NCBI GenBank assembly: GCA_029232285.1
Contig: JAOXFI010000005.1
Span: 1-64,000, forward strand
DNA: 64,000 bases
Source: Agmasoma carcini (nom. nud.)
Taxonomy: Eukaryota > Microsporidia > Thelohaniidae
Direction: 5' to 3'
Positions 1 to 64,000 of the stretch are shown in pieces (the stretch's first letter is position 1; each line of letters opens with the position of its first letter). A program made the translations under genes and the position numbers. The notes beneath the pieces are model-generated. The model worked only from the letters and a program-made list of their open reading frames with translations. It made no database searches and was not told the DNA's origin.

Positions 1-56
1 TTAGTTAGTTAGTTAGTCAGTCTAGATTAGTTAGTTAGTTAGTTAGTCAGTCTAGA

Positions 57-89
<33 letters not shown>

Positions 90-117
90 CAGTCTAGATT
101 AGTTAGTTAGTTAGTTA
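1..117. repeat. Degenerate TTAG tetranucleotide array
   Basis: Runs of TTAG are interrupted three times by the same ten-base spacer (TCAGTCTAGA). The unit resembles a very short telomere-type repeat and it lies at the very start of the window. However, at a left chromosome end the strand shown should carry the C-rich complement (CTAA). Here the G-bearing strand is shown, and the array is interrupted. It may therefore be subtelomeric or a microsatellite rather than a capped end. A shorter run of about four TTAG units lies near 17684-17697. Confidence 0.8.
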
Positions 118-404
118 TTCGTATTAAAATAAGAAGTGATAATCATCCATTTATAAGGACTATTTCTATCTTAACAAAGATCACTTTATACTAAAAATTT
201 TAAAAAAATATTTGAATAATTTTTTTAAAATTTATATGAAACTTGAATTTGATAACATTTTATAAAAAATGATTAAAGTTATATTTTATAGAGTCAAATA
301 TCTAATAAAATTATATATAAAACCTAAAACTGATATTTTATATACATCTTAATTTTTGATATATTTAAAACACATAAAATAAATAAGAGAAAAATAATCA
401 AAAA
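118..404. other. AT-rich leader between TTAG array and GGT gene
   Basis: No open frame or repeat was seen here. It is very AT-rich and presumably holds the promoter of the gamma-glutamyltransferase gene. Confidence 0.5.
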
Positions 405-2129
405 ATGGAACTGTTAAAATTATTTCTTGTTATAAAGGGAGAGGAACTAGAGAAGGAGATATTTGATCAAATATTACAATTAAAGGAAAAAGATATTAAA
501 GAAACCGTAAAAATTTCACCCCCAATGAAATATAAAAAATATGCAGTCAACAGTGAATCAGGAATATGTTCAGATGTTGGTGTTAAAATACTTGAAAGAG
601 GAGGTAATGCTATGGATGCGGCAATTGCTTCTATTCTTTCAGTTGGGGTTGTAAATTCATTCTCCTCAGGCATAGGAGGTGGTGGATTTCTAATGTTAAA
701 AAGAAAAGATGTTTTTGAGATGTTTGATTTTAGAGAGACAGCACCAAGTATGATTGATCCAGAATATTTTAAGAATAATCCAAATGCTTCTAAATTTGGG
801 GCTATGTCAATATCAACACCGGGTGAGGTCATGGGATTATATCAAGCACATAAAGAACATGGCGTATTAGAGTGGAAGGATCTTTTTACTGATGTAATTG
901 AGTTAGCAGAAGGTTTCAAGGCTGAACAAATATTAATTAATAAGTTAAAAGCTCAAGAGCAATATATTTTTGCTGATGAAGGCTTAAGAAACACATACAC
1001 AAGAAATGGTAAGCTTATAAAAGTAGGTGATACAGTTGAAAGAAAGAATTTGGCTAAAACACTGAAAATAATAAGCAAAGACCCGATGTCATTTTACAAA
1101 GGTGAGTTAGCTGATAAAATAGTAGAAGCTGTAAAAAAGAGAGGTGGTGTTCTAAGTAAAGCTGACTTAGAGAATTATGAATCCAAAAAGAGATCAGTCG
1201 TAAGAGGATATTATAAAGATTTTACTGTATACACAACCAACCTTCCAACATCAGGGCCTTTGCTTATTCAAGCATTAAATATCATGAAAAGATTAAATAT
1301 TGAATCTCTTAATATCACAGATGAAAATATTTTTAACTTATATCACATGTTAATTGAAATATTTAAATTTATGTATTCTGAAAGAGGTCAGTTGGCTGAT
1401 CCTGATTTTCTTAATAATTGGAAGGAGGTTGTCAGTTATTTGATTATGGACAAGGCAGCTGAGAAAATATACAATAATCTTAATCTAACAAGAGCATTAG
1501 AGCGATCACATTTTGCTAAAGCACTACCCTTTGCAGAGGATCATGGAACATCACACTTAAATGCAATAGATGAAGAAGGGATGGTAGTTCAAATAACATC
1601 TTCAATTAATCTTGGGTTTGGATCAAAAATTTTAGATGATGAAACTGGTATTATTTTTAATAATAGTATTGATGATTTTTATATTCCTGGTATTGTAAAT
1701 GAATATGGTTTAAAGGCTATGTTTCCTAATATAATTGAAGGTAATAAACGACCTTTCTCATCAATGTGCCCTATGATATTGGAAAGGGATGGTGAGATGA
1801 TAGTTCTAGGAGCTGCTGGTGGAACACGAATACCAACATCTATCTTGGGGGTATTGGCCAATTTGTTTATTGGAAAAACTCTACATGAAAGTATAATGTC
1901 AACGAGAATACATGATCAGCTTTTACCTAATGTGACTTATGTAGAGGCAGACTTTCCACCATTTTTAAGGATGAAACTTGAAGAGTTAGGGCATAGTATA
2001 GAATTCTCTAAAGAAAATACTTTATTTACTTCAGTTCAAGGTATGCATATAAAATATGATGAAAACGGCGAGAGAAAAATTGAAGCTGTTTCAGACGAAA
2101 GGAAACATGGAAGATCATCAGGATTATAA
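405..2129 (+). CDS. Gamma-glutamyltransferase
   Basis: The 574-residue protein matches the gamma-glutamyltranspeptidase family along its length. Landmarks are the N-terminal ERGGNAMDAAIA block (about residues 64-75), SGIGGGGFLML (about 88-98), the autoprocessing site DHGTSH with nucleophile Thr382, the INLGFGSK block, IIFNNSIDDF, the gamma-glutamyl binding SSMCPMI, and GAAGGTRI. These enzymes self-cleave at the Thr, then hydrolyse or transfer the gamma-glutamyl group of glutathione. All catalytic elements appear intact. Animal GGTs are anchored by an N-terminal membrane helix. Here the N-terminus has only a short hydrophobic start followed by charged residues, so export is uncertain. ATG 405 is the first in-frame start. 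A role in scavenging host glutathione is inference. The gene is isolated, with a long gene-free stretch downstream. Confidence 0.93.
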   Translation: MELLKLFLVIKGEELEKEIFDQILQLKEKDIKETVKISPPMKYKKYAVNSESGICSDVGVKILERGGNAMDAAIASILSVGVVNSFSSGIGGGGFLMLKRKDVFEMFDFRETAPSMIDPEYFKNNPNASKFGAMSISTPGEVMGLYQAHKEHGVLEWKDLFTDVIELAEGFKAEQILINKLKAQEQYIFADEGLRNTYTRNGKLIKVGDTVERKNLAKTLKIISKDPMSFYKGELADKIVEAVKKRGGVLSKADLENYESKKRSVVRGYYKDFTVYTTNLPTSGPLLIQALNIMKRLNIESLNITDENIFNLYHMLIEIFKFMYSERGQLADPDFLNNWKEVVSYLIMDKAAEKIYNNLNLTRALERSHFAKALPFAEDHGTSHLNAIDEEGMVVQITSSINLGFGSKILDDETGIIFNNSIDDFYIPGIVNEYGLKAMFPNIIEGNKRPFSSMCPMILERDGEMIVLGAAGGTRIPTSILGVLANLFIGKTLHESIMSTRIHDQLLPNVTYVEADFPPFLRMKLEELGHSIEFSKENTLFTSVQGMHIKYDENGERKIEAVSDERKHGRSSGL

Positions 2130-2399
2130 TAAATAATTTTTGAAAATTATATTGATTTTTATAATTTATCATTTTTAAATTATATTGTTTTTTTTATTAT
2201 TGCCTTTTTTCATTACATTAATGATGATGAAATAGTTTTTATTTAGATTTTTGTTAAACCTTTAAATTTATATGCTTTAGTCTATATTAACCTTGAATAC
2301 ATACACTGTACTACAATTAAATATTGAAATCACCAAAAAGTCATATAAGATGATAATAAAATAAATATCTTTTACCACTAAATGTTATTATGTTTATCT

Positions 2400-2830
2400 A
2401 TCTTATGAAAAAACACAAAGTGGTATCGATTAGAAACCATTCCGTCTAATTTTACGTTTTCTATAAAGAATCTTTAGCATCAGCCAAACCACCATGTAAA
2501 TATTCTTATAATTAAACAAAAATAATACAGACAGCAAGGATGATGACAATGCACTTATCGTATTTTGAGGGAAACTTTATAAAACTCAATTATTACACCA
2601 TCTTAGATGATGACGGTATAACTTTAAGACACCATACTATATTGTAGCTAGGTTTACAGTAATTACGCAAAATAACAGACTTATATCTTCAAGATCTCTA
2701 TGTGCCTGTCATCGACCTACACCAGTTTCCTAGATAAAACAAGGTTATCTGTATCATCAAGCCCTGCATTAGTTCTTGACATGTTATTCACAATGTTACT
2801 ATTTTAACTCTTTAGAGAACATTTTGGTAT
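2400..2830 (-). repeat. Dispersed repeat family, copy A
   Basis: It aligns over some 400 bases with 50390-50900 in the same orientation, and as the inverse with 22260-22640 and 45110-45480. Shared words include an ACTTTAAGACACCATAC-type block, GGTTATCTGTATC, CCCTGCATTAG and the CATCTTAGATGATG core. No coding capacity was seen. It could be a solo LTR or another decayed transposon part. Boundaries are approximate. Confidence 0.6.
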
Positions 2831-4203
2831 ATTTATACAACTTCTTATTTTAATAAAATTGATATTATATGGTCTCAGTATAATGAAGTGAGAAAAGTCA
2901 CTTGAGGATTTTTTATTAGCTGCATTTAATTAGTGTAGCTTCACGATAAAAAAGAGTTAACTTTATTGAAATAAAATATTACTAACTTTGATAGTTTTAT
3001 ATATCTTATCGTTATACAATAAAAATTATTATAATTTTTTTCATCCAAAAGTAACACCCTTAATCTTTCCCCACTCACAAAACCTTTTCATTTAAAAACA
3101 ATTTTAAGGTTTTAATAAATGTAAATATAGAAGAAGATCAAAATATCATTTTTAAACCAAACTAGTGTTGTTAGAAATAAAAGAATTTAAAATGCTTTTA
3201 CACCACTAATAGATCTTAAACAAGCTTAAATAATTTTAAAGTCCTAAACATTAAATAGTAGTTAATGATTTTTCTTTATAACATACCGTATTTGTTCATT
3301 GTTGCAAAGCATAAATGTTTCTTGTTTTTAATACTATCATGTTAACGTTTACAAAAATTAATTAATGATAGCCCTTTAGAAGTTCTTGTAAAAACAGAAA
3401 ATCTAACCTCACAAACAAATATAAAGTTCTTGTAATCAATTAACCCTAATTTTTTGATATACGCTTCCCCAGCGTTTATTGTGTTATCGCGATTCCATCA
3501 TTTAGGAACTATTGAAAATTGCTTTATTAAATAGTGAAATTCTTTTAAATAATTTTTATCAGTGTGTATTGAAACATTGTTGTTATATTTAACCTTATTT
3601 AAAATTATATTGAATATTAATGTACACATTCGCTTACAGAGCAGAATATTGCATTTTTAATTACTTGAAGCATCTATTTTCAACTTTATGCAGTAGTAAC
3701 ACAAACCCTGTTTTAAAATATTGCCCTGCAATTCTTGAAACTGTTTAGGGTATTTTTTAAAACTTTTGAAATGTCCACAACTGTCCAACCCGCATCAAAC
3801 TTTGGTATAATTCTCCTCTGTTTTTAAAAGACAATTTATTTTTGACTACAATTTGGGTTAATGTTTTTTTAATAATTCACTTTCAGTTATAAAATATTAT
3901 ATTGATACAAAGTAAGATTTTACCTGACAATATATTGAAGAGTGGGTTTGATTGGTGATACTTTATACCGAATAACCTAATAAATAAGACTGATAATTTA
4001 ATATTAATTGAAACAGAGACATACTTTTCATAGGATAATGTAGAAATACATTTTTAGATTTTTTTATTCTGTCATGACTTAATTCCTATAAAAGAAAAAT
4101 AGTGTCATAAGACACATAAAAATATGTTTATTTCATTTTCTCTTATATAAAGTGAGCAGTTTTTTAATCGGAATACTGTGTATATGCGTATATTTATGAC
4201 CTT

Positions 4204-4248
4204 ATCTACTAAATGTTGTAGTGTTTGCAACACTATTGTTCAGTAGAT
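4204..4248. repeat. Nested inverted repeat (hairpin)
   Basis: Outer arms ATCTACT (4204-4210) and AGTAGAT (4242-4248) enclose inner arms TAGTGTT (4219-4225) and AACACTA (4229-4235). Function is unknown. It lies 80 bases before a second, longer hairpin. Confidence 0.55.
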
Positions 4249-4328
4249 CCCTTTTAAGACTTGATATTTGTCTAATTATAAATGTAAAGGTCAGTAACTC
4301 TGTTTATAACAGTTTATTACCCACAGTT

Positions 4329-4372
4329 GAACATTCTCCATGGGAGACAATATCGTTCCATAGAGAATGTTC
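4329..4372. repeat. 15-bp inverted repeat (hairpin)
   Basis: Arms 4329-4343 and 4358-4372 (GAACATTCTCCATGG against CCATAGAGAATGTTC) pair at 14 of 15 positions around a 14-base loop. There is no T-run immediately after the stem and no adjacent gene, so a terminator role is not supported. It may be part of a MITE. Confidence 0.6.
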
Positions 4373-4619
4373 TTTCCTATAATATTTATGCTTTTTTTTT
4401 TAATTTAAGCATAATGCATAAATTTAAAATTTAAAATATATTTTATCTTTTATTATTTACATATTTATTATAAGAAACAATCAATAATTTTATAAAATGA
4501 GTAAAGATTTAATAATATGTGTTTGTTAGGGCTGTGATGTTTTTTATTTGAAAATTTTTGGATCATGACCCAAAATTTTTTCATAAAAATAAAATAAATG
4601 TAAAAATATTGATTTTTAG

Positions 4620-5450
4620 GTCGGGTTTCGAACTCAGAATACGGATTGATTAAAGTTAAACTTAAATGCCTATCATGTAAAAAAACACAAATATAAATAA
4701 ATATAAACGCAACAAAGATGGTTATACGTGGAGATGTATTAAAAGAAACTGTGGTTAATTTAAAGCTTACATCTCTTTACGTAAAGGTTCGAATTGAAAA
4801 CTTTAATATTGATATGAGGGAAATACTTAAAGTAATTATTTGGTATTGTGCTTAAAGTGGGTTGAGAACTACAGTCACAGGGTGTGATGACATAGGATTA
4901 CATACAGTAAAAAGAATAGTTCAAAAATTTATTCAAATCATACCTAATCCATATTTCAGTAATAATAGGCTCGGAATTATAAAGAAAATAGTTAAAATTG
5001 ATGAAACATTAACGATTTTCAAGTGTAAGTCGCATTGCGGAAGAAGTCTATTTAACAAGTAAGACGTATTATGTATAGTTTAGATTGAAGATGGTCATAT
5101 ACAGCGAGCATTTTCAAAAATCATTTATAATAAACAGGCATCAACTATCCTGCCAATAATAACTGAATAAATTTTACCAAACAGTATAATACATACTGAT
5201 ATATAAAAGGCTTGATAAATTAGGTTTTACACATGATACATTATGTCATAAATACAGCTTTGTTGATAAAAATATTGAAAGCTTCAATAATTTATTAAAG
5301 GTATAAAGAAGATGTATAAGAACAAGCTCTAGGGAGTAATTTATTAAAGAATTTTGCTTTGTATAGAATAATAGACATTCTATTAAAAATATTTTTATAA
5401 AAAATTATAAAGAATTCAAAGTCTTAATATTTTTAATCAAACCTGATTAT
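4620..5450 (+). mobile_element. Merlin-type DNA transposon relic, copy a
   Basis: Reading in shifting frames gives the order of an IS1016/Merlin (ISXO2-like) transposase. An N-terminal zinc region (GLIKVKLKCLSCKK, then KDGYTWRCIKRNCG) is followed by a helix-turn-helix stretch, the first catalytic block VKIDETLTIFKCKSHCGR (inside an open frame at 4862-5062), then PIITE-ILPNSIIHTD for the second catalytic Asp. Stops and frameshifts separate the blocks, so it is dead. No terminal repeats were found. Confidence 0.75.
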
Positions 5451-5835
5451 AATTAATTTATGTTTAAATTAAGGTAATATAAATGAGTTCAATGATGTTA
5501 TTTTCTTACCCTTTTCAGATGTAGCAATCATACAAATAAAATGAAATGGTGAATATAAGAAAATATTATATCATACACACACTCTTGATTCATTTAATAT
5601 AAATACAATCATTTTTAAACAAAATATACAGGTCTTATACAATATTTCTATATTTCTATATTACTAATGTTACAGATGTACTACCCTTGATCAAATTATC
5701 ACTTAATAAAACCTTAATTATATTTTATCAATATATATCTATTATTAATATTTTATAAACTATTAAACATAATCTCAATATAATCAGAATACATCTTATA
5801 ATATTTTTAATTTATAAATTCAAAAAATAATTTAT
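5451..5835. other. AT-rich gap
   Basis: Nothing recognisable. It presumably includes the 3' flank of the SRP68 gene, whose stop lies at 5836. Confidence 0.5.
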
Positions 5836-6861
5836 TTACTTTTTACTGAAAAACGAAAACTTCCTCAATGTTTCACTTATTAATGATCCTTTATTAGGAT
5901 ATTTAATAAAATCATATGCTAAGTCATAAGTTATTGGTAGGAATGGTAAATTTCTGGTGGTATCTACTTTCGTATACAAATTATCTTCAATTAATTTCAT
6001 AAGTGCTTTCTTCAGAGAATCATTTTCAACACTGTTTAGCGTTTTAAGTGATTGTATCTCTGCATCATATTCAATAAAAAGGTTTGGTGTCTTAAAAGAA
6101 TCTATATCACAAGAGAAATCAGCATAATAACGTGAATGAACACCTTTAATAAACATATTTAGTTCTAAACTGGCCTTTAACAATTTTGATACATAAATCG
6201 ATTCGATAAAATTATTTTGTATGAAATCATTAAATGCCTTTAACTTACAAATAAAAGCTTCCGAAGATTCATATATAACGGTTATATCAGAAGTTTGTTT
6301 GATATTTTCTAACATTTGAGACTTTAGACAATCAATTTCATATGTAAACCGAGCTAATTGAGTGTTAAATCGATTATCATATCTTTGAAACTCACCTTTC
6401 TTATACTTTTGAAGCTGTTCCTCGCTTTCAAACGTAATTTCTATATCATTCCAGTATGAAATGATCTTAAAGGGTTGAAAATTAATCCTTTCGTTATTAA
6501 TTAGATAAATATCCTCTAAAAATGCCAAATCATTGGTAAAAGAATGTCTTAGGCTTGAAATCAATTCAGGATTGAAAATATCACTGTTATTTTCAAGCAT
6601 ACAAGTGATATAATTTTTATAGAGTACATAGTCTGATCCTGAGTTGTTCCTAAGTAGCCTTAGATTCTTTTTTAGATGTGATTTAGTGCCAATGTTCATA
6701 AATTTTGCAGTATTAGATTCAAGTTTATAAAATAGATGTAATGGATCATCATTTTCGGTATTTCTAATACACTTGTTACAAAAATTCTTATACTGCTTGA
6801 AATTCTTTGATAAATAACCATTTTTAATACGTAGTTCGTTTAAAGCTTCGAATATTTTCAT
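5836..6861 (-). CDS. SRP68: Signal recognition particle subunit SRP68
   Basis: The 341-residue protein starts with an RNA-binding-like stretch (LRIKNGYLSKNFKQYKNFC) that matches the SRP68 pattern of a short basic, aromatic segment ending in Tyr-x-x-Cys. It ends with LPFLPITYDLAYDFIKYP, the counterpart of the conserved C-terminal PIPCKPLFFDLA block of SRP68. The middle is helical. SRP68 binds SRP RNA as a heterodimer with SRP72 and helps target ribosomes making secretory proteins to the ER. Human SRP68 is about 620 residues, so this copy is roughly half size, as is common in microsporidia. ATG 6861 is preceded directly by AAAATTTTACC. The call rests on the two ends of the protein. Confidence 0.75.
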   Translation of the reverse strand: MKIFEALNELRIKNGYLSKNFKQYKNFCNKCIRNTENDDPLHLFYKLESNTAKFMNIGTKSHLKKNLRLLRNNSGSDYVLYKNYITCMLENNSDIFNPELISSLRHSFTNDLAFLEDIYLINNERINFQPFKIISYWNDIEITFESEEQLQKYKKGEFQRYDNRFNTQLARFTYEIDCLKSQMLENIKQTSDITVIYESSEAFICKLKAFNDFIQNNFIESIYVSKLLKASLELNMFIKGVHSRYYADFSCDIDSFKTPNLFIEYDAEIQSLKTLNSVENDSLKKALMKLIEDNLYTKVDTTRNLPFLPITYDLAYDFIKYPNKGSLISETLRKFSFFSKK

Positions 6862-7084
6862 GGTAAAATTTTTGTTAAGTTTGGTTAATAAAATTCTTAA
6901 AGGAAGCTGTAAAACATTAAATATGCCTAATTAGTATCTATGATATAATATTCTCATAAAGAGCTAACGATATGATGTGTTATCTTCTTTAAGATACTGT
7001 GTATATGTTTATACAGTAAGTCCTAATATTAAAAACAACTAATAGCTTCATTTTTATTTTGTAAAACCTTGACCATAGGGTCGT

Positions 7085-7425
7085 TATATCAGAAGTTCAG
7101 AATAGGTAGTTGTAAGAGATATACATAATGAAAAAAAATTCATATTTGGGCTTTAACGGATAAAATCGTAAATATAAAGTAGTTATATCAAATGTTTAAG
7201 TGAAATTGCGACTACAAGAAATATTTTATGGGGTTTAAGGAATATAATCGTAACTCTAAATTTGTTATATCAAATGTTTAAGTGATATTGAGACTACAAG
7301 AAATATTTTATGGGGTTTAACGAATATAATCGTAACTCTAAATTTGTTATTTCTTATATTTAGGTGATATTGAGACTACAAGAAATATTTTATGGGGTTT
7401 AACGAATATAGTCATAATCTTACAA
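7085..7425. repeat. 82-bp tandem repeat, about four units
   Basis: Units begin at 7201, 7283 and 7365, giving a period of exactly 82. A more diverged unit runs from about 7119, with part of another before it. The last units share blocks such as GACTACAAGAAATATTTTAT and GGGGTTTAACGAATAT. The array lies between the SRP68 start region and the end of the CDP-diacylglycerol synthase gene. No open frame spans it. Confidence 0.85.
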
Positions 7426-7519
7426 TATTAGTTTATATATATTTAACAACAAAATATTACATTCAAAATTCAAATATTAGACAATAATTCTATTATAAAA
7501 CAATGATTATATGCACATA

Positions 7520-8611
7520 TTATTTAATATTATACCTATTTAGTTTAGCCAATAGATCACTGATTTCTTCCTTTGAAAAATTTAAAATCACATAGTTATA
7601 AATGTCATATACTGTCTTCTCTTTCCGAATAATAAAGGCTTTTAAATAAAAACATGTAAAACATGCCATAAATGCCTGACAATCCATCCTATCTGTAACA
7701 CCACCATGTCCAGGCAAAATATCACTAAAATCTTTCTTTTTAAAAACCCTTTTGAATGCAGAAGCCAAAAATCCACAGAAAGGAGCGCCAAATGAAGCAA
7801 ATAATATAAAAGGAATCGCATGTAAGTAAATTGATGATACATTAACACCTATTTTATGAATATATACAATAGATTTCATCTGTTTATCTAAACAATCAGG
7901 CATTATGTTATAATTTACCTTTAAATAACATAAGATAAAACCAGTTATGGCAGTAAAGATTGAAGCACCAAAGAAACCTTCTACCGTCTTCTTAGGACTA
8001 AGTTCATAGAGAGGTGTTCTACCAAATATTTTGCCTATTATATAAGCAAATATATCATTTGATATCACCAAAAGGGTAGGAAAGAAAAAATAGAACTTGC
8101 CCAGGAGAATGTTTGTAATAGCGAATCTACAACACGTGCCCAAAGCATATGAAGCTATGTGCAGACAAGCGAAATTTGACAATTGCTTCTTAAGCTTTCC
8201 TTTTCTTAGTAAAAAAATATAATTGCAAAAGCCGAATGTATATAATACAAAGAAAAGTACATTAAACTTGTTTAAGGATATTATTTTTTTTAAAAACAAA
8301 AAGTTTTCAAATAAAAAGGGAAGCATATTGTACATAAATATTATTGCTGTGATATATATTGTCATAAGTGACTTATATTTGATCCTCTTCTTAAAGAAAT
8401 TGGTGATGGATATAATTTCATATGTCATTGTTGCTGAAATTGCTATAATTAATGTGATTACATATACCTTTTCCTTTAAAGAAAGAAATATAAAGGGTAG
8501 AATCATAACTATTGTAAGGATTGTTCTCTTAACTGTATTCTCATTCATTATTATTTTGTTTTTGATCTTGTTAGCATAAGTACCTTTAAGAATTCGCTCG
8601 CTCTGAATCAT
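7520..8611 (-). CDS. CDS1: CDP-diacylglycerol synthase (phosphatidate cytidylyltransferase)
   Basis: The 363-residue protein has about seven to eight hydrophobic segments. Near the C-terminus it carries the CdsA signature, SPKKTVEGFFGA followed by PGHGGVTDRMDCQ. The latter holds the conserved acidic and Arg residues that bind metal and CTP. The enzyme makes CDP-diacylglycerol from phosphatidate and CTP at the ER membrane, the entry point to phosphatidylinositol and related lipids. ATG 8611 gives MIQSERILK and a basic cytosolic N-terminus. A second Met at residue 22 (MNENTVKR) just ahead of the first hydrophobic segment is a possible alternative start. It lacks the AAATTT element seen close to most other starts here. 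Confidence 0.95.
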   Translation of the reverse strand: MIQSERILKGTYANKIKNKIIMNENTVKRTILTIVMILPFIFLSLKEKVYVITLIIAISATMTYEIISITNFFKKRIKYKSLMTIYITAIIFMYNMLPFLFENFLFLKKIISLNKFNVLFFVLYTFGFCNYIFLLRKGKLKKQLSNFACLHIASYALGTCCRFAITNILLGKFYFFFPTLLVISNDIFAYIIGKIFGRTPLYELSPKKTVEGFFGASIFTAITGFILCYLKVNYNIMPDCLDKQMKSIVYIHKIGVNVSSIYLHAIPFILFASFGAPFCGFLASAFKRVFKKKDFSDILPGHGGVTDRMDCQAFMACFTCFYLKAFIIRKEKTVYDIYNYVILNFSKEEISDLLAKLNRYNIK

Positions 8612-10192
8612 AATAATATAAACAAATATTTATTTTAATATTAGAAAAATTAAGGAAGTTGAAAACAACAATTTAAATGTAAGAGTAGCTTTATATAACC
8701 TTGATAATTAGCTTGTCTTATAGTGAACTACAATTAATGTTTAAGTAGTACATATTTTGAACGTTATTGACTGTCTGATTTCAATTATTGTATTAATTAT
8801 GGTAATCTTATAATATTCTTTATAGTAGCTGGTTTAAAGAATATCCTCGTGATTTATAATGGTTAATGGTAAAATAACAGCTTTATTTTTATATTTTGAT
8901 TGTGTTAATTAAAGTCTATATTATAATCAGATTAATAACACTATTGTCATTTTTTATCAATTGAAGATTTTAATTATTTTACTAAATATACTTATTATTA
9001 CCAGTTTAATTTTGTTATAATTGGATTGTTTGTAAAGGAATAGAACCCAAAAATTATATTTTTGACTGGAGGGACTTTTAGAACAAAAATACCAAATGAA
9101 TGTGATAGCTGACAATAAATACACTTAAATAAAAGAATCATACCCAGAAAAATGATAGTGATAGATCAAATCATATCAGTTTTACTATATTAAATATAAT
9201 ATTTAATGTGATCAAGTTTGCAAAAAAGGTAACACCTTAAAACTTGATTCAATATTTATAATGAATTTCAATTTAACAAATATACACGCTAAAAAAGCAT
9301 AAGATGGTGGTTATAAGTGATTTAGTGTATAGTTTTAACCAAAACTATATATTTCGTGTAGAATTGTATATATTTATCAAATTTAATAAAACAGTAGATC
9401 AATAATATGCGGAATAGTATCTAGACACCCCAAAAAACTTAATTTTGCATTAGTAAAATATCTGATGAAAACCATTCAACTTAATTACATAAATAAACAT
9501 TACCTGTAAAAACAACACAAGATTGATATGTATAAAACAATACGAGCTTACAACAATCAGCATAGCAGCATTCATTTAATGCATCAACTGAAAAAAAATT
9601 ATAATTTTGATCACGTTTTCAAATTATTTCATAAATAATGTATAACCAATTCTTACAAGACATAGGCGTGTTACAGAGAAACCTTAGATGCTCAAATTGT
9701 AACATAGTCAAATATATTAGATATATTGGAAGAAGTGTATTTCGATGGCTAAACAACTTGTATATGCTATAAAAAGTATTATTTAATTCGAGAAAAAATA
9801 TTGTGATGATTTGAGTAACGATCTCAATAATTATAGAAATGTTTAACTGTAGGATAAATTATCTGAAAATATCAAAGATTAATATAAAATATTTAGACTA
9901 TTTTGGATTTAGTGGTATATATGCGAATTTTATAAAAGTCAATTTAAACATAAAAGAAAGTGTAATAGAGGAAGATATCAATATAAAAATGTTTGTATAT
10001 TCGTTCTCGCTGATACGTCATCAAGACACGCAAAAAAATGTCTAGAGCATGTATTTTAGTACCTAATTCAAATAATTATGTCGCGAAAATATTATTATAC
10101 ATTCAGATGGATAGAAACTATCTGCAAAGATATATCCTCGTCTAGTATAATATATGATATAGTGAATTATAGTTTCAATTTTGTTGATCCTA
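8612..10192. other. Gene-free AT-rich stretch
   Basis: No gene was recognised. An open frame at 9839-10045 and its continuation look weakly protein-like but match nothing I know. A block at about 9409-9432 (GCGGAATA...CTAGACACCC) recurs at about 10349-10375 inside the neighbouring transposon. It shares GACACCCC with that element's terminal repeat, so this may be older transposon debris. Confidence 0.4.
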
Positions 10193-11480
10193 CACTGGAG
10201 GGAAAAAATGGACACCCCTAAAATGATTGGTTTTTGATGAAGTGTTAAACAATTTTATAAATATAAAATTTGTTATAATTATTAGCTTTTATTACTTTTT
10301 AATTTTTTGTATCATATATATTGTTATATATTTTCATGAATTTTATAAATTTAGCGGAATAACAACTAGACACCCGGGGAATAATAATATTTTGGGCACT
10401 ATTATCTTTTAATAACTGCTATACATCTATTTCTCAAGATAAACATTGATTTTTAACAAGGTTACCTGGTATATTAGACCATAATTCTTATATTTCATTA
10501 TTAAGATCATTTAATAATTTATTTTTTTAATATAGTCCTAAATAGATTCGATTTGGTTTAAATTAGGTGATTTTGCTATCCATTTATGACATTAATATCA
10601 TTTTCATTAAAATATAACCTTGTCAATCTAGAAGCATGACAAGATGCAGTGTCTTATTGAAAGGTAAACTGATCCAATGACATCATTAGTGCTGGTGGAT
10701 ATGAATTTTGTGTTAAAAGATTAATATAACCACATGAATTTAACCTTTCATTTACTAACACAAAATTTCCTATTCTTTACCTGACATACAACCCAATACA
10801 AGAGCTATTTTATCCAAATTTTGTTGATACACTCTTCTTTGAACCTATCTCCTGTATTTCTCCATACTAAACTCTTTCTATCAATTTCATATCATCTTTT
10901 GTATTTGAAATATTCTTTAATGCCTACCTTAAACGAATTTCTTAGTGCAGCTTAGTCAAAAAAAGATTTGTCAGTTGTAATTCTTTCAATAATATTCATT
11001 TATGCAATGTGTGTCTTATAATTCTTGGTTTTTATTTAATGACGGGGTTTTTGATAATTCTGTTGACATGAAAAATAGATTTTTCGTTATATTTTTTAAT
11101 TTTATTTATATCACTCGCCTCAAGCATTTTATGCCTTCTAAACCACTTTGCCTTTTTAAATTATTAAAATCTTGTAAAATATCTTGCACTGATGACCTAG
11201 GTACAGCCTTCTTTTTAGGATAATCTCTTATTGACATTCTTTATGTATCAAAAAAGATTTTTAAATATCTAAAGACCAATTACTACTCATAAGGACAAAA
11301 ATCTATAAAATAATTCTAAAAATGATGGAAGGAAGCAGTCTTTTTCCGCCAAATTTACAAAATTCAAAAAAATATAAAACGTAATATAAGCTAATAATCG
11401 TAACAGTAATTATATTTTTAAATTGTTTAATACTTCACCAAAAACCAATCATTTTAGGGATGTCCGGTTTTTTTCCAGTG
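10193..11480 (-). mobile_element. Tc1/mariner-type transposon relic with long terminal inverted repeats
   Basis: The 1288-bp element is bounded by TA on both sides, as expected for Tc1/mariner insertion. Its ends (10193 to about 10270 and about 11404 to 11480) are inverted repeats of about 75 bp starting CACTGGA. They share the block CCCTAAAATGATTGGTTTTT. On the minus strand, fragments of a DDE transposase can be read: QDTASCHASRLTR around 10617-10660 (second catalytic Asp) and SPNLNQIES around 10555-10580 (third catalytic Glu). The latter is followed by a stop where the conserved Trp should be. At least one frameshift lies between them. The element is dead. Confidence 0.9.
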
Positions 11481-12293
11481 TAGTACAAAATGAATAGAAT
11501 AAGACAAAGTCTATAATTTTAAACATAATTTTATATTATTGAATTATATAAAATAAAGACTATGAAAGTATGTTATATAAAAATTAATCAGCAAACTCAT
11601 TTTTTTGATGCTTTATAGAGTGAAAGAGCAGAAAATAAATTATTAAATATTAATTGTGATCTACTCGTATGGGTTGTTCCATTGGGTGTTGAATGTATAT
11701 TAGTCTGATTGTAAATGATTTATTATTTTTGTGGCGTTGAGTGCTGGTGTTCTTTTGTTTTGATACCTCATCATGAAGTGTGGGTGGGAATTTTTGTAAA
11801 ATCTTTTATATAAATTTCAAGATAATTAAATAATGTTATTATTGTGCTCTTTTATAAGAATATAATCACCAAACTATAATTGAGGTTGATATCAAGCTGA
11901 TTCCAAGGTAAGCTAATCTATTATTAATTATTTAAGTTGTTAAAAAAGGGATATTTTTAGAGAAGAATATATTAATCACTAAAACATCAAAAATATTATG
12001 TTTTACATCATTAAATGAGATGAATTAATGACAAATATCACCAATAATACATTATAATAGTTTATAAAAGAACATTTAGCTGTATTTATCTAATTCAAAA
12101 ATAAATATCATAAATGGTATTTAAAATAAAATCTAAGTGTTATTAATTATCAACTTATATATGAAAGCATAAATAAAACTGAATACGATACGTACAACAC
12201 GAAAATAAACCAAAATATATACAAATAATAATAAATAAGATACAAAATATTAATATTTTTTAAATTCTAAAAAAAACAAAATTTATTTCAAAA
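11481..12293. other. AT-rich gap
   Basis: Nothing recognisable was seen between the transposon end and the stop of the membrane-protein gene. Confidence 0.5.
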
Positions 12294-13217
12294 TTAATAA
12301 AAAACTTCTAAGTTTCGTGCTCTTCTATATAAACTGCATACACCATTCAAATGCTCATAAAGTTTATCTTCAACAACATCTCCACCTTCCTTAAAGCATT
12401 TCATCTGCAAATACATATAATACTCTTCAGAAAGCCCTGATTCCTTAATACGCCGATCAGAATGATACATCATCTGAAATAAGTGTTGATTCATAGGAGC
12501 AAGCACGAATTTATACACACCAAAGTCCATACACTCCTCAAATAGGCAATAACTAAAATTTCTACCATAGAAGTAAGAATATTCAAACACATACACGGAG
12601 AGGATGCTTAGAAGACCCTTTAGAAAATTGACAATAAATATTACAAATATTCCGTTAACTGAAAAATATGGAACCTTTGAAAGATTCTCAAAAAATGTGT
12701 TCTTTGAAGAGAAAAGCATTTCTAATCTTTTAATGTTTTCTCTATTTAATTCTATGGGGATTGAAAATGATCTTCTAATTGAGAAATAACATCTAAAGAG
12801 ACCAAAGTGCCTACAAAAGGCAACAAGATAGGTCAATACCTCTCCTATGATGGTTCCGTATATCTTTAACTTTCTTTCAAGATAAAATTCAACAAAACAA
12901 GAGTTTAAAGCAAATAATAGACCACAGGCGAACGTCTTCTCTCTTATAATATTGTTAACGAGAAACAACAGAAATAATAAATTAACTTTAATTCCTTTCC
13001 ATTCAATCTCAAAGATTGATGACTTTGAATTATACTCTAAGATGAATAGTAATATGTTCAAGAGAGTAACTAAAATGATAACAGTCACTCGCTTATAATA
13101 TCGATACTTTCTAATGTATTTACGTTGGTTGTACTCATGTGCTATAGAGACAACCATACTTACAACCGCAGGAAATATAACAAAACATAAAATAAAAATC
13201 TGGAAGTACCATCCCAT
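12294..13217 (-). CDS. Multi-pass membrane protein of unknown function
   Basis: The 307-residue open frame begins with a hydrophobic segment (residues 2-24). It contains further hydrophobic stretches near 43-61, 77-90, 97-110, 120-145 and 180-215, so perhaps six membrane passes. The C-terminal third is soluble, with acidic and Cys residues. I do not recognise the family. An N-terminal SIAHEY word recalls the His motif of sterol and diacylglycerol acyltransferases. It is in the wrong place, and no other MBOAT landmark is present. ATG 13217 is preceded by CCCC and by an AAAATTTTTTT run. It is the only long frame in this block, and its length and composition make a real gene likely. Confidence 0.7.
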   Translation of the reverse strand: MGWYFQIFILCFVIFPAVVSMVVSIAHEYNQRKYIRKYRYYKRVTVIILVTLLNILLFILEYNSKSSIFEIEWKGIKVNLLFLLFLVNNIIREKTFACGLLFALNSCFVEFYLERKLKIYGTIIGEVLTYLVAFCRHFGLFRCYFSIRRSFSIPIELNRENIKRLEMLFSSKNTFFENLSKVPYFSVNGIFVIFIVNFLKGLLSILSVYVFEYSYFYGRNFSYCLFEECMDFGVYKFVLAPMNQHLFQMMYHSDRRIKESGLSEEYYMYLQMKCFKEGGDVVEDKLYEHLNGVCSLYRRARNLEVFY

Positions 13218-13809
13218 AAATCTTGGGGTTGACGGCTCAAAAAAATTTTAACAATTTGAAAATATAATTGACAAGTGAATATTAAATAATATAAATTATA
13301 AGATTATCATTGTTATTGGTCTTTAACAAACGAGATATGTGGTATAAGTTAGGATGTAAAGGTGATACAGCTTAAGTACATATAGATAGTATTGATTTCA
13401 ATTGCATTTTTGTCAAACGCTTGTTAGTAGTTAATTATATAATTTATAAAGACTGTGTTTTATAAGCTTTTAATTATTTTGGTCAATTAATTAATTGTCA
13501 AAAAATATTGTTAGGACAGTAAATAACCCATTAATTACTGATATAGTTGTCATACACTTATCATATTTAAATTATCAATAATGTAAGTAGTATTTGAAAC
13601 ATCAACAGTTATATTTTGATACCACAGTGTTAAATAAACAATTATGTACAAATAGTTGATTATATTAAGTTTTAATAATTAATTAGCTGAACATTTATAA
13701 TTGTCATTTCACTATTAATAATCAGATAAGCATTCATAATATCACATATGGCTCCAATGATAATAATACCAAGGCTATTATCAATAATAAATATTTGACA
13801 AAACAAATC
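13218..13809. other. Divergent intergenic region
   Basis: This is AT-rich and must hold the promoters of the two flanking, divergently transcribed genes. No distinct motif was recognised apart from the AAAATTTTTTT run close to the minus-strand start. Confidence 0.4.
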
Positions 13810-15114
13810 ATGTCTATTTTATCAGGTAATTTATTGTTTAAGTTCACCCATCCATTAAATATTTATATCAAAATAAAACCAGAATGTAAAAATTTGTCAA
13901 AAATTTTTAAATCAAAAAAAGGATTCTTTTTAATAAATTGTAAAAATATTTCCGTTATCATGTTTTGCCAGCATATAAATATAATTTATAAGAGAAATTA
14001 TCTACTGCAGATAAATGAAGCATTTCTTAACTCAAATACAATTTATGAATGTGAGTATTGTGGCTCAAACCCACTCCAATATTTCTGTATGGATTGTGAT
14101 TATAGAGCATGTAGAAACTGTGCATTCAGCTGTGATCACAGAAAAGTACACAGCTCTTTTTATAGTCCATCTCTCAATACATTCACCTGTTTTATATGTG
14201 AGTATGAAGAAAAAATATCAATAGAAGAAATTGAAAAAATAGCACCTCCGACCAACCACTTTAATTTTATAAGATTAAAAGGGATTGAAGATCATGATGG
14301 ATCAACATTCTTATCATCAGTTATTCAAATAGTCTCAAAAATCGACAAAGTTAGAGATCATTATTTATCCTTTTCCCATCCCTTGGATGGGTGCAAAGAT
14401 CCATTGGAATGTGGTGATTGTTTTTTTAAAGCAATCTACAAAGAATTCTTTTTGGATGAATGCTTTAATATGTCTCAAATGATCTGTACAGCGTTTAAAT
14501 GTAACAAGAAATTATCTATATTCAATGGTCAAGCCCCATATAATGCATTTGATTTGATCTGCTCCTTATATCACAAAGATGTAGCTTTAGAGAAGTGCCA
14601 ATGTATAATGCACAAGACATTTTTTGGTAAACTGGAGATTAGAAGGGAGTGTCATCTTTGTAACTACGCGACTGTAAAGAGCGGTGTGAATTTTACAAGC
14701 TTTACCTTAGATTGCAAAGAATTATTAAGTGACAGCATTCAAAATTTCCTAAGTAATAAGCCAATAGAAATGTTTGAACACTGTGTAGGGTGTGGAAGGA
14801 CGTCTACACATGATAAAAGCAAAAATATCACGGAAAGTCCATATGTATTCACTCTAATTATTAATGATATCCAAGAAAATCATTCATATAAGAACAATAA
14901 ACACCTAGACGATACGATGATGATACAAAGTGCGAAGTATAAACTAGCTGGTTTTATTACAGCAAATAGTCCAAATGAAATTTCACCAAAGTATGAAGCC
15001 TTCATAGTATTAAATGATGTTTGGTATAAGTTTGATGAAGACGTGACGATTATAAACAACCCAAGGCCATATTACAAATCTACTTGCATGTGCTTTTACA
15101 TACGGATGGACTAA
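13810..15114 (+). CDS. UBP8: Ubp8/USP22-like SAGA deubiquitinase, apparently catalytically dead
   Basis: The 434-residue protein has a ZnF-UBP domain at about residues 81-130 (CEYC, YFCMDC, CRNC, HRKVH, CFIC) and then a USP fold. The order and wording follow yeast Ubp8: GI....GSTFLSS, CKDPLECGDCFFKAIYKEF, EKCQCIMHKTFFGKLE, RECHLCNY, and a final VWYKFDEDV with CFYIR. Ubp8/USP22 removes ubiquitin from histone H2B within SAGA. The catalytic Cys of the GSTCF motif is absent: GSTF places Thr166 there or deletes one residue. The catalytic His of GHYIAF is Lys394 (SPKYEAF). Zinc-binding pairs in the USP fingers are kept. It may persist as a structural or ubiquitin-binding SAGA part. The start at ATG 13810 is preferred over an upstream TTG at 13795. 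Confidence 0.85.
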   Translation: MSILSGNLLFKFTHPLNIYIKIKPECKNLSKIFKSKKGFFLINCKNISVIMFCQHINIIYKRNYLLQINEAFLNSNTIYECEYCGSNPLQYFCMDCDYRACRNCAFSCDHRKVHSSFYSPSLNTFTCFICEYEEKISIEEIEKIAPPTNHFNFIRLKGIEDHDGSTFLSSVIQIVSKIDKVRDHYLSFSHPLDGCKDPLECGDCFFKAIYKEFFLDECFNMSQMICTAFKCNKKLSIFNGQAPYNAFDLICSLYHKDVALEKCQCIMHKTFFGKLEIRRECHLCNYATVKSGVNFTSFTLDCKELLSDSIQNFLSNKPIEMFEHCVGCGRTSTHDKSKNITESPYVFTLIINDIQENHSYKNNKHLDDTMMIQSAKYKLAGFITANSPNEISPKYEAFIVLNDVWYKFDEDVTIINNPRPYYKSTCMCFYIRMD

Positions 15115-15647
15115 CGCACTCGAATAAAATCTTTTATATATAATTTAGATCCTATTTATACGTTCTTGATACTAGAAACTGGCCTATTACTTATTTCACT
15201 GATACTAATTATATTAATTTGTTATCACACAGACTAGGAAATTTTTAGAATATTAATTAGTACAAAGTTATAGTTTACTTATATAAACATAAATGTTTAC
15301 TAAAGGGCAAACAATATATAAATAATAGCTATAATATGTATGAAAAACAGCTAAATAAAGTTTAATTATATTAGTTAGAATAGAGATGTCAATCTCATTG
15401 ATTTGTTACATGATTTGGTATAATTATTGATCGAAAGCATATGTATAGCCTGTGGCATCAAATACAGTAATTAAAGATATAAATTCATATTGTTGTATGC
15501 AAGTATATTTTAGTATGAATTGGTTTTTGAAAAGAAAACAAAAATAGTTTTTAAGTAAGTATAACAAACTAAAAGAAAATTAAAATGTTATTTTCTTCTT
15601 ATTTTTACTATAAAGTTATGTTTTGGTTTTTTTAAAATTATTACCCC
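15115..15647. other. AT-rich gap
   Basis: Nothing recognisable. The last bases (ACCCC right before ATG 15648) match the C-run found directly before several start codons in this window. Confidence 0.5.
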
Positions 15648-16037
15648 ATGGGAAAAGAATTAACTGAGAAAGATCTGGACGAAATACTAATAAAATATGA
15701 AGAGAAGATAGAAAATATTCATAAATATGGAGGCATAAACCATATTGAGAGAATAATGAAGCTAGATCATGAAAGGACCAGGTATGTAAAGGCTCTATTT
15801 GAAGAGGGTGTGATAACAACAAAAATTTACAAAAAACAATTCAAAAATGGTGGTTTAAACAAAGAACTTGCTGATATTTGGGATAAACCAGGGTTTGAAA
15901 ACCTATGCTGTACATATTGCATGTCTTCTAGCACAAAAAACGGTAATACTTGTATCTGTAGAGTGCCTAGAAAGTACTTAGAAAAAGATAGTTTTAAAAA
16001 ATGCCACATATGTGGATGCAGAGGATGTTCACCTTAA
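15648..16037 (+). CDS. BUD31: Pre-mRNA splicing factor BUD31 (G10 family)
   Basis: The 129-residue protein has the full G10/BUD31 plan. An N-terminal helix is followed by the HERTRYVKALFEEGVITTKIYKK block (counterpart of HQRTRYIYDLYY), then the Cys-rich C-terminus with LCCTYC, TCICRVPRKYLE and CHICGCRGCSP. These Cys residues bind three zincs in the family. BUD31 sits in the activated spliceosome near the NTC. Its presence implies that this organism still splices introns. Length is close to the family norm of about 145-157. The stop lies 13 bp from the stop of the convergent reductase gene. Confidence 0.96.
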   Translation: MGKELTEKDLDEILIKYEEKIENIHKYGGINHIERIMKLDHERTRYVKALFEEGVITTKIYKKQFKNGGLNKELADIWDKPGFENLCCTYCMSSSTKNGNTCICRVPRKYLEKDSFKKCHICGCRGCSP

Positions 16038-16050
16038 ATAAATTTAATGG

Positions 16051-16743
16051 TTATTTACGAATTCGTATGTATAGCCTTAAGCATAGATTTATCAACCTGT
16101 CCAAAATAATATTTGGAATTAACGGTATAGCCATTCTCAGCAGCGATAGGAAATTATATACAGTTCGTTTCGTAACATCATTTTCAATATCTTTCACAAT
16201 TATATTAGCAAGGGTGTTGACCCGTAAAGTAAAGATGTCTCTAATTTCATGAAACATCTTCGTACTCACCTTGTATGGAAATATAATGTATGTATTCTTA
16301 CCCTCCCTTCTTAAGGATTCATTAAGACTAAGAATGAATGATTTACAAGCAGAATAAATAGAAAAGTATGGAAGTCCTATGTGGGCCATGATATCACAAA
16401 TAAAAACAACTTTTTTATATTTATAAGACTTAAGGGCCCGTAGGTGACTTAATATATTGATCTCAATTGCGCATTCGATATTTTCTAATTTATATTCATC
16501 AAACCTTTTTATTCCGGGGTTCTTTCCAATATTTAGGATCAGTACGTCAAACTCGACATTAAGTTTTGGAACACTTTTGGTCAAATCGTGAACTATATGG
16601 ATTAGGTTCATATGGGTAAAAGGAGATGGGGATCTAGAAATACCATAGACGAATGCCTTTTTATCTAGAAGTTGCTTAACAAGTTCTAATCCAAGCCCAG
16701 ACGAAGAACCTGTAACACAAACTTTCTTGTTTCGTAAATCCAT
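16051..16743 (-). CDS. Short-chain dehydrogenase/reductase, 3-ketodihydrosphingosine reductase-like
   Basis: The 230-residue protein shows the SDR plan. These are TGSSSGLG (residues 11-18) for NADP binding, LNIG for the NNAG region, and YSACK with Tyr130 and Lys134. A hydrophobic, basic C-terminus (LLRMAIPLIPNIILDRLINL) suggests membrane attachment. The YSACK and C-terminal hydrophobic layout recall Tsc10/KDSR, which makes dihydrosphingosine at the ER. The substrate is inferred, not shown. The usual catalytic Ser, 13 residues before the Tyr, is Asp117. This could weaken or alter catalysis. The start at ATG 16743 is chosen over an upstream non-ATG extension because the SDR fold begins directly after it and TTTTTTTACC precedes it. 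Confidence 0.8.
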   Translation of the reverse strand: MDLRNKKVCVTGSSSGLGLELVKQLLDKKAFVYGISRSPSPFTHMNLIHIVHDLTKSVPKLNVEFDVLILNIGKNPGIKRFDEYKLENIECAIEINILSHLRALKSYKYKKVVFICDIMAHIGLPYFSIYSACKSFILSLNESLRREGKNTYIIFPYKVSTKMFHEIRDIFTLRVNTLANIIVKDIENDVTKRTVYNFLSLLRMAIPLIPNIILDRLINLCLRLYIRIRK

Positions 16744-16791
16744 CTGGTAAAAAAATGTTTCAAATATATTTTCAGGAAACAAAAATAAACA

Positions 16792-17478
16792 ATGATTGAG
16801 AACAAAACCTTCTACTTTCACAAGATAAGACCAAGAAGTGAGTCTGTAATCGAAACGATATCGGTTAAACACATAAGAGAACTAATGAAAGTTCTTAAGA
16901 TCGAACTTAATATACTACAACAGAAATTAAACCGAAGTGTATTACCTTCCTTTAATAATCGCAGTACGATTGAGAATACCATGGCTGCACAGAAATCTAA
17001 GATAAAAAAATTACTAAATGAAGTTGAAGAAGAGATACGGGTTTTTGATACACCAATAGAAGAGATTACTAAAAGAATACAATCATTCTTCCTTGTGCAA
17101 CTAAAAAAGATTATTTTGATGTATAGAACGATTGAACAAGAGAACCTTAAAAAGTTAGATATTTATCAAGAATATTCGAAGGATGAGAATCAGGAAACAG
17201 CACAAATGATAAAAAGAAGTAAAGATGTTAGGCAAGGCATTTATGAACTGACCAACACTCTAATGGAACTAAAAATTATACTAAAAAATCAAACACATCT
17301 TCTTGATCGAATTGATTATTATTTTGAAGCAAACAATCAAAGAATAAACGAGGCTAACATAGAAATAGATAAGATACCTGAAACCTATACCAATGGGAAG
17401 GATAAGATCATAATTCTTTTGCTTAATGTTGTCGTTGTTCTCTGTTTCTTGATTTTGGTCAAAACATTTAATAAATAA
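16792..17478 (+). CDS. Syntaxin-like Q-SNARE (Tlg2/syntaxin-16 type)
   Basis: The 228-residue protein has an N-terminal helical region containing LPSFNNRST, similar in place and wording to Tlg2 LPGFEDKS. A SNARE helix around residues 140-195 (MIKRSKDVRQGIYELTNTLM, then LKNQTHLLDRIDYYF, with a Gln at the central layer) is followed by a C-terminal membrane anchor (IIILLLNVVVVLCFLILV). The QTHLLDRIDY wording is closest to the Tlg2/syntaxin-16 group, which acts in fusion at the trans-Golgi and endosomes. Assignment to that exact branch is inference. The start is 48 bp from the divergent start of the reductase gene, so the two share a very short promoter region. Confidence 0.85.
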   Translation: MIENKTFYFHKIRPRSESVIETISVKHIRELMKVLKIELNILQQKLNRSVLPSFNNRSTIENTMAAQKSKIKKLLNEVEEEIRVFDTPIEEITKRIQSFFLVQLKKIILMYRTIEQENLKKLDIYQEYSKDENQETAQMIKRSKDVRQGIYELTNTLMELKIILKNQTHLLDRIDYYFEANNQRINEANIEIDKIPETYTNGKDKIIILLLNVVVVLCFLILVKTFNK

Positions 17479-18128
17479 ATTATTTTAATTATTGATTAAA
17501 ATATAGTTAAGGGTATTGATAATAGTGATAACATTTTGTTAGTGCGTGATTGATATGATACTAATAGTAAACAAACATCATAATTATCAGTATTGTATCA
17601 GAAACTTAAAATTGATATTAGTCAAAGAGCTTAATTATATAAATTCACTGGGTTGTGAGATATTGATGCTATCAAATATCAGTTAGTTAGTTAGAAAATG
17701 ATATATTATAAATTCATTGCTTTATTTAAGTGTTTATCTTACAAAATAGATCATACCTTATCCAAATACTCTTATATGTGTGTTTTAATTACATATACAA
17801 CCTTCGGATGTACCACTTTTTATGAAAATCAACTACTGCACTATTCAAAATTTTAGTATTTATATATTGTGATGAAAGAAATAAAGAGAAGCTCAATTAG
17901 CGAAGTGTTTTAGTACATAACTCTACCCTGGTAGAGAAAGGATGCATTATCAAGATTGTACATTGTGATTTATCAATATTCACACTTTTAAATACTCAAC
18001 CAGTTTCAAATTTCCTCATTATAGCCAAAGTCCGATCCACATCTAATCAGTTATTAAGTATTGCGTCAATTGTCAATCTTTAAATATTATAAAATAAAAC
18101 AATAAAATTTTTTTCAAGAAACATCAAA
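17479..18128. other. AT-rich gap with a short TTAG run
   Basis: No gene was seen. It contains about four TTAG units near 17684-17697. An AAATTTTTTTC run lies close to the start of the primase gene. Confidence 0.5.
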
Positions 18129-19268
18129 ATGAAGAGAATAAAAGCACCAGATGCACTGAAAACCAGACTGTCCTTCTATACGTCTCTTCCCACACCTCAT
18201 CTTGACTATGAAACCTTTAGGGAGTATTCTATTGAAAGAATTAAAATGCTAAGAAGGATAGAGAATAAAGTAAATGACACTTACTCAATAAAGAATGTAG
18301 ATGATGACATTATACAGCATTTTTGTCTTAAACTGGTATGCTCACAGACTAAATGGGCTTTAAAATGGTTTATTAATAATGAGACAGAACTTTTTAGATT
18401 ACGTATCAACACATTACAAGAAGAGTCTAGAACATTCTTTCTTAATGAATTTTGGCCACATTATAAGACGAATGGTGAACTTATCACATTTGATTCATTT
18501 TATGATCCTGAATACAACAATCAAAGCATATATAATGATAAAATGTTAATTCATTTCTCAAAAGTACCAGATATACTGGCAAAGAGGAACTTTGATCTTA
18601 AAAATGGATATTTTGAATACAACTTAAGTATCATGAAAAGTCTATTGGTGACTGAGTTCAGAAATCATCTTTTAAAAACGATGAATGAATTATATGATAA
18701 GTGTGTTTATGATCCTGATGAGCGTTTACAATCACTTAATACAGAGATTTTTATGTATAAAAGAGATGATAAAGAGCAACATTCTGATGTTTTATCTAAA
18801 TCAGATTCTTTCCCTTTGTGTATTAGAGGTGTCATTGATGTTCTTAAAACAAAAAAACACTTGAAGTACAATGATAGGACAATGCTGTCTCTATTCTTTA
18901 AAGATTTGGGAATGCCTATCAATGATACGGTGGAATTTTTTAGAAATAATTTTGTTTGCCCTCCTGATAAATTTAACAAGGAATATTTGTATAATATAAG
19001 ACACAATTATGGACTTGAGGGCAAAAGGGCGAACTACAATTGTCTTTCTTGTCCAAAGATATCAAGTTTTTCATATGATCCTGGTAGCTATGGTTGTCCC
19101 TTTGTTAATAAGAAGGACTATGTGCTTAATTTTGTTGATTTAGAGGATCTAGACAAAGATCCTTTTTTTAGTTGTACTAATTTTGCATCAAAGTTGGTAG
19201 GTGAGGCTGTTGAACCCGTTAAAACACCTGCAGATTTCTTTAGAAAGGTACGGAAGGGGAAAAAATAA
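18129..19268 (+). CDS. PRI2: DNA primase large subunit
   Basis: The 379-residue protein matches eukaryotic PRI2. The C-terminal iron-sulphur domain is clear: FPLCIRGVIDVL, HLKYNDR, LFFKDLGM, YNIRHNYGLEGKRANYNC and GSYGCPF. The likely [4Fe-4S] ligands are Cys231, Cys308 (or Cys305), Cys323 and Cys349. PRI2 pairs with PRI1 and polymerase alpha to lay down RNA primers. Family members are usually 450-530 residues, so this one is shortened, mostly in the N-terminal half. The start at ATG 18129 lies just after an AAATTTTTTTC element. Confidence 0.95.
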   Translation: MKRIKAPDALKTRLSFYTSLPTPHLDYETFREYSIERIKMLRRIENKVNDTYSIKNVDDDIIQHFCLKLVCSQTKWALKWFINNETELFRLRINTLQEESRTFFLNEFWPHYKTNGELITFDSFYDPEYNNQSIYNDKMLIHFSKVPDILAKRNFDLKNGYFEYNLSIMKSLLVTEFRNHLLKTMNELYDKCVYDPDERLQSLNTEIFMYKRDDKEQHSDVLSKSDSFPLCIRGVIDVLKTKKHLKYNDRTMLSLFFKDLGMPINDTVEFFRNNFVCPPDKFNKEYLYNIRHNYGLEGKRANYNCLSCPKISSFSYDPGSYGCPFVNKKDYVLNFVDLEDLDKDPFFSCTNFASKLVGEAVEPVKTPADFFRKVRKGKK

Positions 19269-20240
19269 AATAAATTATTATTCATAAGCTAGAGTGGCAT
19301 TTTATAATTCAATTACCTTGATGGGATTAAAACATTTATTTAGACATTATATACACCTTAATATGTCTAAAGTAGCATTTTATATTTCAAATAAACCTGG
19401 TTAAAGGTGAATCAGGTATTTAGATATTGTACACCTTCTTTTGTTTTAAAATTCATCAAATCATGTCTAAACATTCATACGTAATTAAAAAGGGTAAATA
19501 AACATATTTTTGGATCAAATAATTATAAAAATCTAGCCAATCATTTAATATATCTTATAGTTAAGTTAATAATTCCTGTTTACTGAAATTACCATTCATT
19601 TGATACGTGTTTTTATAAGAATCGCTTATATATTTAATCATTACAAACGATTAAAGTTAAATTAACTGTTTATCAATTATAATGATTGCCTTTTAAACTA
19701 TTTTTATGATGTTTAAATCTTATTTGTGTTTGGTACCTTTTATCAGAGGATGCACCTTATCAAGAAACTCATATCTACTGAAATAGATATTTTCATGTTT
19801 TATTTCGACACAAATTGTGTATTATGTTATATGATCATATTTGACTTTTGATATTGTTTAATCTTTTTACATCAATTATCACACAGTTTCTCGTATAAAT
19901 TATAGGGTGCGAAATAAAACAAAAATTCATTCTATATTTTATTTTTTTGTTAGTTAAAGTATTTAATATTTATTAATTATTGTGTTTATATCTTTTCTTT
20001 TTATGAACTTCAGATTGATTCAAACCCACTCCACTTGATCAGAAATGTAAAATTCAAGATAGACTTTCAACATTATTTTATATAATACAAAACTAGAGTT
20101 GGTTTGAGGGTAATTCCATATGCCCTTGTTATTAACCTTCAATAAAGTCAATTTAGAACATTCAATATATTTTCTATATCGAAAGTTCGGACAGTGAATG
20201 CTTTTTACTTATAATTATAAATTTAACCAATTTCTTTTAT
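19269..20240. other. AT-rich gap between convergent genes
   Basis: The PRI2 and NIC96 stops face each other across about 970 bp. A short motif (CTAGAGTGGCATTTTATAATTC / TCTAAAGTAGCATTTTATATTTC-like) recurs twice at 19290-19390. Nothing else was recognised. Confidence 0.4.
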
Positions 20241-22037
20241 TTATATCAATGAGATTAACTCTTTAGCTATTCTATCCCCATACAATTCATTCAAGCCCAA
20301 ATCACCACACAATCTAAACAAACCTCTTGCCATTTCCTTGTCCCTAGATGATTTCACAACATCAAGAATTTTTGGAAATAATTTCTCAACTGGTGCACGA
20401 TAATCAGTTAAGTCATGATTCATATCAAATATAACCGTCTTAGATAGGTTTTCAACATTAGGATTGTTGTTAAAGACATATAGTTGATACAACGATCTTA
20501 GTTTTACATAGCCATCTGCTTTGTTCAGTATCTGTTGAATATTACTTGATTCAAACCTTTCATCTAAAATAATAGCTTCAATCAGAAGATCTTCAAGTAT
20601 TGAAACCCCAGAGTAATCATCAACAACACCGTATAGATGAATCTTACTTGAACTATCCCCAACTTCTTTTACTCTTTCCTTAACATTCTTTGTTAATTTG
20701 GTATCCAAAGAAAGACCAGCGTCACCTTCAGGAGTAGATAGAAGATCAAATAAGTCATATTTTATTATATATGGTGGTATAGCCTCGTAATATTCAGGTA
20801 TATTCTTAAATATTTCTATTAGCTTGATCTTATTGGTTTTTTTTTTGAGTTTTTCAACAATGGTAAACACAAAGTCAAAGAAAATGGAATCAATGGTGAT
20901 TCTCTTGCGCTCAGATGGTTCTGAATCCAAACTTTGAACTGAAGAGCTGTCATCGAATCGTAGATTATCAAATTCAAAGAAACTTGAATTATTCAAACAA
21001 ATTTCTTTTAGTAAATGGTACTTGACTAACAAATCCATATCAGATTTAAGAATTAGCTTGGATGCTTGCTTGAACTTTTTTGATAGAATTAAAGCCAAGA
21101 TTTTCACTCTGTCATCATTAAAGTTCTTCAGTTTGTCCTTTATTTCCCTTTTACATGTTATCTGAAGCCATAAATAGCTCTCAACCGTGTCTATAACGCT
21201 TCCATCTGATTTGACTCTCTCACAACACAACTCAAATAAGAATTTTTTAAATTTATCCTCCCCGGCCTCAATTCTAAAAGGAATGCTACTTTTTCTACCT
21301 TCTAGAAATTCAAGAAAAACCGTTTTAAATCGTGTGGACATGAATTCAAAGAACACTTCAAACTTATCAAGTAAATTTTTGATTAAATCCCTTCTGCCTA
21401 TTCTTAAAAGAACAAATATCTCAGCCCATAAGTATCTACCTTCATACACCTCAATATTATAATCCTCCCTACCGAATCTTAGCTTGACATAATCACATAC
21501 AAATAGCTCAAGATCACTATCCGTAATTTTAACATCTTGATTATTAACATTCATAAAATTCTTAATATATGAGATGTAAGTAGACTCTAGAAAGTGTAAA
21601 GGCGAGCTCTTTGTTTTGAGATGCTCATATAAATCGTAAAAGATTTTATCTCTAAACAAATCCCTATCAGGTACTTCTAAGAAATTTTCTTCAAAATATT
21701 CTACATTTTCTACTCTTGTTTTATAGAGATTCAGTTCTAATTCATCTTGAAGCTCTTTTATTTTCTTATCTAAAGCATGGTCTACAGATTTAAAGACATG
21801 TGTCCGCTCTTCATCCATTTTTTGCTTTAGTTTCTCATGAATCACACCCAAAGTCACTTGATCTACATCAAAACTTCTCCTTTTATTATTTATAAAGTTA
21901 GGGTAAGAGTTAACAATAGATTTATGATTGTACTCTTTGTATTTATTCTGCTTCTGCTTTAGAAGTGCCATTAGATGTGAAAGGTTGTTTATCCTTAACG
22001 GCTTTAATACAAATGGAGAGAACGAGTCTTGGACCAT
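20241..22037 (-). CDS. NIC96: Nucleoporin Nic96/NUP93-like
   Basis: The 598-residue protein is almost wholly helical. The best landmark is YLWAEIFVLLRIGRRDLIKNL (about residues 215-235), equivalent to the Trp-Ala-x-Ile-x-x-x-Leu-Arg-x-Gly motif that marks the helical solenoid of Nic96/NUP93. It is preceded by a charged helix and a VCDYVKLRF segment like the IDSYVKLKL of the yeast protein. Nic96 is a scaffold of the inner ring of the nuclear pore. Yeast Nic96 has 839 residues. Here the N-terminal region that recruits the Nsp1 complex looks shortened. The start is ATG 22037, since two codons upstream lies only a TTG. AAAAATTTGTC precedes the ATG. Confidence 0.7.
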   Translation of the reverse strand: MVQDSFSPFVLKPLRINNLSHLMALLKQKQNKYKEYNHKSIVNSYPNFINNKRRSFDVDQVTLGVIHEKLKQKMDEERTHVFKSVDHALDKKIKELQDELELNLYKTRVENVEYFEENFLEVPDRDLFRDKIFYDLYEHLKTKSSPLHFLESTYISYIKNFMNVNNQDVKITDSDLELFVCDYVKLRFGREDYNIEVYEGRYLWAEIFVLLRIGRRDLIKNLLDKFEVFFEFMSTRFKTVFLEFLEGRKSSIPFRIEAGEDKFKKFLFELCCERVKSDGSVIDTVESYLWLQITCKREIKDKLKNFNDDRVKILALILSKKFKQASKLILKSDMDLLVKYHLLKEICLNNSSFFEFDNLRFDDSSSVQSLDSEPSERKRITIDSIFFDFVFTIVEKLKKKTNKIKLIEIFKNIPEYYEAIPPYIIKYDLFDLLSTPEGDAGLSLDTKLTKNVKERVKEVGDSSSKIHLYGVVDDYSGVSILEDLLIEAIILDERFESSNIQQILNKADGYVKLRSLYQLYVFNNNPNVENLSKTVIFDMNHDLTDYRAPVEKLFPKILDVVKSSRDKEMARGLFRLCGDLGLNELYGDRIAKELISLI

Positions 22038-22259
22038 TGACAAATTTTTCTCAAAAAAATTTATAGGAAATGTTTTTTTCTACAAATTTTTTATTTTTGC
22101 AAAAAGATTTTGTATTTAAGAGAAAAGGTGTATATAAATAATATTTTAAAGAATCATTTGTGATATTTGGTTAATAGGAAGTTGTAATGTTGATCTGTAT
22201 AAGGCTAACCTGGTTTTTTATTATTCAATAGTTATTAATTTAATGAGACAACGGTAGCT

Positions 22260-22640
22260 TTGTCATAAATAAGTTCTACGAAGAGTCCATACCTCCACGT
22301 GGTGCAGAATGGAAACAATGGCTAATTAGACTATAATAGATCAGGGCTAAAACAAGGCTAGTGATACGGATAACCCTGTTTACTCTGATTAACTAATAAT
22401 AAACAGGTAGAATCCATTTTTATTAAAAAAGAAAGCCACTTCGAAGTATTTAAGATTAAGCTGGCTAGTGTACGTTGTGGATTAAAACCAACTTCAACCG
22501 TGGTAAGTATCTTTAAAATTCTGCAGTCACCATCTAAGATGATTAAGAAGGTATGTCTCTTTTTTTACCACCATTTTTTATCAAAATACGATAATTGTAT
22601 GATTTCTATAGTTTGAATTCGTTTCTTCTATTTAAATAAA
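22260..22640 (+). repeat. Dispersed repeat family, copy B
   Basis: It aligns with 45110-45480 in the same orientation (GTTCTACGA start, ACCTCCACGTGGTGCA against ACCTACACGTAGTGCA, then the CATCTAAGATGATT core with an AAGGTATG tail). It aligns with 2400-2830 and 50390-50900 on the opposite strand (CACCACGTGGAGGT, GGTTATCCG). It fills most of the gap between NIC96 and CCT2. Confidence 0.65.
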
Positions 22641-22746
22641 TGTTCCAATTTATACATTTTATATTATTATTTTCTATGGGTTATTATAACAAGATTAAAC
22701 ATCAATACTTTTTCTATTCAATATATAAAATTAATATTGTTTTATT

Positions 22747-24261
22747 TCAACACTTATGGCGCTCTCTTGGAGGACATCTAACTATAGCATCACATTTAAG
22801 AATCATCTGTGCGGTCTCAGATGCAGCTGTAAACACACGCTTCTTCATCTCGTAACCTTCAATTATACCCCTCTCTCGCATACAACTTGTCTTTCCTGTA
22901 TCAACATTAAGTCCAAATGTTGATCTCTTGTACGAATGATCATTTCTCAAATTAGTTTTAAATTCATCCCCATCAAACCCACAATTTTCAGCAAGTATTT
23001 TAGGAATCTGTTGCAAGGCTCTAGAAAAAGCTTCAATTGCATCAGCATCTTTGGTTTTTGTTTCTGTGGCTAATCTAGACAATTCTGTGGCTAACATCAT
23101 CTCACTTGATCCCCCACCATAAAGACAAAAGCATGTATCTTTGATACGCTTAAGAACACATAAAGCATCATGAATAGAACGCTCAGCTTCATCTAATATT
23201 TCCTTTGATGATCCAAACAAGACAATTGTTGCTGCACCATTCTTGATTCCATCAAATTTAATCATCCTCTTATTTCCAACATTGATATTTGAGACACTTT
23301 CACATGTTCCAAAATCAGTTTCTTTTAAGTCATCAAAGGTTGATACCAATGAACCACCAAGTATTTTATTAAGACGCTCAACACCAACGAAGTCTGCATG
23401 TTCTATTGCTACAACATTCTTCTTACGGAATAACTGAGATGGATAATCATAGATCAACTGCCTATTTATAAATATATCAAACGGAATAGATGTTATATTA
23501 TCAACTTTCCTCTTCATTTTATCTTTTTCGGCTAGTTCAATATTTTCTAAGTCCATAATACTATTCACGTTTATTGATGAACTAAAAATTTTAACCTTAT
23601 CTGCATCCATTGATGTATTAGCTACTAATATTTTTGGGTTTTTCTTATCAACTATAATATCTCTATTCAAAATGAAGCCTTCAGAAACAAAACTCTGATG
23701 AAATTCACCTTCAAGTTTTATAATTTCAACTAATTCTATATCAGATGTCTTGTCCATAGCATCAACACATATTTTGGCAAAAAGATCAAGATTATTTGCT
23801 AAAACCTTTGAACTTAAGGTTGTTTTCACAAGATTTAACAATTCGTTTGTTTTTGGTACAAACTTCTTTTTATCCAAGACTTCAACTATCTTAGATGAAG
23901 CTTTCCTAAGGCCTTGAATGATCTTAACTGGCTTTATAGATAAATTATATGCTTCTTTCAAGATAAGGCTAGTTAATACAGCGATTGTTGTTGTACCATC
24001 ACCTTCAGCCTCATCCTGGCTTATTGAGCTATTGATGAGTATTTTGGCGCTTGCACTTTGAATATCCAAATTTTTCAGAATATGTGCACCATCGTTTGTA
24101 ACCTCTAAATTTCTGCCTTGAAGTATCTTAAGGGCGCCTTTTGGGCCAATGTGAGATCTTAATATCTCACCCACTATTTGTGTACCTTCTGATATAAGTT
24201 TTGTGGCTGTATCATTTTTATCTTCAGATGTTCCCTTGTTATGTGCTCCAAAGTAATCCAT
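22747..24261 (-). CDS. CCT2: Chaperonin CCT subunit beta
   Basis: The 504-residue group II chaperonin subunit carries GPKGALKIL, VTNDGAHILK and AEGDGTTT (ATP binding, with catalytic Asp). It also has the beta-specific run CFINRQLIYNYP-like (IFINRQLIYDYPSQLF), AIEHADFVGVERL and LDEAERSIHDALCVL. YGGGSSEMM comes near the C-terminus. Family length is about 530. CCT2 is one of eight subunits of the cytosolic TRiC/CCT ring that folds actin and tubulin. ATG 24261 is preceded by AAAAAATTTTCC. Confidence 0.96.
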   Translation of the reverse strand: MDYFGAHNKGTSEDKNDTATKLISEGTQIVGEILRSHIGPKGALKILQGRNLEVTNDGAHILKNLDIQSASAKILINSSISQDEAEGDGTTTIAVLTSLILKEAYNLSIKPVKIIQGLRKASSKIVEVLDKKKFVPKTNELLNLVKTTLSSKVLANNLDLFAKICVDAMDKTSDIELVEIIKLEGEFHQSFVSEGFILNRDIIVDKKNPKILVANTSMDADKVKIFSSSINVNSIMDLENIELAEKDKMKRKVDNITSIPFDIFINRQLIYDYPSQLFRKKNVVAIEHADFVGVERLNKILGGSLVSTFDDLKETDFGTCESVSNINVGNKRMIKFDGIKNGAATIVLFGSSKEILDEAERSIHDALCVLKRIKDTCFCLYGGGSSEMMLATELSRLATETKTKDADAIEAFSRALQQIPKILAENCGFDGDEFKTNLRNDHSYKRSTFGLNVDTGKTSCMRERGIIEGYEMKKRVFTAASETAQMILKCDAIVRCPPRERHKC

Positions 24262-24760
24262 GGAAAATTTTTTTAATTTTTTTATTAACAGTTTGCTTGT
24301 GCAAAGTAAATATGGATTAAATCGTTTATTATTGATAAATCAAGTGGCTAAAGTGTTATTTTAGCACAACATGATCTTATAAACTGATATTAAAACAAAT
24401 AAACAGCATTAATTTGATTATAATACAGTTTCTAAGATCTTGAATCAGAAATTGCACGAATATGATTAAAAATGGTCTAAATATAAAATAATGACATATA
24501 ATAAACAAATAAGATATTGTGATCAATGAATTATAGATATTTCATACATACTACAGTATCATATTTAATAAAAATGGATAAAGATAAACAACAAAAAGTC
24601 ATTTAATTGTCCTACTATTCAATTATTCCAATATTATTGACAAGACGTTATATTCAATTTTTAAAAATATTTTGATGAAATTTTACGTATTTACTTGTTC
24701 TGTTTATAAATATTTAAAAATGATCAAAGTTCTTGTAAAATGTAATGGGTTATTTTTTAA
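24262..24760. other. AT-rich gap
   Basis: Nothing recognisable between CCT2 and SDS22, other than an AAATTTT element right before the CCT2 start. Confidence 0.5.
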
Positions 24761-25447
24761 TTAATACCAAACGTCAATGTTAGTCTTAACCATTCCTTTC
24801 TTTAATCTCGTTCCTTTTACACCTAAAAATTTCAAATTTTTAAGCAATTCCAAATTCTTAATTTTATACAATCCCTTGTTATGATTTAATATTAACGTTT
24901 CAACAGTCATTGGGATCGCTTGGCAATCAACCTCTTCGATTAGATTGCATTGTAAATCGAGAATCCTTAGATTTTTCAAGTTTTCTATGTTTTCAATCAT
25001 TTTAATCTCATTTGCAGCTAAATAGAGTTCATTTAAAGTTTCGTTTCCAATTTTAGTGATAGCTTGTATTTTATTGTCTGCTAAATCCAAAATTGACAAA
25101 TCAGGAGCCTCTAGTTCTGGTATTTTATTTAGATGATTGGAAAAGAGGTATAGCTCCTGTAGCTTAGTGATTTTTAGATTTGGAACACAATTAAAAAGAT
25201 TAAAAGAGACATCAAGTAGTTTAAGCTCTTGACATTCATTTATATTTCCAATATCAGATATTTTGTTGTCGGATATGTCCAAATATTCGATTGTGTTTGA
25301 TTTTTCAAAATTCATGTTTTTAATTTGGTTCTGCCTTAATAAAACACATTTTTTAGTATTATCTATTTCTGGTATATCCTTTAACCTTGAATTGACAGCT
25401 TCAAATGTTTCATTTTCATCATAATTATTCATACTTACACGAGACAT
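24761..25447 (-). CDS. SDS22: Leucine-rich repeat protein, SDS22-like PP1 regulatory subunit
   Basis: The 228-residue protein contains about eight 20-22 residue leucine-rich repeats of the SDS22 type (for example LDISDNKISDIGNI, LYLFSNHLNKIPEL, LDLADNKIQAITKI, LYLAANEIKMIENI, LDLQCNLIEEVD). It ends with an LRR-cap-like VKGTRLKKG segment. SDS22 binds and stores protein phosphatase 1 and helps chromosome segregation. The repeat consensus with short repeats and Asn-Lys-Ile turns fits SDS22, but other cytosolic LRR proteins (for example U2A' or LRRC types) cannot be excluded. ATG 25447 follows AAAATTTTACC. Confidence 0.75.
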   Translation of the reverse strand: MSRVSMNNYDENETFEAVNSRLKDIPEIDNTKKCVLLRQNQIKNMNFEKSNTIEYLDISDNKISDIGNINECQELKLLDVSFNLFNCVPNLKITKLQELYLFSNHLNKIPELEAPDLSILDLADNKIQAITKIGNETLNELYLAANEIKMIENIENLKNLRILDLQCNLIEEVDCQAIPMTVETLILNHNKGLYKIKNLELLKNLKFLGVKGTRLKKGMVKTNIDVWY

Positions 25448-28400
25448 GGTAAAATTTTATTTGTCAGATTAAAAAATATAAAATATTAAAGGTTTAAAAT
25501 TTATTGTTTGTGTACGTTTAGACGAAGATATTGCTATATATTCTGTAATGATTTGATAAGGTTCATTTAGTCTCGTTATTCTTATATATTAAGGTAAAAA
25601 GGAAAGAAATAATATAATGTTATAAGTTATTACATGTATTAATTATAACAATAGCATAGGTGATCAGAGACGTTAAAATTTCACGAAATAGGTAAAATCA
25701 TTTATATTATATTAATTAAACCCTTTAGTTTTGAAATGATAAAAGTCTAATAGTTACAAACAATATTACAATAGATTATGATATATTATATCATTAGAAT
25801 TGTTAAATTACGCAATTAAAGTGAAATAAATCTGTATAAACAACCTCTATGTTATTATAGAGCTAAATATGAAGGCATGGTTACTTAATTATATGTATTT
25901 GGTTATAAAAATCGATAAATAAAATATTTTTATTATATTGTAAATGTTTCGAAAAAAAAGGTAGACCCCTATATTAATAAACAAAATGTATTAAAATTGA
26001 TCTATAAATATACAAAGCTAGGCTTGAAGTATAAGATAATAGCATTTATCGCTCCATATTGTTCTACATTTGAGAAATTTTTGTTTTTAGTTATCACTTC
26101 ACAAAAATCTCAAAACATCTTGATTTTCGCTTCATAGGATTTAAAACAAGTTGTTAGGGTTATTATATATTATAAAAGCATTAACGTGTAACAAGGTGTA
26201 TTGTGTTATTAAAAATAACTATCATCAAAGGTTTAATCAACAAACAACAGATATTCTCAATCTATTATATGGTATGGAATTAAATATCATTATTGATCTC
26301 TATTATATTATAGTAAAAATAAAATATACTTAGGATTTAGTCTTTCTAGCATCCCTCTTTGCAAAAAAATAAAATTATTGGGTTGAACAATGCTAAAAAA
26401 CATTTAATGGTATAAAAAATTAAAATAATTTTTTTAAAAAAAAATAAAATTCATCACATATTTTCCATGCTTAATGGTAATAAATAACAATATATTCTTT
26501 TGATATAGCTCTTGAAGTTTGTTGGTTTAAGTAGGATTAACAAAAAAACCCCAGAAAATCATTATGGCTCCATCAATGTAGATTAGAGCTAAATATAAGT
26601 AATTAAATAACAAAATAGGAGAAAGAATCATAAACCTGTACAATAAACCTTTTAAAATAAAAATATATAGATAAATATAAGCCTGTTTTTATTAAAGGTC
26701 CAGTTGTAGCATTAAAAGGTTTGGATTTCAAAAATAAAGAAACTTCTGAAAAAGTAAACCCATATATAGTACAGTACGTGATATATACAAAAAGTATAAT
26801 ATTCATGTACATTTAATAGAAAATGGTTGGGGAAGACCCATTTTAATTATATCAAATAAGATCCAAAAATTGTGAGAAATAAGTTAAACGTAAAAGCAAA
26901 GTTACATATTATTTGAATTGGTAAAATTATGAAGGTTTGAGAGGTTGAATTTGTATACACAAGCCTCTTCTCCGAAAATAAAATTGGGGGCTTAAATGTG
27001 ATTTACTACAATAATAAGATGTGACGGAATTTTATAAAGCAATAAATCATTATTTGGATTATTTATGATTTAATAAAGGCAGTATTGTTTACGGAGAGAA
27101 GGTACAGCTTATGATCACAAACATCGTGTGTCAGCAAATATACATAGATGAGGTAAAATTATGTTAATATTTAAATTTAGGAATATTTTTGAAGAAATAA
27201 ACTTTTAAAATTATGTTTTCAAAAAAATAATCATCCTAAACATATATCAAAACATACTCAATAATTATTTAGGTTGACGGTGATTGAAAAACTTGAATAG
27301 CCAACCTAGTATATAAATTAAAATCTAATTATGTATTTTCAAGTTCAATAGTGGGTAAAAATACAGGGTTTTAAAGTTAAAAACAGTGTTGATTTTTAAC
27401 GAGTAGATGTATGTTTGTTAAAGCACATTATATGATTTTGTAAATACTTCGATTTTATCAAAGAGTAAATATATTGTTAAATTTTTTTATTTCCAGGTTT
27501 TTTGAAACACAAATTCATACATGTCGTTATAAAACATATTGTATAATATTATGTTATTATTTTAAAACATGTTAAGGTCTAATTTGCACTGTTAAAATCA
27601 AATGCCTTTTTCTGGGGTTTTGCCAACCCTTAAGTAATATCATTTTAAAAAAGTTGATCATCGGTAAAATTTTCCCACATAAGAAAAATAAATAATTTTT
27701 TAATATTTGATAAATTTTATATTTAATTGATTTTTGATAAATCAATAATTTGTGCAAAATATTTGAATATAATACTGTCTTTGAATATCATTTCTGCTAA
27801 AAACACATATACTTTGGTATATAACAACCTATTTTTATTTGCCCAGTATGACTAATATTTTGATTTTGAGCGAGTGTGATAATATTAACAAAATTGATAC
27901 TATGATTAACAGTATCATACGAAAAACCTAATATTTGATTTATTCTCAATTATGAACACCATTTATCATAATTAATTATTGTATCTTCATTTCATACTCT
28001 TTGGATTAAAGGCAATAAAGATAGTGCATTTCTGTCTTTGAACTACTTCAAATCCACTTTAGAAGACATATCTGCTATACTAAAATCCAAACATCGTTAT
28101 TAGAGCATCTTTCATTATTATTTTTCTTATATGGTTGAGTTGTCTCTCATTATTTTGACAAATCACGTTTTTGCTTCCTTAATCGCTTTTGATTTATATC
28201 AAAATGATTCAAACATTTAAAATCAAGCTTTTATATATCTTATTGATAGTTTTATAGAATTTTTAGCTTTTGGGATTTTGATATCATTTTTTACATTTAA
28301 TTCTCAAAAATTATCTTTGAATATTGAAAAATACTTTTATATTCACAACATATAATTTTTGTGCATCTAAATGCTTTGTCTTCAACATTTCTTGTATATT

Positions 28401-28577
28401 TCACAATATTACAAGAAATGTGACAAATCGAGCTGCGAAAAACGTTATATAGTAGATCCAACTTTTGTAAAATAGATCAAACTATCAGTGTCATACATAT
28501 ATGACTCAATCTCATTATTTAAAAAATTAAATACCATGATTAAAAAATATTATTTTATTTATTGTAGTTTCCTTTTC
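25448..28577. other. Long gene-free stretch
   Basis: More than 3 kb with no supported gene. Short open frames at 26151-26333, 26603-26812 and 27572-27757 look like chance. At 26960-27160 the plus strand is slightly less AT-rich and may be transposon debris, but nothing diagnostic can be read. Confidence 0.45.
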
Positions 28578-29790
28578 TTAAAAAACTCTCCTCAGTTTTT
28601 TAAATCTTATAGTAGAGCCACCCTGGTCATTAGAGAATATCAGTTCATTCTCTCTACTACCTTTCCACTTTAGTAGTCTTGCTACAGCTCTACAAGCTTG
28701 TGGATTTAACTTACAAATTTAAAACCTTTCCAAGTTTATTGAATTTGGTCGGTTTACCAAAACACAATATTAGGAGAGTCATTAAATCCCAGTGGAATCT
28801 TTGAGATCTCCGTTAATCTAGCAAGTAGTGTATAGGATCCCTCCTCATTTGTCCTATTCAGGAAAAAATAGTATTTTGGAATCTACATTTTCATAGCAAG
28901 TGTTTGTTTAACGAAAGAGATTTGCATTCCTTTGAATCCTTAATTTTGATGAACACATAGTGTGCCCCATCAAAAAGGTAAAAAACTCCACTACCGACTT
29001 ATCTGCTCATCATTTAGGAGCGGATGACTTCTTGGCTTATGTCTAGTCTAACCATCAACGTAAGCAATCTTACTTAATTGCCTTTTGTTGATTTGGATTG
29101 GCCAGAATTCTTAGAGTCTGGCGTTACTCCAACCTTCTTAAAGGAGGAGCCATCCGGAACAGACACAGTCTTAATCGGATTTAGAATTCCAGTGTTAAAT
29201 CCTTTTGGAATTTTTTAGATTTCAAAATTGCAAAAGATGAATTCATTGAGGTGTTTTTTCTTGAAAGACATTTATTCGTTAAAAATATGTTTTTTGTGGG
29301 GATCTATCGAAAAGGGAAGTTATGGTTTGAGGCTGAGAGGTTGATCACTGACCTACACAGCCCTAATTCATTAGATTTATTCTTATTTAATAATCTATTG
29401 TTCTTATCGAGACCCTATCAGTGGTTTGATGATCGGCATTTAGTTCTTTTGATGCTTGTTTGGATTCTCCTGTAGCATTGTGAGTTAACTTTGAAAGTTT
29501 CCTCAGTACGTTCGCAATGGTGTCTTCAAGGAACACATTCTTGTTTATTATACATTAAAAACTTATGTTTGCCTCATTAATGAGGTTTTGGGGTTTTCAG
29601 GTTCTCTTGGTTCACTTCAATAATTTGGGCATGGTATCTGCATTTGGTGACGAATTTTTGAGAATTTTGTAGTTAAGTTTTTGTGGAGACTATTTACACT
29701 TAGTTGGCGCAGGTTGCCCCTCATTCGCAATTTCTTCTGGAGTGGACTCTTTATAGAATTTTGCAATACCATGTATAAAAAATTATAACT
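28578..29790 (-). pseudogene. Decayed protein-coding gene, family unknown
   Basis: The stretch is visibly less AT-rich than its surroundings. On the minus strand, protein-like segments can be read in order but in different frames. They are FYKESTPEEIANEGQPAPTK, NVLRKLSKLTHNATGESKQA, FNTGILNPIKTVSVPDGSSF, VGSGVFYLFDGAHYVFIKIK, then EEGSYTLLARLTEISKIPLG. The last is a C-terminal segment with LNPQACRAVARLLKWKGS that closes at a stop at 28578. Stops and frameshifts separate them. EIS-KIP-GFN occurs twice, suggesting an internal repeat. I do not recognise the family. It could be a lost member of a species-specific gene family or part of a retroelement. A plus-strand open frame at 29251-29475 is less convincing. 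Confidence 0.5.
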
Positions 29791-30052
29791 ATTTATTTAT
29801 TTGTTATTAGTATTATTTTTTATAACTTTTGTTATCAAAGTCTCTGAAGTTTAAGAATGACATTTTTGGGTGTTATTTTTTCTGTAAAGCAGTCTATAAA
29901 ATATAAATTGTTGTACGATCATGTTAAATTATAATACAAATCACGTAATATGATAGAATTACACGGCTCAGATATCACATTAAAATAAAAAGTCAACGGC
30001 CCAATATAAATATAAAAAAGAAATAAAAATTATATCATATCATTTATAAATA
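29791..30052. other. AT-rich gap downstream of H3
   Basis: Nothing recognisable. Confidence 0.4.
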
Positions 30053-30514
30053 TTAAGCTAAACAACCACGCGTTAATTCTGAAAGTTCTTCATATTTAAT
30101 CTGGCATACAAGATTAACGTCCCTATCCATAACAGTTACTCTTTTAGCATGATATGTACATCTTAGAGCATCTTCCAATAGACCAACAAGGAAGGTTTCG
30201 AGAGCTTCATGAAGCGCAAATATAGCACCCTTCTTAAACTTTACATTCGTATCCTGTGGGGTCACCTCTTTGATCATTCGACATAACGGTTTTCGACTAA
30301 CAAGAAGATTAGTAGACTTCTGATATTTTCTTACTTGTCTCATAGCAATAGTTCCAGGCTTATGTCTGTAGGTCTTCTTCTTTACTACTACATTTCCATC
30401 TTCATTTGATGCACTTTTCTTGGCGATACCAGTTGACTTACGCGCTGTTTTGGTAGCAACCTTCTTTGCAGGTTTCTTAGTTACCTTCTGCGAGTGTTGT
30501 TTAGTTCTTGCCAT
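30053..30514 (-). CDS. Histone H3, divergent
   Basis: The 153-residue protein starts with MARTKQ and has the H3 core words PGTIAMRQVRKYQKSTNLLV, a diverged helix 2 (ALHEALETFLVGLLEDALRCT) and HAKRVTVMDRDV. Canonical H3 has 136 residues. The extra length lies between tail and core (SASNEDGNVVVKKK) and at the C-terminus, which runs on after the usual QLARRIRGERA position. The K4 context (ARTKQ) is kept. The ARKS motif around K9 is replaced by SQKV. The K27-like ATKTARKS is kept. It is transcribed divergently from the H4 gene at 30972, with a CCCTCC element and TATA box upstream and CCCC right before the ATG. Confidence 0.95.
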   Translation of the reverse strand: MARTKQHSQKVTKKPAKKVATKTARKSTGIAKKSASNEDGNVVVKKKTYRHKPGTIAMRQVRKYQKSTNLLVSRKPLCRMIKEVTPQDTNVKFKKGAIFALHEALETFLVGLLEDALRCTYHAKRVTVMDRDVNLVCQIKYEELSELTRGCLA

Positions 30515-30971
30515 GGGGACATAAATTCACATTTTTTTATACTATTATTAGGAGGGAAAAAATATAGAAGAGTATGATTTAAGTTTAAAATATTTTAAAC
30601 ATCATTCTTATTTTATAAATTATATTTGATGACTGACCAACTTCTATTTTATTTTTTTTTCGTTTACTTTTTTTACAAATATATGAAAAAGGAAAGTAAA
30701 CGCTTATATCCTAAGTCAACATGTAATATGTTCTCTGATATGTTTCCACATATTTACCACTCCGTTTTCATTTAAAATACATTACTCTACCTAATTTCTG
30801 TGTATTAGAAGTCAAAGCAGTAAATCTAAAACAATCCCATAAGTCTACCAGTAAATATTTTTGTACTAAATCAATATATTTTCTTAAAAGATTGACAGAA
30901 ATGTTACAAAATTTTACTTCCCTCCTTTTTTACCAAAACAAAACTATAAAAAAAACATTTCTGTACCACCC
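30515..30971. promoter_or_regulatory. Divergent H3/H4 promoter with paired CCCTCC and TATA elements
   Basis: Going outward to each gene, both sides show CCCTCC, a TATA box and a C-run before ATG. For H3 (minus) CCCTCC is at 30556-30551 and TATAAAAAAA at 30541-30532. For H4 (plus) CCCTCC is at 30920-30925 and TATAAA at 30945-30950. The same arrangement lies before the second H4 gene at 52378. Function as a histone-specific promoter signal is inferred from this co-occurrence. Confidence 0.7.
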
Positions 30972-31286
30972 ATGTCTGGAAGAGGAAAAGCAGCCGGTGC
31001 AAAGGGAGGAGCAAAAGGATCAACAGCCAAGCGTTATCGTTCGAATATGTTAGTTAAAAGGTACGATATCACGCATGCTGCTGTTAGAAGAATGTGTAGA
31101 AGATCAGGTGGTACCCGTATGTCCAAGCTATGTGTTGATGTTATAAATGCAATTTCTGTAGGATGGTTAACAGAGGTTTTGAAGTTGGTAAGGACATATG
31201 CTGATCACTCAAGGAGAAAAACGATTACGGTATGGGATGTTGTTTGTGCCCTAAGAAGACTTGGTACATGCTACTGTGTTCTATAA
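30972..31286 (+). CDS. Histone H4, divergent paralog 1
   Basis: The 104-residue protein begins MSGRGK, as H4 does. It keeps the order of the H4 fold: ITHAAVRRMCRRSGGTRMS (against ITKPAIRRLARRGGVKRIS), a middle helix ending EVLKLVRTYADHSRRKTIT, and VWDVVCALRRLG (against AMDVVYALKRQG). The usual GRTLYGFGG end is GTCYCVL. The tail has lost the classic K12, K16 and RHRK20 context. H4 is normally one of the most conserved proteins, so this divergence is remarkable. It differs strongly from the H4-like gene at 52061. It shares a 457-bp divergent promoter with H3. Confidence 0.9.
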   Translation: MSGRGKAAGAKGGAKGSTAKRYRSNMLVKRYDITHAAVRRMCRRSGGTRMSKLCVDVINAISVGWLTEVLKLVRTYADHSRRKTITVWDVVCALRRLGTCYCVL

Positions 31287-31326
31287 ATAAAACTCTTAAA
31301 TGATAAATTTTTTATTTTTTTTAGCC

Positions 31327-31572
31327 ATGGATGGAGATTACCAGAGCGATAGTGATGAGGGCAAGCATATCATTGATAGAAGTGATTTTCAAGCCACGCC
31401 AAAAACAGCATCACCTATTGAGCCTCTAGACTTAAACTATCATGTGGATTCCCTTCCTTATCGAGAAGTCAGAAGATCTAATGTCAACACGAATTATTAT
31501 AGCAGTAAATTTGGCTTTACAATAAAAGATTATTTCTCTGGTCAAAAGGACATTCAAAATACTAAAAAGTAA
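31327..31572 (+). CDS. Small protein of unknown function
   Basis: This 81-residue open frame (MDGDYQSDSDEGKHIIDRSD...) lies 40 bp after the H4 stop. It is polar, with an acidic Ser/Asp start and no hydrophobic segment. I recognise no family. ATG 31327 is preferred over ATG 31300 because an AAATTTTTTATTTTTTTTAGCC stretch, the window's usual start-proximal motif, sits directly before it. The frame upstream would add only a hydrophobic nonapeptide derived from that promoter. Confidence is moderate because there is no homology support. Confidence 0.5.
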   Translation: MDGDYQSDSDEGKHIIDRSDFQATPKTASPIEPLDLNYHVDSLPYREVRRSNVNTNYYSSKFGFTIKDYFSGQKDIQNTKK

Positions 31573-31628
31573 ATTGTTTTATTTAAAATATCTTGTTCTG
31601 TGCTTATATAAATATTTTGATGTTCTAA

Positions 31629-31820
31629 ATGTTTATCCTTATAAAAAACACAATCAATTACTTTATGTTTGATTTTTTTCATAAAGCGTCAAATCTTTTT
31701 TTGTTTTATATTAGCGTTAGTATGCTGTTATGTTATATTTTCATCAAGTCATGTCTAAGTATACTTGATTGTGATGTAAGATTGTATAACGACTTGGATA
31801 AAGGTGATTATCATAATTAA
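31629..31820 (+). CDS. Possible small single-pass membrane protein
   Basis: The 63-residue frame has one hydrophobic segment (about residues 22-42). Its wording FHKASNLFLFYISVSMLLCY faintly recalls the N-terminus of signal peptidase subunit SPC3. The rest of that protein is missing, and the reading ends at a stop with nothing equivalent following. It may be a small membrane protein, a truncated gene or chance. Confidence 0.25.
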   Translation: MFILIKNTINYFMFDFFHKASNLFLFYISVSMLLCYIFIKSCLSILDCDVRLYNDLDKGDYHN

Positions 31821-31933
31821 AGTTTGTCTTTAAACTTTTAAAGACTTATATTAAGTATTTTTAATCACCTTAATTATATGTTTGATAATCAAAATTTTTT
31901 AAAAAAATAAATTTATACAAATAGAAAGAATTG

Positions 31934-34900
31934 TTATGACAGTTTACATTTATTCATCTTCTCATATGTATCAATTAAAATAATAATAATACATGATATG
32001 ACAGGTGGTATCAGTGATATAATACATGGTTGTGAACATAGGAGCAAGCCACAAAAGAAATCTATATATAACACTCCAATGGACACAGTCAGTCCAATAA
32101 ATGCAGCTAACAACAATCTTTTGTTCTCAAAAAATCTTTCATAAAAATAAAGCCTAGATCTTCTGCAGATAAACAAATTACAAAGCTGATTTAGCATCAA
32201 ACCAACAAAATAGGTTGTTTGACTAATATATAGAATATTCAACTGTTCTTCATAATCTAAAACTGTATTATACCTCGTGATTATTGGTTCGCCGTTGTGT
32301 CTAAAACTTTTGGGTGCAGAATTAAAAAACATTGAAATTGGGATTCCATTTCGATGTAGAGATACAAAGAAACCAATCATACAACCAATCGTAACAACGA
32401 TTCCATTCTTAAAAAATACCCATATAAGTGTAGCCTTAGGATATAAGCTATTATCAGTACCTATTAGCCTTCTTTCACATACATTATCTGCTTCTTCATC
32501 AATATTATTAGGTTTTAGAATGTTTTTGAATCGTGGTTCATGAGTAAGAAGATCTTCTTCTGGTTCTTCACATGCTAAAAAGATAGCAGGTAGAATTTCA
32601 ATTAAGTAGAATAAAAATATAAGCATAACAGGTGATATAGCTAATGGTACACCAGCAAATGAATAAAGCATCATAGGAAAGAGCTGAGGTACAATATTAC
32701 TCAGTATATACTTGGTTGCTTTCTTTAGGTTCTCAAAATAGAGCCTACCTTCTTCAACCACAATCATAAAATCTGTTAAATATTCAGCAATTATTATATC
32801 AGATGTTTCTCTAATCACATTTGGAGCAAAACCAGGCGCCACACCTGCATTTGCTGATAGAATTGGCTGGGAATCACTGACATTGTTTCCTAAATAAGAC
32901 ACCACATGCCCAATACTTTTCAAATCTTCAATTATTTGCCTCTTCCCTTCTGAATTAGCCCTTGAAACAATAAATTTAGAATTGAGTAAAAATTCAACCT
33001 TCTTGAATACACTAAGGTTATCATAGTCACTATGATTGACAACATTACCGGTAGTTTTATTGTTAATCACGTCTTCTATGTCATTATCTTCTATTTTTTT
33101 GACGATATTCTCATGTTCTTGTGTCTTTCCTATGAATTTATCATCATCCATTTGATCAGTGTAGCCATTTTCTAGTGTTAAACTTGTTTCAATTGGTTTT
33201 TCTATTTCATCGGGCTTAAAATGCTCAATGATTGGAAGCCCAATATTTGGCTCTTTTTCCTGTAGTGTATCAATAGGTGTTATCACATCCATATCAAATC
33301 CCTCTTTGGCCAACCTAAAAGTGGAAATGGCATCATCTAATGTCAAAATACCTACATTAATGTTTGCTCGATCTAAAAGCTTTGATCCAATCGTAACCCT
33401 TTCCCTTATAATATCTTCTAAACAGAACAAAGCATGATATATCAATTTTTTCTCTCTTGTATCTACTTTGCCCTTTGCTAGGTTTTTTTCTGCTAAGACA
33501 ATACTATTATATCCCTCATTTGCCAATTTATGGTATTTTGCTAATATATCATCTTTATCCTTTTTAAATAGCTTTTTATTGCCTTTTTCTGACCAGATTG
33601 ATTTACAATGAGGAATAATCCGTTCTGGTGGGCCTAGATAGAAAACCTTTGTGTGCCTTTTTGTTTCTACAACCGAAATTAAACAATTTTGAGAAGTAAA
33701 TCGGCGTAAAACTTTGTATTTTTCGTTATTACCATCAAAATAGTTCTTACATACCGAAGTAAACATTTTGATTGCCTTTAATGAGTTTGGTAAATTTTCA
33801 TAATCTTGGTGTTCCATTATAGAATCACAAATTAGACCCAAGTGTTGAAAATAGCTGAGATCATCTGACATTCCTTCAAAAAATGTTAACTGTACATCCA
33901 AAATATTCTTTCCATCAAATATTTTATCACAAAGTAGGTTTTTTCTTGTCAAAATAGGCTTGTCCATACACAAAATTGTTGTTGATCCAACCGATTCTAT
34001 CGTGTTAATATTGCTTATAATCACATTTTTATCTTTAAGCTTCTTAGCAGATATCAATGATTGAAATTTAGCAACAATAAAAATTCCTTCAGGGAGGAAT
34101 GTGATGATTATAGCTATAATCAAACCAATTACATCCGCAATACTATAACCTCTTAACAGAGCCACAATACTTAAGACTAGTGCTATCAAACAACCTATCT
34201 TTAAAGATAAATAGCAGAAATATAAAAGTTCTTTAGATAGATTTTTCTTAATATTTTTAGTATTAAAGCTTTTCATAACCAGTTGACTCATAGTTGTGTT
34301 TTGTCCTACACGTACGACAATGGCATGTCCTGTTCCACTCAAGACAATACAACCACCTAATGCCACATTTTCAGAATTTTCAAAGTTTGGACTAGAAGAA
34401 TCTATTTTAGCATCTGCAGGCTCACCATTTCCTTTTATAGGAGAATTATCAATTTTTAGCTTAGAACATTGTACGATACGCGCATCTGCTCCTATTATGG
34501 TTCCTTTTCTTAGATAAAGAGTATCACCCATAACGATATCCTCTTTCCAAATTTCCATTAATTTCTCATCACGAATCACTTCGCATTTGTATGAATTAAT
34601 ATTTGATTTGTAAAAATAAAAAATGTCTTTGTCTTGATATATTTCTAGACAAACTATAAATATTGCGACAGCAATGGTCACTGTAGCAACCACCAAATGA
34701 TGGCGCTCATCTGGGTTGTAGAAGTAAAGTATGGCTAAGATTAGTGATGTAATCAAAAGTACTATATTTATAGGATCAAGTAATGCGTGTAATAAATGTT
34801 TTGTATAATTAAATGATTTATCAAAAGGGTCGATATTTTTAACCATTTTTGCTTTAAGGTCAGCCTCTTCCTGGCTTAATCCAAAGTATTGACCATTATT

Positions 34901-34963
34901 TGGTGTTTTTATATTGTATTTGATATAAATATCTGGTACTGAGAGCCTATGATCGTCAATCAT
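31934..34963 (-). CDS. P-type ATPase of Na+/K+-ATPase (IIC) type with eroded catalytic motifs
   Basis: The 1009-residue protein has the full type II layout: N-terminal SQEEADLKAKMVKNIDPFDK, about ten membrane segments, actuator, P and N domains. IIC features are EEDLLTHEPRFKNI with ERRLIG and a C-terminal LDYEEQLNILYISQTTYFV...NLFICRRSR, as in Na+/K+-ATPase. The catalytic motifs are damaged. DKTGTLT reads DKPILTR, with Asp334 kept; TGES reads NGEP; and KGAPE reads LGPPE. The hinge TGD reads TLDD, and GDGVNDSPAL reads GNNVSDSQPIL. The M6 ion-binding DLGTDMVPA reads YLIEILPA. The frame is intact over 3 kb, so the protein is presumably made, but normal ion pumping is doubtful. It may be a regulatory or scaffold pseudo-ATPase. 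Confidence 0.85.
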   Translation of the reverse strand: MIDDHRLSVPDIYIKYNIKTPNNGQYFGLSQEEADLKAKMVKNIDPFDKSFNYTKHLLHALLDPINIVLLITSLILAILYFYNPDERHHLVVATVTIAVAIFIVCLEIYQDKDIFYFYKSNINSYKCEVIRDEKLMEIWKEDIVMGDTLYLRKGTIIGADARIVQCSKLKIDNSPIKGNGEPADAKIDSSSPNFENSENVALGGCIVLSGTGHAIVVRVGQNTTMSQLVMKSFNTKNIKKNLSKELLYFCYLSLKIGCLIALVLSIVALLRGYSIADVIGLIIAIIITFLPEGIFIVAKFQSLISAKKLKDKNVIISNINTIESVGSTTILCMDKPILTRKNLLCDKIFDGKNILDVQLTFFEGMSDDLSYFQHLGLICDSIMEHQDYENLPNSLKAIKMFTSVCKNYFDGNNEKYKVLRRFTSQNCLISVVETKRHTKVFYLGPPERIIPHCKSIWSEKGNKKLFKKDKDDILAKYHKLANEGYNSIVLAEKNLAKGKVDTREKKLIYHALFCLEDIIRERVTIGSKLLDRANINVGILTLDDAISTFRLAKEGFDMDVITPIDTLQEKEPNIGLPIIEHFKPDEIEKPIETSLTLENGYTDQMDDDKFIGKTQEHENIVKKIEDNDIEDVINNKTTGNVVNHSDYDNLSVFKKVEFLLNSKFIVSRANSEGKRQIIEDLKSIGHVVSYLGNNVSDSQPILSANAGVAPGFAPNVIRETSDIIIAEYLTDFMIVVEEGRLYFENLKKATKYILSNIVPQLFPMMLYSFAGVPLAISPVMLIFLFYLIEILPAIFLACEEPEEDLLTHEPRFKNILKPNNIDEEADNVCERRLIGTDNSLYPKATLIWVFFKNGIVVTIGCMIGFFVSLHRNGIPISMFFNSAPKSFRHNGEPIITRYNTVLDYEEQLNILYISQTTYFVGLMLNQLCNLFICRRSRLYFYERFFENKRLLLAAFIGLTVSIGVLYIDFFCGLLLCSQPCIISLIPPVISCIIIILIDTYEKMNKCKLS

Positions 34964-35777
34964 TATTTGTTTATTATAAATTTTTTTGATATTTTTAATA
35001 TACTTAGTGTTTGCAAGTATTGTTATTGTAAATAATTTGTATTAGGACAGATATAAAAGATTAATATATAATAATAATAATAAAATGTGTATTATTTGAC
35101 ATAAAAATCAACATTTATTTATTAATAGCTTAAAGTGTTAATAAATATTTCTTATTGAATATTTCCAGTGGTATAAAACCAAATAAAAATAATTGAAAGA
35201 ATCACTGAGTGTTAGCATAGATTTATTTGCCAAAAAAAATTAATTAAATTTGTTGTTTTCTTTTAAATATATACAAATAGTCAATAAAAGCACAGAGTGT
35301 AAAGAAAACAAAAATACACCTTTCCTGTAATAATATCAATGGTACATTTCTTTTGTTGTTGTTTCATTATTAGATACGAAGGACAAGCTCTCAAAAAGTA
35401 ATATCACAGACAGTTATATAAAATTGCTTTATAAGTTAATTAAAAATGTTTATAATTTCTTATAATGTATTCAGATTTAGATTAAAGCAGAAAAATTGCA
35501 CCTTTTTGGTATTATTTACAACCAAATTTAACATTTAAAAACATATATAGGTTATCTTAGATGATTTTATTATCAGGGCAACTGTTTATCAAATATTTTA
35601 ACTAATTAGGATTATTTCAATAATTTTGATTTCATAGTCACCATCACTTCTATCAATAATACACTCTAAAATATAAATAATATGTTAAATATACAACACT
35701 AGCATATCATTATTTCTTGCTGATAATAATTTAATTTTTTATAAAAGAGCAAAATTCTATAAAAAATTTGGTTCCAT
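34964..35777. other. Divergent intergenic region
   Basis: AT-rich, holding promoters for the P-type ATPase and POL3. AAAAAATTTGG lies 6 to 16 bases before the POL3 ATG. Nothing else was recognised. Confidence 0.45.
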
Positions 35778-38687
35778 ATGGATGAGATTATCTTTCTACA
35801 GACTCACATTGACTATTCAACTGATCCTTTAACACTGAAGGATACGGGTCCTATCATTACAATGTATGGTCTAACCCTAGATAAAACCCCTATCAAAGTT
35901 GAAGTTGCTAACTTCATGCCCTATTTTTACGCACAGGCTAGTGCTGATATTAAGATAGCTGACCTAGAAAATGAGATGACTAATAAGTTAACAGCTGGAC
36001 AAGTCATGTATATAGAAAAAACTCAAAAGATGAGCATATATGGCTACTCTAATAATAAGACAACATTTTTCAAAATTTTTGTAAATGCTCCAAGCGCTTG
36101 TAGAAAAGCAAAAGCTCTTTTGGAAGGTAACTTGACTATTAAAGGAGAAAAGGTCCAATTTAAAGTGTTTGAAAGCAAATTTCCATTCGTTTTAAGATTT
36201 ATGAGCGACACCGGCATCACTGGTATGTCGTACGTGAAGTGTATCGAATACTATAAGAAATCAACAAACCCACTTGTGATTAAAACAGAAGCCAACAATC
36301 TTGTTCAAATTCCTCTTGAAGGCAAATTCATGAATATTCTACCTTTGAAAATTTTAAGTTTTGATATTGAATGCTGTGGTTCTACTAACGACTTCCCTAC
36401 ACCTAAAAAGGACCCTATAATCCAAATAGGCAACACAATTCAACGATTTGGAGAAACTAAAATGCAAAAAGACATATTTTGTTTAAAAGAAACCGCAAAT
36501 ATTCCTGGAGCAAACGTGCATTGGTTTGAAACAGAATTTGATATGTTAAATGCTTGGAAAAACTTTATGATAAAGGAAGACCCAGATATCGTTTTAGGAT
36601 ACAATATTAAAAACTTTGATTTCCCTTATATTCTTGATAGGGCTGAGGTACTAAAAATTAAAAATTTTGGTAAGCTTGGAAGGTCTAATAAGGTGTCTAA
36701 AGCGATTAACAAGCAACAAAGTGGTAAATCATTTGGCACACTTGATGCATTTGATATAGAAATTGATGGAAGGATGGTGTTTGATGTATACCAAATTATA
36801 AGAAGAGATTATAAGTTGAGAAGCTATTCATTAAATTCCGTATCTGTTCATTTCCTTGGAGAGCAAAAAGAGGATGTACCTTATAATTCATTATATGCTC
36901 TTCAGCACGGAGATTCGGAGACCAGAAAACGTATTGCCACCTATTGCTTACGTGATACCTACCTTCCTATGCGTATCTTCGATAAATTGAATATTTTGAT
37001 TAACTTTACAGAACTTGCAAGAGCAACGAAGGTACCGATTGAATATTTTTCGACTAGAGGTTCAGCTATTAAAGTTCTTAGTCAGATTTATAATGAAGCT
37101 AAGAAATATGATTATGTCATACCAGATATGGACATCGTCTCTAACGAAGATGGTTTTGAAGGAGCCTCTGTTATGGAACCAATCCGTGGGTTTTATTATG
37201 ACCCTATTGCTGTTCTTGATTTTACATCGCTATATCCATCAATTATGATATCTAAAAACTTATGTTATACCACATTACTTTCAAAAGAACAATATGGAGA
37301 GATGGGTGGTATTAAAACACCAACAGGGAACTATTTTTGTAATAAAGATTCAAGAGAAGGTCTTTTACCAAGAATTTTGGTTAATTTACTAAGTGAACGT
37401 AAGAAAGCTAAAAAGTTATTAAAAGAGGAAAAAGATCCTGCTATGAGGAGGAGTCTTGATGGTAGACAATTGGCTTTAAAGATATGTGCCAACTCTATAT
37501 ATGGTTTCACTGGAGCTACAGTTGGACAGTTGCCATGTCTTGAAATATCTCAAAGTGTGACTGGTTTCGGAAGAGAGATGATTGCTACAACCAAAAGATT
37601 AGTGGAAGATAATTTCAGCAAGGCTAGAGGGTTCACACATGATTCTGTTGTTATTTATGGTGATACGGATTCTGTAATGATTAATTTTGAAGAGAAAGAC
37701 ATTCATAAAGTTTTTGAGATTTCAAAAGAAATATCTGCTTTTGTTACGAGCAAATTTGAAAATCCTATTAGTCTTGAATTTGAGAAAGTATATTGTCCTT
37801 ATTTATTAATTAATAAGAAGCGATATGCTGGTCTTATTTATACTGATCCTAATAAGGCCAGTCGTATTGATACTAAAGGAATTGAAACTGTTAGAAGAGA
37901 TAATTGTGAATTGGTAAAGAATGTAATTGAGAAGTGTTTAGATTTAATATTATGGAGAAAAGATGTTGAAGGAGCACAGATTTATGTTAAGAAAATGGTT
38001 AGAGATTTGTATTTAGGTGAGGTTGATATTAGTCAGTTGGTTATTTCTAAATCTTATACCAAATCTGGTGATCAATATGGATCTAAACAAGCGCATGTAG
38101 AGTTGGCTAAAAGGTTAAAAGAAAGAGGTATTCCTGTAGGCATTGGTGATCGAATTGCCTATGTAATTGTAAAAGGTGATAAAAAGTCACCTGCTTATGA
38201 AAAAAGTGAAGATCCTGTATATGTTTTAGAAAATAGTCTGCCTATTGACACAGAATATTACATTGAACAACAATTGTCCAAGCCTGTTCATAGAATATTT
38301 GAGCCGATTATGGATAATGTGTCGGTTTTGTTTTCTGGAGATCATACAAAGGTGGTGAAATATGATACTTCTTTTAAAGGGCCTATGAATGCATTTTTAA
38401 AACCTTTAGAAGAGTGTATAGGCTGTAAAAAGACAGGAAAGATTATTTGTGAGCATTGTGTAAAGGATTTCCCTTTTCATCTTCATGATCTGCAAACAAA
38501 GCTTGATGATAAACTTGATAGGTTTCATGCTTGCTGGGTTGAATGTCAAAGATGTCAAGGCTCGTTGATTAATCCTGTATTATGTGTTAATCGTGATTGC
38601 CCCATATTTTACATGAGGACGAAAGTAAAGAAAGAGCTTGTACCTTTAACCGAGAAAATGGAGAAGTTGAAGAATATTAACTGGTGA
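35778..38687 (+). CDS. POL3: DNA polymerase delta catalytic subunit
   Basis: The 969-residue family B polymerase has an intact proofreading exonuclease (FDIECCG with Asp196 and Glu198, then DIVLGYNIKNFDFPY, and YCLRDTYLP). The polymerase site is also intact: DFTSLYPSIM with Asp481, KICANSIYGFTGA, and YGDTDSVM with Asp629 and Asp631. KKRYAGL follows. The C-terminus carries two Cys clusters: CIGCKKTGKIICEHC (CysA zinc site) and CQRC...CVNRDC (CysB, Fe-S site), as in POL3. It replicates the lagging strand with PCNA. The usual length is about 1100, with the N-terminal extension shortened here. AAAAAATTTGG precedes ATG 35778. Confidence 0.97.
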   Translation: MDEIIFLQTHIDYSTDPLTLKDTGPIITMYGLTLDKTPIKVEVANFMPYFYAQASADIKIADLENEMTNKLTAGQVMYIEKTQKMSIYGYSNNKTTFFKIFVNAPSACRKAKALLEGNLTIKGEKVQFKVFESKFPFVLRFMSDTGITGMSYVKCIEYYKKSTNPLVIKTEANNLVQIPLEGKFMNILPLKILSFDIECCGSTNDFPTPKKDPIIQIGNTIQRFGETKMQKDIFCLKETANIPGANVHWFETEFDMLNAWKNFMIKEDPDIVLGYNIKNFDFPYILDRAEVLKIKNFGKLGRSNKVSKAINKQQSGKSFGTLDAFDIEIDGRMVFDVYQIIRRDYKLRSYSLNSVSVHFLGEQKEDVPYNSLYALQHGDSETRKRIATYCLRDTYLPMRIFDKLNILINFTELARATKVPIEYFSTRGSAIKVLSQIYNEAKKYDYVIPDMDIVSNEDGFEGASVMEPIRGFYYDPIAVLDFTSLYPSIMISKNLCYTTLLSKEQYGEMGGIKTPTGNYFCNKDSREGLLPRILVNLLSERKKAKKLLKEEKDPAMRRSLDGRQLALKICANSIYGFTGATVGQLPCLEISQSVTGFGREMIATTKRLVEDNFSKARGFTHDSVVIYGDTDSVMINFEEKDIHKVFEISKEISAFVTSKFENPISLEFEKVYCPYLLINKKRYAGLIYTDPNKASRIDTKGIETVRRDNCELVKNVIEKCLDLILWRKDVEGAQIYVKKMVRDLYLGEVDISQLVISKSYTKSGDQYGSKQAHVELAKRLKERGIPVGIGDRIAYVIVKGDKKSPAYEKSEDPVYVLENSLPIDTEYYIEQQLSKPVHRIFEPIMDNVSVLFSGDHTKVVKYDTSFKGPMNAFLKPLEECIGCKKTGKIICEHCVKDFPFHLHDLQTKLDDKLDRFHACWVECQRCQGSLINPVLCVNRDCPIFYMRTKVKKELVPLTEKMEKLKNINW

Positions 38688-39219
38688 TTAAATTGTTTTA
38701 ATTTTATTTATTAAACTTGAATGAGTCTTCTATATTCAGTTTATCTTTTTCCAATATTTATTAAATTATATAAAAGAAAAATATTACTAAAATTTAATAA
38801 AACAATGTTTTCAAATATTAAACTCAAAATATCAATAAAATTATATATTATTTAGAGGTTTTAGATTAAAAAGGGTTTTGATATTTTAATAAAAACTTAA
38901 ATCATTGTTTTTGTGTTTTCTAGAAAGCAAAATTCTTTCGAAAAAAATGTTCGTCGTTATGAAGACTTTATGGGTTTTAAATTATTTTTATGATTTTATA
39001 AAAAGTGGCAAATTTCGACTGAATTATTATAGATATATTGATTTTTATGCTGTCACAAATTTAATTAAAACCCCACCAAAATATAATGAAAAATTATTAT
39101 GTTTGAAGTTTCATTCATTTTTCGAACCCTTTGTAATAATATATGGATTTTCAGAAATTATATAATGAATATATGCTCTTTATAATGTTCAAAAATAGTA
39201 AACATAGAATTTTATTTGT
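38688..39219. other. AT-rich gap after POL3
   Basis: An open frame at 38905-39165 has biased, transposon-debris-like wording and no recognisable domain. It may be the upstream part of the following Merlin relic. Confidence 0.4.
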
Positions 39220-40030
39220 TTGTATTTAAAGATTTTCTCTAGAAATGTCCATGTTGGAGTTTATTATGAAATGCTTAAAAACAACATGTTTTTTGGGACT
39301 GCTAATTTATTAACCTTCCTGAAAGATAAAAGGTTAATAAGAGAAGATGTTAAGTGCAAACATTGTAAGGATAGAATGCAGTTAGCACAAATTTTTGGGT
39401 TCGCAGGTGTAATAAATGTGATATCAATGTTTTAATAAGAGATGGTTTAATATTTTTAGGTCATAAGCTTCTAATTTATGGAATCTTTAGGATAGTCGTT
39501 ACATTTGGTGAAGATCAAGAAGTTTCTAAAATAGTAAAAGATTTATAGATTTCAAAATTTACTAAATAAAGTGATATTTGATTTTAAGGAATCTAATATA
39601 ATCTCGAAATGTAACATCCTTTTTAAAACTAGGAGTTCTGGTTGCACTATTGAAATTGATGAGACGTCACATGGCAAATTAAAGTATGGTAAAAATCGAA
39701 GGCATACACTACAGTGAATTTTCGGGGTAATAGACAGACAATCTGATAATATTTTTATAGAATGTATTGATAGTCGTTCAAAAATAACATTAGAAAAATT
39801 GATTAAAGATATCATATCTGAAGAATCAATAGTAATGTCCGATGAATGACCCACTAATGTTTCATTTTTAGAAAAAACGAACCTGATTCTACGAAAATTT
39901 TATTGATTCTAACATAGGAGCACATAGTCAACCCTTTGAAAACCTTGGGATTATTTTTTTGGAAAAGATTAAGAAATTTTTTCTTTGTGTTTAAGGAAGT
40001 GGCTAAGTCTTTATATTGATGAATTTAAGT
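39220..40030 (+). mobile_element. Merlin-type DNA transposon relic, copy b
   Basis: An open frame at 39220-39435 carries the N-terminal zinc block (LLTFLKDKRLI, CKHCKDRMQ). Further on come TIEIDETSHGKLKYGKNRR (first catalytic block), IFGVIDRQSDNIF, and then IDSRSKITLEKLIKDII with a SEESIVMSDE segment (second Asp). Last is GAHSQPFENLG, the counterpart of the HTQTIEnlW block. Stops and frameshifts break it. No terminal repeats were recognised. Confidence 0.75.
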
Positions 40031-40443
40031 TAAGGTAAAAATTCAAAGCCTAAGATTCTCTTAAATTTTTTATTAATATGAATTATATCATTTATTTGAT
40101 ATTTTAAGTTTAATATTTGATAATATCATTTTATTAAATATTATTTAGAATTTTTATATTTGTAATAAAATTTCCATCCGGTCTCATAAGGCTCCTACTT
40201 AATAATAGACGTATACCGAATTTTGATTTATTATTTCATTTTTCAATGATAAGGTAAAACTAGTTTCTTGCTAAAATCTCAAAGATTGACATCTGTTTAT
40301 AATGAATAGTTTTAGTTTCCTGAAAACAATAATATTTGCTATGCGTGAAGTCTGTTAAGACTATAACAAATTCTAAATCGGTTAAATGAATTGCAACTTT
40401 ATAAAATTAAATCATATTTTTAACAAAGATTAGTATGAATATA

Positions 40444-41655
40444 CAGTGTTGGAAAAAACCGGAATGACAAAAAAGCATGAAAATTAAACAAATTATATTT
40501 TTATATATGTTTGAATGATGTGTGTAATCATAATTATATTTGGTTTTTACTGATATAATACTATATAATTTTTATGAAAAAAATATTTTCTTGAGAAATC
40601 TAGAAAAAAAATTAAAATTTAATATGACAATTTCTTGCCTTGATTTCATATTTTATACAGTTTTTGAGTATAAAGTCGTGTATTTCAGTCCAACTTCTTT
40701 CAAGTTCTTTAAATAATTCTTCATTCTTTTTATAACGTAAACCTTGTCATTTTTGACCACAATATGCTCAAAATGAAACAATCGGATCAAATCAGGTGAT
40801 TGTGCTAGTTATTCAAGCTTCTCAATATTTCTTTCGTTGAAAAATGTTATTGCATGATTAGAAATAGTGTGTTTAGGAATCTTATCTTTTTAAAAAAAAC
40901 AAATTCATACATTTTTAATTTTTAAGCCAACATATTAACATATTGATATTTATTCATTCGACCTTTCACCAGAACCAACTTTCTAAAACCATTTAAGATA
41001 AAACAACCCCAAACCATATTTTCACCGCCTCCGTGTTTAACTATCGGTACAGATGGTTATATTTTTCGATGTAGATTCTCTTCACCAACATAATTGTCGT
41101 TTGTATTTAAAACTATTTAAATGATGATTCATCTCCGGTGTAATTAGTATAATACACCCCTTTTAAAAACCCTAATCTGTTTGAAATAGTTTTTCATGTT
41201 CAATTAGGTTTGCAAAATATCCTTCTATAGTAAGATAGTTACAATTTTTACGGAAAGTTACATTTAAACCCAAATTTTTCTTTACCTTTTTGATCATTTT
41301 TAATAAATCAATTAAATTTTATCATTTAAATTAATTAAAACCCCGTTTTTAGTAATAGTTGCAATCTGATAACGACTCTTAACACATTTTCTGTATATAT
41401 CTGACATAGTACTAGTAGGTACAACCGCATTATCAGCTATCTCTTTAAAATTCATATTCTGGTGCATAAAAGCGATTGTTTGACCTTAAATAAAATCTGA
41501 TTTATGTTTACCCATTAGTAAATATTTTTGGATAAATATATAAAATTCCGAATTTTCCATAATATTTTTTCGTAAAAATTTATACAGTCTTATGTTATTT
41601 AATTTTTTTATGCATTTATATGCTTTTTTGTCATCCCGTTTTTATACAAAATAAA
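40444..41655 (-). mobile_element. Tc1-like transposon relic
   Basis: The left end (CAGTGTTGG...) follows TA at 40442-40443. An inner inverted block, GGAATGACAAAAAAGCAT, is mirrored near 41621-41640 as ATGCTTTTTTGTCATCCC. The outer right end is decayed. On the minus strand VKHGGGENMVWGCFILNG (around 40990-41045) is a textbook Tc1 transposase block. AQSPDL near 40790-40800 marks the third catalytic region, where the Glu is lost. Many stops are present. The element abuts the next one at a shared TA. Confidence 0.85.
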
Positions 41656-41657
41656 TA

Positions 41658-43140
41658 CAGTACTCCAAAAATCACACAAAGCAAAAAGTATGTTTAAATA
41701 CTAGAAAATATTGAAAAAAATATATTTAAAACATATAAGAATATCTATAATGTTTTTTATTTTTCAAATCGCGGATTTTATTTTACTCTTTTGATAAATT
41801 TTCTAAAAAAACCATGGAATTTTTTATTGATAAAACTTTGAATAAAAAACACAAAAAGTACTCTAATAAGTAAACGCATATTTAAATCGAGTTTTCGGTT
41901 ATTTTCTATGGGGGTTTCAATACGCGAAATCGGTGTAAAATCGACTTAAAAAGATATACCGTGCAAAATCACTTTAAAAATAAAAGAATGATGAATTGGA
42001 TAAAGTTAAAGGTCTTATTGTGGGCAGAAATTATTTGATATTAGCAATATAAAATCAATAAAAAACCAAGCTACTCTTCGTAATATCAAAAATGATTAAA
42101 AATGAATTGAATTCAAGTTTCTGCGATGAAAGTATGCATCTTTCTCAGAAGAAAATCACATAAGATGTGTTAAAATCTTTTAAGCCAATTTATCATATTT
42201 GCAAATAATTAACAAATTAAAAATTTCAAACTGTGGCTATTTAAAGGCAAAGACCACTTTAGTGACATTATTTTTTGATGAAAGCTTCTTCAGCATTCAT
42301 AAAGACTCTAGCAGACAAAAGTGTTGATTAAAGAAAATAATAAACGTATATTGTTGAGTTCACACACGATGTATTCATATCTTAAGTGTTGCGAATATAT
42401 CGAATTTTATTTTTTGATATTTTCTCTTTCCTCATTGTACAAGGTCTGTTCTTTTTTATAGTCTTTCTGATATTTGTGTTTCATTCAAAATTTATAAAAA
42501 TGTATCATTTGAAGAATCACATCTATAAAAGATCTTGTTGAATTTGGTAAGAAGAAAATATTTGTTTGGGTTGTATGAGTAGAAATGGTGTTAGAAATTC
42601 GTAAGTTTTTGGATGGAACCTTAAATATCTATATGATGCAATAATATTGATAATAATTTAAATGAAACCGGACGAAAATTCTAATTTTTAAAATTTAGAT
42701 TCTGAGAAGATAATGGTCTAAAGCATGAAAACGAGATTCCATTAGATTTTTTATAATATATGAACATTGATGTGTTAGAATGGGTTTCACAGACCTCAGA
42801 TTTCAACCCTATAAATTTTCTATGGGCTTATTTAAAGCAAAAGTTAGGAAACGTTGTTTTTAAAAATGGGCTGTATTAAATACCAAAAATCAGCTGAATT
42901 TGGTCTGATATCGGTAGATCATATTTTAGAACAATACTAATTTCCATGAGTGGTCAGAATTCAAGAAATTGTAATATCAAAAGGCAGTCATAGTCATATT
43001 AAATAAAGCTGTTCGATTTCTTATTTGTTTCTAATTAAAAAATAAAAAACATTATAGATATACTTATACGACTAGACTCTTAATTTTATATTTTTAGTTT
43101 TACACAAACTTTTTAAGGTGTACGGTTTTTTGGAGTACTA
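41658..43140 (+). mobile_element. Second Tc1-like transposon relic
   Basis: The ends are inverted repeats: CAGTACTCCAAAAA at the left (after TA 41656-41657), mirrored as TTTTTTGGAGTACTA at the right (before TA 43141-43142). Similarity continues for about 40 bases. Plus-strand fragments give FDESFFSIHKDSS (first Asp), LGCMSRNGV, EDNGLKHENEIP (second Asp) and EWVSQTSDFNPINFLWAYLK. In the last block the catalytic Glu of NPIE is Asn. Stops interrupt the frame. It is a different lineage from the neighbouring element because the terminal sequences differ. Confidence 0.85.
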
Positions 43141-43615
43141 TATAAATATAACAATAAGAGGTGTCATCACTCATTAGTTTATATTTTCTCACATATATGC
43201 TTTTGTTGGTATTGTATTATTTCACCCATCTATTTATTGTTCAGATTTTTATAGCATAGTAGTACACTAATAAAATTTAATTAATATTATTTGTTTTTAT
43301 ATTACTCTCTTATGTAATATGATACTAGTCATCACTGTTACTTATAATCATTCTTGAAATTTTAAAAAGTTTATTATATTTATGGTTGATTTTAAACTGC
43401 ATACTTAGTTTTTTTTCACTTATGGTCTGATAGCTAAATTTTATAGAATTAAAAATATTGATGTAAAGGGTTATTTTATGTTATATAATGTGATGTACAT
43501 GCGAGATCACAATTGTATACTTTAAATCTTATGATATGAATAAATCAAATCAAGTAATTTTATTATTTTTGATTGGTAATTTTTTTCATATTTAAAACCA
43601 AATAAAAAATATTTC
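43141..43615. other. AT-rich gap
   Basis: Nothing recognisable. It presumably includes the promoter of the next gene. Confidence 0.45.
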
Positions 43616-44383
43616 ATGTTTGTTGACAGACTTCTAACAAATTTAGAAGAATTGGAACAATTGAAGGTTAAGAGAAATTCTTTGATTAGAGAGCTTGATA
43701 AAAACAACAAGGATGTACTTTTAAAGTCTTATATGTCAAAAAAGGATATATATAAGATACATGAAGTACTTAAGGACTACAAACATGAAAATAACGAAAT
43801 CTTAGACTTCTTAACTATTTATCTTAGCGAGGCTCTTCATAATTCGGATAAAAAACGTTTTATAGTTGCTTCAAAGTGTTTTAACCTTATAGGAAGGCAT
43901 AAGGAAGGACAAGATGTCTTCAAATTATTTTTCAATGATAAATATAGGACAACAATGCCATGTACGAGAATCTTAAAATTATTGACTTACAATTCATGGG
44001 ATGAATCAAATTTTATAAAAATAAATTTTGATATGTTAGTAAATGATGCGCTTAGAGAATGTTTTAAACAAGAACCTATAGGACCAAGAGAATTAGACAT
44101 GTGGTGTTCACAGTTATCGAAGGTGGTTAGACATGTAAGAATTGGTGAAGGACTAATTTCAAAATATTTTGACAAAGAGGTTGAGTATGTAAAGCTAGCA
44201 TTTGAGATTATAGAATTTCACAAGGAGGGTAATTTTGATGATACAATATATATTATTGAAAAGACAATGTTAAGATCTGTTAAGCTAGGTGTTGACATGA
44301 GAGGAGTATTGAAGTCACTTGTCTTAGAACTTAAATATTTATCAAATAATGAAAAGTGTGAAGTATTAAAGCATCTGAAGTGA
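43616..44383 (+). CDS. Helical protein of unknown function
   Basis: This 255-residue open frame is predicted to be mostly helical, with an N-terminal coiled-coil-like stretch (LLTNLEELEQLKVKRNSLIREL). It has no membrane segment or signal peptide. It has the composition and codon use of the other genes here and no good reading on the other strand, so it is very likely real. I recognise no family. Helical tethering or vesicle-coat proteins are possible on general grounds only. Confidence 0.7.
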   Translation: MFVDRLLTNLEELEQLKVKRNSLIRELDKNNKDVLLKSYMSKKDIYKIHEVLKDYKHENNEILDFLTIYLSEALHNSDKKRFIVASKCFNLIGRHKEGQDVFKLFFNDKYRTTMPCTRILKLLTYNSWDESNFIKINFDMLVNDALRECFKQEPIGPRELDMWCSQLSKVVRHVRIGEGLISKYFDKEVEYVKLAFEIIEFHKEGNFDDTIYIIEKTMLRSVKLGVDMRGVLKSLVLELKYLSNNEKCEVLKHLK

Positions 44384-45707
44384 TAATACATAATTAACGT
44401 AATAAATTCATCAATGAGTCCCATTATATTTATTTTTAATTTTTAATTTTTCATAGGCATCAGTGGACGACAGCTGGTGATCACCACTTATTATTTTAGA
44501 TACCTGAAACTTTAAAAATAAAAAAAAATAATATTCATACTTTCTTATAATCACAGTGAGGAAAGCTGTCAACATCTTGATTCAGTGGTTAGCACTAAAA
44601 CATTAATATCTAAAAATATAATTAATATGTAATGGTGATTGTCCTAATTTAAATATTAAAATAGTGTAAGCCATGTTTACAGAGAACAATCATAATATGA
44701 ATATATGTATGGCTGGTTTTTATCTAACTAAACTTTATGAACCAATTGATTACAATAAACAAATTATCTTTAAAACTTTCTAAATATCAAATATTGACAC
44801 CTTAAATATGCCTAATTTGGCTTATATCAACTTTTCATTAAATTTAAATATTGCTGTATCATTACTTATTAGTATTATTTATATTGATATCCTTTCTATA
44901 ATTAAGTCTAAATTTAATATTTTATTAGTACATCTTTTTATTTTTACTATCATGACGTATGAAATAAAATGAGTTATAACCTAATACCATCCTTAGGGTT
45001 TCCGTTTATTATTATTCTACCATTAGTCCATAACGTATCGTATTCATATATATTCGTTAAATATTCCCAAATGAATTAATATACTTTCCCTATAAAAAAT
45101 AAATTTTTGTATATTTGTACTGTTCTACGATAAGTTGAGACCTACACGTAGTGCATAGTAAAAATGTTGTAATTTACGGTTAATTGGATCAAAGTAGGCC
45201 CTAAGGGATATTTATAAACATATTAACACTAATAAATTAGTTTGTGATTGATAGTAAACACCTATTCTTATTGAAAGAGAAGGCTTATTTTGAATTTAAT
45301 CTTAAAGCTGCAATCGCATATATAGTATATGTCTTTAATTTTTTGAAGCCATCATCTAAGATGATTTAATAAGGTATGATATTCTGTTTTTTTCTGCTAT
45401 TTTTATAAAAACGCTATAATTGTATTACTTGTATCCGTTTTTTATATTAAATCTTACTTACTACTGATGTGTTCCAATTTTTGGAGTTTTTATGTGTTGG
45501 TCAGCTATCTCCTTTTTATAGGTAAATATTAATTTTGATCTTCTTGTTAGGAAACGTAAGCAAGTGCAAAATATTTCTAATCACTATTACACCGTGCTTA
45601 ATATAATTTATTCATGAGTAATTATATTGAATCAATAAACAAATTTATTATAAAAATTGTATATTTTCAGAAACTATTAAATAAAAAATTTTGTTAAGAA
45701 CACATAG
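44384..45707. other. AT-rich gap holding repeat copy C
   Basis: Besides the dispersed repeat listed separately, only AT-rich sequence is seen. An AAAAAATTTTG element lies about 15 bases before the RAD26 start. Confidence 0.45.
45110..45480 (+). repeat. Dispersed repeat family, copy C
   Basis: It is in the same orientation as copy B at 22260-22640, sharing GTTCTACGA, CACGTAGTGCA, the CATCTAAGATGATT core followed by AAGGTATG, and CTATAATTGTAT near the end. It is more diverged than copies A and D are from each other. Confidence 0.55.
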
Positions 45708-47672
45708 ATGCACCAGTCCAAGCCTGTTGAAGACTATGAGAAGGATTTCCTCGAAAAGTACTTTCGTAAACAAGCAGAGACGAAAATAAACAATCTAAAT
45801 GAGTTGCTTAAGGCAGCTAAAACTGATAAAGAAAAAGAAGAAATAAAAAATAAGATTGATTTAGCCAAACGAGAATTAAAGAGAGATTTGGAAATTGTTG
45901 AGGAGGAAGAGGAAAGGGAGAGACATGACTTCATTCTAAAAGAAAAGGCCGAAGATATCAAATACGTTCCATTTGATAATACCCACTTTATGTCAAATTT
46001 TGAAAGGGCATTGCTGGATTATAAAAAAAAATTTAATACAGATAATCCAATCGAACATTTAAGATCTCATGGTTTTGTATATCATGGGATGTACATTCCT
46101 TATTTTATATTTAATAGGCTATTCAAATACCAACAAGATGGTTTGTTTTGGATGATTGATTTATTTAATAATCAAAAAGGGGGTGTTCTTTCTGATGAAA
46201 TGGGTTTAGGTAAGACCATTCAAGTAATTGCCTTTGTAAGTTGCCTATTTATCAATAATAATGTCACTAATATCTTAATACTATGCCCTACCACAGTAGT
46301 AACACAATGGTTTCTTGAATTTAAAAGATTCTATCCTTTTCTACCAATTTATACAAATAAATATCATGATAATAGGGATGGGGTGTATATTATGACATAC
46401 GAAATGTTTAGGGGACTTGGGCAATATGGATTCAGTGGTGTCATTCTTGATGAAGGACATAAAATCAAAAATAAAGATACACAAATAACCAGAGAAGTAA
46501 AGAAAGTAGAAACATTCTTAAGAATGGTTGTCACTGGTACACCAATACAAAATAATATAAGAGAGTTGTGGTCTATATTTGACTTTGTCATACCAGACCT
46601 ACTTGGTACACATGCTGATTTTATAGAGGAGTTTGAAAAAATCATTAATAGAGGAGCCTTTGCCCATTCTACAGTTGAAGAAATTGAGCAATCATACAAA
46701 TATTCTGTAGTATTAAAGTCTATAATAGAGCCATATATATTAAGAAGGCTTAAGTCGCAGCTTAAACATGAATTACCTGGTAAGATAGATAAGGTTGTAT
46801 TTGTAACGCTTACTCCCCTACAAGAGAAAATGTATATTGATGCTATTGAAAGTGATAGAATTAGAAAAGTGTTAGCGTTACATGAAAACACGTTATGTGC
46901 AATCATGTTTTTAAGAAAAATATGTAATCATCCGATGTTAATGGACAGTGGGTGTGATATTATCGAATCATCAGCAAAAATGGTTGTGGTAAAGGAATTC
47001 GTAGATAAATGGATCTTAGAGGGGAGGAAGATGCTAATTTTCTCACAAAGTGTAAAGATGATTGACATTATGGAAAATGTCTTAGGACAGTATAAAATTG
47101 CTAAAATGACAGGCTCAACCAACAGATCACTACGTCAAAGTATAGTTGATGATTTCAACAACACTGATAGGTATAACATATTTCTATTAACAACTAGGGT
47201 TGGTGGCTTAGGATTAAACCTTACATCAGCAAGTAGGGTTATTATTTATGATCCTGATTGGAATCCAACCTCAGATAACCAAGCCAAGGAAAGAGTCTAC
47301 AGATATGGCCAAAGCAGCAAGGTTGAAATATATAGATTGGTATGTAAAAATACAATTGAAGAAAAAATATACCAAAAACAAATATTTAAGGATTGTCTAA
47401 GTAAGAATATACTACAAAATCCAGGCTTTAAGAAAAAGTTTGAAAAGGAAAACATAGGAGACTTATTCACCTATGTAAGTCCCTTTGATAAAAAACATGA
47501 AATCTCTAACGATAAAAACTTTATTGAAACTAAGAAAGAAAAAAAACTTGTAGAAATAAACCCAGAGGACCAATATGAGTATGAATGGATGTATAAAATA
47601 CAAAGCAAGAAAAGAATTTCTGGAAAGGAATTAATTGAATACATAATCAGGAGGGAAGGTTCTTTAGGTTGA
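45708..47672 (+). CDS. RAD26: SNF2 ATPase RAD26/CSB (ERCC6)
   Basis: The 654-residue protein has a complete SNF2 helicase core. These are LFKYQQDGLFWM, DEMGLGKTIQVIAF (Walker A), CPTTVVTQW, LDEGHKIKNK (the DEGH form typical of CSB) and TGTPIQNNIRELWSIFDFV. LRKICNHPMLM, LIFSQSVKMIDIM, TTRVGGLGLNLTSA and DPDWNPTSDNQAKERVYRYGQ follow. The tail NTIEEKIYQKQIFKDCLSKNIL matches RAD26. This factor couples nucleotide excision repair to stalled RNA polymerase II. Family length is over 1000, so terminal extensions have been trimmed. The N-terminus is a charged coiled coil. The stop is 5 bp from the convergent stop of the next gene. Confidence 0.95.
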   Translation: MHQSKPVEDYEKDFLEKYFRKQAETKINNLNELLKAAKTDKEKEEIKNKIDLAKRELKRDLEIVEEEEERERHDFILKEKAEDIKYVPFDNTHFMSNFERALLDYKKKFNTDNPIEHLRSHGFVYHGMYIPYFIFNRLFKYQQDGLFWMIDLFNNQKGGVLSDEMGLGKTIQVIAFVSCLFINNNVTNILILCPTTVVTQWFLEFKRFYPFLPIYTNKYHDNRDGVYIMTYEMFRGLGQYGFSGVILDEGHKIKNKDTQITREVKKVETFLRMVVTGTPIQNNIRELWSIFDFVIPDLLGTHADFIEEFEKIINRGAFAHSTVEEIEQSYKYSVVLKSIIEPYILRRLKSQLKHELPGKIDKVVFVTLTPLQEKMYIDAIESDRIRKVLALHENTLCAIMFLRKICNHPMLMDSGCDIIESSAKMVVVKEFVDKWILEGRKMLIFSQSVKMIDIMENVLGQYKIAKMTGSTNRSLRQSIVDDFNNTDRYNIFLLTTRVGGLGLNLTSASRVIIYDPDWNPTSDNQAKERVYRYGQSSKVEIYRLVCKNTIEEKIYQKQIFKDCLSKNILQNPGFKKKFEKENIGDLFTYVSPFDKKHEISNDKNFIETKKEKKLVEINPEDQYEYEWMYKIQSKKRISGKELIEYIIRREGSLG

Positions 47673-47677
47673 CTTAA

Positions 47678-48010
47678 TTAAATAATTGTTCGATTCCCGT
47701 GATCAGTCATTCTAAGCAAATCTTTTTCTATGTCATTAAACAAACTTTCTATCTCTTTGTTGTCTTTAACCATTGCAGTGTCATACACCTCTTCCTGTAC
47801 GTCCTGTCTTTGCTCTTTGAATTCGTAATTATCAAAAGTTCTCTCTCTGAATCTCATCAGAATATACTTAAAGACATTATCATTGTCTTCGTTTTTAATC
47901 GCTATGTTATTTATAGCAGTATCGAACTCAAGCTCTTCATCATTAAGCAAAGCTTTATCAATCTTAAATTTCTTGACTTTTTGCTTCTTATTTTTCTGAT
48001 AGCTTGACAT
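47678..48010 (-). CDS. Small charged protein of unknown function
   Basis: This 110-residue open frame begins with a lysine-rich segment (YQKNKKQKVKKFKIDK), possibly a nuclear localisation signal, and is acidic afterwards. ATG 48010 is preceded by AAAATTTTACC, the same string found before the SRP68 and SDS22 starts. That supports a real gene. I recognise no family. An overlapping plus-strand frame (47699-48007) is a shadow. Confidence 0.6.
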   Translation of the reverse strand: MSSYQKNKKQKVKKFKIDKALLNDEELEFDTAINNIAIKNEDNDNVFKYILMRFRERTFDNYEFKEQRQDVQEEVYDTAMVKDNKEIESLFNDIEKDLLRMTDHGNRTII

Positions 48011-48589
48011 GGTAAAATTTTTATTAAAAAGTTTTATACTGTATTAATCAAATATTGGTATAGATGCTAAATTATTACGTTTTAAGGGATCTTTATCGTT
48101 AAAATGGAAATATAATCAACTTTATCGAAATATATTGACACATACCACTTATTTCAAGAGTATTGCCCTGATAATTAATCGTTATACATCAATTCCCTTA
48201 TTATATTAATTTTTAATAATGTGATCGTAGAAAGTAAGTATATTTAATATGGCATCAATATATTGAGCTTGTGATAGAGTGAAAGTATAATTTAATTCAT
48301 AAACATAGAACTACCAATATAAAGGATGCTTGATAAAGAGTACGCAGTGTGTCTATCAATAAATATTAACAATAAAACTATAAATATGAATTAGCTATTC
48401 AATATATACAATTAATAGAAAAGATGAATGACAAGACTTAGCGTTTATGACAAACCTGCATCACTTATACAGATTATATACATCTAATCTATAAGTCTAC
48501 AAAAAATATATGATGAAAAAGTACATATTACTAATAATATGAAATTAAAAAATTTTCTTAAAATTTTTAATAAAATAACAAAAAATAAT
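48011..48589. other. AT-rich gap
   Basis: Nothing recognisable. Confidence 0.5.
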
Positions 48590-48883
48590 TTATTTAGCAC
48601 GCGCACATGCCTCTCCGTTGTTTTCGTCTATAAAACCATTCTTAATCTCATCAAAAATTCCTTTCATTATGTTTATATCACAAGTAACTGATATTTCCTC
48701 TATAAACTTATCAGTATAGCGCCTTGCATTCAGAACTTGCTTGACAAAATCACTTTCAACCATTTCAGTGTCGCATGCTCCTTCATAGTGGTTTGGCTTA
48801 AGGTTCATCAAGTCTACATCTCTGTTTACATTCGTGTTTGAAATATTTCGACATACTACTCTCTTCTCTTTGTCACCAGGCAT
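48590..48883 (-). CDS. Small protein of unknown function
   Basis: This 97-residue open frame has a basic start (MPGDKEKRVVCRN) and mixed charged residues after it. It has no membrane segment or known motif. GGGG lies just before the start codon, in the ATG-proximal position where G or C runs are found before other genes here. The next gene upstream ends 78 bp away on the same strand. Its reality rests on length, composition and the start context only. Confidence 0.5.
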   Translation of the reverse strand: MPGDKEKRVVCRNISNTNVNRDVDLMNLKPNHYEGACDTEMVESDFVKQVLNARRYTDKFIEEISVTCDINIMKGIFDEIKNGFIDENNGEACARAK

Positions 48884-48961
48884 ATGCCCCTTTTTAATTT
48901 TTTTTTATAAATGAAAAAGAAACGCCAATCAAAAAAAATTTATAACTTTAACAAAAAATAT

Positions 48962-49999
48962 TCATTTGTTTCTAGCTCTGTAGTTTTTTTCGATTTTTGG
49001 AAGGTATTTGAACAGTGTTGATTTATCTAGAGACTCCTTTATGGTGGTTAGCAGGTTAAAAACTGTTTTGATGGTATTAGGTTGCTTTTTATCACTCCTT
49101 ATTTTATAAAGAGACCAACCACCTTTTTGGAATGTAAAATCTGAAAGATTTAAGACTAACTTATCAGGATCAAATCTAAATTCACCTATAAGTCCATCAT
49201 AGTTGGCGTCTCGTTTATCATCATAGAAATGACCTAAAAGGATATAATAACTGTTGCTATACTTAAAAGCAGTTTCATCACATCCAAACAGCTTACCTTT
49301 GACATATAAGTCGTATAGTCCTTCCACCTTTGACTTTATCAATAAAAAATCAATCGTATTTAGCAAAGGAGGTTTCCATTTTAGGATTTTAGTTCTTGAG
49401 GCGATTTCATATTTTGAGTGTAATGGTGTAAATATTAGACCATCATTATCATGTTTGAGAGATTTGATGTTCCTTAGTACTTCGTGCAGTCCATAGCTCT
49501 TGTGCATTTGTTTAAGAATGATATTAAAAGGTTTTAGGTTATCATCTCCCTTTTTAATTAATTTAAAAATATCAAGGAATTTTTTTGCAAAACCTAGCCT
49601 AGCACAAAGGTTCTGTTCACACACGTTCCTTGAATCAAATATCATAGTGTCAAATATGGCCATCACATAATCTTGTCCTTCAACATATAGTTCAGCATCA
49701 AACAAAAACAATCTTTTCTCTTTTATGATATAATCTGTGTAATAAAAAACATTTTTCCTATCAAAGAGTAATAAAACACCGTTAAAAATAAGCGTTAAGA
49801 CACGAACACCATCTGATTTTTCTACTACGTAATAATCATTGTTCAAAAGCAAATTCATGTTTGATCTTGTTAATGAGACTGGATGGTTTCCTAGGAAATT
49901 ATTAGAGTTGTCTTTGATCCCTAAGATGGTAGAAACTGATCTTAAAATTTCCGAGGAGTCTCGGTAATTCAATTGTTTCCCAAAGTTTGTTAGCTCCAT
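48962..49999 (-). CDS. CEG1: mRNA capping enzyme guanylyltransferase
   Basis: The 345-residue protein carries the nucleotidyltransferase motifs of mRNA guanylyltransferases. Motif I is VEKSDGVR with GMP-accepting Lys61. VLLLFDRKNVFYY is next, then motif III (LFLFDAELY), motif IV (NDGLIFTP), motif V (ILKWKPP) and an OB-fold C-terminus. It transfers GMP to the 5' diphosphate end of nascent mRNA. As in yeast, no triphosphatase domain is fused. ATG 49999 is used because the seven codons before it begin at a TTG only. AAAAATTCTCC precedes it. Confidence 0.95.
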   Translation of the reverse strand: MELTNFGKQLNYRDSSEILRSVSTILGIKDNSNNFLGNHPVSLTRSNMNLLLNNDYYVVEKSDGVRVLTLIFNGVLLLFDRKNVFYYTDYIIKEKRLFLFDAELYVEGQDYVMAIFDTMIFDSRNVCEQNLCARLGFAKKFLDIFKLIKKGDDNLKPFNIILKQMHKSYGLHEVLRNIKSLKHDNDGLIFTPLHSKYEIASRTKILKWKPPLLNTIDFLLIKSKVEGLYDLYVKGKLFGCDETAFKYSNSYYILLGHFYDDKRDANYDGLIGEFRFDPDKLVLNLSDFTFQKGGWSLYKIRSDKKQPNTIKTVFNLLTTIKESLDKSTLFKYLPKIEKNYRARNK

Positions 50000-51269
50000 A
50001 TGGAGAATTTTTATTATCAAAGAACAAAAATAATAAATATTTTAGAAAAGAGGAAAATGTTTTATTTTTAGACATCATAAGTCTAGCAATACTTTATCAA
50101 GCTCTATACATCACATTGTTTCAGTGGTGATGCGTTTGAAAATTTATATTTGAAGATTTTAATATATTTCTAGATATTCTCTTGACCAATTTTACCTTGT
50201 TATAAATATTTTTAGTACGCGAATAATGAAGGATATATTTCAATTAAAATTATTTATTATTTTATTAAACCAAACATAACATAACAACCTTAAAATGATA
50301 CAATCTAATTTTCGATTGACATAAAATTAATCAAAATAATTAGAAAAAAATAAATGGCTTATTTATCTAATATGCCTGTACTGAAAAAGAACAAAATAGT
50401 ATTGATTGGAAAACCCCTTTCTTATTTTATACAAATAATTTTAAGTATCAGCCAACATAGATAAGCCAAATCAGCAAGTAAGAATTCCTAAAATTAAATC
50501 TCAAAAAATATAATGGAATGTAGCAGTGACGGGTAATAAAAAATTTGATTGCCATGGTGAATGTGAGACTTTAAAGACATCATACAATATTGTATCTAAG
50601 GTTAGTGCTATTACGCACACTAAACATATTATATCATCGAGAACTGTTTCTTCTCACCATTGGGAGAGGTGTCTATCTATTGACCACAAACTAGTTTCCT
50701 AGAATGAATAAGGTTATCCGCATCCTTTACGAACCTGCATTAGCCCTTGACGGACCCCAACTTATTATAGCCCAAAAAGCCGTTGTTTTCAACATTATCA
50801 CTTTGTACCACGTGGAGGTTTGTATTTTTTGCAGAACATCAGAAATTAAGATATACATCAATACAGGTTTAAAAACACCTTTTTATACAATAATCATAGT
50901 CTATGGTAATTATGTTATTTAAATATCATTATCATCGATAGATTATAACCCATGATATTTACCTTCATTCTTGTTATAACTGCTGTATACTGATTTCAAA
51001 TAAAAACATTGACTAAAATATAAATATTTGGTCATATGAGCCTAAGCCATTCCCATCTATTTTAAATTATTATGGTTCATACAGGTCCAAAATATATACT
51101 AAGAGTGAAATATTAACTTCATTAAGTTTGTAATGTGTTGATATTATCGTGAATGATTTTAATTATTAATATTTCTACAGTAAAAAATATTCAAGAGATT
51201 TAACTAATAACAGAACAAATTGTTAAATATAAAATAAAAATTTTGTTTATTTAAGTACAATTATTTAGT
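50000..51269. other. Gene-free gap with repeat copy D
   Basis: Apart from the dispersed repeat at 50390-50900 nothing is recognised. A 72-codon open frame at 50704-50922 lies inside the repeat and is not conserved in the other copies, so it is not called as a gene. Confidence 0.5.
50390..50900 (-). repeat. Dispersed repeat family, copy D
   Basis: It parallels copy A (2400-2830) for several hundred bases. Matching blocks are GTATTGATTGGAAA, the ACTTTAAAGACATCATAC block, a CTATTACGCACACTAAAC block, CTAGTTTCCTAGA, GGTTATCCGCATC and CCTGCATTAG. It ends in CCACGTGGAGGTTTG, shared inversely with copy B. Confidence 0.65.
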
Positions 51270-51521
51270 TTATTTAAAAAGGTTATTATTAAACAAATCT
51301 TCACAAAATACAGATTTATTCTTCTCTAAAGCGCTTTTTATATCTTCATACGTGACTGTTTTCCTTTTTCTTTCATTACATATTCCTTCAGCACTATTTA
51401 AAACATAAAGAAGATATTTAGCTACTTCGTCTGCAATTACCTCCTCTATATCATCAGACAAATAAAAATCAAGTGTTCCACATACTTTTCGTACATTATC
51501 TACAAGTTCTTTTGATCCCAT
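51270..51521 (-). CDS. Minimal histone-fold protein, TAF6-like
   Basis: The 83-residue protein is essentially one histone fold. LSDDIEEVIADEVAKYLLYVL followed by RKRKTVTYEDIKSALEKNKSVF lines up with the TAF6 pattern (LSD...A..ALA.DVEYRI... RTKLTTEDIDYALRVLNVEP). TAF6 is a subunit of TFIID and SAGA and pairs with TAF9. Here the large HEAT-repeat part of TAF6 is missing. An alternative is another histone-fold subunit, for example a CENP or archaeal-histone-like protein. Its ATG (51521) directly abuts the ATG of ESF1 (51522) in a CATATG hexamer. Confidence 0.6.
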   Translation of the reverse strand: MGSKELVDNVRKVCGTLDFYLSDDIEEVIADEVAKYLLYVLNSAEGICNERKRKTVTYEDIKSALEKNKSVFCEDLFNNNLFK

Positions 51522-52040
51522 ATGGTAAGCGAAAAAATTGCTAAAAGAATACTAATCAATGAAGTGGCTGATAAAATAGAAATAGAAAGAATATATGAAG
51601 CAATCAATGATATATCTGAAAATAGACTTGAAGTCATCGAACAATATGGCAATAACTACTTGTGTATACTAACTTCTGAAGAAGCTGCATCTGAAGTATT
51701 TGAAGTGTGCAATGACATAGAGTTTGAAGATAGTTGTGTCTATTTGAGCCTATCATACGTAGATAACGATAAAATATTTGATAACTGCGTCCTAACATAT
51801 AAAAAAGACGAATCAGAGGAAGTTAAAGAAAAAGTTCAAGATAAAGAGGAAAAAATTGAAAAAAAAGAAATTAAGGAAGCAGAGGTTGGTTTTAAGTTCA
51901 ATTTAAATGACCAAAGGTTCGAAGAAATATACTCGAATGATCTATTTTGCCTTGATGCATCAGAACGTAAGTTCAAAGAACAAAAGGCATCAATATCAAT
52001 TGTTGAGGAGTACATGAGACGAAAAAATGAGAACAAATAA
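51522..52040 (+). CDS. ESF1: Pre-rRNA processing protein ESF1 (short form)
   Basis: The 172-residue protein ends with FNLNDQRFEEIYSNDLFCLD and ERKFKEQKASISIVEEYMRR (about residues 127-169), which is the NUC153 domain of ESF1 (D.RF..LF....FAIDPT...FK.T). The N-terminal half looks like a reduced RNA-binding region (RIYEAINDISENRLEVIEQY) and the middle is a Glu/Lys-rich linker. ESF1 acts in 18S rRNA maturation in the nucleolus. The yeast protein has 628 residues, so this is a drastic reduction. The NUC153 match is good; full equivalence to ESF1 is inferred. The start codon abuts that of the divergent gene. The stop is 20 bp from the stop of the convergent H4. Confidence 0.75.
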   Translation: MVSEKIAKRILINEVADKIEIERIYEAINDISENRLEVIEQYGNNYLCILTSEEAASEVFEVCNDIEFEDSCVYLSLSYVDNDKIFDNCVLTYKKDESEEVKEKVQDKEEKIEKKEIKEAEVGFKFNLNDQRFEEIYSNDLFCLDASERKFKEQKASISIVEEYMRRKNENK

Positions 52041-52060
52041 AAGTTTATTTTAGATTTTTA

Positions 52061-52378
52061 TTATATAGCACAGTAGGTTGTACCCATCTTCTTAAGTGAG
52101 AACACAACATCCATGACATTGATTACCTTTCTGTTGTCATGAAGTGCTCTCAAAGCGGCACCGGTTACAGACTTTTCGAAAAACTTTCTCGCAATTTTAT
52201 TAACCATGTTGAATAGAGAAGAAGAAGTCCTGTATGCACCAGACCTTCTACATAACCTCCTAACACCAGGTCTTGAGATCTCACTTAACCTAGATGAAGA
52301 GGCTGCAAGCCTTGCTCTTCTATTGCCAGTAGCACCCTTTGCTTTCTTTTGACTACTGCTCTTTCCACGTCCAGACAT
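52061..52378 (-). CDS. Histone H4, divergent paralog 2
   Basis: The 105-residue protein starts MSGRGK and keeps the H4 fold order. EISRPGVRRLCRRSGAYRTS is followed by a middle helix (FNMVNKIARKFFEKSVTGAA), then DNRKVINVMDVVFSLKKMGTTY. The C-terminal YGFGG end is missing (TTYCAI). It is only loosely similar to the H4 at 30972: helix 2 differs almost completely. Two H4 proteins this different in one small genome suggest specialised nucleosomes or rapid decay. CCCTCC (52417-52412) and a TATA-like AATATAAG lie upstream, as with H3 and the other H4. ACCC directly precedes the ATG. Confidence 0.88.
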   Translation of the reverse strand: MSGRGKSSSQKKAKGATGNRRARLAASSSRLSEISRPGVRRLCRRSGAYRTSSSLFNMVNKIARKFFEKSVTGAALRALHDNRKVINVMDVVFSLKKMGTTYCAI

Positions 52379-52430
52379 GGGTCTGCTTATATTTTCTTTA
52401 ATAAAAATTGAGGAGGGAAAATTGCGAGGG
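52379..52430 (-). promoter_or_regulatory. Histone-type promoter of the second H4 gene
   Basis: On the minus strand CCCTCC lies 34-39 bases upstream of the ATG, with an AATATAAGC box between. A second C-rich word (CCCTCGC) lies at about 52430-52424. This repeats the order found at both sides of the H3/H4 promoter. Confidence 0.65.
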
Positions 52431-52855
52431 AAGGTTTATTTCTAAATTTTCTAAAAAATCCCAACAAAATATCAAAGAATGTTAAATTTAAATATCTAAA
52501 TATATTTATGATTTTCATATAAGTAATGACATTAAATATATCAAATATGCATAGAATGTTTATACTCTTACCATTTTATTAATCATCCCTTCTGATATTT
52601 ATTTATGATTAACCAAATATTTTATGAACTTCCATATTACATTATTATGACATTTATATATCGGATTGGATGTAAGAAAATCATTGAATATATAAAAGAG
52701 ATCACTAAAATTATAAATTTGCACTAAACATGTGATTATATAACATATAAGATATCAAATATAACATAATTATTAATTTTAAGTGGTCTTTATTCAAAGA
52801 TAATACAAATATAAGAAACAATTCAACCGTAAACAACAAGAAAGATGTAAATATA
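52431..52855. other. AT-rich gap
   Basis: Nothing recognisable between the H4 promoter and the stop of the large membrane-protein gene. Confidence 0.45.
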
Positions 52856-55800
52856 TTACAATCGGAACAATAAGGGATAAATCCTTAAGCCCCTACCGTA
52901 AATACCTACGGTAAACCAAATAATGCGATCCAACAATGTGGCATTATAGAATATGTCTTGAAAGTCACACGAAACATTGTAAGTTCTTGTAACACCCCTT
53001 ATGAATAAGTTAGCTAAATAATCAATAATATAAACGGATTTTGGGAAAAATCCATTACTCTTAGATTCAAATATACTATTTGAATTCACAGTCACATCAC
53101 TATAGCTAATACGAAGTTCATGATTAAATTTATAGTTAAAGGTGAAGTCTAGCATATTCAACTCAGAAAAGTAATAATGTATATGAGTGACCATCCCACA
53201 ATTCAAAAACTTATTAACACAATTCCAACCAGGCCTAAGCATCACCTCAAAACGAAACATTTTACGGCCTATGCAAAATGAAATAGGGTGAGAACTTTCG
53301 AAGTATATCTTGAAGGGTATAGGCACTAATATAAAACCAGAGTCATCTTTATACTTGACAATTAAAATAGGTAGGAGAAACGGACATTTATCTGATTGAT
53401 AAGCTATTTTTTCAATAATTTTTTTGAAAGGATGTAAGATATTTCCATTATATGCAATACAAGACCTTAGACCATCTATGTTAAGCTTGCAACCCAAATT
53501 AATATCAGATTGGCACGTTTGTATAAATGTTATATCAAAAAAAGACTTATCATCAATTTTAGTTTTTTCTATATTTTTAAAACAAGAACACGGTATTGTT
53601 GAACTACATTCAGAAACTTCCAAATTTTGTTTTTTTTCTGCAATATTCTCTGGAACAGAGTTTAAATTGGGATGCTTCAATCCTTTTGCTATTTCTTCCT
53701 TCTTAGCGACATATTTATTATCAAAATTTTTGGTAGAAAGATATTTTAAAATACCATTATTATAGTAGAAATCCTTTCTGATGGCTATGAAAGAATTACT
53801 AAATATATCTTTGCACTCACTTAGACCTTCTGCATTTGAGATATCAAAAAATCCATTTAGCTTAACAGAAACACCAATACAAGTAGGAACTTTCGTAAAA
53901 AAATATGGCAAGAAATAACCATATAATTTGGAAATGACTTTGTGTAAAATTCGGGTATGAAGAGAAACTTCGATATTTGAGAGACTTAAAGAAGTATTTT
54001 CTCTTTCTATCCTATTAAAAGAGAAATTAGATATAAACAAGTTAAAGAAATCATCAAATACCACGGGTGACAATAAACCGTTAAAATAAGAGAATAGACC
54101 ATGTTTAGCTGGGTTTTTAGGTCTACTTGGTAATAAATATAAAACAAGAGAGCTACTAAAACATGTATCAACCCTCTTCTTGTCATCTATAAATAATGAT
54201 ATATTGTATATTCCAACATCAGCGCTTATAAGCTCATTCAATTTTACGTCAATACCAAAGTGTATTTCTACAAAATCATTAGAATTTGTTTTTTCAAACT
54301 TAAATCTACAAATTTCTGGACCAGATTTCTTAAATAAACTTAAACAAACATTATTTCCTATATCATATTTAAATCTTATTAAAGAATCCTCATATAAAAG
54401 CTTTGGAAGTTTAATATTGAAGCTAAAATCAAATAAATCTGGACTAAGATTTGAAAATACATCAATATCTAACCTATTATCTACAAAATCCTTTTCACAA
54501 ACTTGGGCATCACCTCGTTTTTGACGGATTATTGAAAGAATCCTACATCCATACTTGGTCCATGTTTTAACAGATGGGTGGCTTAATAGACTTAAGTTTG
54601 TTGACTTAAAATCATTAAAAGTATTACCTGAATTCATAAGAATATAAACAGATGCACTGATATCATTCAAAAAGTAGATAAATATATCACTACCCTTTAC
54701 AATGAAGGACAGAAAGACTCGATATTGGTTCATAGATGCTTCTAAGAGAGAATTATCATCATGAACTAGATTGGCCCTTACATCAGTTATTATTTCAATA
54801 TTATGTTTTGTAAGAAAAGTTGTTTCTTTGGGGTTCATTTCATGAGGGTGAATTTTTAAGTTGAACTGGGGTCGATTTTCAGAAGAATCCATAATTATAT
54901 CTAAATATGGTAAATGGACTGAATATTTTGTATTTTCAACAATATTATCAACCTTCTCCTTTAAAACAGTATCTAAATAATCAGAAATCGTCATAAGAAT
55001 GTTTTTAGAATTAATCATTTGGTAAATATCAATAAAATGTACATTGAATTCTCTTATCCCAAGGATATTAAACATGCATATTGTTGGACTAGAAGCTATA
55101 TGAGATAATTGATCATGCAAAAACTCTGATTCAACTGTGATTGTACCCTCTAAAAGACTATGAATAGGAGAAGAACCCATATACAAGGTAAATGTGCTTG
55201 CTGCAACATTAATATTAGCCTTCAATTTATCTGTAGAGCATAGCGAAACCTTTAATGGAGGCGTCATAAATTTAAGGAAAGGCTTAGATTTGTCATCAGA
55301 TGTGAATTTTGATATGCTAGACACAGAAACACGATTTTCACTCCTTGATATAACCTTATGATCAAATACTATCTGCCCAATGCAAGATTCCTTCTTCTCC
55401 AAAGCTTTTTTATATACTATCACATTATTCTTAATAATTTCAAAATATGTTGAATTATCTGTCCTTAAATAAAAAATTTGTGTTGTATCGGGTGTCAAAA
55501 TATTTTCTTTGATTTGAATTTCATAGTGGAAGGTCTTGTTGTTCAACGTTTTCAAGATGCACTCAAGATCTTTGATTTTTGTTTGAATTTTGAGGCTAAA
55601 ATCTTCTTCCAGTGAGATCATACATTTAATCAGGGTTCTTTTGAATAATGTGAGATTAATACGAACATTATTACCAAGAAAGGAAGACCTATTGTTATTC
55701 ATCAATTTTTGAATGGGTGATGGTATTTTATAATGAATATCAGTATGTATTACGCCACTAATGATATTATTTGTCATAGAAGGAGTAGGATAATCGTAAT

Positions 55801-56773
55801 TAACTTCTTTTGTAGCCTTTGCTATATTTTCAAAAAAATCTTCAAAAGAAACTTCAAAAGAATTTAAAAACAAGTTTGACGGCTTAGACATTCCATCCTT
55901 ACCCAAAACCTCAAATTGAACTTCTGTTTTTTTATATTTGAATACATCAACTATTCTATCAATGTCATTGAATATTTTCTCTTTATCTAACTTAATTTTA
56001 AGATCAATCACTTCATCGTTAAAAGCAAAATCACTAACAGATATTAATACAAGCAGTTCAAAAGGCTTACATAACCTGATGCTTAAGTCCATAGGCTTAA
56101 TAGATAGATTGAACTTCTGCTTTCCAAACATTTCTTTCTTTATTTGAGAATTCAATATTATTATGTTTCCATCAGATGAAAGATCTATATTGATATTTTT
56201 GAAAAAATCACATTTTTGATCAGTGGATTTGTGTTTATATTTGCTTAAATCAATAGTTCTATCAAATTTCCAATAAAAATAAATTGGAATCCAACAAAAT
56301 CTTATTTTGACTATAAAATCAACATCAATATGCAATTCTTTGTGTTTTAAGACGTTTGAGAGAGAATTCAAGCTTAATTTATCTATGTTAAGTATGACTG
56401 GTGTGCTGAGTATAGTATTCTTGACCAATAATACAGGATCTAGCTTGCCAATAAGGATCGTATCATCTGGTGAGTCACTAAAACCAATTTTACAGTGATA
56501 ATTATCCAGGTTTATGTTGACAGGTGACCAAGCTCTGGAATTGGAGACTATGATTTTAGGAGATTTTGGATCTGACAAGTCAAACTGAAAAAGGGAATCA
56601 TTTGAAAGCGACTCAAGATGCAAACAGACCCACCTTATGAGGTAGACTACTCGACAAACAGACACGAAAGCGAATAAAATGGAAGAATATTTAAGTATTT
56701 TAAACTTATACTCTACCCAATTCTTCCTTCCTGTTGATATAAATTCTTCTGTTTTTTCTTCATCAATTGTCAT
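52856..56773 (-). CDS. Large single-pass membrane protein, beta-rich
   Basis: The 1305-residue open frame has a charged N-terminus, one clear membrane helix (about residues 28-50, around SSILFAFVSVCRVVYLIRWV) and then over 1200 residues of alternating hydrophobic and polar, beta-strand-like sequence without further strong membrane helices. Blocks such as VILNIDKLSLNS...HKELHIDVDFIVKI recur loosely, suggesting repeated beta domains. I recognise no family for certain. The layout (N-terminal anchor, long beta-rich body) fits either fungal LEA2/DUF3712 vacuolar proteins or bridge-like lipid transfer proteins (Csf1/Fmp27 group). Both are inference. AAAAAAATTATACC precedes ATG 56773. Confidence 0.85.
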   Translation of the reverse strand: MTIDEEKTEEFISTGRKNWVEYKFKILKYSSILFAFVSVCRVVYLIRWVCLHLESLSNDSLFQFDLSDPKSPKIIVSNSRAWSPVNINLDNYHCKIGFSDSPDDTILIGKLDPVLLVKNTILSTPVILNIDKLSLNSLSNVLKHKELHIDVDFIVKIRFCWIPIYFYWKFDRTIDLSKYKHKSTDQKCDFFKNINIDLSSDGNIIILNSQIKKEMFGKQKFNLSIKPMDLSIRLCKPFELLVLISVSDFAFNDEVIDLKIKLDKEKIFNDIDRIVDVFKYKKTEVQFEVLGKDGMSKPSNLFLNSFEVSFEDFFENIAKATKEVNYDYPTPSMTNNIISGVIHTDIHYKIPSPIQKLMNNNRSSFLGNNVRINLTLFKRTLIKCMISLEEDFSLKIQTKIKDLECILKTLNNKTFHYEIQIKENILTPDTTQIFYLRTDNSTYFEIIKNNVIVYKKALEKKESCIGQIVFDHKVISRSENRVSVSSISKFTSDDKSKPFLKFMTPPLKVSLCSTDKLKANINVAASTFTLYMGSSPIHSLLEGTITVESEFLHDQLSHIASSPTICMFNILGIREFNVHFIDIYQMINSKNILMTISDYLDTVLKEKVDNIVENTKYSVHLPYLDIIMDSSENRPQFNLKIHPHEMNPKETTFLTKHNIEIITDVRANLVHDDNSLLEASMNQYRVFLSFIVKGSDIFIYFLNDISASVYILMNSGNTFNDFKSTNLSLLSHPSVKTWTKYGCRILSIIRQKRGDAQVCEKDFVDNRLDIDVFSNLSPDLFDFSFNIKLPKLLYEDSLIRFKYDIGNNVCLSLFKKSGPEICRFKFEKTNSNDFVEIHFGIDVKLNELISADVGIYNISLFIDDKKRVDTCFSSSLVLYLLPSRPKNPAKHGLFSYFNGLLSPVVFDDFFNLFISNFSFNRIERENTSLSLSNIEVSLHTRILHKVISKLYGYFLPYFFTKVPTCIGVSVKLNGFFDISNAEGLSECKDIFSNSFIAIRKDFYYNNGILKYLSTKNFDNKYVAKKEEIAKGLKHPNLNSVPENIAEKKQNLEVSECSSTIPCSCFKNIEKTKIDDKSFFDITFIQTCQSDINLGCKLNIDGLRSCIAYNGNILHPFKKIIEKIAYQSDKCPFLLPILIVKYKDDSGFILVPIPFKIYFESSHPISFCIGRKMFRFEVMLRPGWNCVNKFLNCGMVTHIHYYFSELNMLDFTFNYKFNHELRISYSDVTVNSNSIFESKSNGFFPKSVYIIDYLANLFIRGVTRTYNVSCDFQDIFYNATLLDRIIWFTVGIYGRGLRIYPLLFRL

Positions 56774-58673
56774 GGTATAATTTTTTTAAGTATAAATAAA
56801 ACATTAAAAAATTTGGATAATAATGAATATTTCATCATTTTTATGTTAAAGAACTGTGTATGTGACAGTTATAGCATGTAAATATTAATGTTGGCATGAT
56901 AATGTATAAAACTAAATATAAAGGTGTATTTTACATATACAATATTAAAAGTAAAGATTATTTATATTTTAAAAAAATTGTATATTTCTATAAATAAAGT
57001 TTAATTTAAATTGAAATTTTTTAAAAAAATATGTTAAACTTTGTTATAAGATAAGCTATGGTGATAGTAGATGATATGATAAATACTGATAAACTAGAAT
57101 ACAACAAGCTATAATAAACATTATATTACTGTTATACATTATTAATATATTAAATGTTATTGTTATTGAATGAATAGCAAATTTTTATCTTTGATGATAT
57201 GATAGGGTGTGTAAGAAGCACTATGAGCAACTTAAAGGGATCAATATTATGTTATTATCATATGCTTTATGTGTTTATAGCTCAATAAAACCATATATAA
57301 GATTAAAATGTATTAATTTCAATTAAGTATAATTTTGTTATTAGTGTTGTAAATCTTGAGCTCATCGTAGTGAAAGTTGAATTAAAAATAACAAAAATTG
57401 ACAATATTTTATAATTATATAATATTGGATCAGTAAATGTATCACAACCACAGAATAAGACAGTTGGGAGATTTACAGGGTAGGTGCACTCGTAAAAGTT
57501 ATCATTAAACAAGGGATGCTTCTAAAAACACCATTGAATCATTCTTTTACTAATAATGATGACTATTATATAAATTTTAAAAATCTTTAAATATTGAAAT
57601 TATATTAATTAATAAATTTATATAAGACTTGTTAATTGTTTTTGATAGAATATCAAATATTTTTAAGAATAATTCAATATTTATTTACAATTTCTCAGTT
57701 GTTTTAAGATATAAAACTTTGTGTGGTAACTGTTTGGTCCAAAGCATTTATTTATCTCATTCGTCTGCTCGTTGCCAATTCTCACAAGGGTGGTTTCATT
57801 TATATACTTGACATTATATCAATATAATAGTAACAAAATTTCAATCAATCAAAATCAAGTCTTAAATTATTGGATCATGTGCAAAATTTTCACCCTAAAA
57901 AAATAAAAATTTAACTTAATTTTTTTGATTTTGTATAATTTGTATAATTTTTATACTATGTTCTTAATTAGCCAAATGGAGAATTAATACATAGGTTGGA
58001 AGATATTGAAATGATTTATTTTCTTCAAAGATACAATTTAATGGTCGAAGGGGTCCCTTGTCAAGGATTTGAAAGAATTTTAAAAATAAATATATCAGAG
58101 CAGAGAAAACGCCGTGTGGAGGCGTGATAATCAAATTGGCGAACATATTAAGAAATATATAAGTATAAGAGTGGTGTTTTTTGACATATTCAATATAGAT
58201 ATCAAAACAATATTGAATATAATAATCAAGTACTCAGCGGATAACATAAGACTAATGATTTAGGTTTAAATAGGCATACGGAACTTAAAATGGTAAATAG
58301 ATTTTTTTGCATTAATTTCACTTCTAGATTTTAGTACTGATAAATTAGGGGCAGGTGGGAAGTCTCTATAAGTTGATAAAACGATGTTAAAATACAAGTA
58401 CGAGTGATATCGTGGTATAACAGCTTTGAATCGTAATGATACTTTATAATGTTGAATTTAATGAAAAAATAATAAGGGTTATTGCTAGCGTAATGCCCAA
58501 TAATAAATTCTCAGGTTATGGGAAGTGGTACTATTTATATCGATGAGCTTCGTGTTATATGGCTTTGATCATGAAATAGTATGCAACAAATATAATTTTA
58601 TTGGCTTGATTGTATTACACGGGGTAAACAATTATACGGGTAAAGTGGTTTATAGGGGGTAAATAATTTTTTT
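56774..58673. other. Gene-free AT-rich stretch
   Basis: No host gene was recognised. Short open frames (57303-57512, 57629-57811, 57964-58146) are not convincing. Just before the Merlin element, GGGGTAAA-type words recur at 58621, 58638 and 58655. Confidence 0.45.
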
Positions 58674-60067
58674 GGTTTGAGGGTAATAACAGGGCACTGT
58701 ATATTTTTCTAAATATAAAAAATTATGATTGAATTATTTACTTATAAATCTACATGTAATATCGATTATTTAAATGAACACGCCATGAAAGAAATTTTGA
58801 TTTTACAAACCATGCATGACTTGTAAATCTGTGTTTTCTATTGGTTCTGATGCCCCTAAAGTTTTTTGTTTCCGCTATTATTACAAGAATTGTAAAAAAA
58901 TTGATAATAGAAGAGAAACAGCCTTCAGTGTAACATGTGTCAAAATCATTGAAATATTAAGAATAATTGCATTTTTTGCTGATAACCTTCAGGCGATCAG
59001 ATTTGGGGAAAATTAAAATTTCTCGTCAAACGGTTGGTAAAATATTTAGCATTGCGAGAGTAAAACTTAAGGGATGTAGGGGTAAGTTTTTAGTTGGTTT
59101 GGGTGATTCGAGTGTAGTCGAAATCGACGATCTTTTATAGATAAAAGACGAAAATGGTAATATTGGAAGGTCGTCAATCAACAATAGGAATTTGGGGGTT
59201 ATTGTTGATGACGGTAGTACATCGTGATAAAAATATTCATGGTTTAATTTTAAATTAAATTTTTTGTTTAAAATGCAACTGTTATGAATGATTATTGCCG
59301 CTTATATAACATTTCTTAGTGAAGAAGACGCATATTTTCATGTTGCAGTAAATCATTCAACTTTCTTCGTATTTACAAAGAACATGAAAACGCGCACCTA
59401 AACGATCGAATATACCTGGGGTTTAATTAAAAAACAATTTTAACAAGAACTATAGGAGGAGAAATTGTATGAAACTTTACTTCATCGTTTTTGTTTTTAG
59501 GAGGAAAAATAGAGTTTTGTAAAAGGTTGACTTATTTGGTTTGTTGTTATCAACCATTTTTAATAAATTAAAAAATAAAAACCTTTTAACTATTATTTTT
59601 ATTCTTAATTTTATCAAAAAAACTAGAAGATTAAAAATCAATCATATACTAAGAATGTTATAAACTAAAAATGTTGTAAATTTTCTTTTCGAACTAAGAA
59701 AAAAATAATTTTATACTTTTTCAATTTTCGTTTTTTATGAAAACAATGATAATTATTTATGCTTTTTTGTTTTTGCTCAAGGATGACTTAAAGGTATAGT
59801 TATTATATGTATATACAAATGTTATAAAAATTAAAATTAAATTCATAAAATAAGGATCATTGTTTTTTTAAAAAATGAGATAGCTAAATAAATAAATTCG
59901 AAAATGTCTGTTAGTTTGATAAAAAAATTACAGCATTTTTTTGGGTTTTTAATTTTAATCATATATTTTTCAAAAAACTAATCGCAAATTTTTTATTTAC
60001 TGCAAATACAGATCAAAGATTTTTTATTTAGAAAAATATACAGTGCCTCTGATATTACCCTCAACCC
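58674..60067 (+). mobile_element. Merlin DNA transposon relic with terminal inverted repeats, copy c
   Basis: The 1394-bp element has inverted ends of about 43 bp (58674-58716 and about 60026-60067). They share TTGAGGGTAAT and CACTGTATATTTTTCTAAAT. It is flanked by an imperfect 8-bp duplication, AATTTTTT, as expected for Merlin. Inside, plus-strand fragments include SSVVEIDDLL (first catalytic block), NIGRSSINNRNLGVI, then VAVNHSTFFVF and a TIEYTWGLIKK segment (equivalent of HTNTIEGLW). Stops and frameshifts make it non-functional. Confidence 0.9.
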
Positions 60068-60359
60068 AATTTTTTAATATATAAATTTACAAAATTTTAG
60101 TCAATGTTAGATCATTTTCTATATAAATACATTTATGACGGTTATTATTGGCTATGAATAAACTTGATGAAAATAAAAATGTACCGGTTCCGCGAATACT
60201 TTAAGTATAAATGTTGATAGTATAAGACTATTCATTTTCAAATATTTTTACAAGAAAAATTGGTATTAGAGAGGCAAATGCCCTTAAGAACACATTTATG
60301 ACATTTTATAAGTTTTAGCACTTTTGCGATTAATGTCAGTCATAAGAAATTTTTGGAAA

Positions 60360-61180
60360 ATTTCTCATTTCCTTCGGCAAAATTTTTAAAAATAGATTTA
60401 GTGATTTAAATTCTTTATCAAACGCTTCTAAGTTTATTATGATAATAAAAACATAAAATTCTTTTGATATTTTTAGGAAAAAATATTTTCTTCTTAAATT
60501 TTATTTTGCCTGTGACTAAAGATTCTCAATTGATTGAGTATGCACACGTGAATCAGGAGGGTCTATAAAATTGTAAGAATGATTTACTTTAAAATATTCA
60601 TAACGACCATTTAATAACTATATAGCAACAGAATAATCACTCTATTGATTAGTCATAATAATTGAATTCTCATGTATGTTTCATATATTATGCTTTTCAT
60701 CGCTGTTTTGTTTCTGTTCTAAACCACTTTCTTAAAACAATTACATGTTCCTCTTTCAATAAATCTACAACCCAAGATCTTATTTTTACTCTTCCTCTAT
60801 TATATTTCCTCTTGAAATTATAATAATTTTTAAAAACACCTAACTCATTAATACCACCTGTTTTTGTTAATAAAAACGTGTATCTTTTATCTCTATACAC
60901 CTCTTCCCATATTTGAATTGTTATTATTTTCTCTAATTATGATTCTATGTTTTGTTATATAGTATCGGACTTCATTTTATAAATGGTTTTAACCTATTTT
61001 AAAGATTTATTCTATTCAAAAAATAGCCTTTGTTTTTAATACTCATCTTTTTAGTATGCCCGCTACATGTTTAAAAAGCTTTCTGTCTGCGAGTTATCAT
61101 TTATTAATGCCATGAATTCTTCACAATTTGGACATTTTGTTGCATTTTCTATTGTGCTTATCATTAAGCTGAGAATATAA
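60360..61180 (-). mobile_element. Merlin-type relic, copy d
   Basis: On the minus strand TKCPNCEEFMALIND (zinc block, near 61150-61100) is followed by an open frame (60900-60697) with FKRKYNRGRVKIRSWVVDLL, the hallmark of Merlin/ISXO2 transposases. After stops comes YEYFKVNHSYNFIDPPDSRV with HTQSIENL (near 60600-60520). It is oriented away from the next relic, with a gap of about 100-150 bp between them. No terminal repeats were found. Confidence 0.8.
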
Positions 61181-61279
61181 AAATTAACCCTTTCATAAAA
61201 ATAAATATTTCGTTACTTATTCTAACCATGGTTCAAAATTATTAAATTTTTATATATTATAATATTGTATATTTTTCAA

Positions 61280-61870
61280 AAAACCCATATAAAGGACTTG
61301 AACCCTTTTTGCCAATAACCATGGTGCATGCTTAATATCTTCTGATATTGGTTTATCGTATAAGGCAGTAGCCAATGTTATTAAAATGACAAGGTTGGTA
61401 ATAAAGAATTATTTATACCCGCTGTCGGATATGTTTGGTGTTTCTAATACGATAGAGATCGATAAAACGAAAAATAATAAAGGAAGAATACTGATCAGTA
61501 GTAGATATTTGGTGAGGTTAAAAGAAAGTAGTGGTAAACTGCTTTTAAGAACTGTTAAGAAGAGAGGCAAAAACACCTTAGACACAATAATACAAGAATT
61601 TATTGTTGAAAATGCTTATGTTAGGAGTGATTTCTGGCCAGTTTATATGCCTTTTTTCATGAAGAAGAAACATATAATCATAATTCGGTCAAATATTTAT
61701 TAATTTTTGTTTTACCTGATCACAAAGAACTTCATACCCAAACAATTGAAGGCCCGTAGTTTATAAAGAACTACAGAGAGAGGCCGTATATTGAATTATA
61801 CCTATGCGAATTCGTGTTCAGAAGGAATAATAAAATGTTATTCGAGATTTTTATCTATAAATCTTTACAC
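61280..61870 (+). mobile_element. Merlin-type relic, copy e
   Basis: Plus-strand reading gives a helix-turn-helix segment (ISSDIGLSYKAVANVIKMTR). It runs into the open frame 61386-61703, which holds NTIEIDKTKNNKGR and KNTLDTIIQEFIVENAYVRS with DFWPVY. After a stop, LHTQTIEG and ELYLCEFVFRRNN follow to about 61850. The VNHS region is deleted and the zinc N-terminus is lost. It is dead. Confidence 0.75.
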
Positions 61871-61912
61871 AATTTTAATATTATTGGTTTTATTATATGA
61901 ATGAGTTGTTTT

Positions 61913-62109
61913 TTTGTTTATAATTTATTTTTGTGGTTTTATATAAATAAAGCCTAGAAAAACATTAATTCTGGTTCGTCTTTTCAATTTTTTAAAAAAT
62001 AGAATCACTGTTCAGTACCTAAAAATCTACAAAACACCAAACTAGAACCAACAATTTTTCTAGGCTTATTTCATGTATATAAAACCCTGAAAATAAATTA
62101 TAAACAAAA
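61913..62109. mobile_element. Palindromic MITE-like element
   Basis: Inverted arms of about 65-70 bp (61913-61982 and 62041-62109) begin TTTTGTTTATAATTTATTTT and contain GGTTTTATATA and GCCTAGAAAAA. They enclose a short centre, giving a 197-bp element without coding capacity. Part of an arm (TTTATTTATATAAAACCAC) recurs at about 62354-62372. It lies just downstream of the Merlin relics but does not share their terminal sequence. Confidence 0.75.
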
Positions 62110-63126
62110 TTTGGATTAGTTTTGTGTTTTTGTATATAAATATTTTGTATTTCTGAAAAATAGTTTTTTTAAAAAAACGTTTTAATTTAATCTACTTCCT
62201 ACCCCATGTAATACAATTAATTCATTTTGTTATTAGTATTACATGGTTTATACACAGATGGTATAATTATTTAACAATTTAATTAAAAGGAATAAAAAAA
62301 ATAGATTGTGAATTAAAATATTAAAACAACAATAGTTTTTGATAGAGTTTTGTTTTATTTATATAAAACCACAAATCTTTTGATGCCTCTATTTAGTTTA
62401 TTTAAATATTTTGGTAACAATTTTAAAACTGTGTTAAAGAAGTGTGTGCAAAATTATCTTAACAAACTACAACACTTTGTTAATCTTTCTCAAAACATTT
62501 AATTCCGAAAGCCTAAAAAGAGAAATCAAGTATTGTTAGGATTTTGATATATTGATATTCCATTATTTAAAAAACAATTATTTATCTTAAATAATGAAAA
62601 GCAAAGGCTTGTAAAATAATAATATAAATGTTACAACAAGTATTAATATAAGATTATTATAATAAAGTCAATATCTATATACAAGCTAGCTATGATGTTA
62701 TAAATATATCATAAACAATAACGATCAAAAATATTTTTGGGTCTTTTATATAATATATTAGTCTATATTATATAGTTATACTAAATTTTATGATTATTAA
62801 ATTATGATGATTGCAGTGGGCCGGCAGTAGTCGATTGAACTTTATATAATGTAGATATACATTGTTAATAGTAGTTTTAGGAAAATGTTTATTTAAAGAT
62901 TGCATGTTTTAGTTCGGAGCTTGTGTTTGTTGATACATGCTGAAAGATGGGCAAAAATTTCACAATCATTTTATAGCACGGCAATGATAATAATTTTTTT
63001 ATAAATTGTATAAATCAAAATACCAAAATATATACTGAAAAGTTTATATGTCAACCTTATATAAATTAACTATTAAATCAAATATACCACAATAAAATAT
63101 GAAAGAAATATCATTTAAACATTTAT
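62110..63126. other. AT-rich gap
   Basis: Apart from a fragment of the MITE arm near 62354-62372, nothing was recognised before the XPB stop. Confidence 0.45.
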
Positions 63127-64000
63127 TTAACCCTTTTTGCCACCTTTCTTCTTCTCCATATAAGCCATCGTACCACCACCGCTTAATGATCGTGTTGTAT
63201 TACTAACGATCCTATCTTGATCCTCACTCTCTTCACTCTCCAAGTCATTATCATTACACATCAATACAGATGCAAGAAGCTCCTTCTGGCTCTCTCTTGT
63301 TCTATACACTCTTTTCCCATTAGCAAAAACCTCGGGCATATCCGTAACAGTAACAAATGAATAACCTTGATCTATTAAAAATTGTTGTCTCTTAGCAGAA
63401 TACACCATTTCCTCTGTATCCTTACTCACAATCGAATAAAAATAAACTCTAAAAGAAGGATCACTACGTTTCTTAGCCCTTAATACCCTTCCTAACCGTT
63501 GTGCCTCCTGACGACGAGAACCAAAATGTGAAGATATCTGTATTAAACAAGTAGCTTCAGGTAAATCAATGGAAGTATCACCAACCTTACTAAGAAATAT
63601 CGTATTTATCAGTGGATTGGTCTGGAATTGCTTAAGAATTCTCATCCTCTCTGTCTGTGAGGTTGGTCCATAAATAAACGGTTTTCCTAACTTAATTGCA
63701 TATGCCTTCAAGGCAAAAACGGAATCAGAAAACACAATAATCTTATCCCCTCTCTTTTCATGCTTATTTATAAGATATTCACATATTTGAAACTTTGTAG
63801 GATTCATAATCGCCAAAAGTCTCTTTCTACACGCATTTTGCATCAAATACTCTCTGTAAAAATCAGCTGTCATTCCTGCCCAGACCTCAGCGCCTTCCAC
63901 TTTAGCAATATGACCAGCCTCACTTAAATCCTGCCAATCAGCTTCATATAATTTAGGTCCAATTAAAAAATTTAAGTCTTCAATTTTATCATCTTCTCTA
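63127..64000 (-). CDS. SSL2: TFIIH helicase XPB/SSL2, C-terminal part (5' end beyond window)
   Basis: The frame stays open to the right edge, so the window holds the last 291 residues of a longer gene. It begins [20 protein letters not shown] and continues [45 protein letters not shown], and [20 protein letters not shown] (helicase motif VI). These are nearly word for word as in human [12 protein letters not shown] follows, and a short polar tail ends in Lys/Gly. XPB is the translocase of TFIIH, needed for promoter opening and nucleotide excision repair. No start codon is in view; the apparent internal starts are not real. Confidence 0.96.

Follow-up and report, generated by a model that had tools for sequence, protein, structure and literature searches.

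In the SAGA deubiquitinase Ubp8 (USP22, Nonstop), the zinc finger anchors the other module subunits and the USP body is turned towards the nucleosome; the QQD box found in USPs grips the ubiquitin tail. According to the part of the study of the yeast module that was available (PMC6172466), changing Cys146 of Ubp8 to Ser or Ala inactivates the enzyme, the Cys146Ala protein remains folded and shows tighter ubiquitin binding, Asn141 and His427 contact the end of ubiquitin, and eight zinc ions are listed for the crystal of the Ubp8 module. USP-family proteins with defective catalytic residues have also been described. USP39/Sad1 is treated as a pseudo-deubiquitinase, with doubts, in PMC10919355, which mentions neither Ubp8 nor USP22, and an excerpt of PMC2935449 describes S. 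pombe Ubp10 as lacking the Cys and Ubp13 as lacking both boxes. For microsporidia, the available text of PMC10989860 reports that GCN5 is conserved in 36 of them, cites Tra1 as absent and suggests that their GCN5 might work independently of SAGA; Tra1 was likewise not found in E. cuniculi (PMC2078597, in part). Only one microsporidian deubiquitinase, an OTU protein, is given as partly characterised in the accessible portion of PMC9552668. The word microsporidia is absent from a review of SAGA diversity (PMC8194025), and our search of the open-access literature found no paper combining microsporidia, SAGA and Ubp8.

The window analyzed here, a 64,000-nt stretch of a contig from the microsporidian Agmasoma carcini (JAOXFI010000005.1), contains a gene that appears to encode a Ubp8-type protein without the catalytic residues (Table 1). 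The original prediction described an intact frame at 13810-15114 (+), and this frame is indeed open and uninterrupted over 434 codons (434 aa); the residues that it singled out, Thr166 and Lys394, are numbered from that start. A start at Met51 (position 13960), giving a protein of 384 aa, is more likely because the preceding 50 codons score as non-coding (-0.161 per codon vs 0.042 for the remainder) and because the C-x-H that begins the zinc finger of Ubp8-like proteins aligns at Met51, which opens the sequence MFCQHI. The extension at 13810..13959 is probably untranslated. The score of 0.042 for the 384-codon frame is weakly coding, and the other five frames of the same segment range from -0.101 to -0.007. 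Unless stated otherwise residues are numbered below from Met51, by which Thr166 becomes Thr116 and Lys394 becomes Lys344.

Table 1. Features of the Ubp8-type gene, in positions of the window and with residues numbered from Met51.
Feature	Position	Strand	Basis and remarks
Ubp8-type pseudo-deubiquitinase, likely CDS	13960..15114	+	384 aa + stop; open frame, Pfam UCH 3.9e-7, Komagataella Ubp8 9.1e-9, positive coding score
In-frame upstream extension from Met1 (start of the original prediction)	13810..13959	+	Coding score -0.161, codon-position-1 GC 0.14
N-terminal zinc finger, Ubp8 layout: C3-x-H5, C31/C34, C43/C46, C51, H60, H64, C77/C80	13966..14199	+	MAFFT/A5 columns
Cys box, LKGIEDHDGSTFLSSVIQ	14275..14328	+	Aligns gap-free with Ubp8 Cys box
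Asp111 at oxyanion Asn position	14290..14292	+	MAFFT alignment; counterpart of yeast Ubp8 Asn141
Thr116 (Thr166 from upstream start), catalytic Cys position	14305..14307	+	255/255 alignments
H140-C145-C151-C154, Ubp8-type zinc site inside USP domain	14377..14421	+	H140, C151, C154 invariant columns; C145 by eye
QDAHE box remnant, QAPYN	14530..14544	+	Asp to Ala192, His to Tyr194
H205 + C213-x-C215-x2-H218, Ubp8-type zinc site	14572..14613	+	C213, C215, H218 invariant columns; H205 by eye
USP finger cysteines C231/C234, C275/C278	14650..14793	+	Retained invariant columns
Lys344 (Lys394 from upstream start), catalytic His position	14989..14991	+	C-terminal pairwise 6/8, A5, weak Ubp6 stretch; 11/255 subsets
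Triad Asp retained, Asp359 (FDED)	15034..15036	+	A5; Asp in all rows in 127/255 subsets; P0008 has Asn

The gene product resembles Ubp8 more than any other protein of known structure. In a single-sequence search of the PDB, Komagataella Ubp8 (6tbm_Q, 9.1e-9) is the sole chain at E < 0.1, followed by Ubp6 at 0.12, and Pfam UCH matches residues 165-417 of the 434-aa frame with 30.4 bits (cut-off 23.9). Single-sequence searching of protein collections returned 1600 candidates, none of them at E <= 1e-3, and a search with residues 186-290 returned one candidate and none at E <= 10. Scans of viral contigs found no relative of the gene product, nor does NCBIfam match it. Using the gene product together with two yeast Ubp8 fragments as the query yielded 10 protein matches, two of which (P0010 and P0011) are short USP pieces that were excluded from every alignment. 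The other eight, P0002-P0009, comprise seven fungal proteins and P0009 and serve as the reference set. The seven fungal matches are titled hypothetical protein or ubiquitin hydrolase at source and are called Ubp8-like here by similarity, and the yeast Ubp8 sequence was read from a PDB profile search dominated by the Komagataella fragment. When the eight proteins are combined into a profile, two active-type USPs of the same genome (L002, 80.7 bits; L003, 51.7 bits) score above the gene product (47.7 bits), and the zinc finger of the gene product receives 1.9 bits. Such a profile favours proteins with the catalytic boxes, which the gene has lost, and we therefore give these scores less weight than the cysteine pattern. 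Two AlphaFold models (pLDDT 45.8 and 33.9) are too poor for use or for a fold search. From sequence comparison, it is well supported that the gene encodes a Ubp8/USP22-type protein that would have turned pseudoenzyme.

The cysteine and histidine skeleton of Ubp8 is largely preserved. Columns were considered invariant where at least seven of the eight reference proteins have a letter and these letters all agree. By this definition the eight Ubp8-like proteins share 18 invariant cysteines, of which the gene product retains 16. Those missing are the catalytic Cys and the counterpart of C352 of P0002; we take the latter not to be part of a zinc site. Among the other invariant residues 15/58 are retained in the L-INS-i alignment, and 15/57, 17/59 and 15/58 in the remaining three MAFFT modes. 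Comparing the 16/16 cysteines that are presumably zinc ligands with 15/58 of the other residues gives a Fisher p of 4.5e-8, which overstates the contrast because cysteines are in general well conserved. Four of the nine invariant histidines are retained in the MAFFT alignments; a fifth, H64, falls on its invariant column in A5 only (an alignment with four of the eight proteins), and the MAFFT modes place Ser66 there. Taken alone A5 retains 14/17 cysteines, a lower count because it misaligns the start and the neighbours of two finger columns. The order of Ubp8 noted in the original prediction is kept, and the finger cysteines stand on invariant columns. The zf-UBP domain named there is present as a Cys/His layout but not as a Pfam zf-UBP match to the gene product, and zf-B_box matches below its own cut-off.

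To our knowledge, Sad1 and USP39 lack the C-x-C-x2-H motif, the H-C-C site and the finger cysteines of Ubp8. The retention of all three here speaks against a splicing pseudo-deubiquitinase of the Sad1/USP39 type serving the tri-snRNP, as does the single-sequence search, which finds Ubp8 and has no Sad1 or USP39 chain among the 4 PDB matches of the gene product at E <= 1. Such a protein would match in its layout and in the absence of Cys and His (as described in part of PMC10919355), but on balance we consider this identity improbable.

The catalytic Cys has been replaced. Thr lies ungapped on the Cys of Komagataella Ubp8 in the phmmer alignment, and it occupies the same position in four MAFFT modes and in all 255 alignments that combine the gene product with the possible subsets of the eight reference proteins. 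These alignments confirm the predicted Thr166; the alternative offered with it, a deletion of the Cys, is contradicted by the lack of a gap in the phmmer and MAFFT alignments. The catalytic His is also gone, and the predicted Lys394 stands at its position where the C-terminal region aligns, a placement less certain than that of the Thr. Eight pairwise alignments of the C-terminus only place Lys on the catalytic His in six cases and Asn in two, with the score for P0002 being matched by 13 of 500 shuffles of the C-terminus of the gene product. Lys is also found on the catalytic His in A5 and in a weak stretch of similarity to Ubp6 (9.9 bits, i-Evalue 2.9), where SPKY is aligned with SGHY. The full-length subset alignments place it there in 11/255 cases, the four MAFFT modes have a gap at the position and place no Lys there, and another alignment, A3, misplaced the C-terminus. 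The loss of the His is nevertheless settled because it can be read without any alignment: the last 69 of the 384 residues, those past residue 315, contain no His. Similarly, there is no Cys between residues 80 and 145.

The losses extend beyond the two residues originally noted. The oxyanion Asn has become Asp111, QDAHEF reads QAPYNAF and LKRFEH reads INDIQE. An active enzyme using Thr or another residue as its nucleophile would be consistent with the retained triad Asp, and activity without the usual residues is claimed for USP39 in the part of PMC10919355 at hand. However, the oxyanion Asn, the QQD box and the catalytic His have all been lost together, which makes activity very improbable. 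We also considered and rejected a single frameshift masking the motifs: around both boxes, the other two forward frames run into stops, and the motifs appear in neither of them. With these frames lacking the motifs and the losses at several separate places within an open frame, an error of assembly or base calling is hardly credible as their source.

The original prediction took the intact frame as a sign that selection keeps a non-catalytic role in binding ubiquitin or SAGA. Among 2000 shuffles of the core the mean number of in-frame stops is 30.5 and the minimum 14, while the actual gene has none, although a single change would turn any of 143 of its 384 codons into a stop. The codon score of 0.042 is the third lowest of 20 frames in the window, the other 19 ranging from 0.04 to 0.302. 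These comparison frames, on which the codon score was also trained, are at least 150 aa long; the gene itself and one frame that runs antisense to another gene were left out of them. A role kept without catalysis is therefore favoured by the 16/16 putative zinc-ligand cysteines and the 384 open codons, and disfavoured by the codon score. The weak score, the loss of 43/58 other invariant residues and the failure to find the partners Sgf11, Sus1 and Sgf73 are what would be expected of a dying gene, one whose function is unneeded, whose active site is lost and whose frame is open because the loss is recent. We regard such decay as unlikely, if still deserving consideration, given that every putative zinc-ligand cysteine is retained, that no stop interrupts 384 codons vs 30.5 in the shuffles, and that losing several separate active-site boxes takes time. 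Retention of a non-catalytic role is plausible from the sequence, and we infer selection for it rather than observe it because no close relative was found. As to the two roles originally proposed, the additional loss of the QQD box casts doubt on ubiquitin binding, and SAGA binding has no partner support.

The partners were sought in the 4.26 Mb assembly of 69 contigs. Models for Sgf11, EnY2/Sus1 and SCA7/Sgf73 (PF08209, PF10163, PF08313) have no match in this genome, a weak negative because none of the three had a positive control over the cut-off: in 14 control genomes, the named ones being bacteria and archaea, the models matched 5, 0 and 1, none over the cut-off. The genome encodes a Gcn5-like protein (L022) that combines a bromodomain with an acetyltransferase domain. 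Another locus (L024, G000:C10), a long frame carrying a bromodomain towards its end, looks TAF2-like by eye. No second copy of the Ubp8-type gene was found, the genome search giving the gene itself as its one candidate. There are at least six other USP genes, five identified by Pfam UCH and one (L007) through zf-UBP, counts that are lower bounds because the Pfam UCH search missed L007. All six retain the catalytic Cys and His. Two of them (L004 and L005) have hydrophobic stretches near the N-terminus by eye and are possibly membrane-anchored or secreted. Microsporidian SSU rRNA was also looked for in this assembly and did not turn up among 64 candidates, 5 of which were scored.

The original prediction also raised the question of whether Rad6, Bre1 and Lys123 of H2B are missing. 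An H2B-like histone (L013) is encoded, with four PDB matches that are all H2B (best 6.2e-4). A count by eye, in the region that the HMMER alignment no longer covers, puts a Lys 16 residues past the G of GDL, which is the spacing of K123 in what we take to be the yeast H2B sequence. Six E2 loci were found, two of which (L020 and L016) were compared with the PDB. L020 is possibly Rad6-like judging from its best match, UBE2B/Rad6 at 6.2e-25, with the Ubc9-type SCE1 close behind at 1.3e-24. For Bre1 the model PF08647 has no match in the genome, and none of the 14 loci with a RING pattern inspected among 18 RING matches is Bre1-like by eye. An H2B-like histone with this Lys and possibly a Rad6-like E2 are present, and Bre1 was not found by either route.

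Core histones are divergent in this genome. Ten histone-fold matches were obtained, and the eight loci that were read include three that are H3-like and one each that is H4-, H2A- and H2B-like by eye. The divergent core histones are at 30053-30514 (-) and about 30888-31283 (+) in the window and at L008, L010, L013 and L014; the H4-like histone of the window appears unusually altered by eye. Elsewhere in the window, the frame at 405-2129 (+) is gamma-glutamyltransferase-like by eye and possibly of bacterial origin, and an AAATTT-like element was noticed by eye shortly before the start codons of several window genes, at 5836-6861, 20241-22037 and 22747-24261 (all -).

Taken together, we think it probable that the gene encodes a Ubp8/USP22-type pseudoenzyme kept for its folded body. 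The protein would fold on the same zinc skeleton as Ubp8 and would be unable to cleave ubiquitin; the folded body may be needed, and the protein may be retained as a structural or adaptor subunit. Such a subunit seems to us more likely than a ubiquitin reader because the oxyanion Asn, the His and the QQD box are all lost. If this organism removes ubiquitin from H2B at all, one of the six other USPs would do so. More tentatively, and with rather low confidence, the SAGA deubiquitinating module or its remnant could have become an adaptor on chromatin whose role is purely structural and whose basis is a dead Ubp8, with H2B served by another USP. If so, this lineage would carry a naturally occurring Ubp8 pseudoenzyme, perhaps the first to be observed, and would offer a natural test of what the module does beyond catalysis. 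No natural catalytically dead Ubp8 is reported among the open-access literature matches listed. Pseudo-deubiquitinases of the USP family are already known; one from the Ubp8 branch would be what is new here, and it is more than chance. A lineage that keeps the body of Ubp8 minus its active site would supply evidence from nature that the protein does more than cleave, and 'Ubp8' in a genome annotation need not mean deubiquitinase activity.

Compared with Ubp8, USP22 and Nonstop, the gene product has the same domain order, the C-x-H start of the zinc finger, most of the invariant cysteines (16/18) and the C-x-C-I-x-H motif. It differs in being shorter, in lacking the catalytic Cys and His, the oxyanion Asn and the QQD box, and in that Sgf11, Sus1 and Sgf73 were not found beside it in the genome. 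The Ubp14/USP5-like protein of the same genome, L007, also combines a zinc finger with a USP domain. Unlike the gene product, L007 has a canonical zf-UBP (3.7e-11), has USP5 as its closest match (2.5e-7, from the zinc finger alone) and keeps both NICY and SGHY. The splicing pseudo-deubiquitinase Sad1/USP39 is similar in having a zinc finger and a USP domain without the catalytic Cys and His (PMC10919355, in part). However, the protein described here matches Ubp8 in sequence and retains the Ubp8 cysteine pattern.
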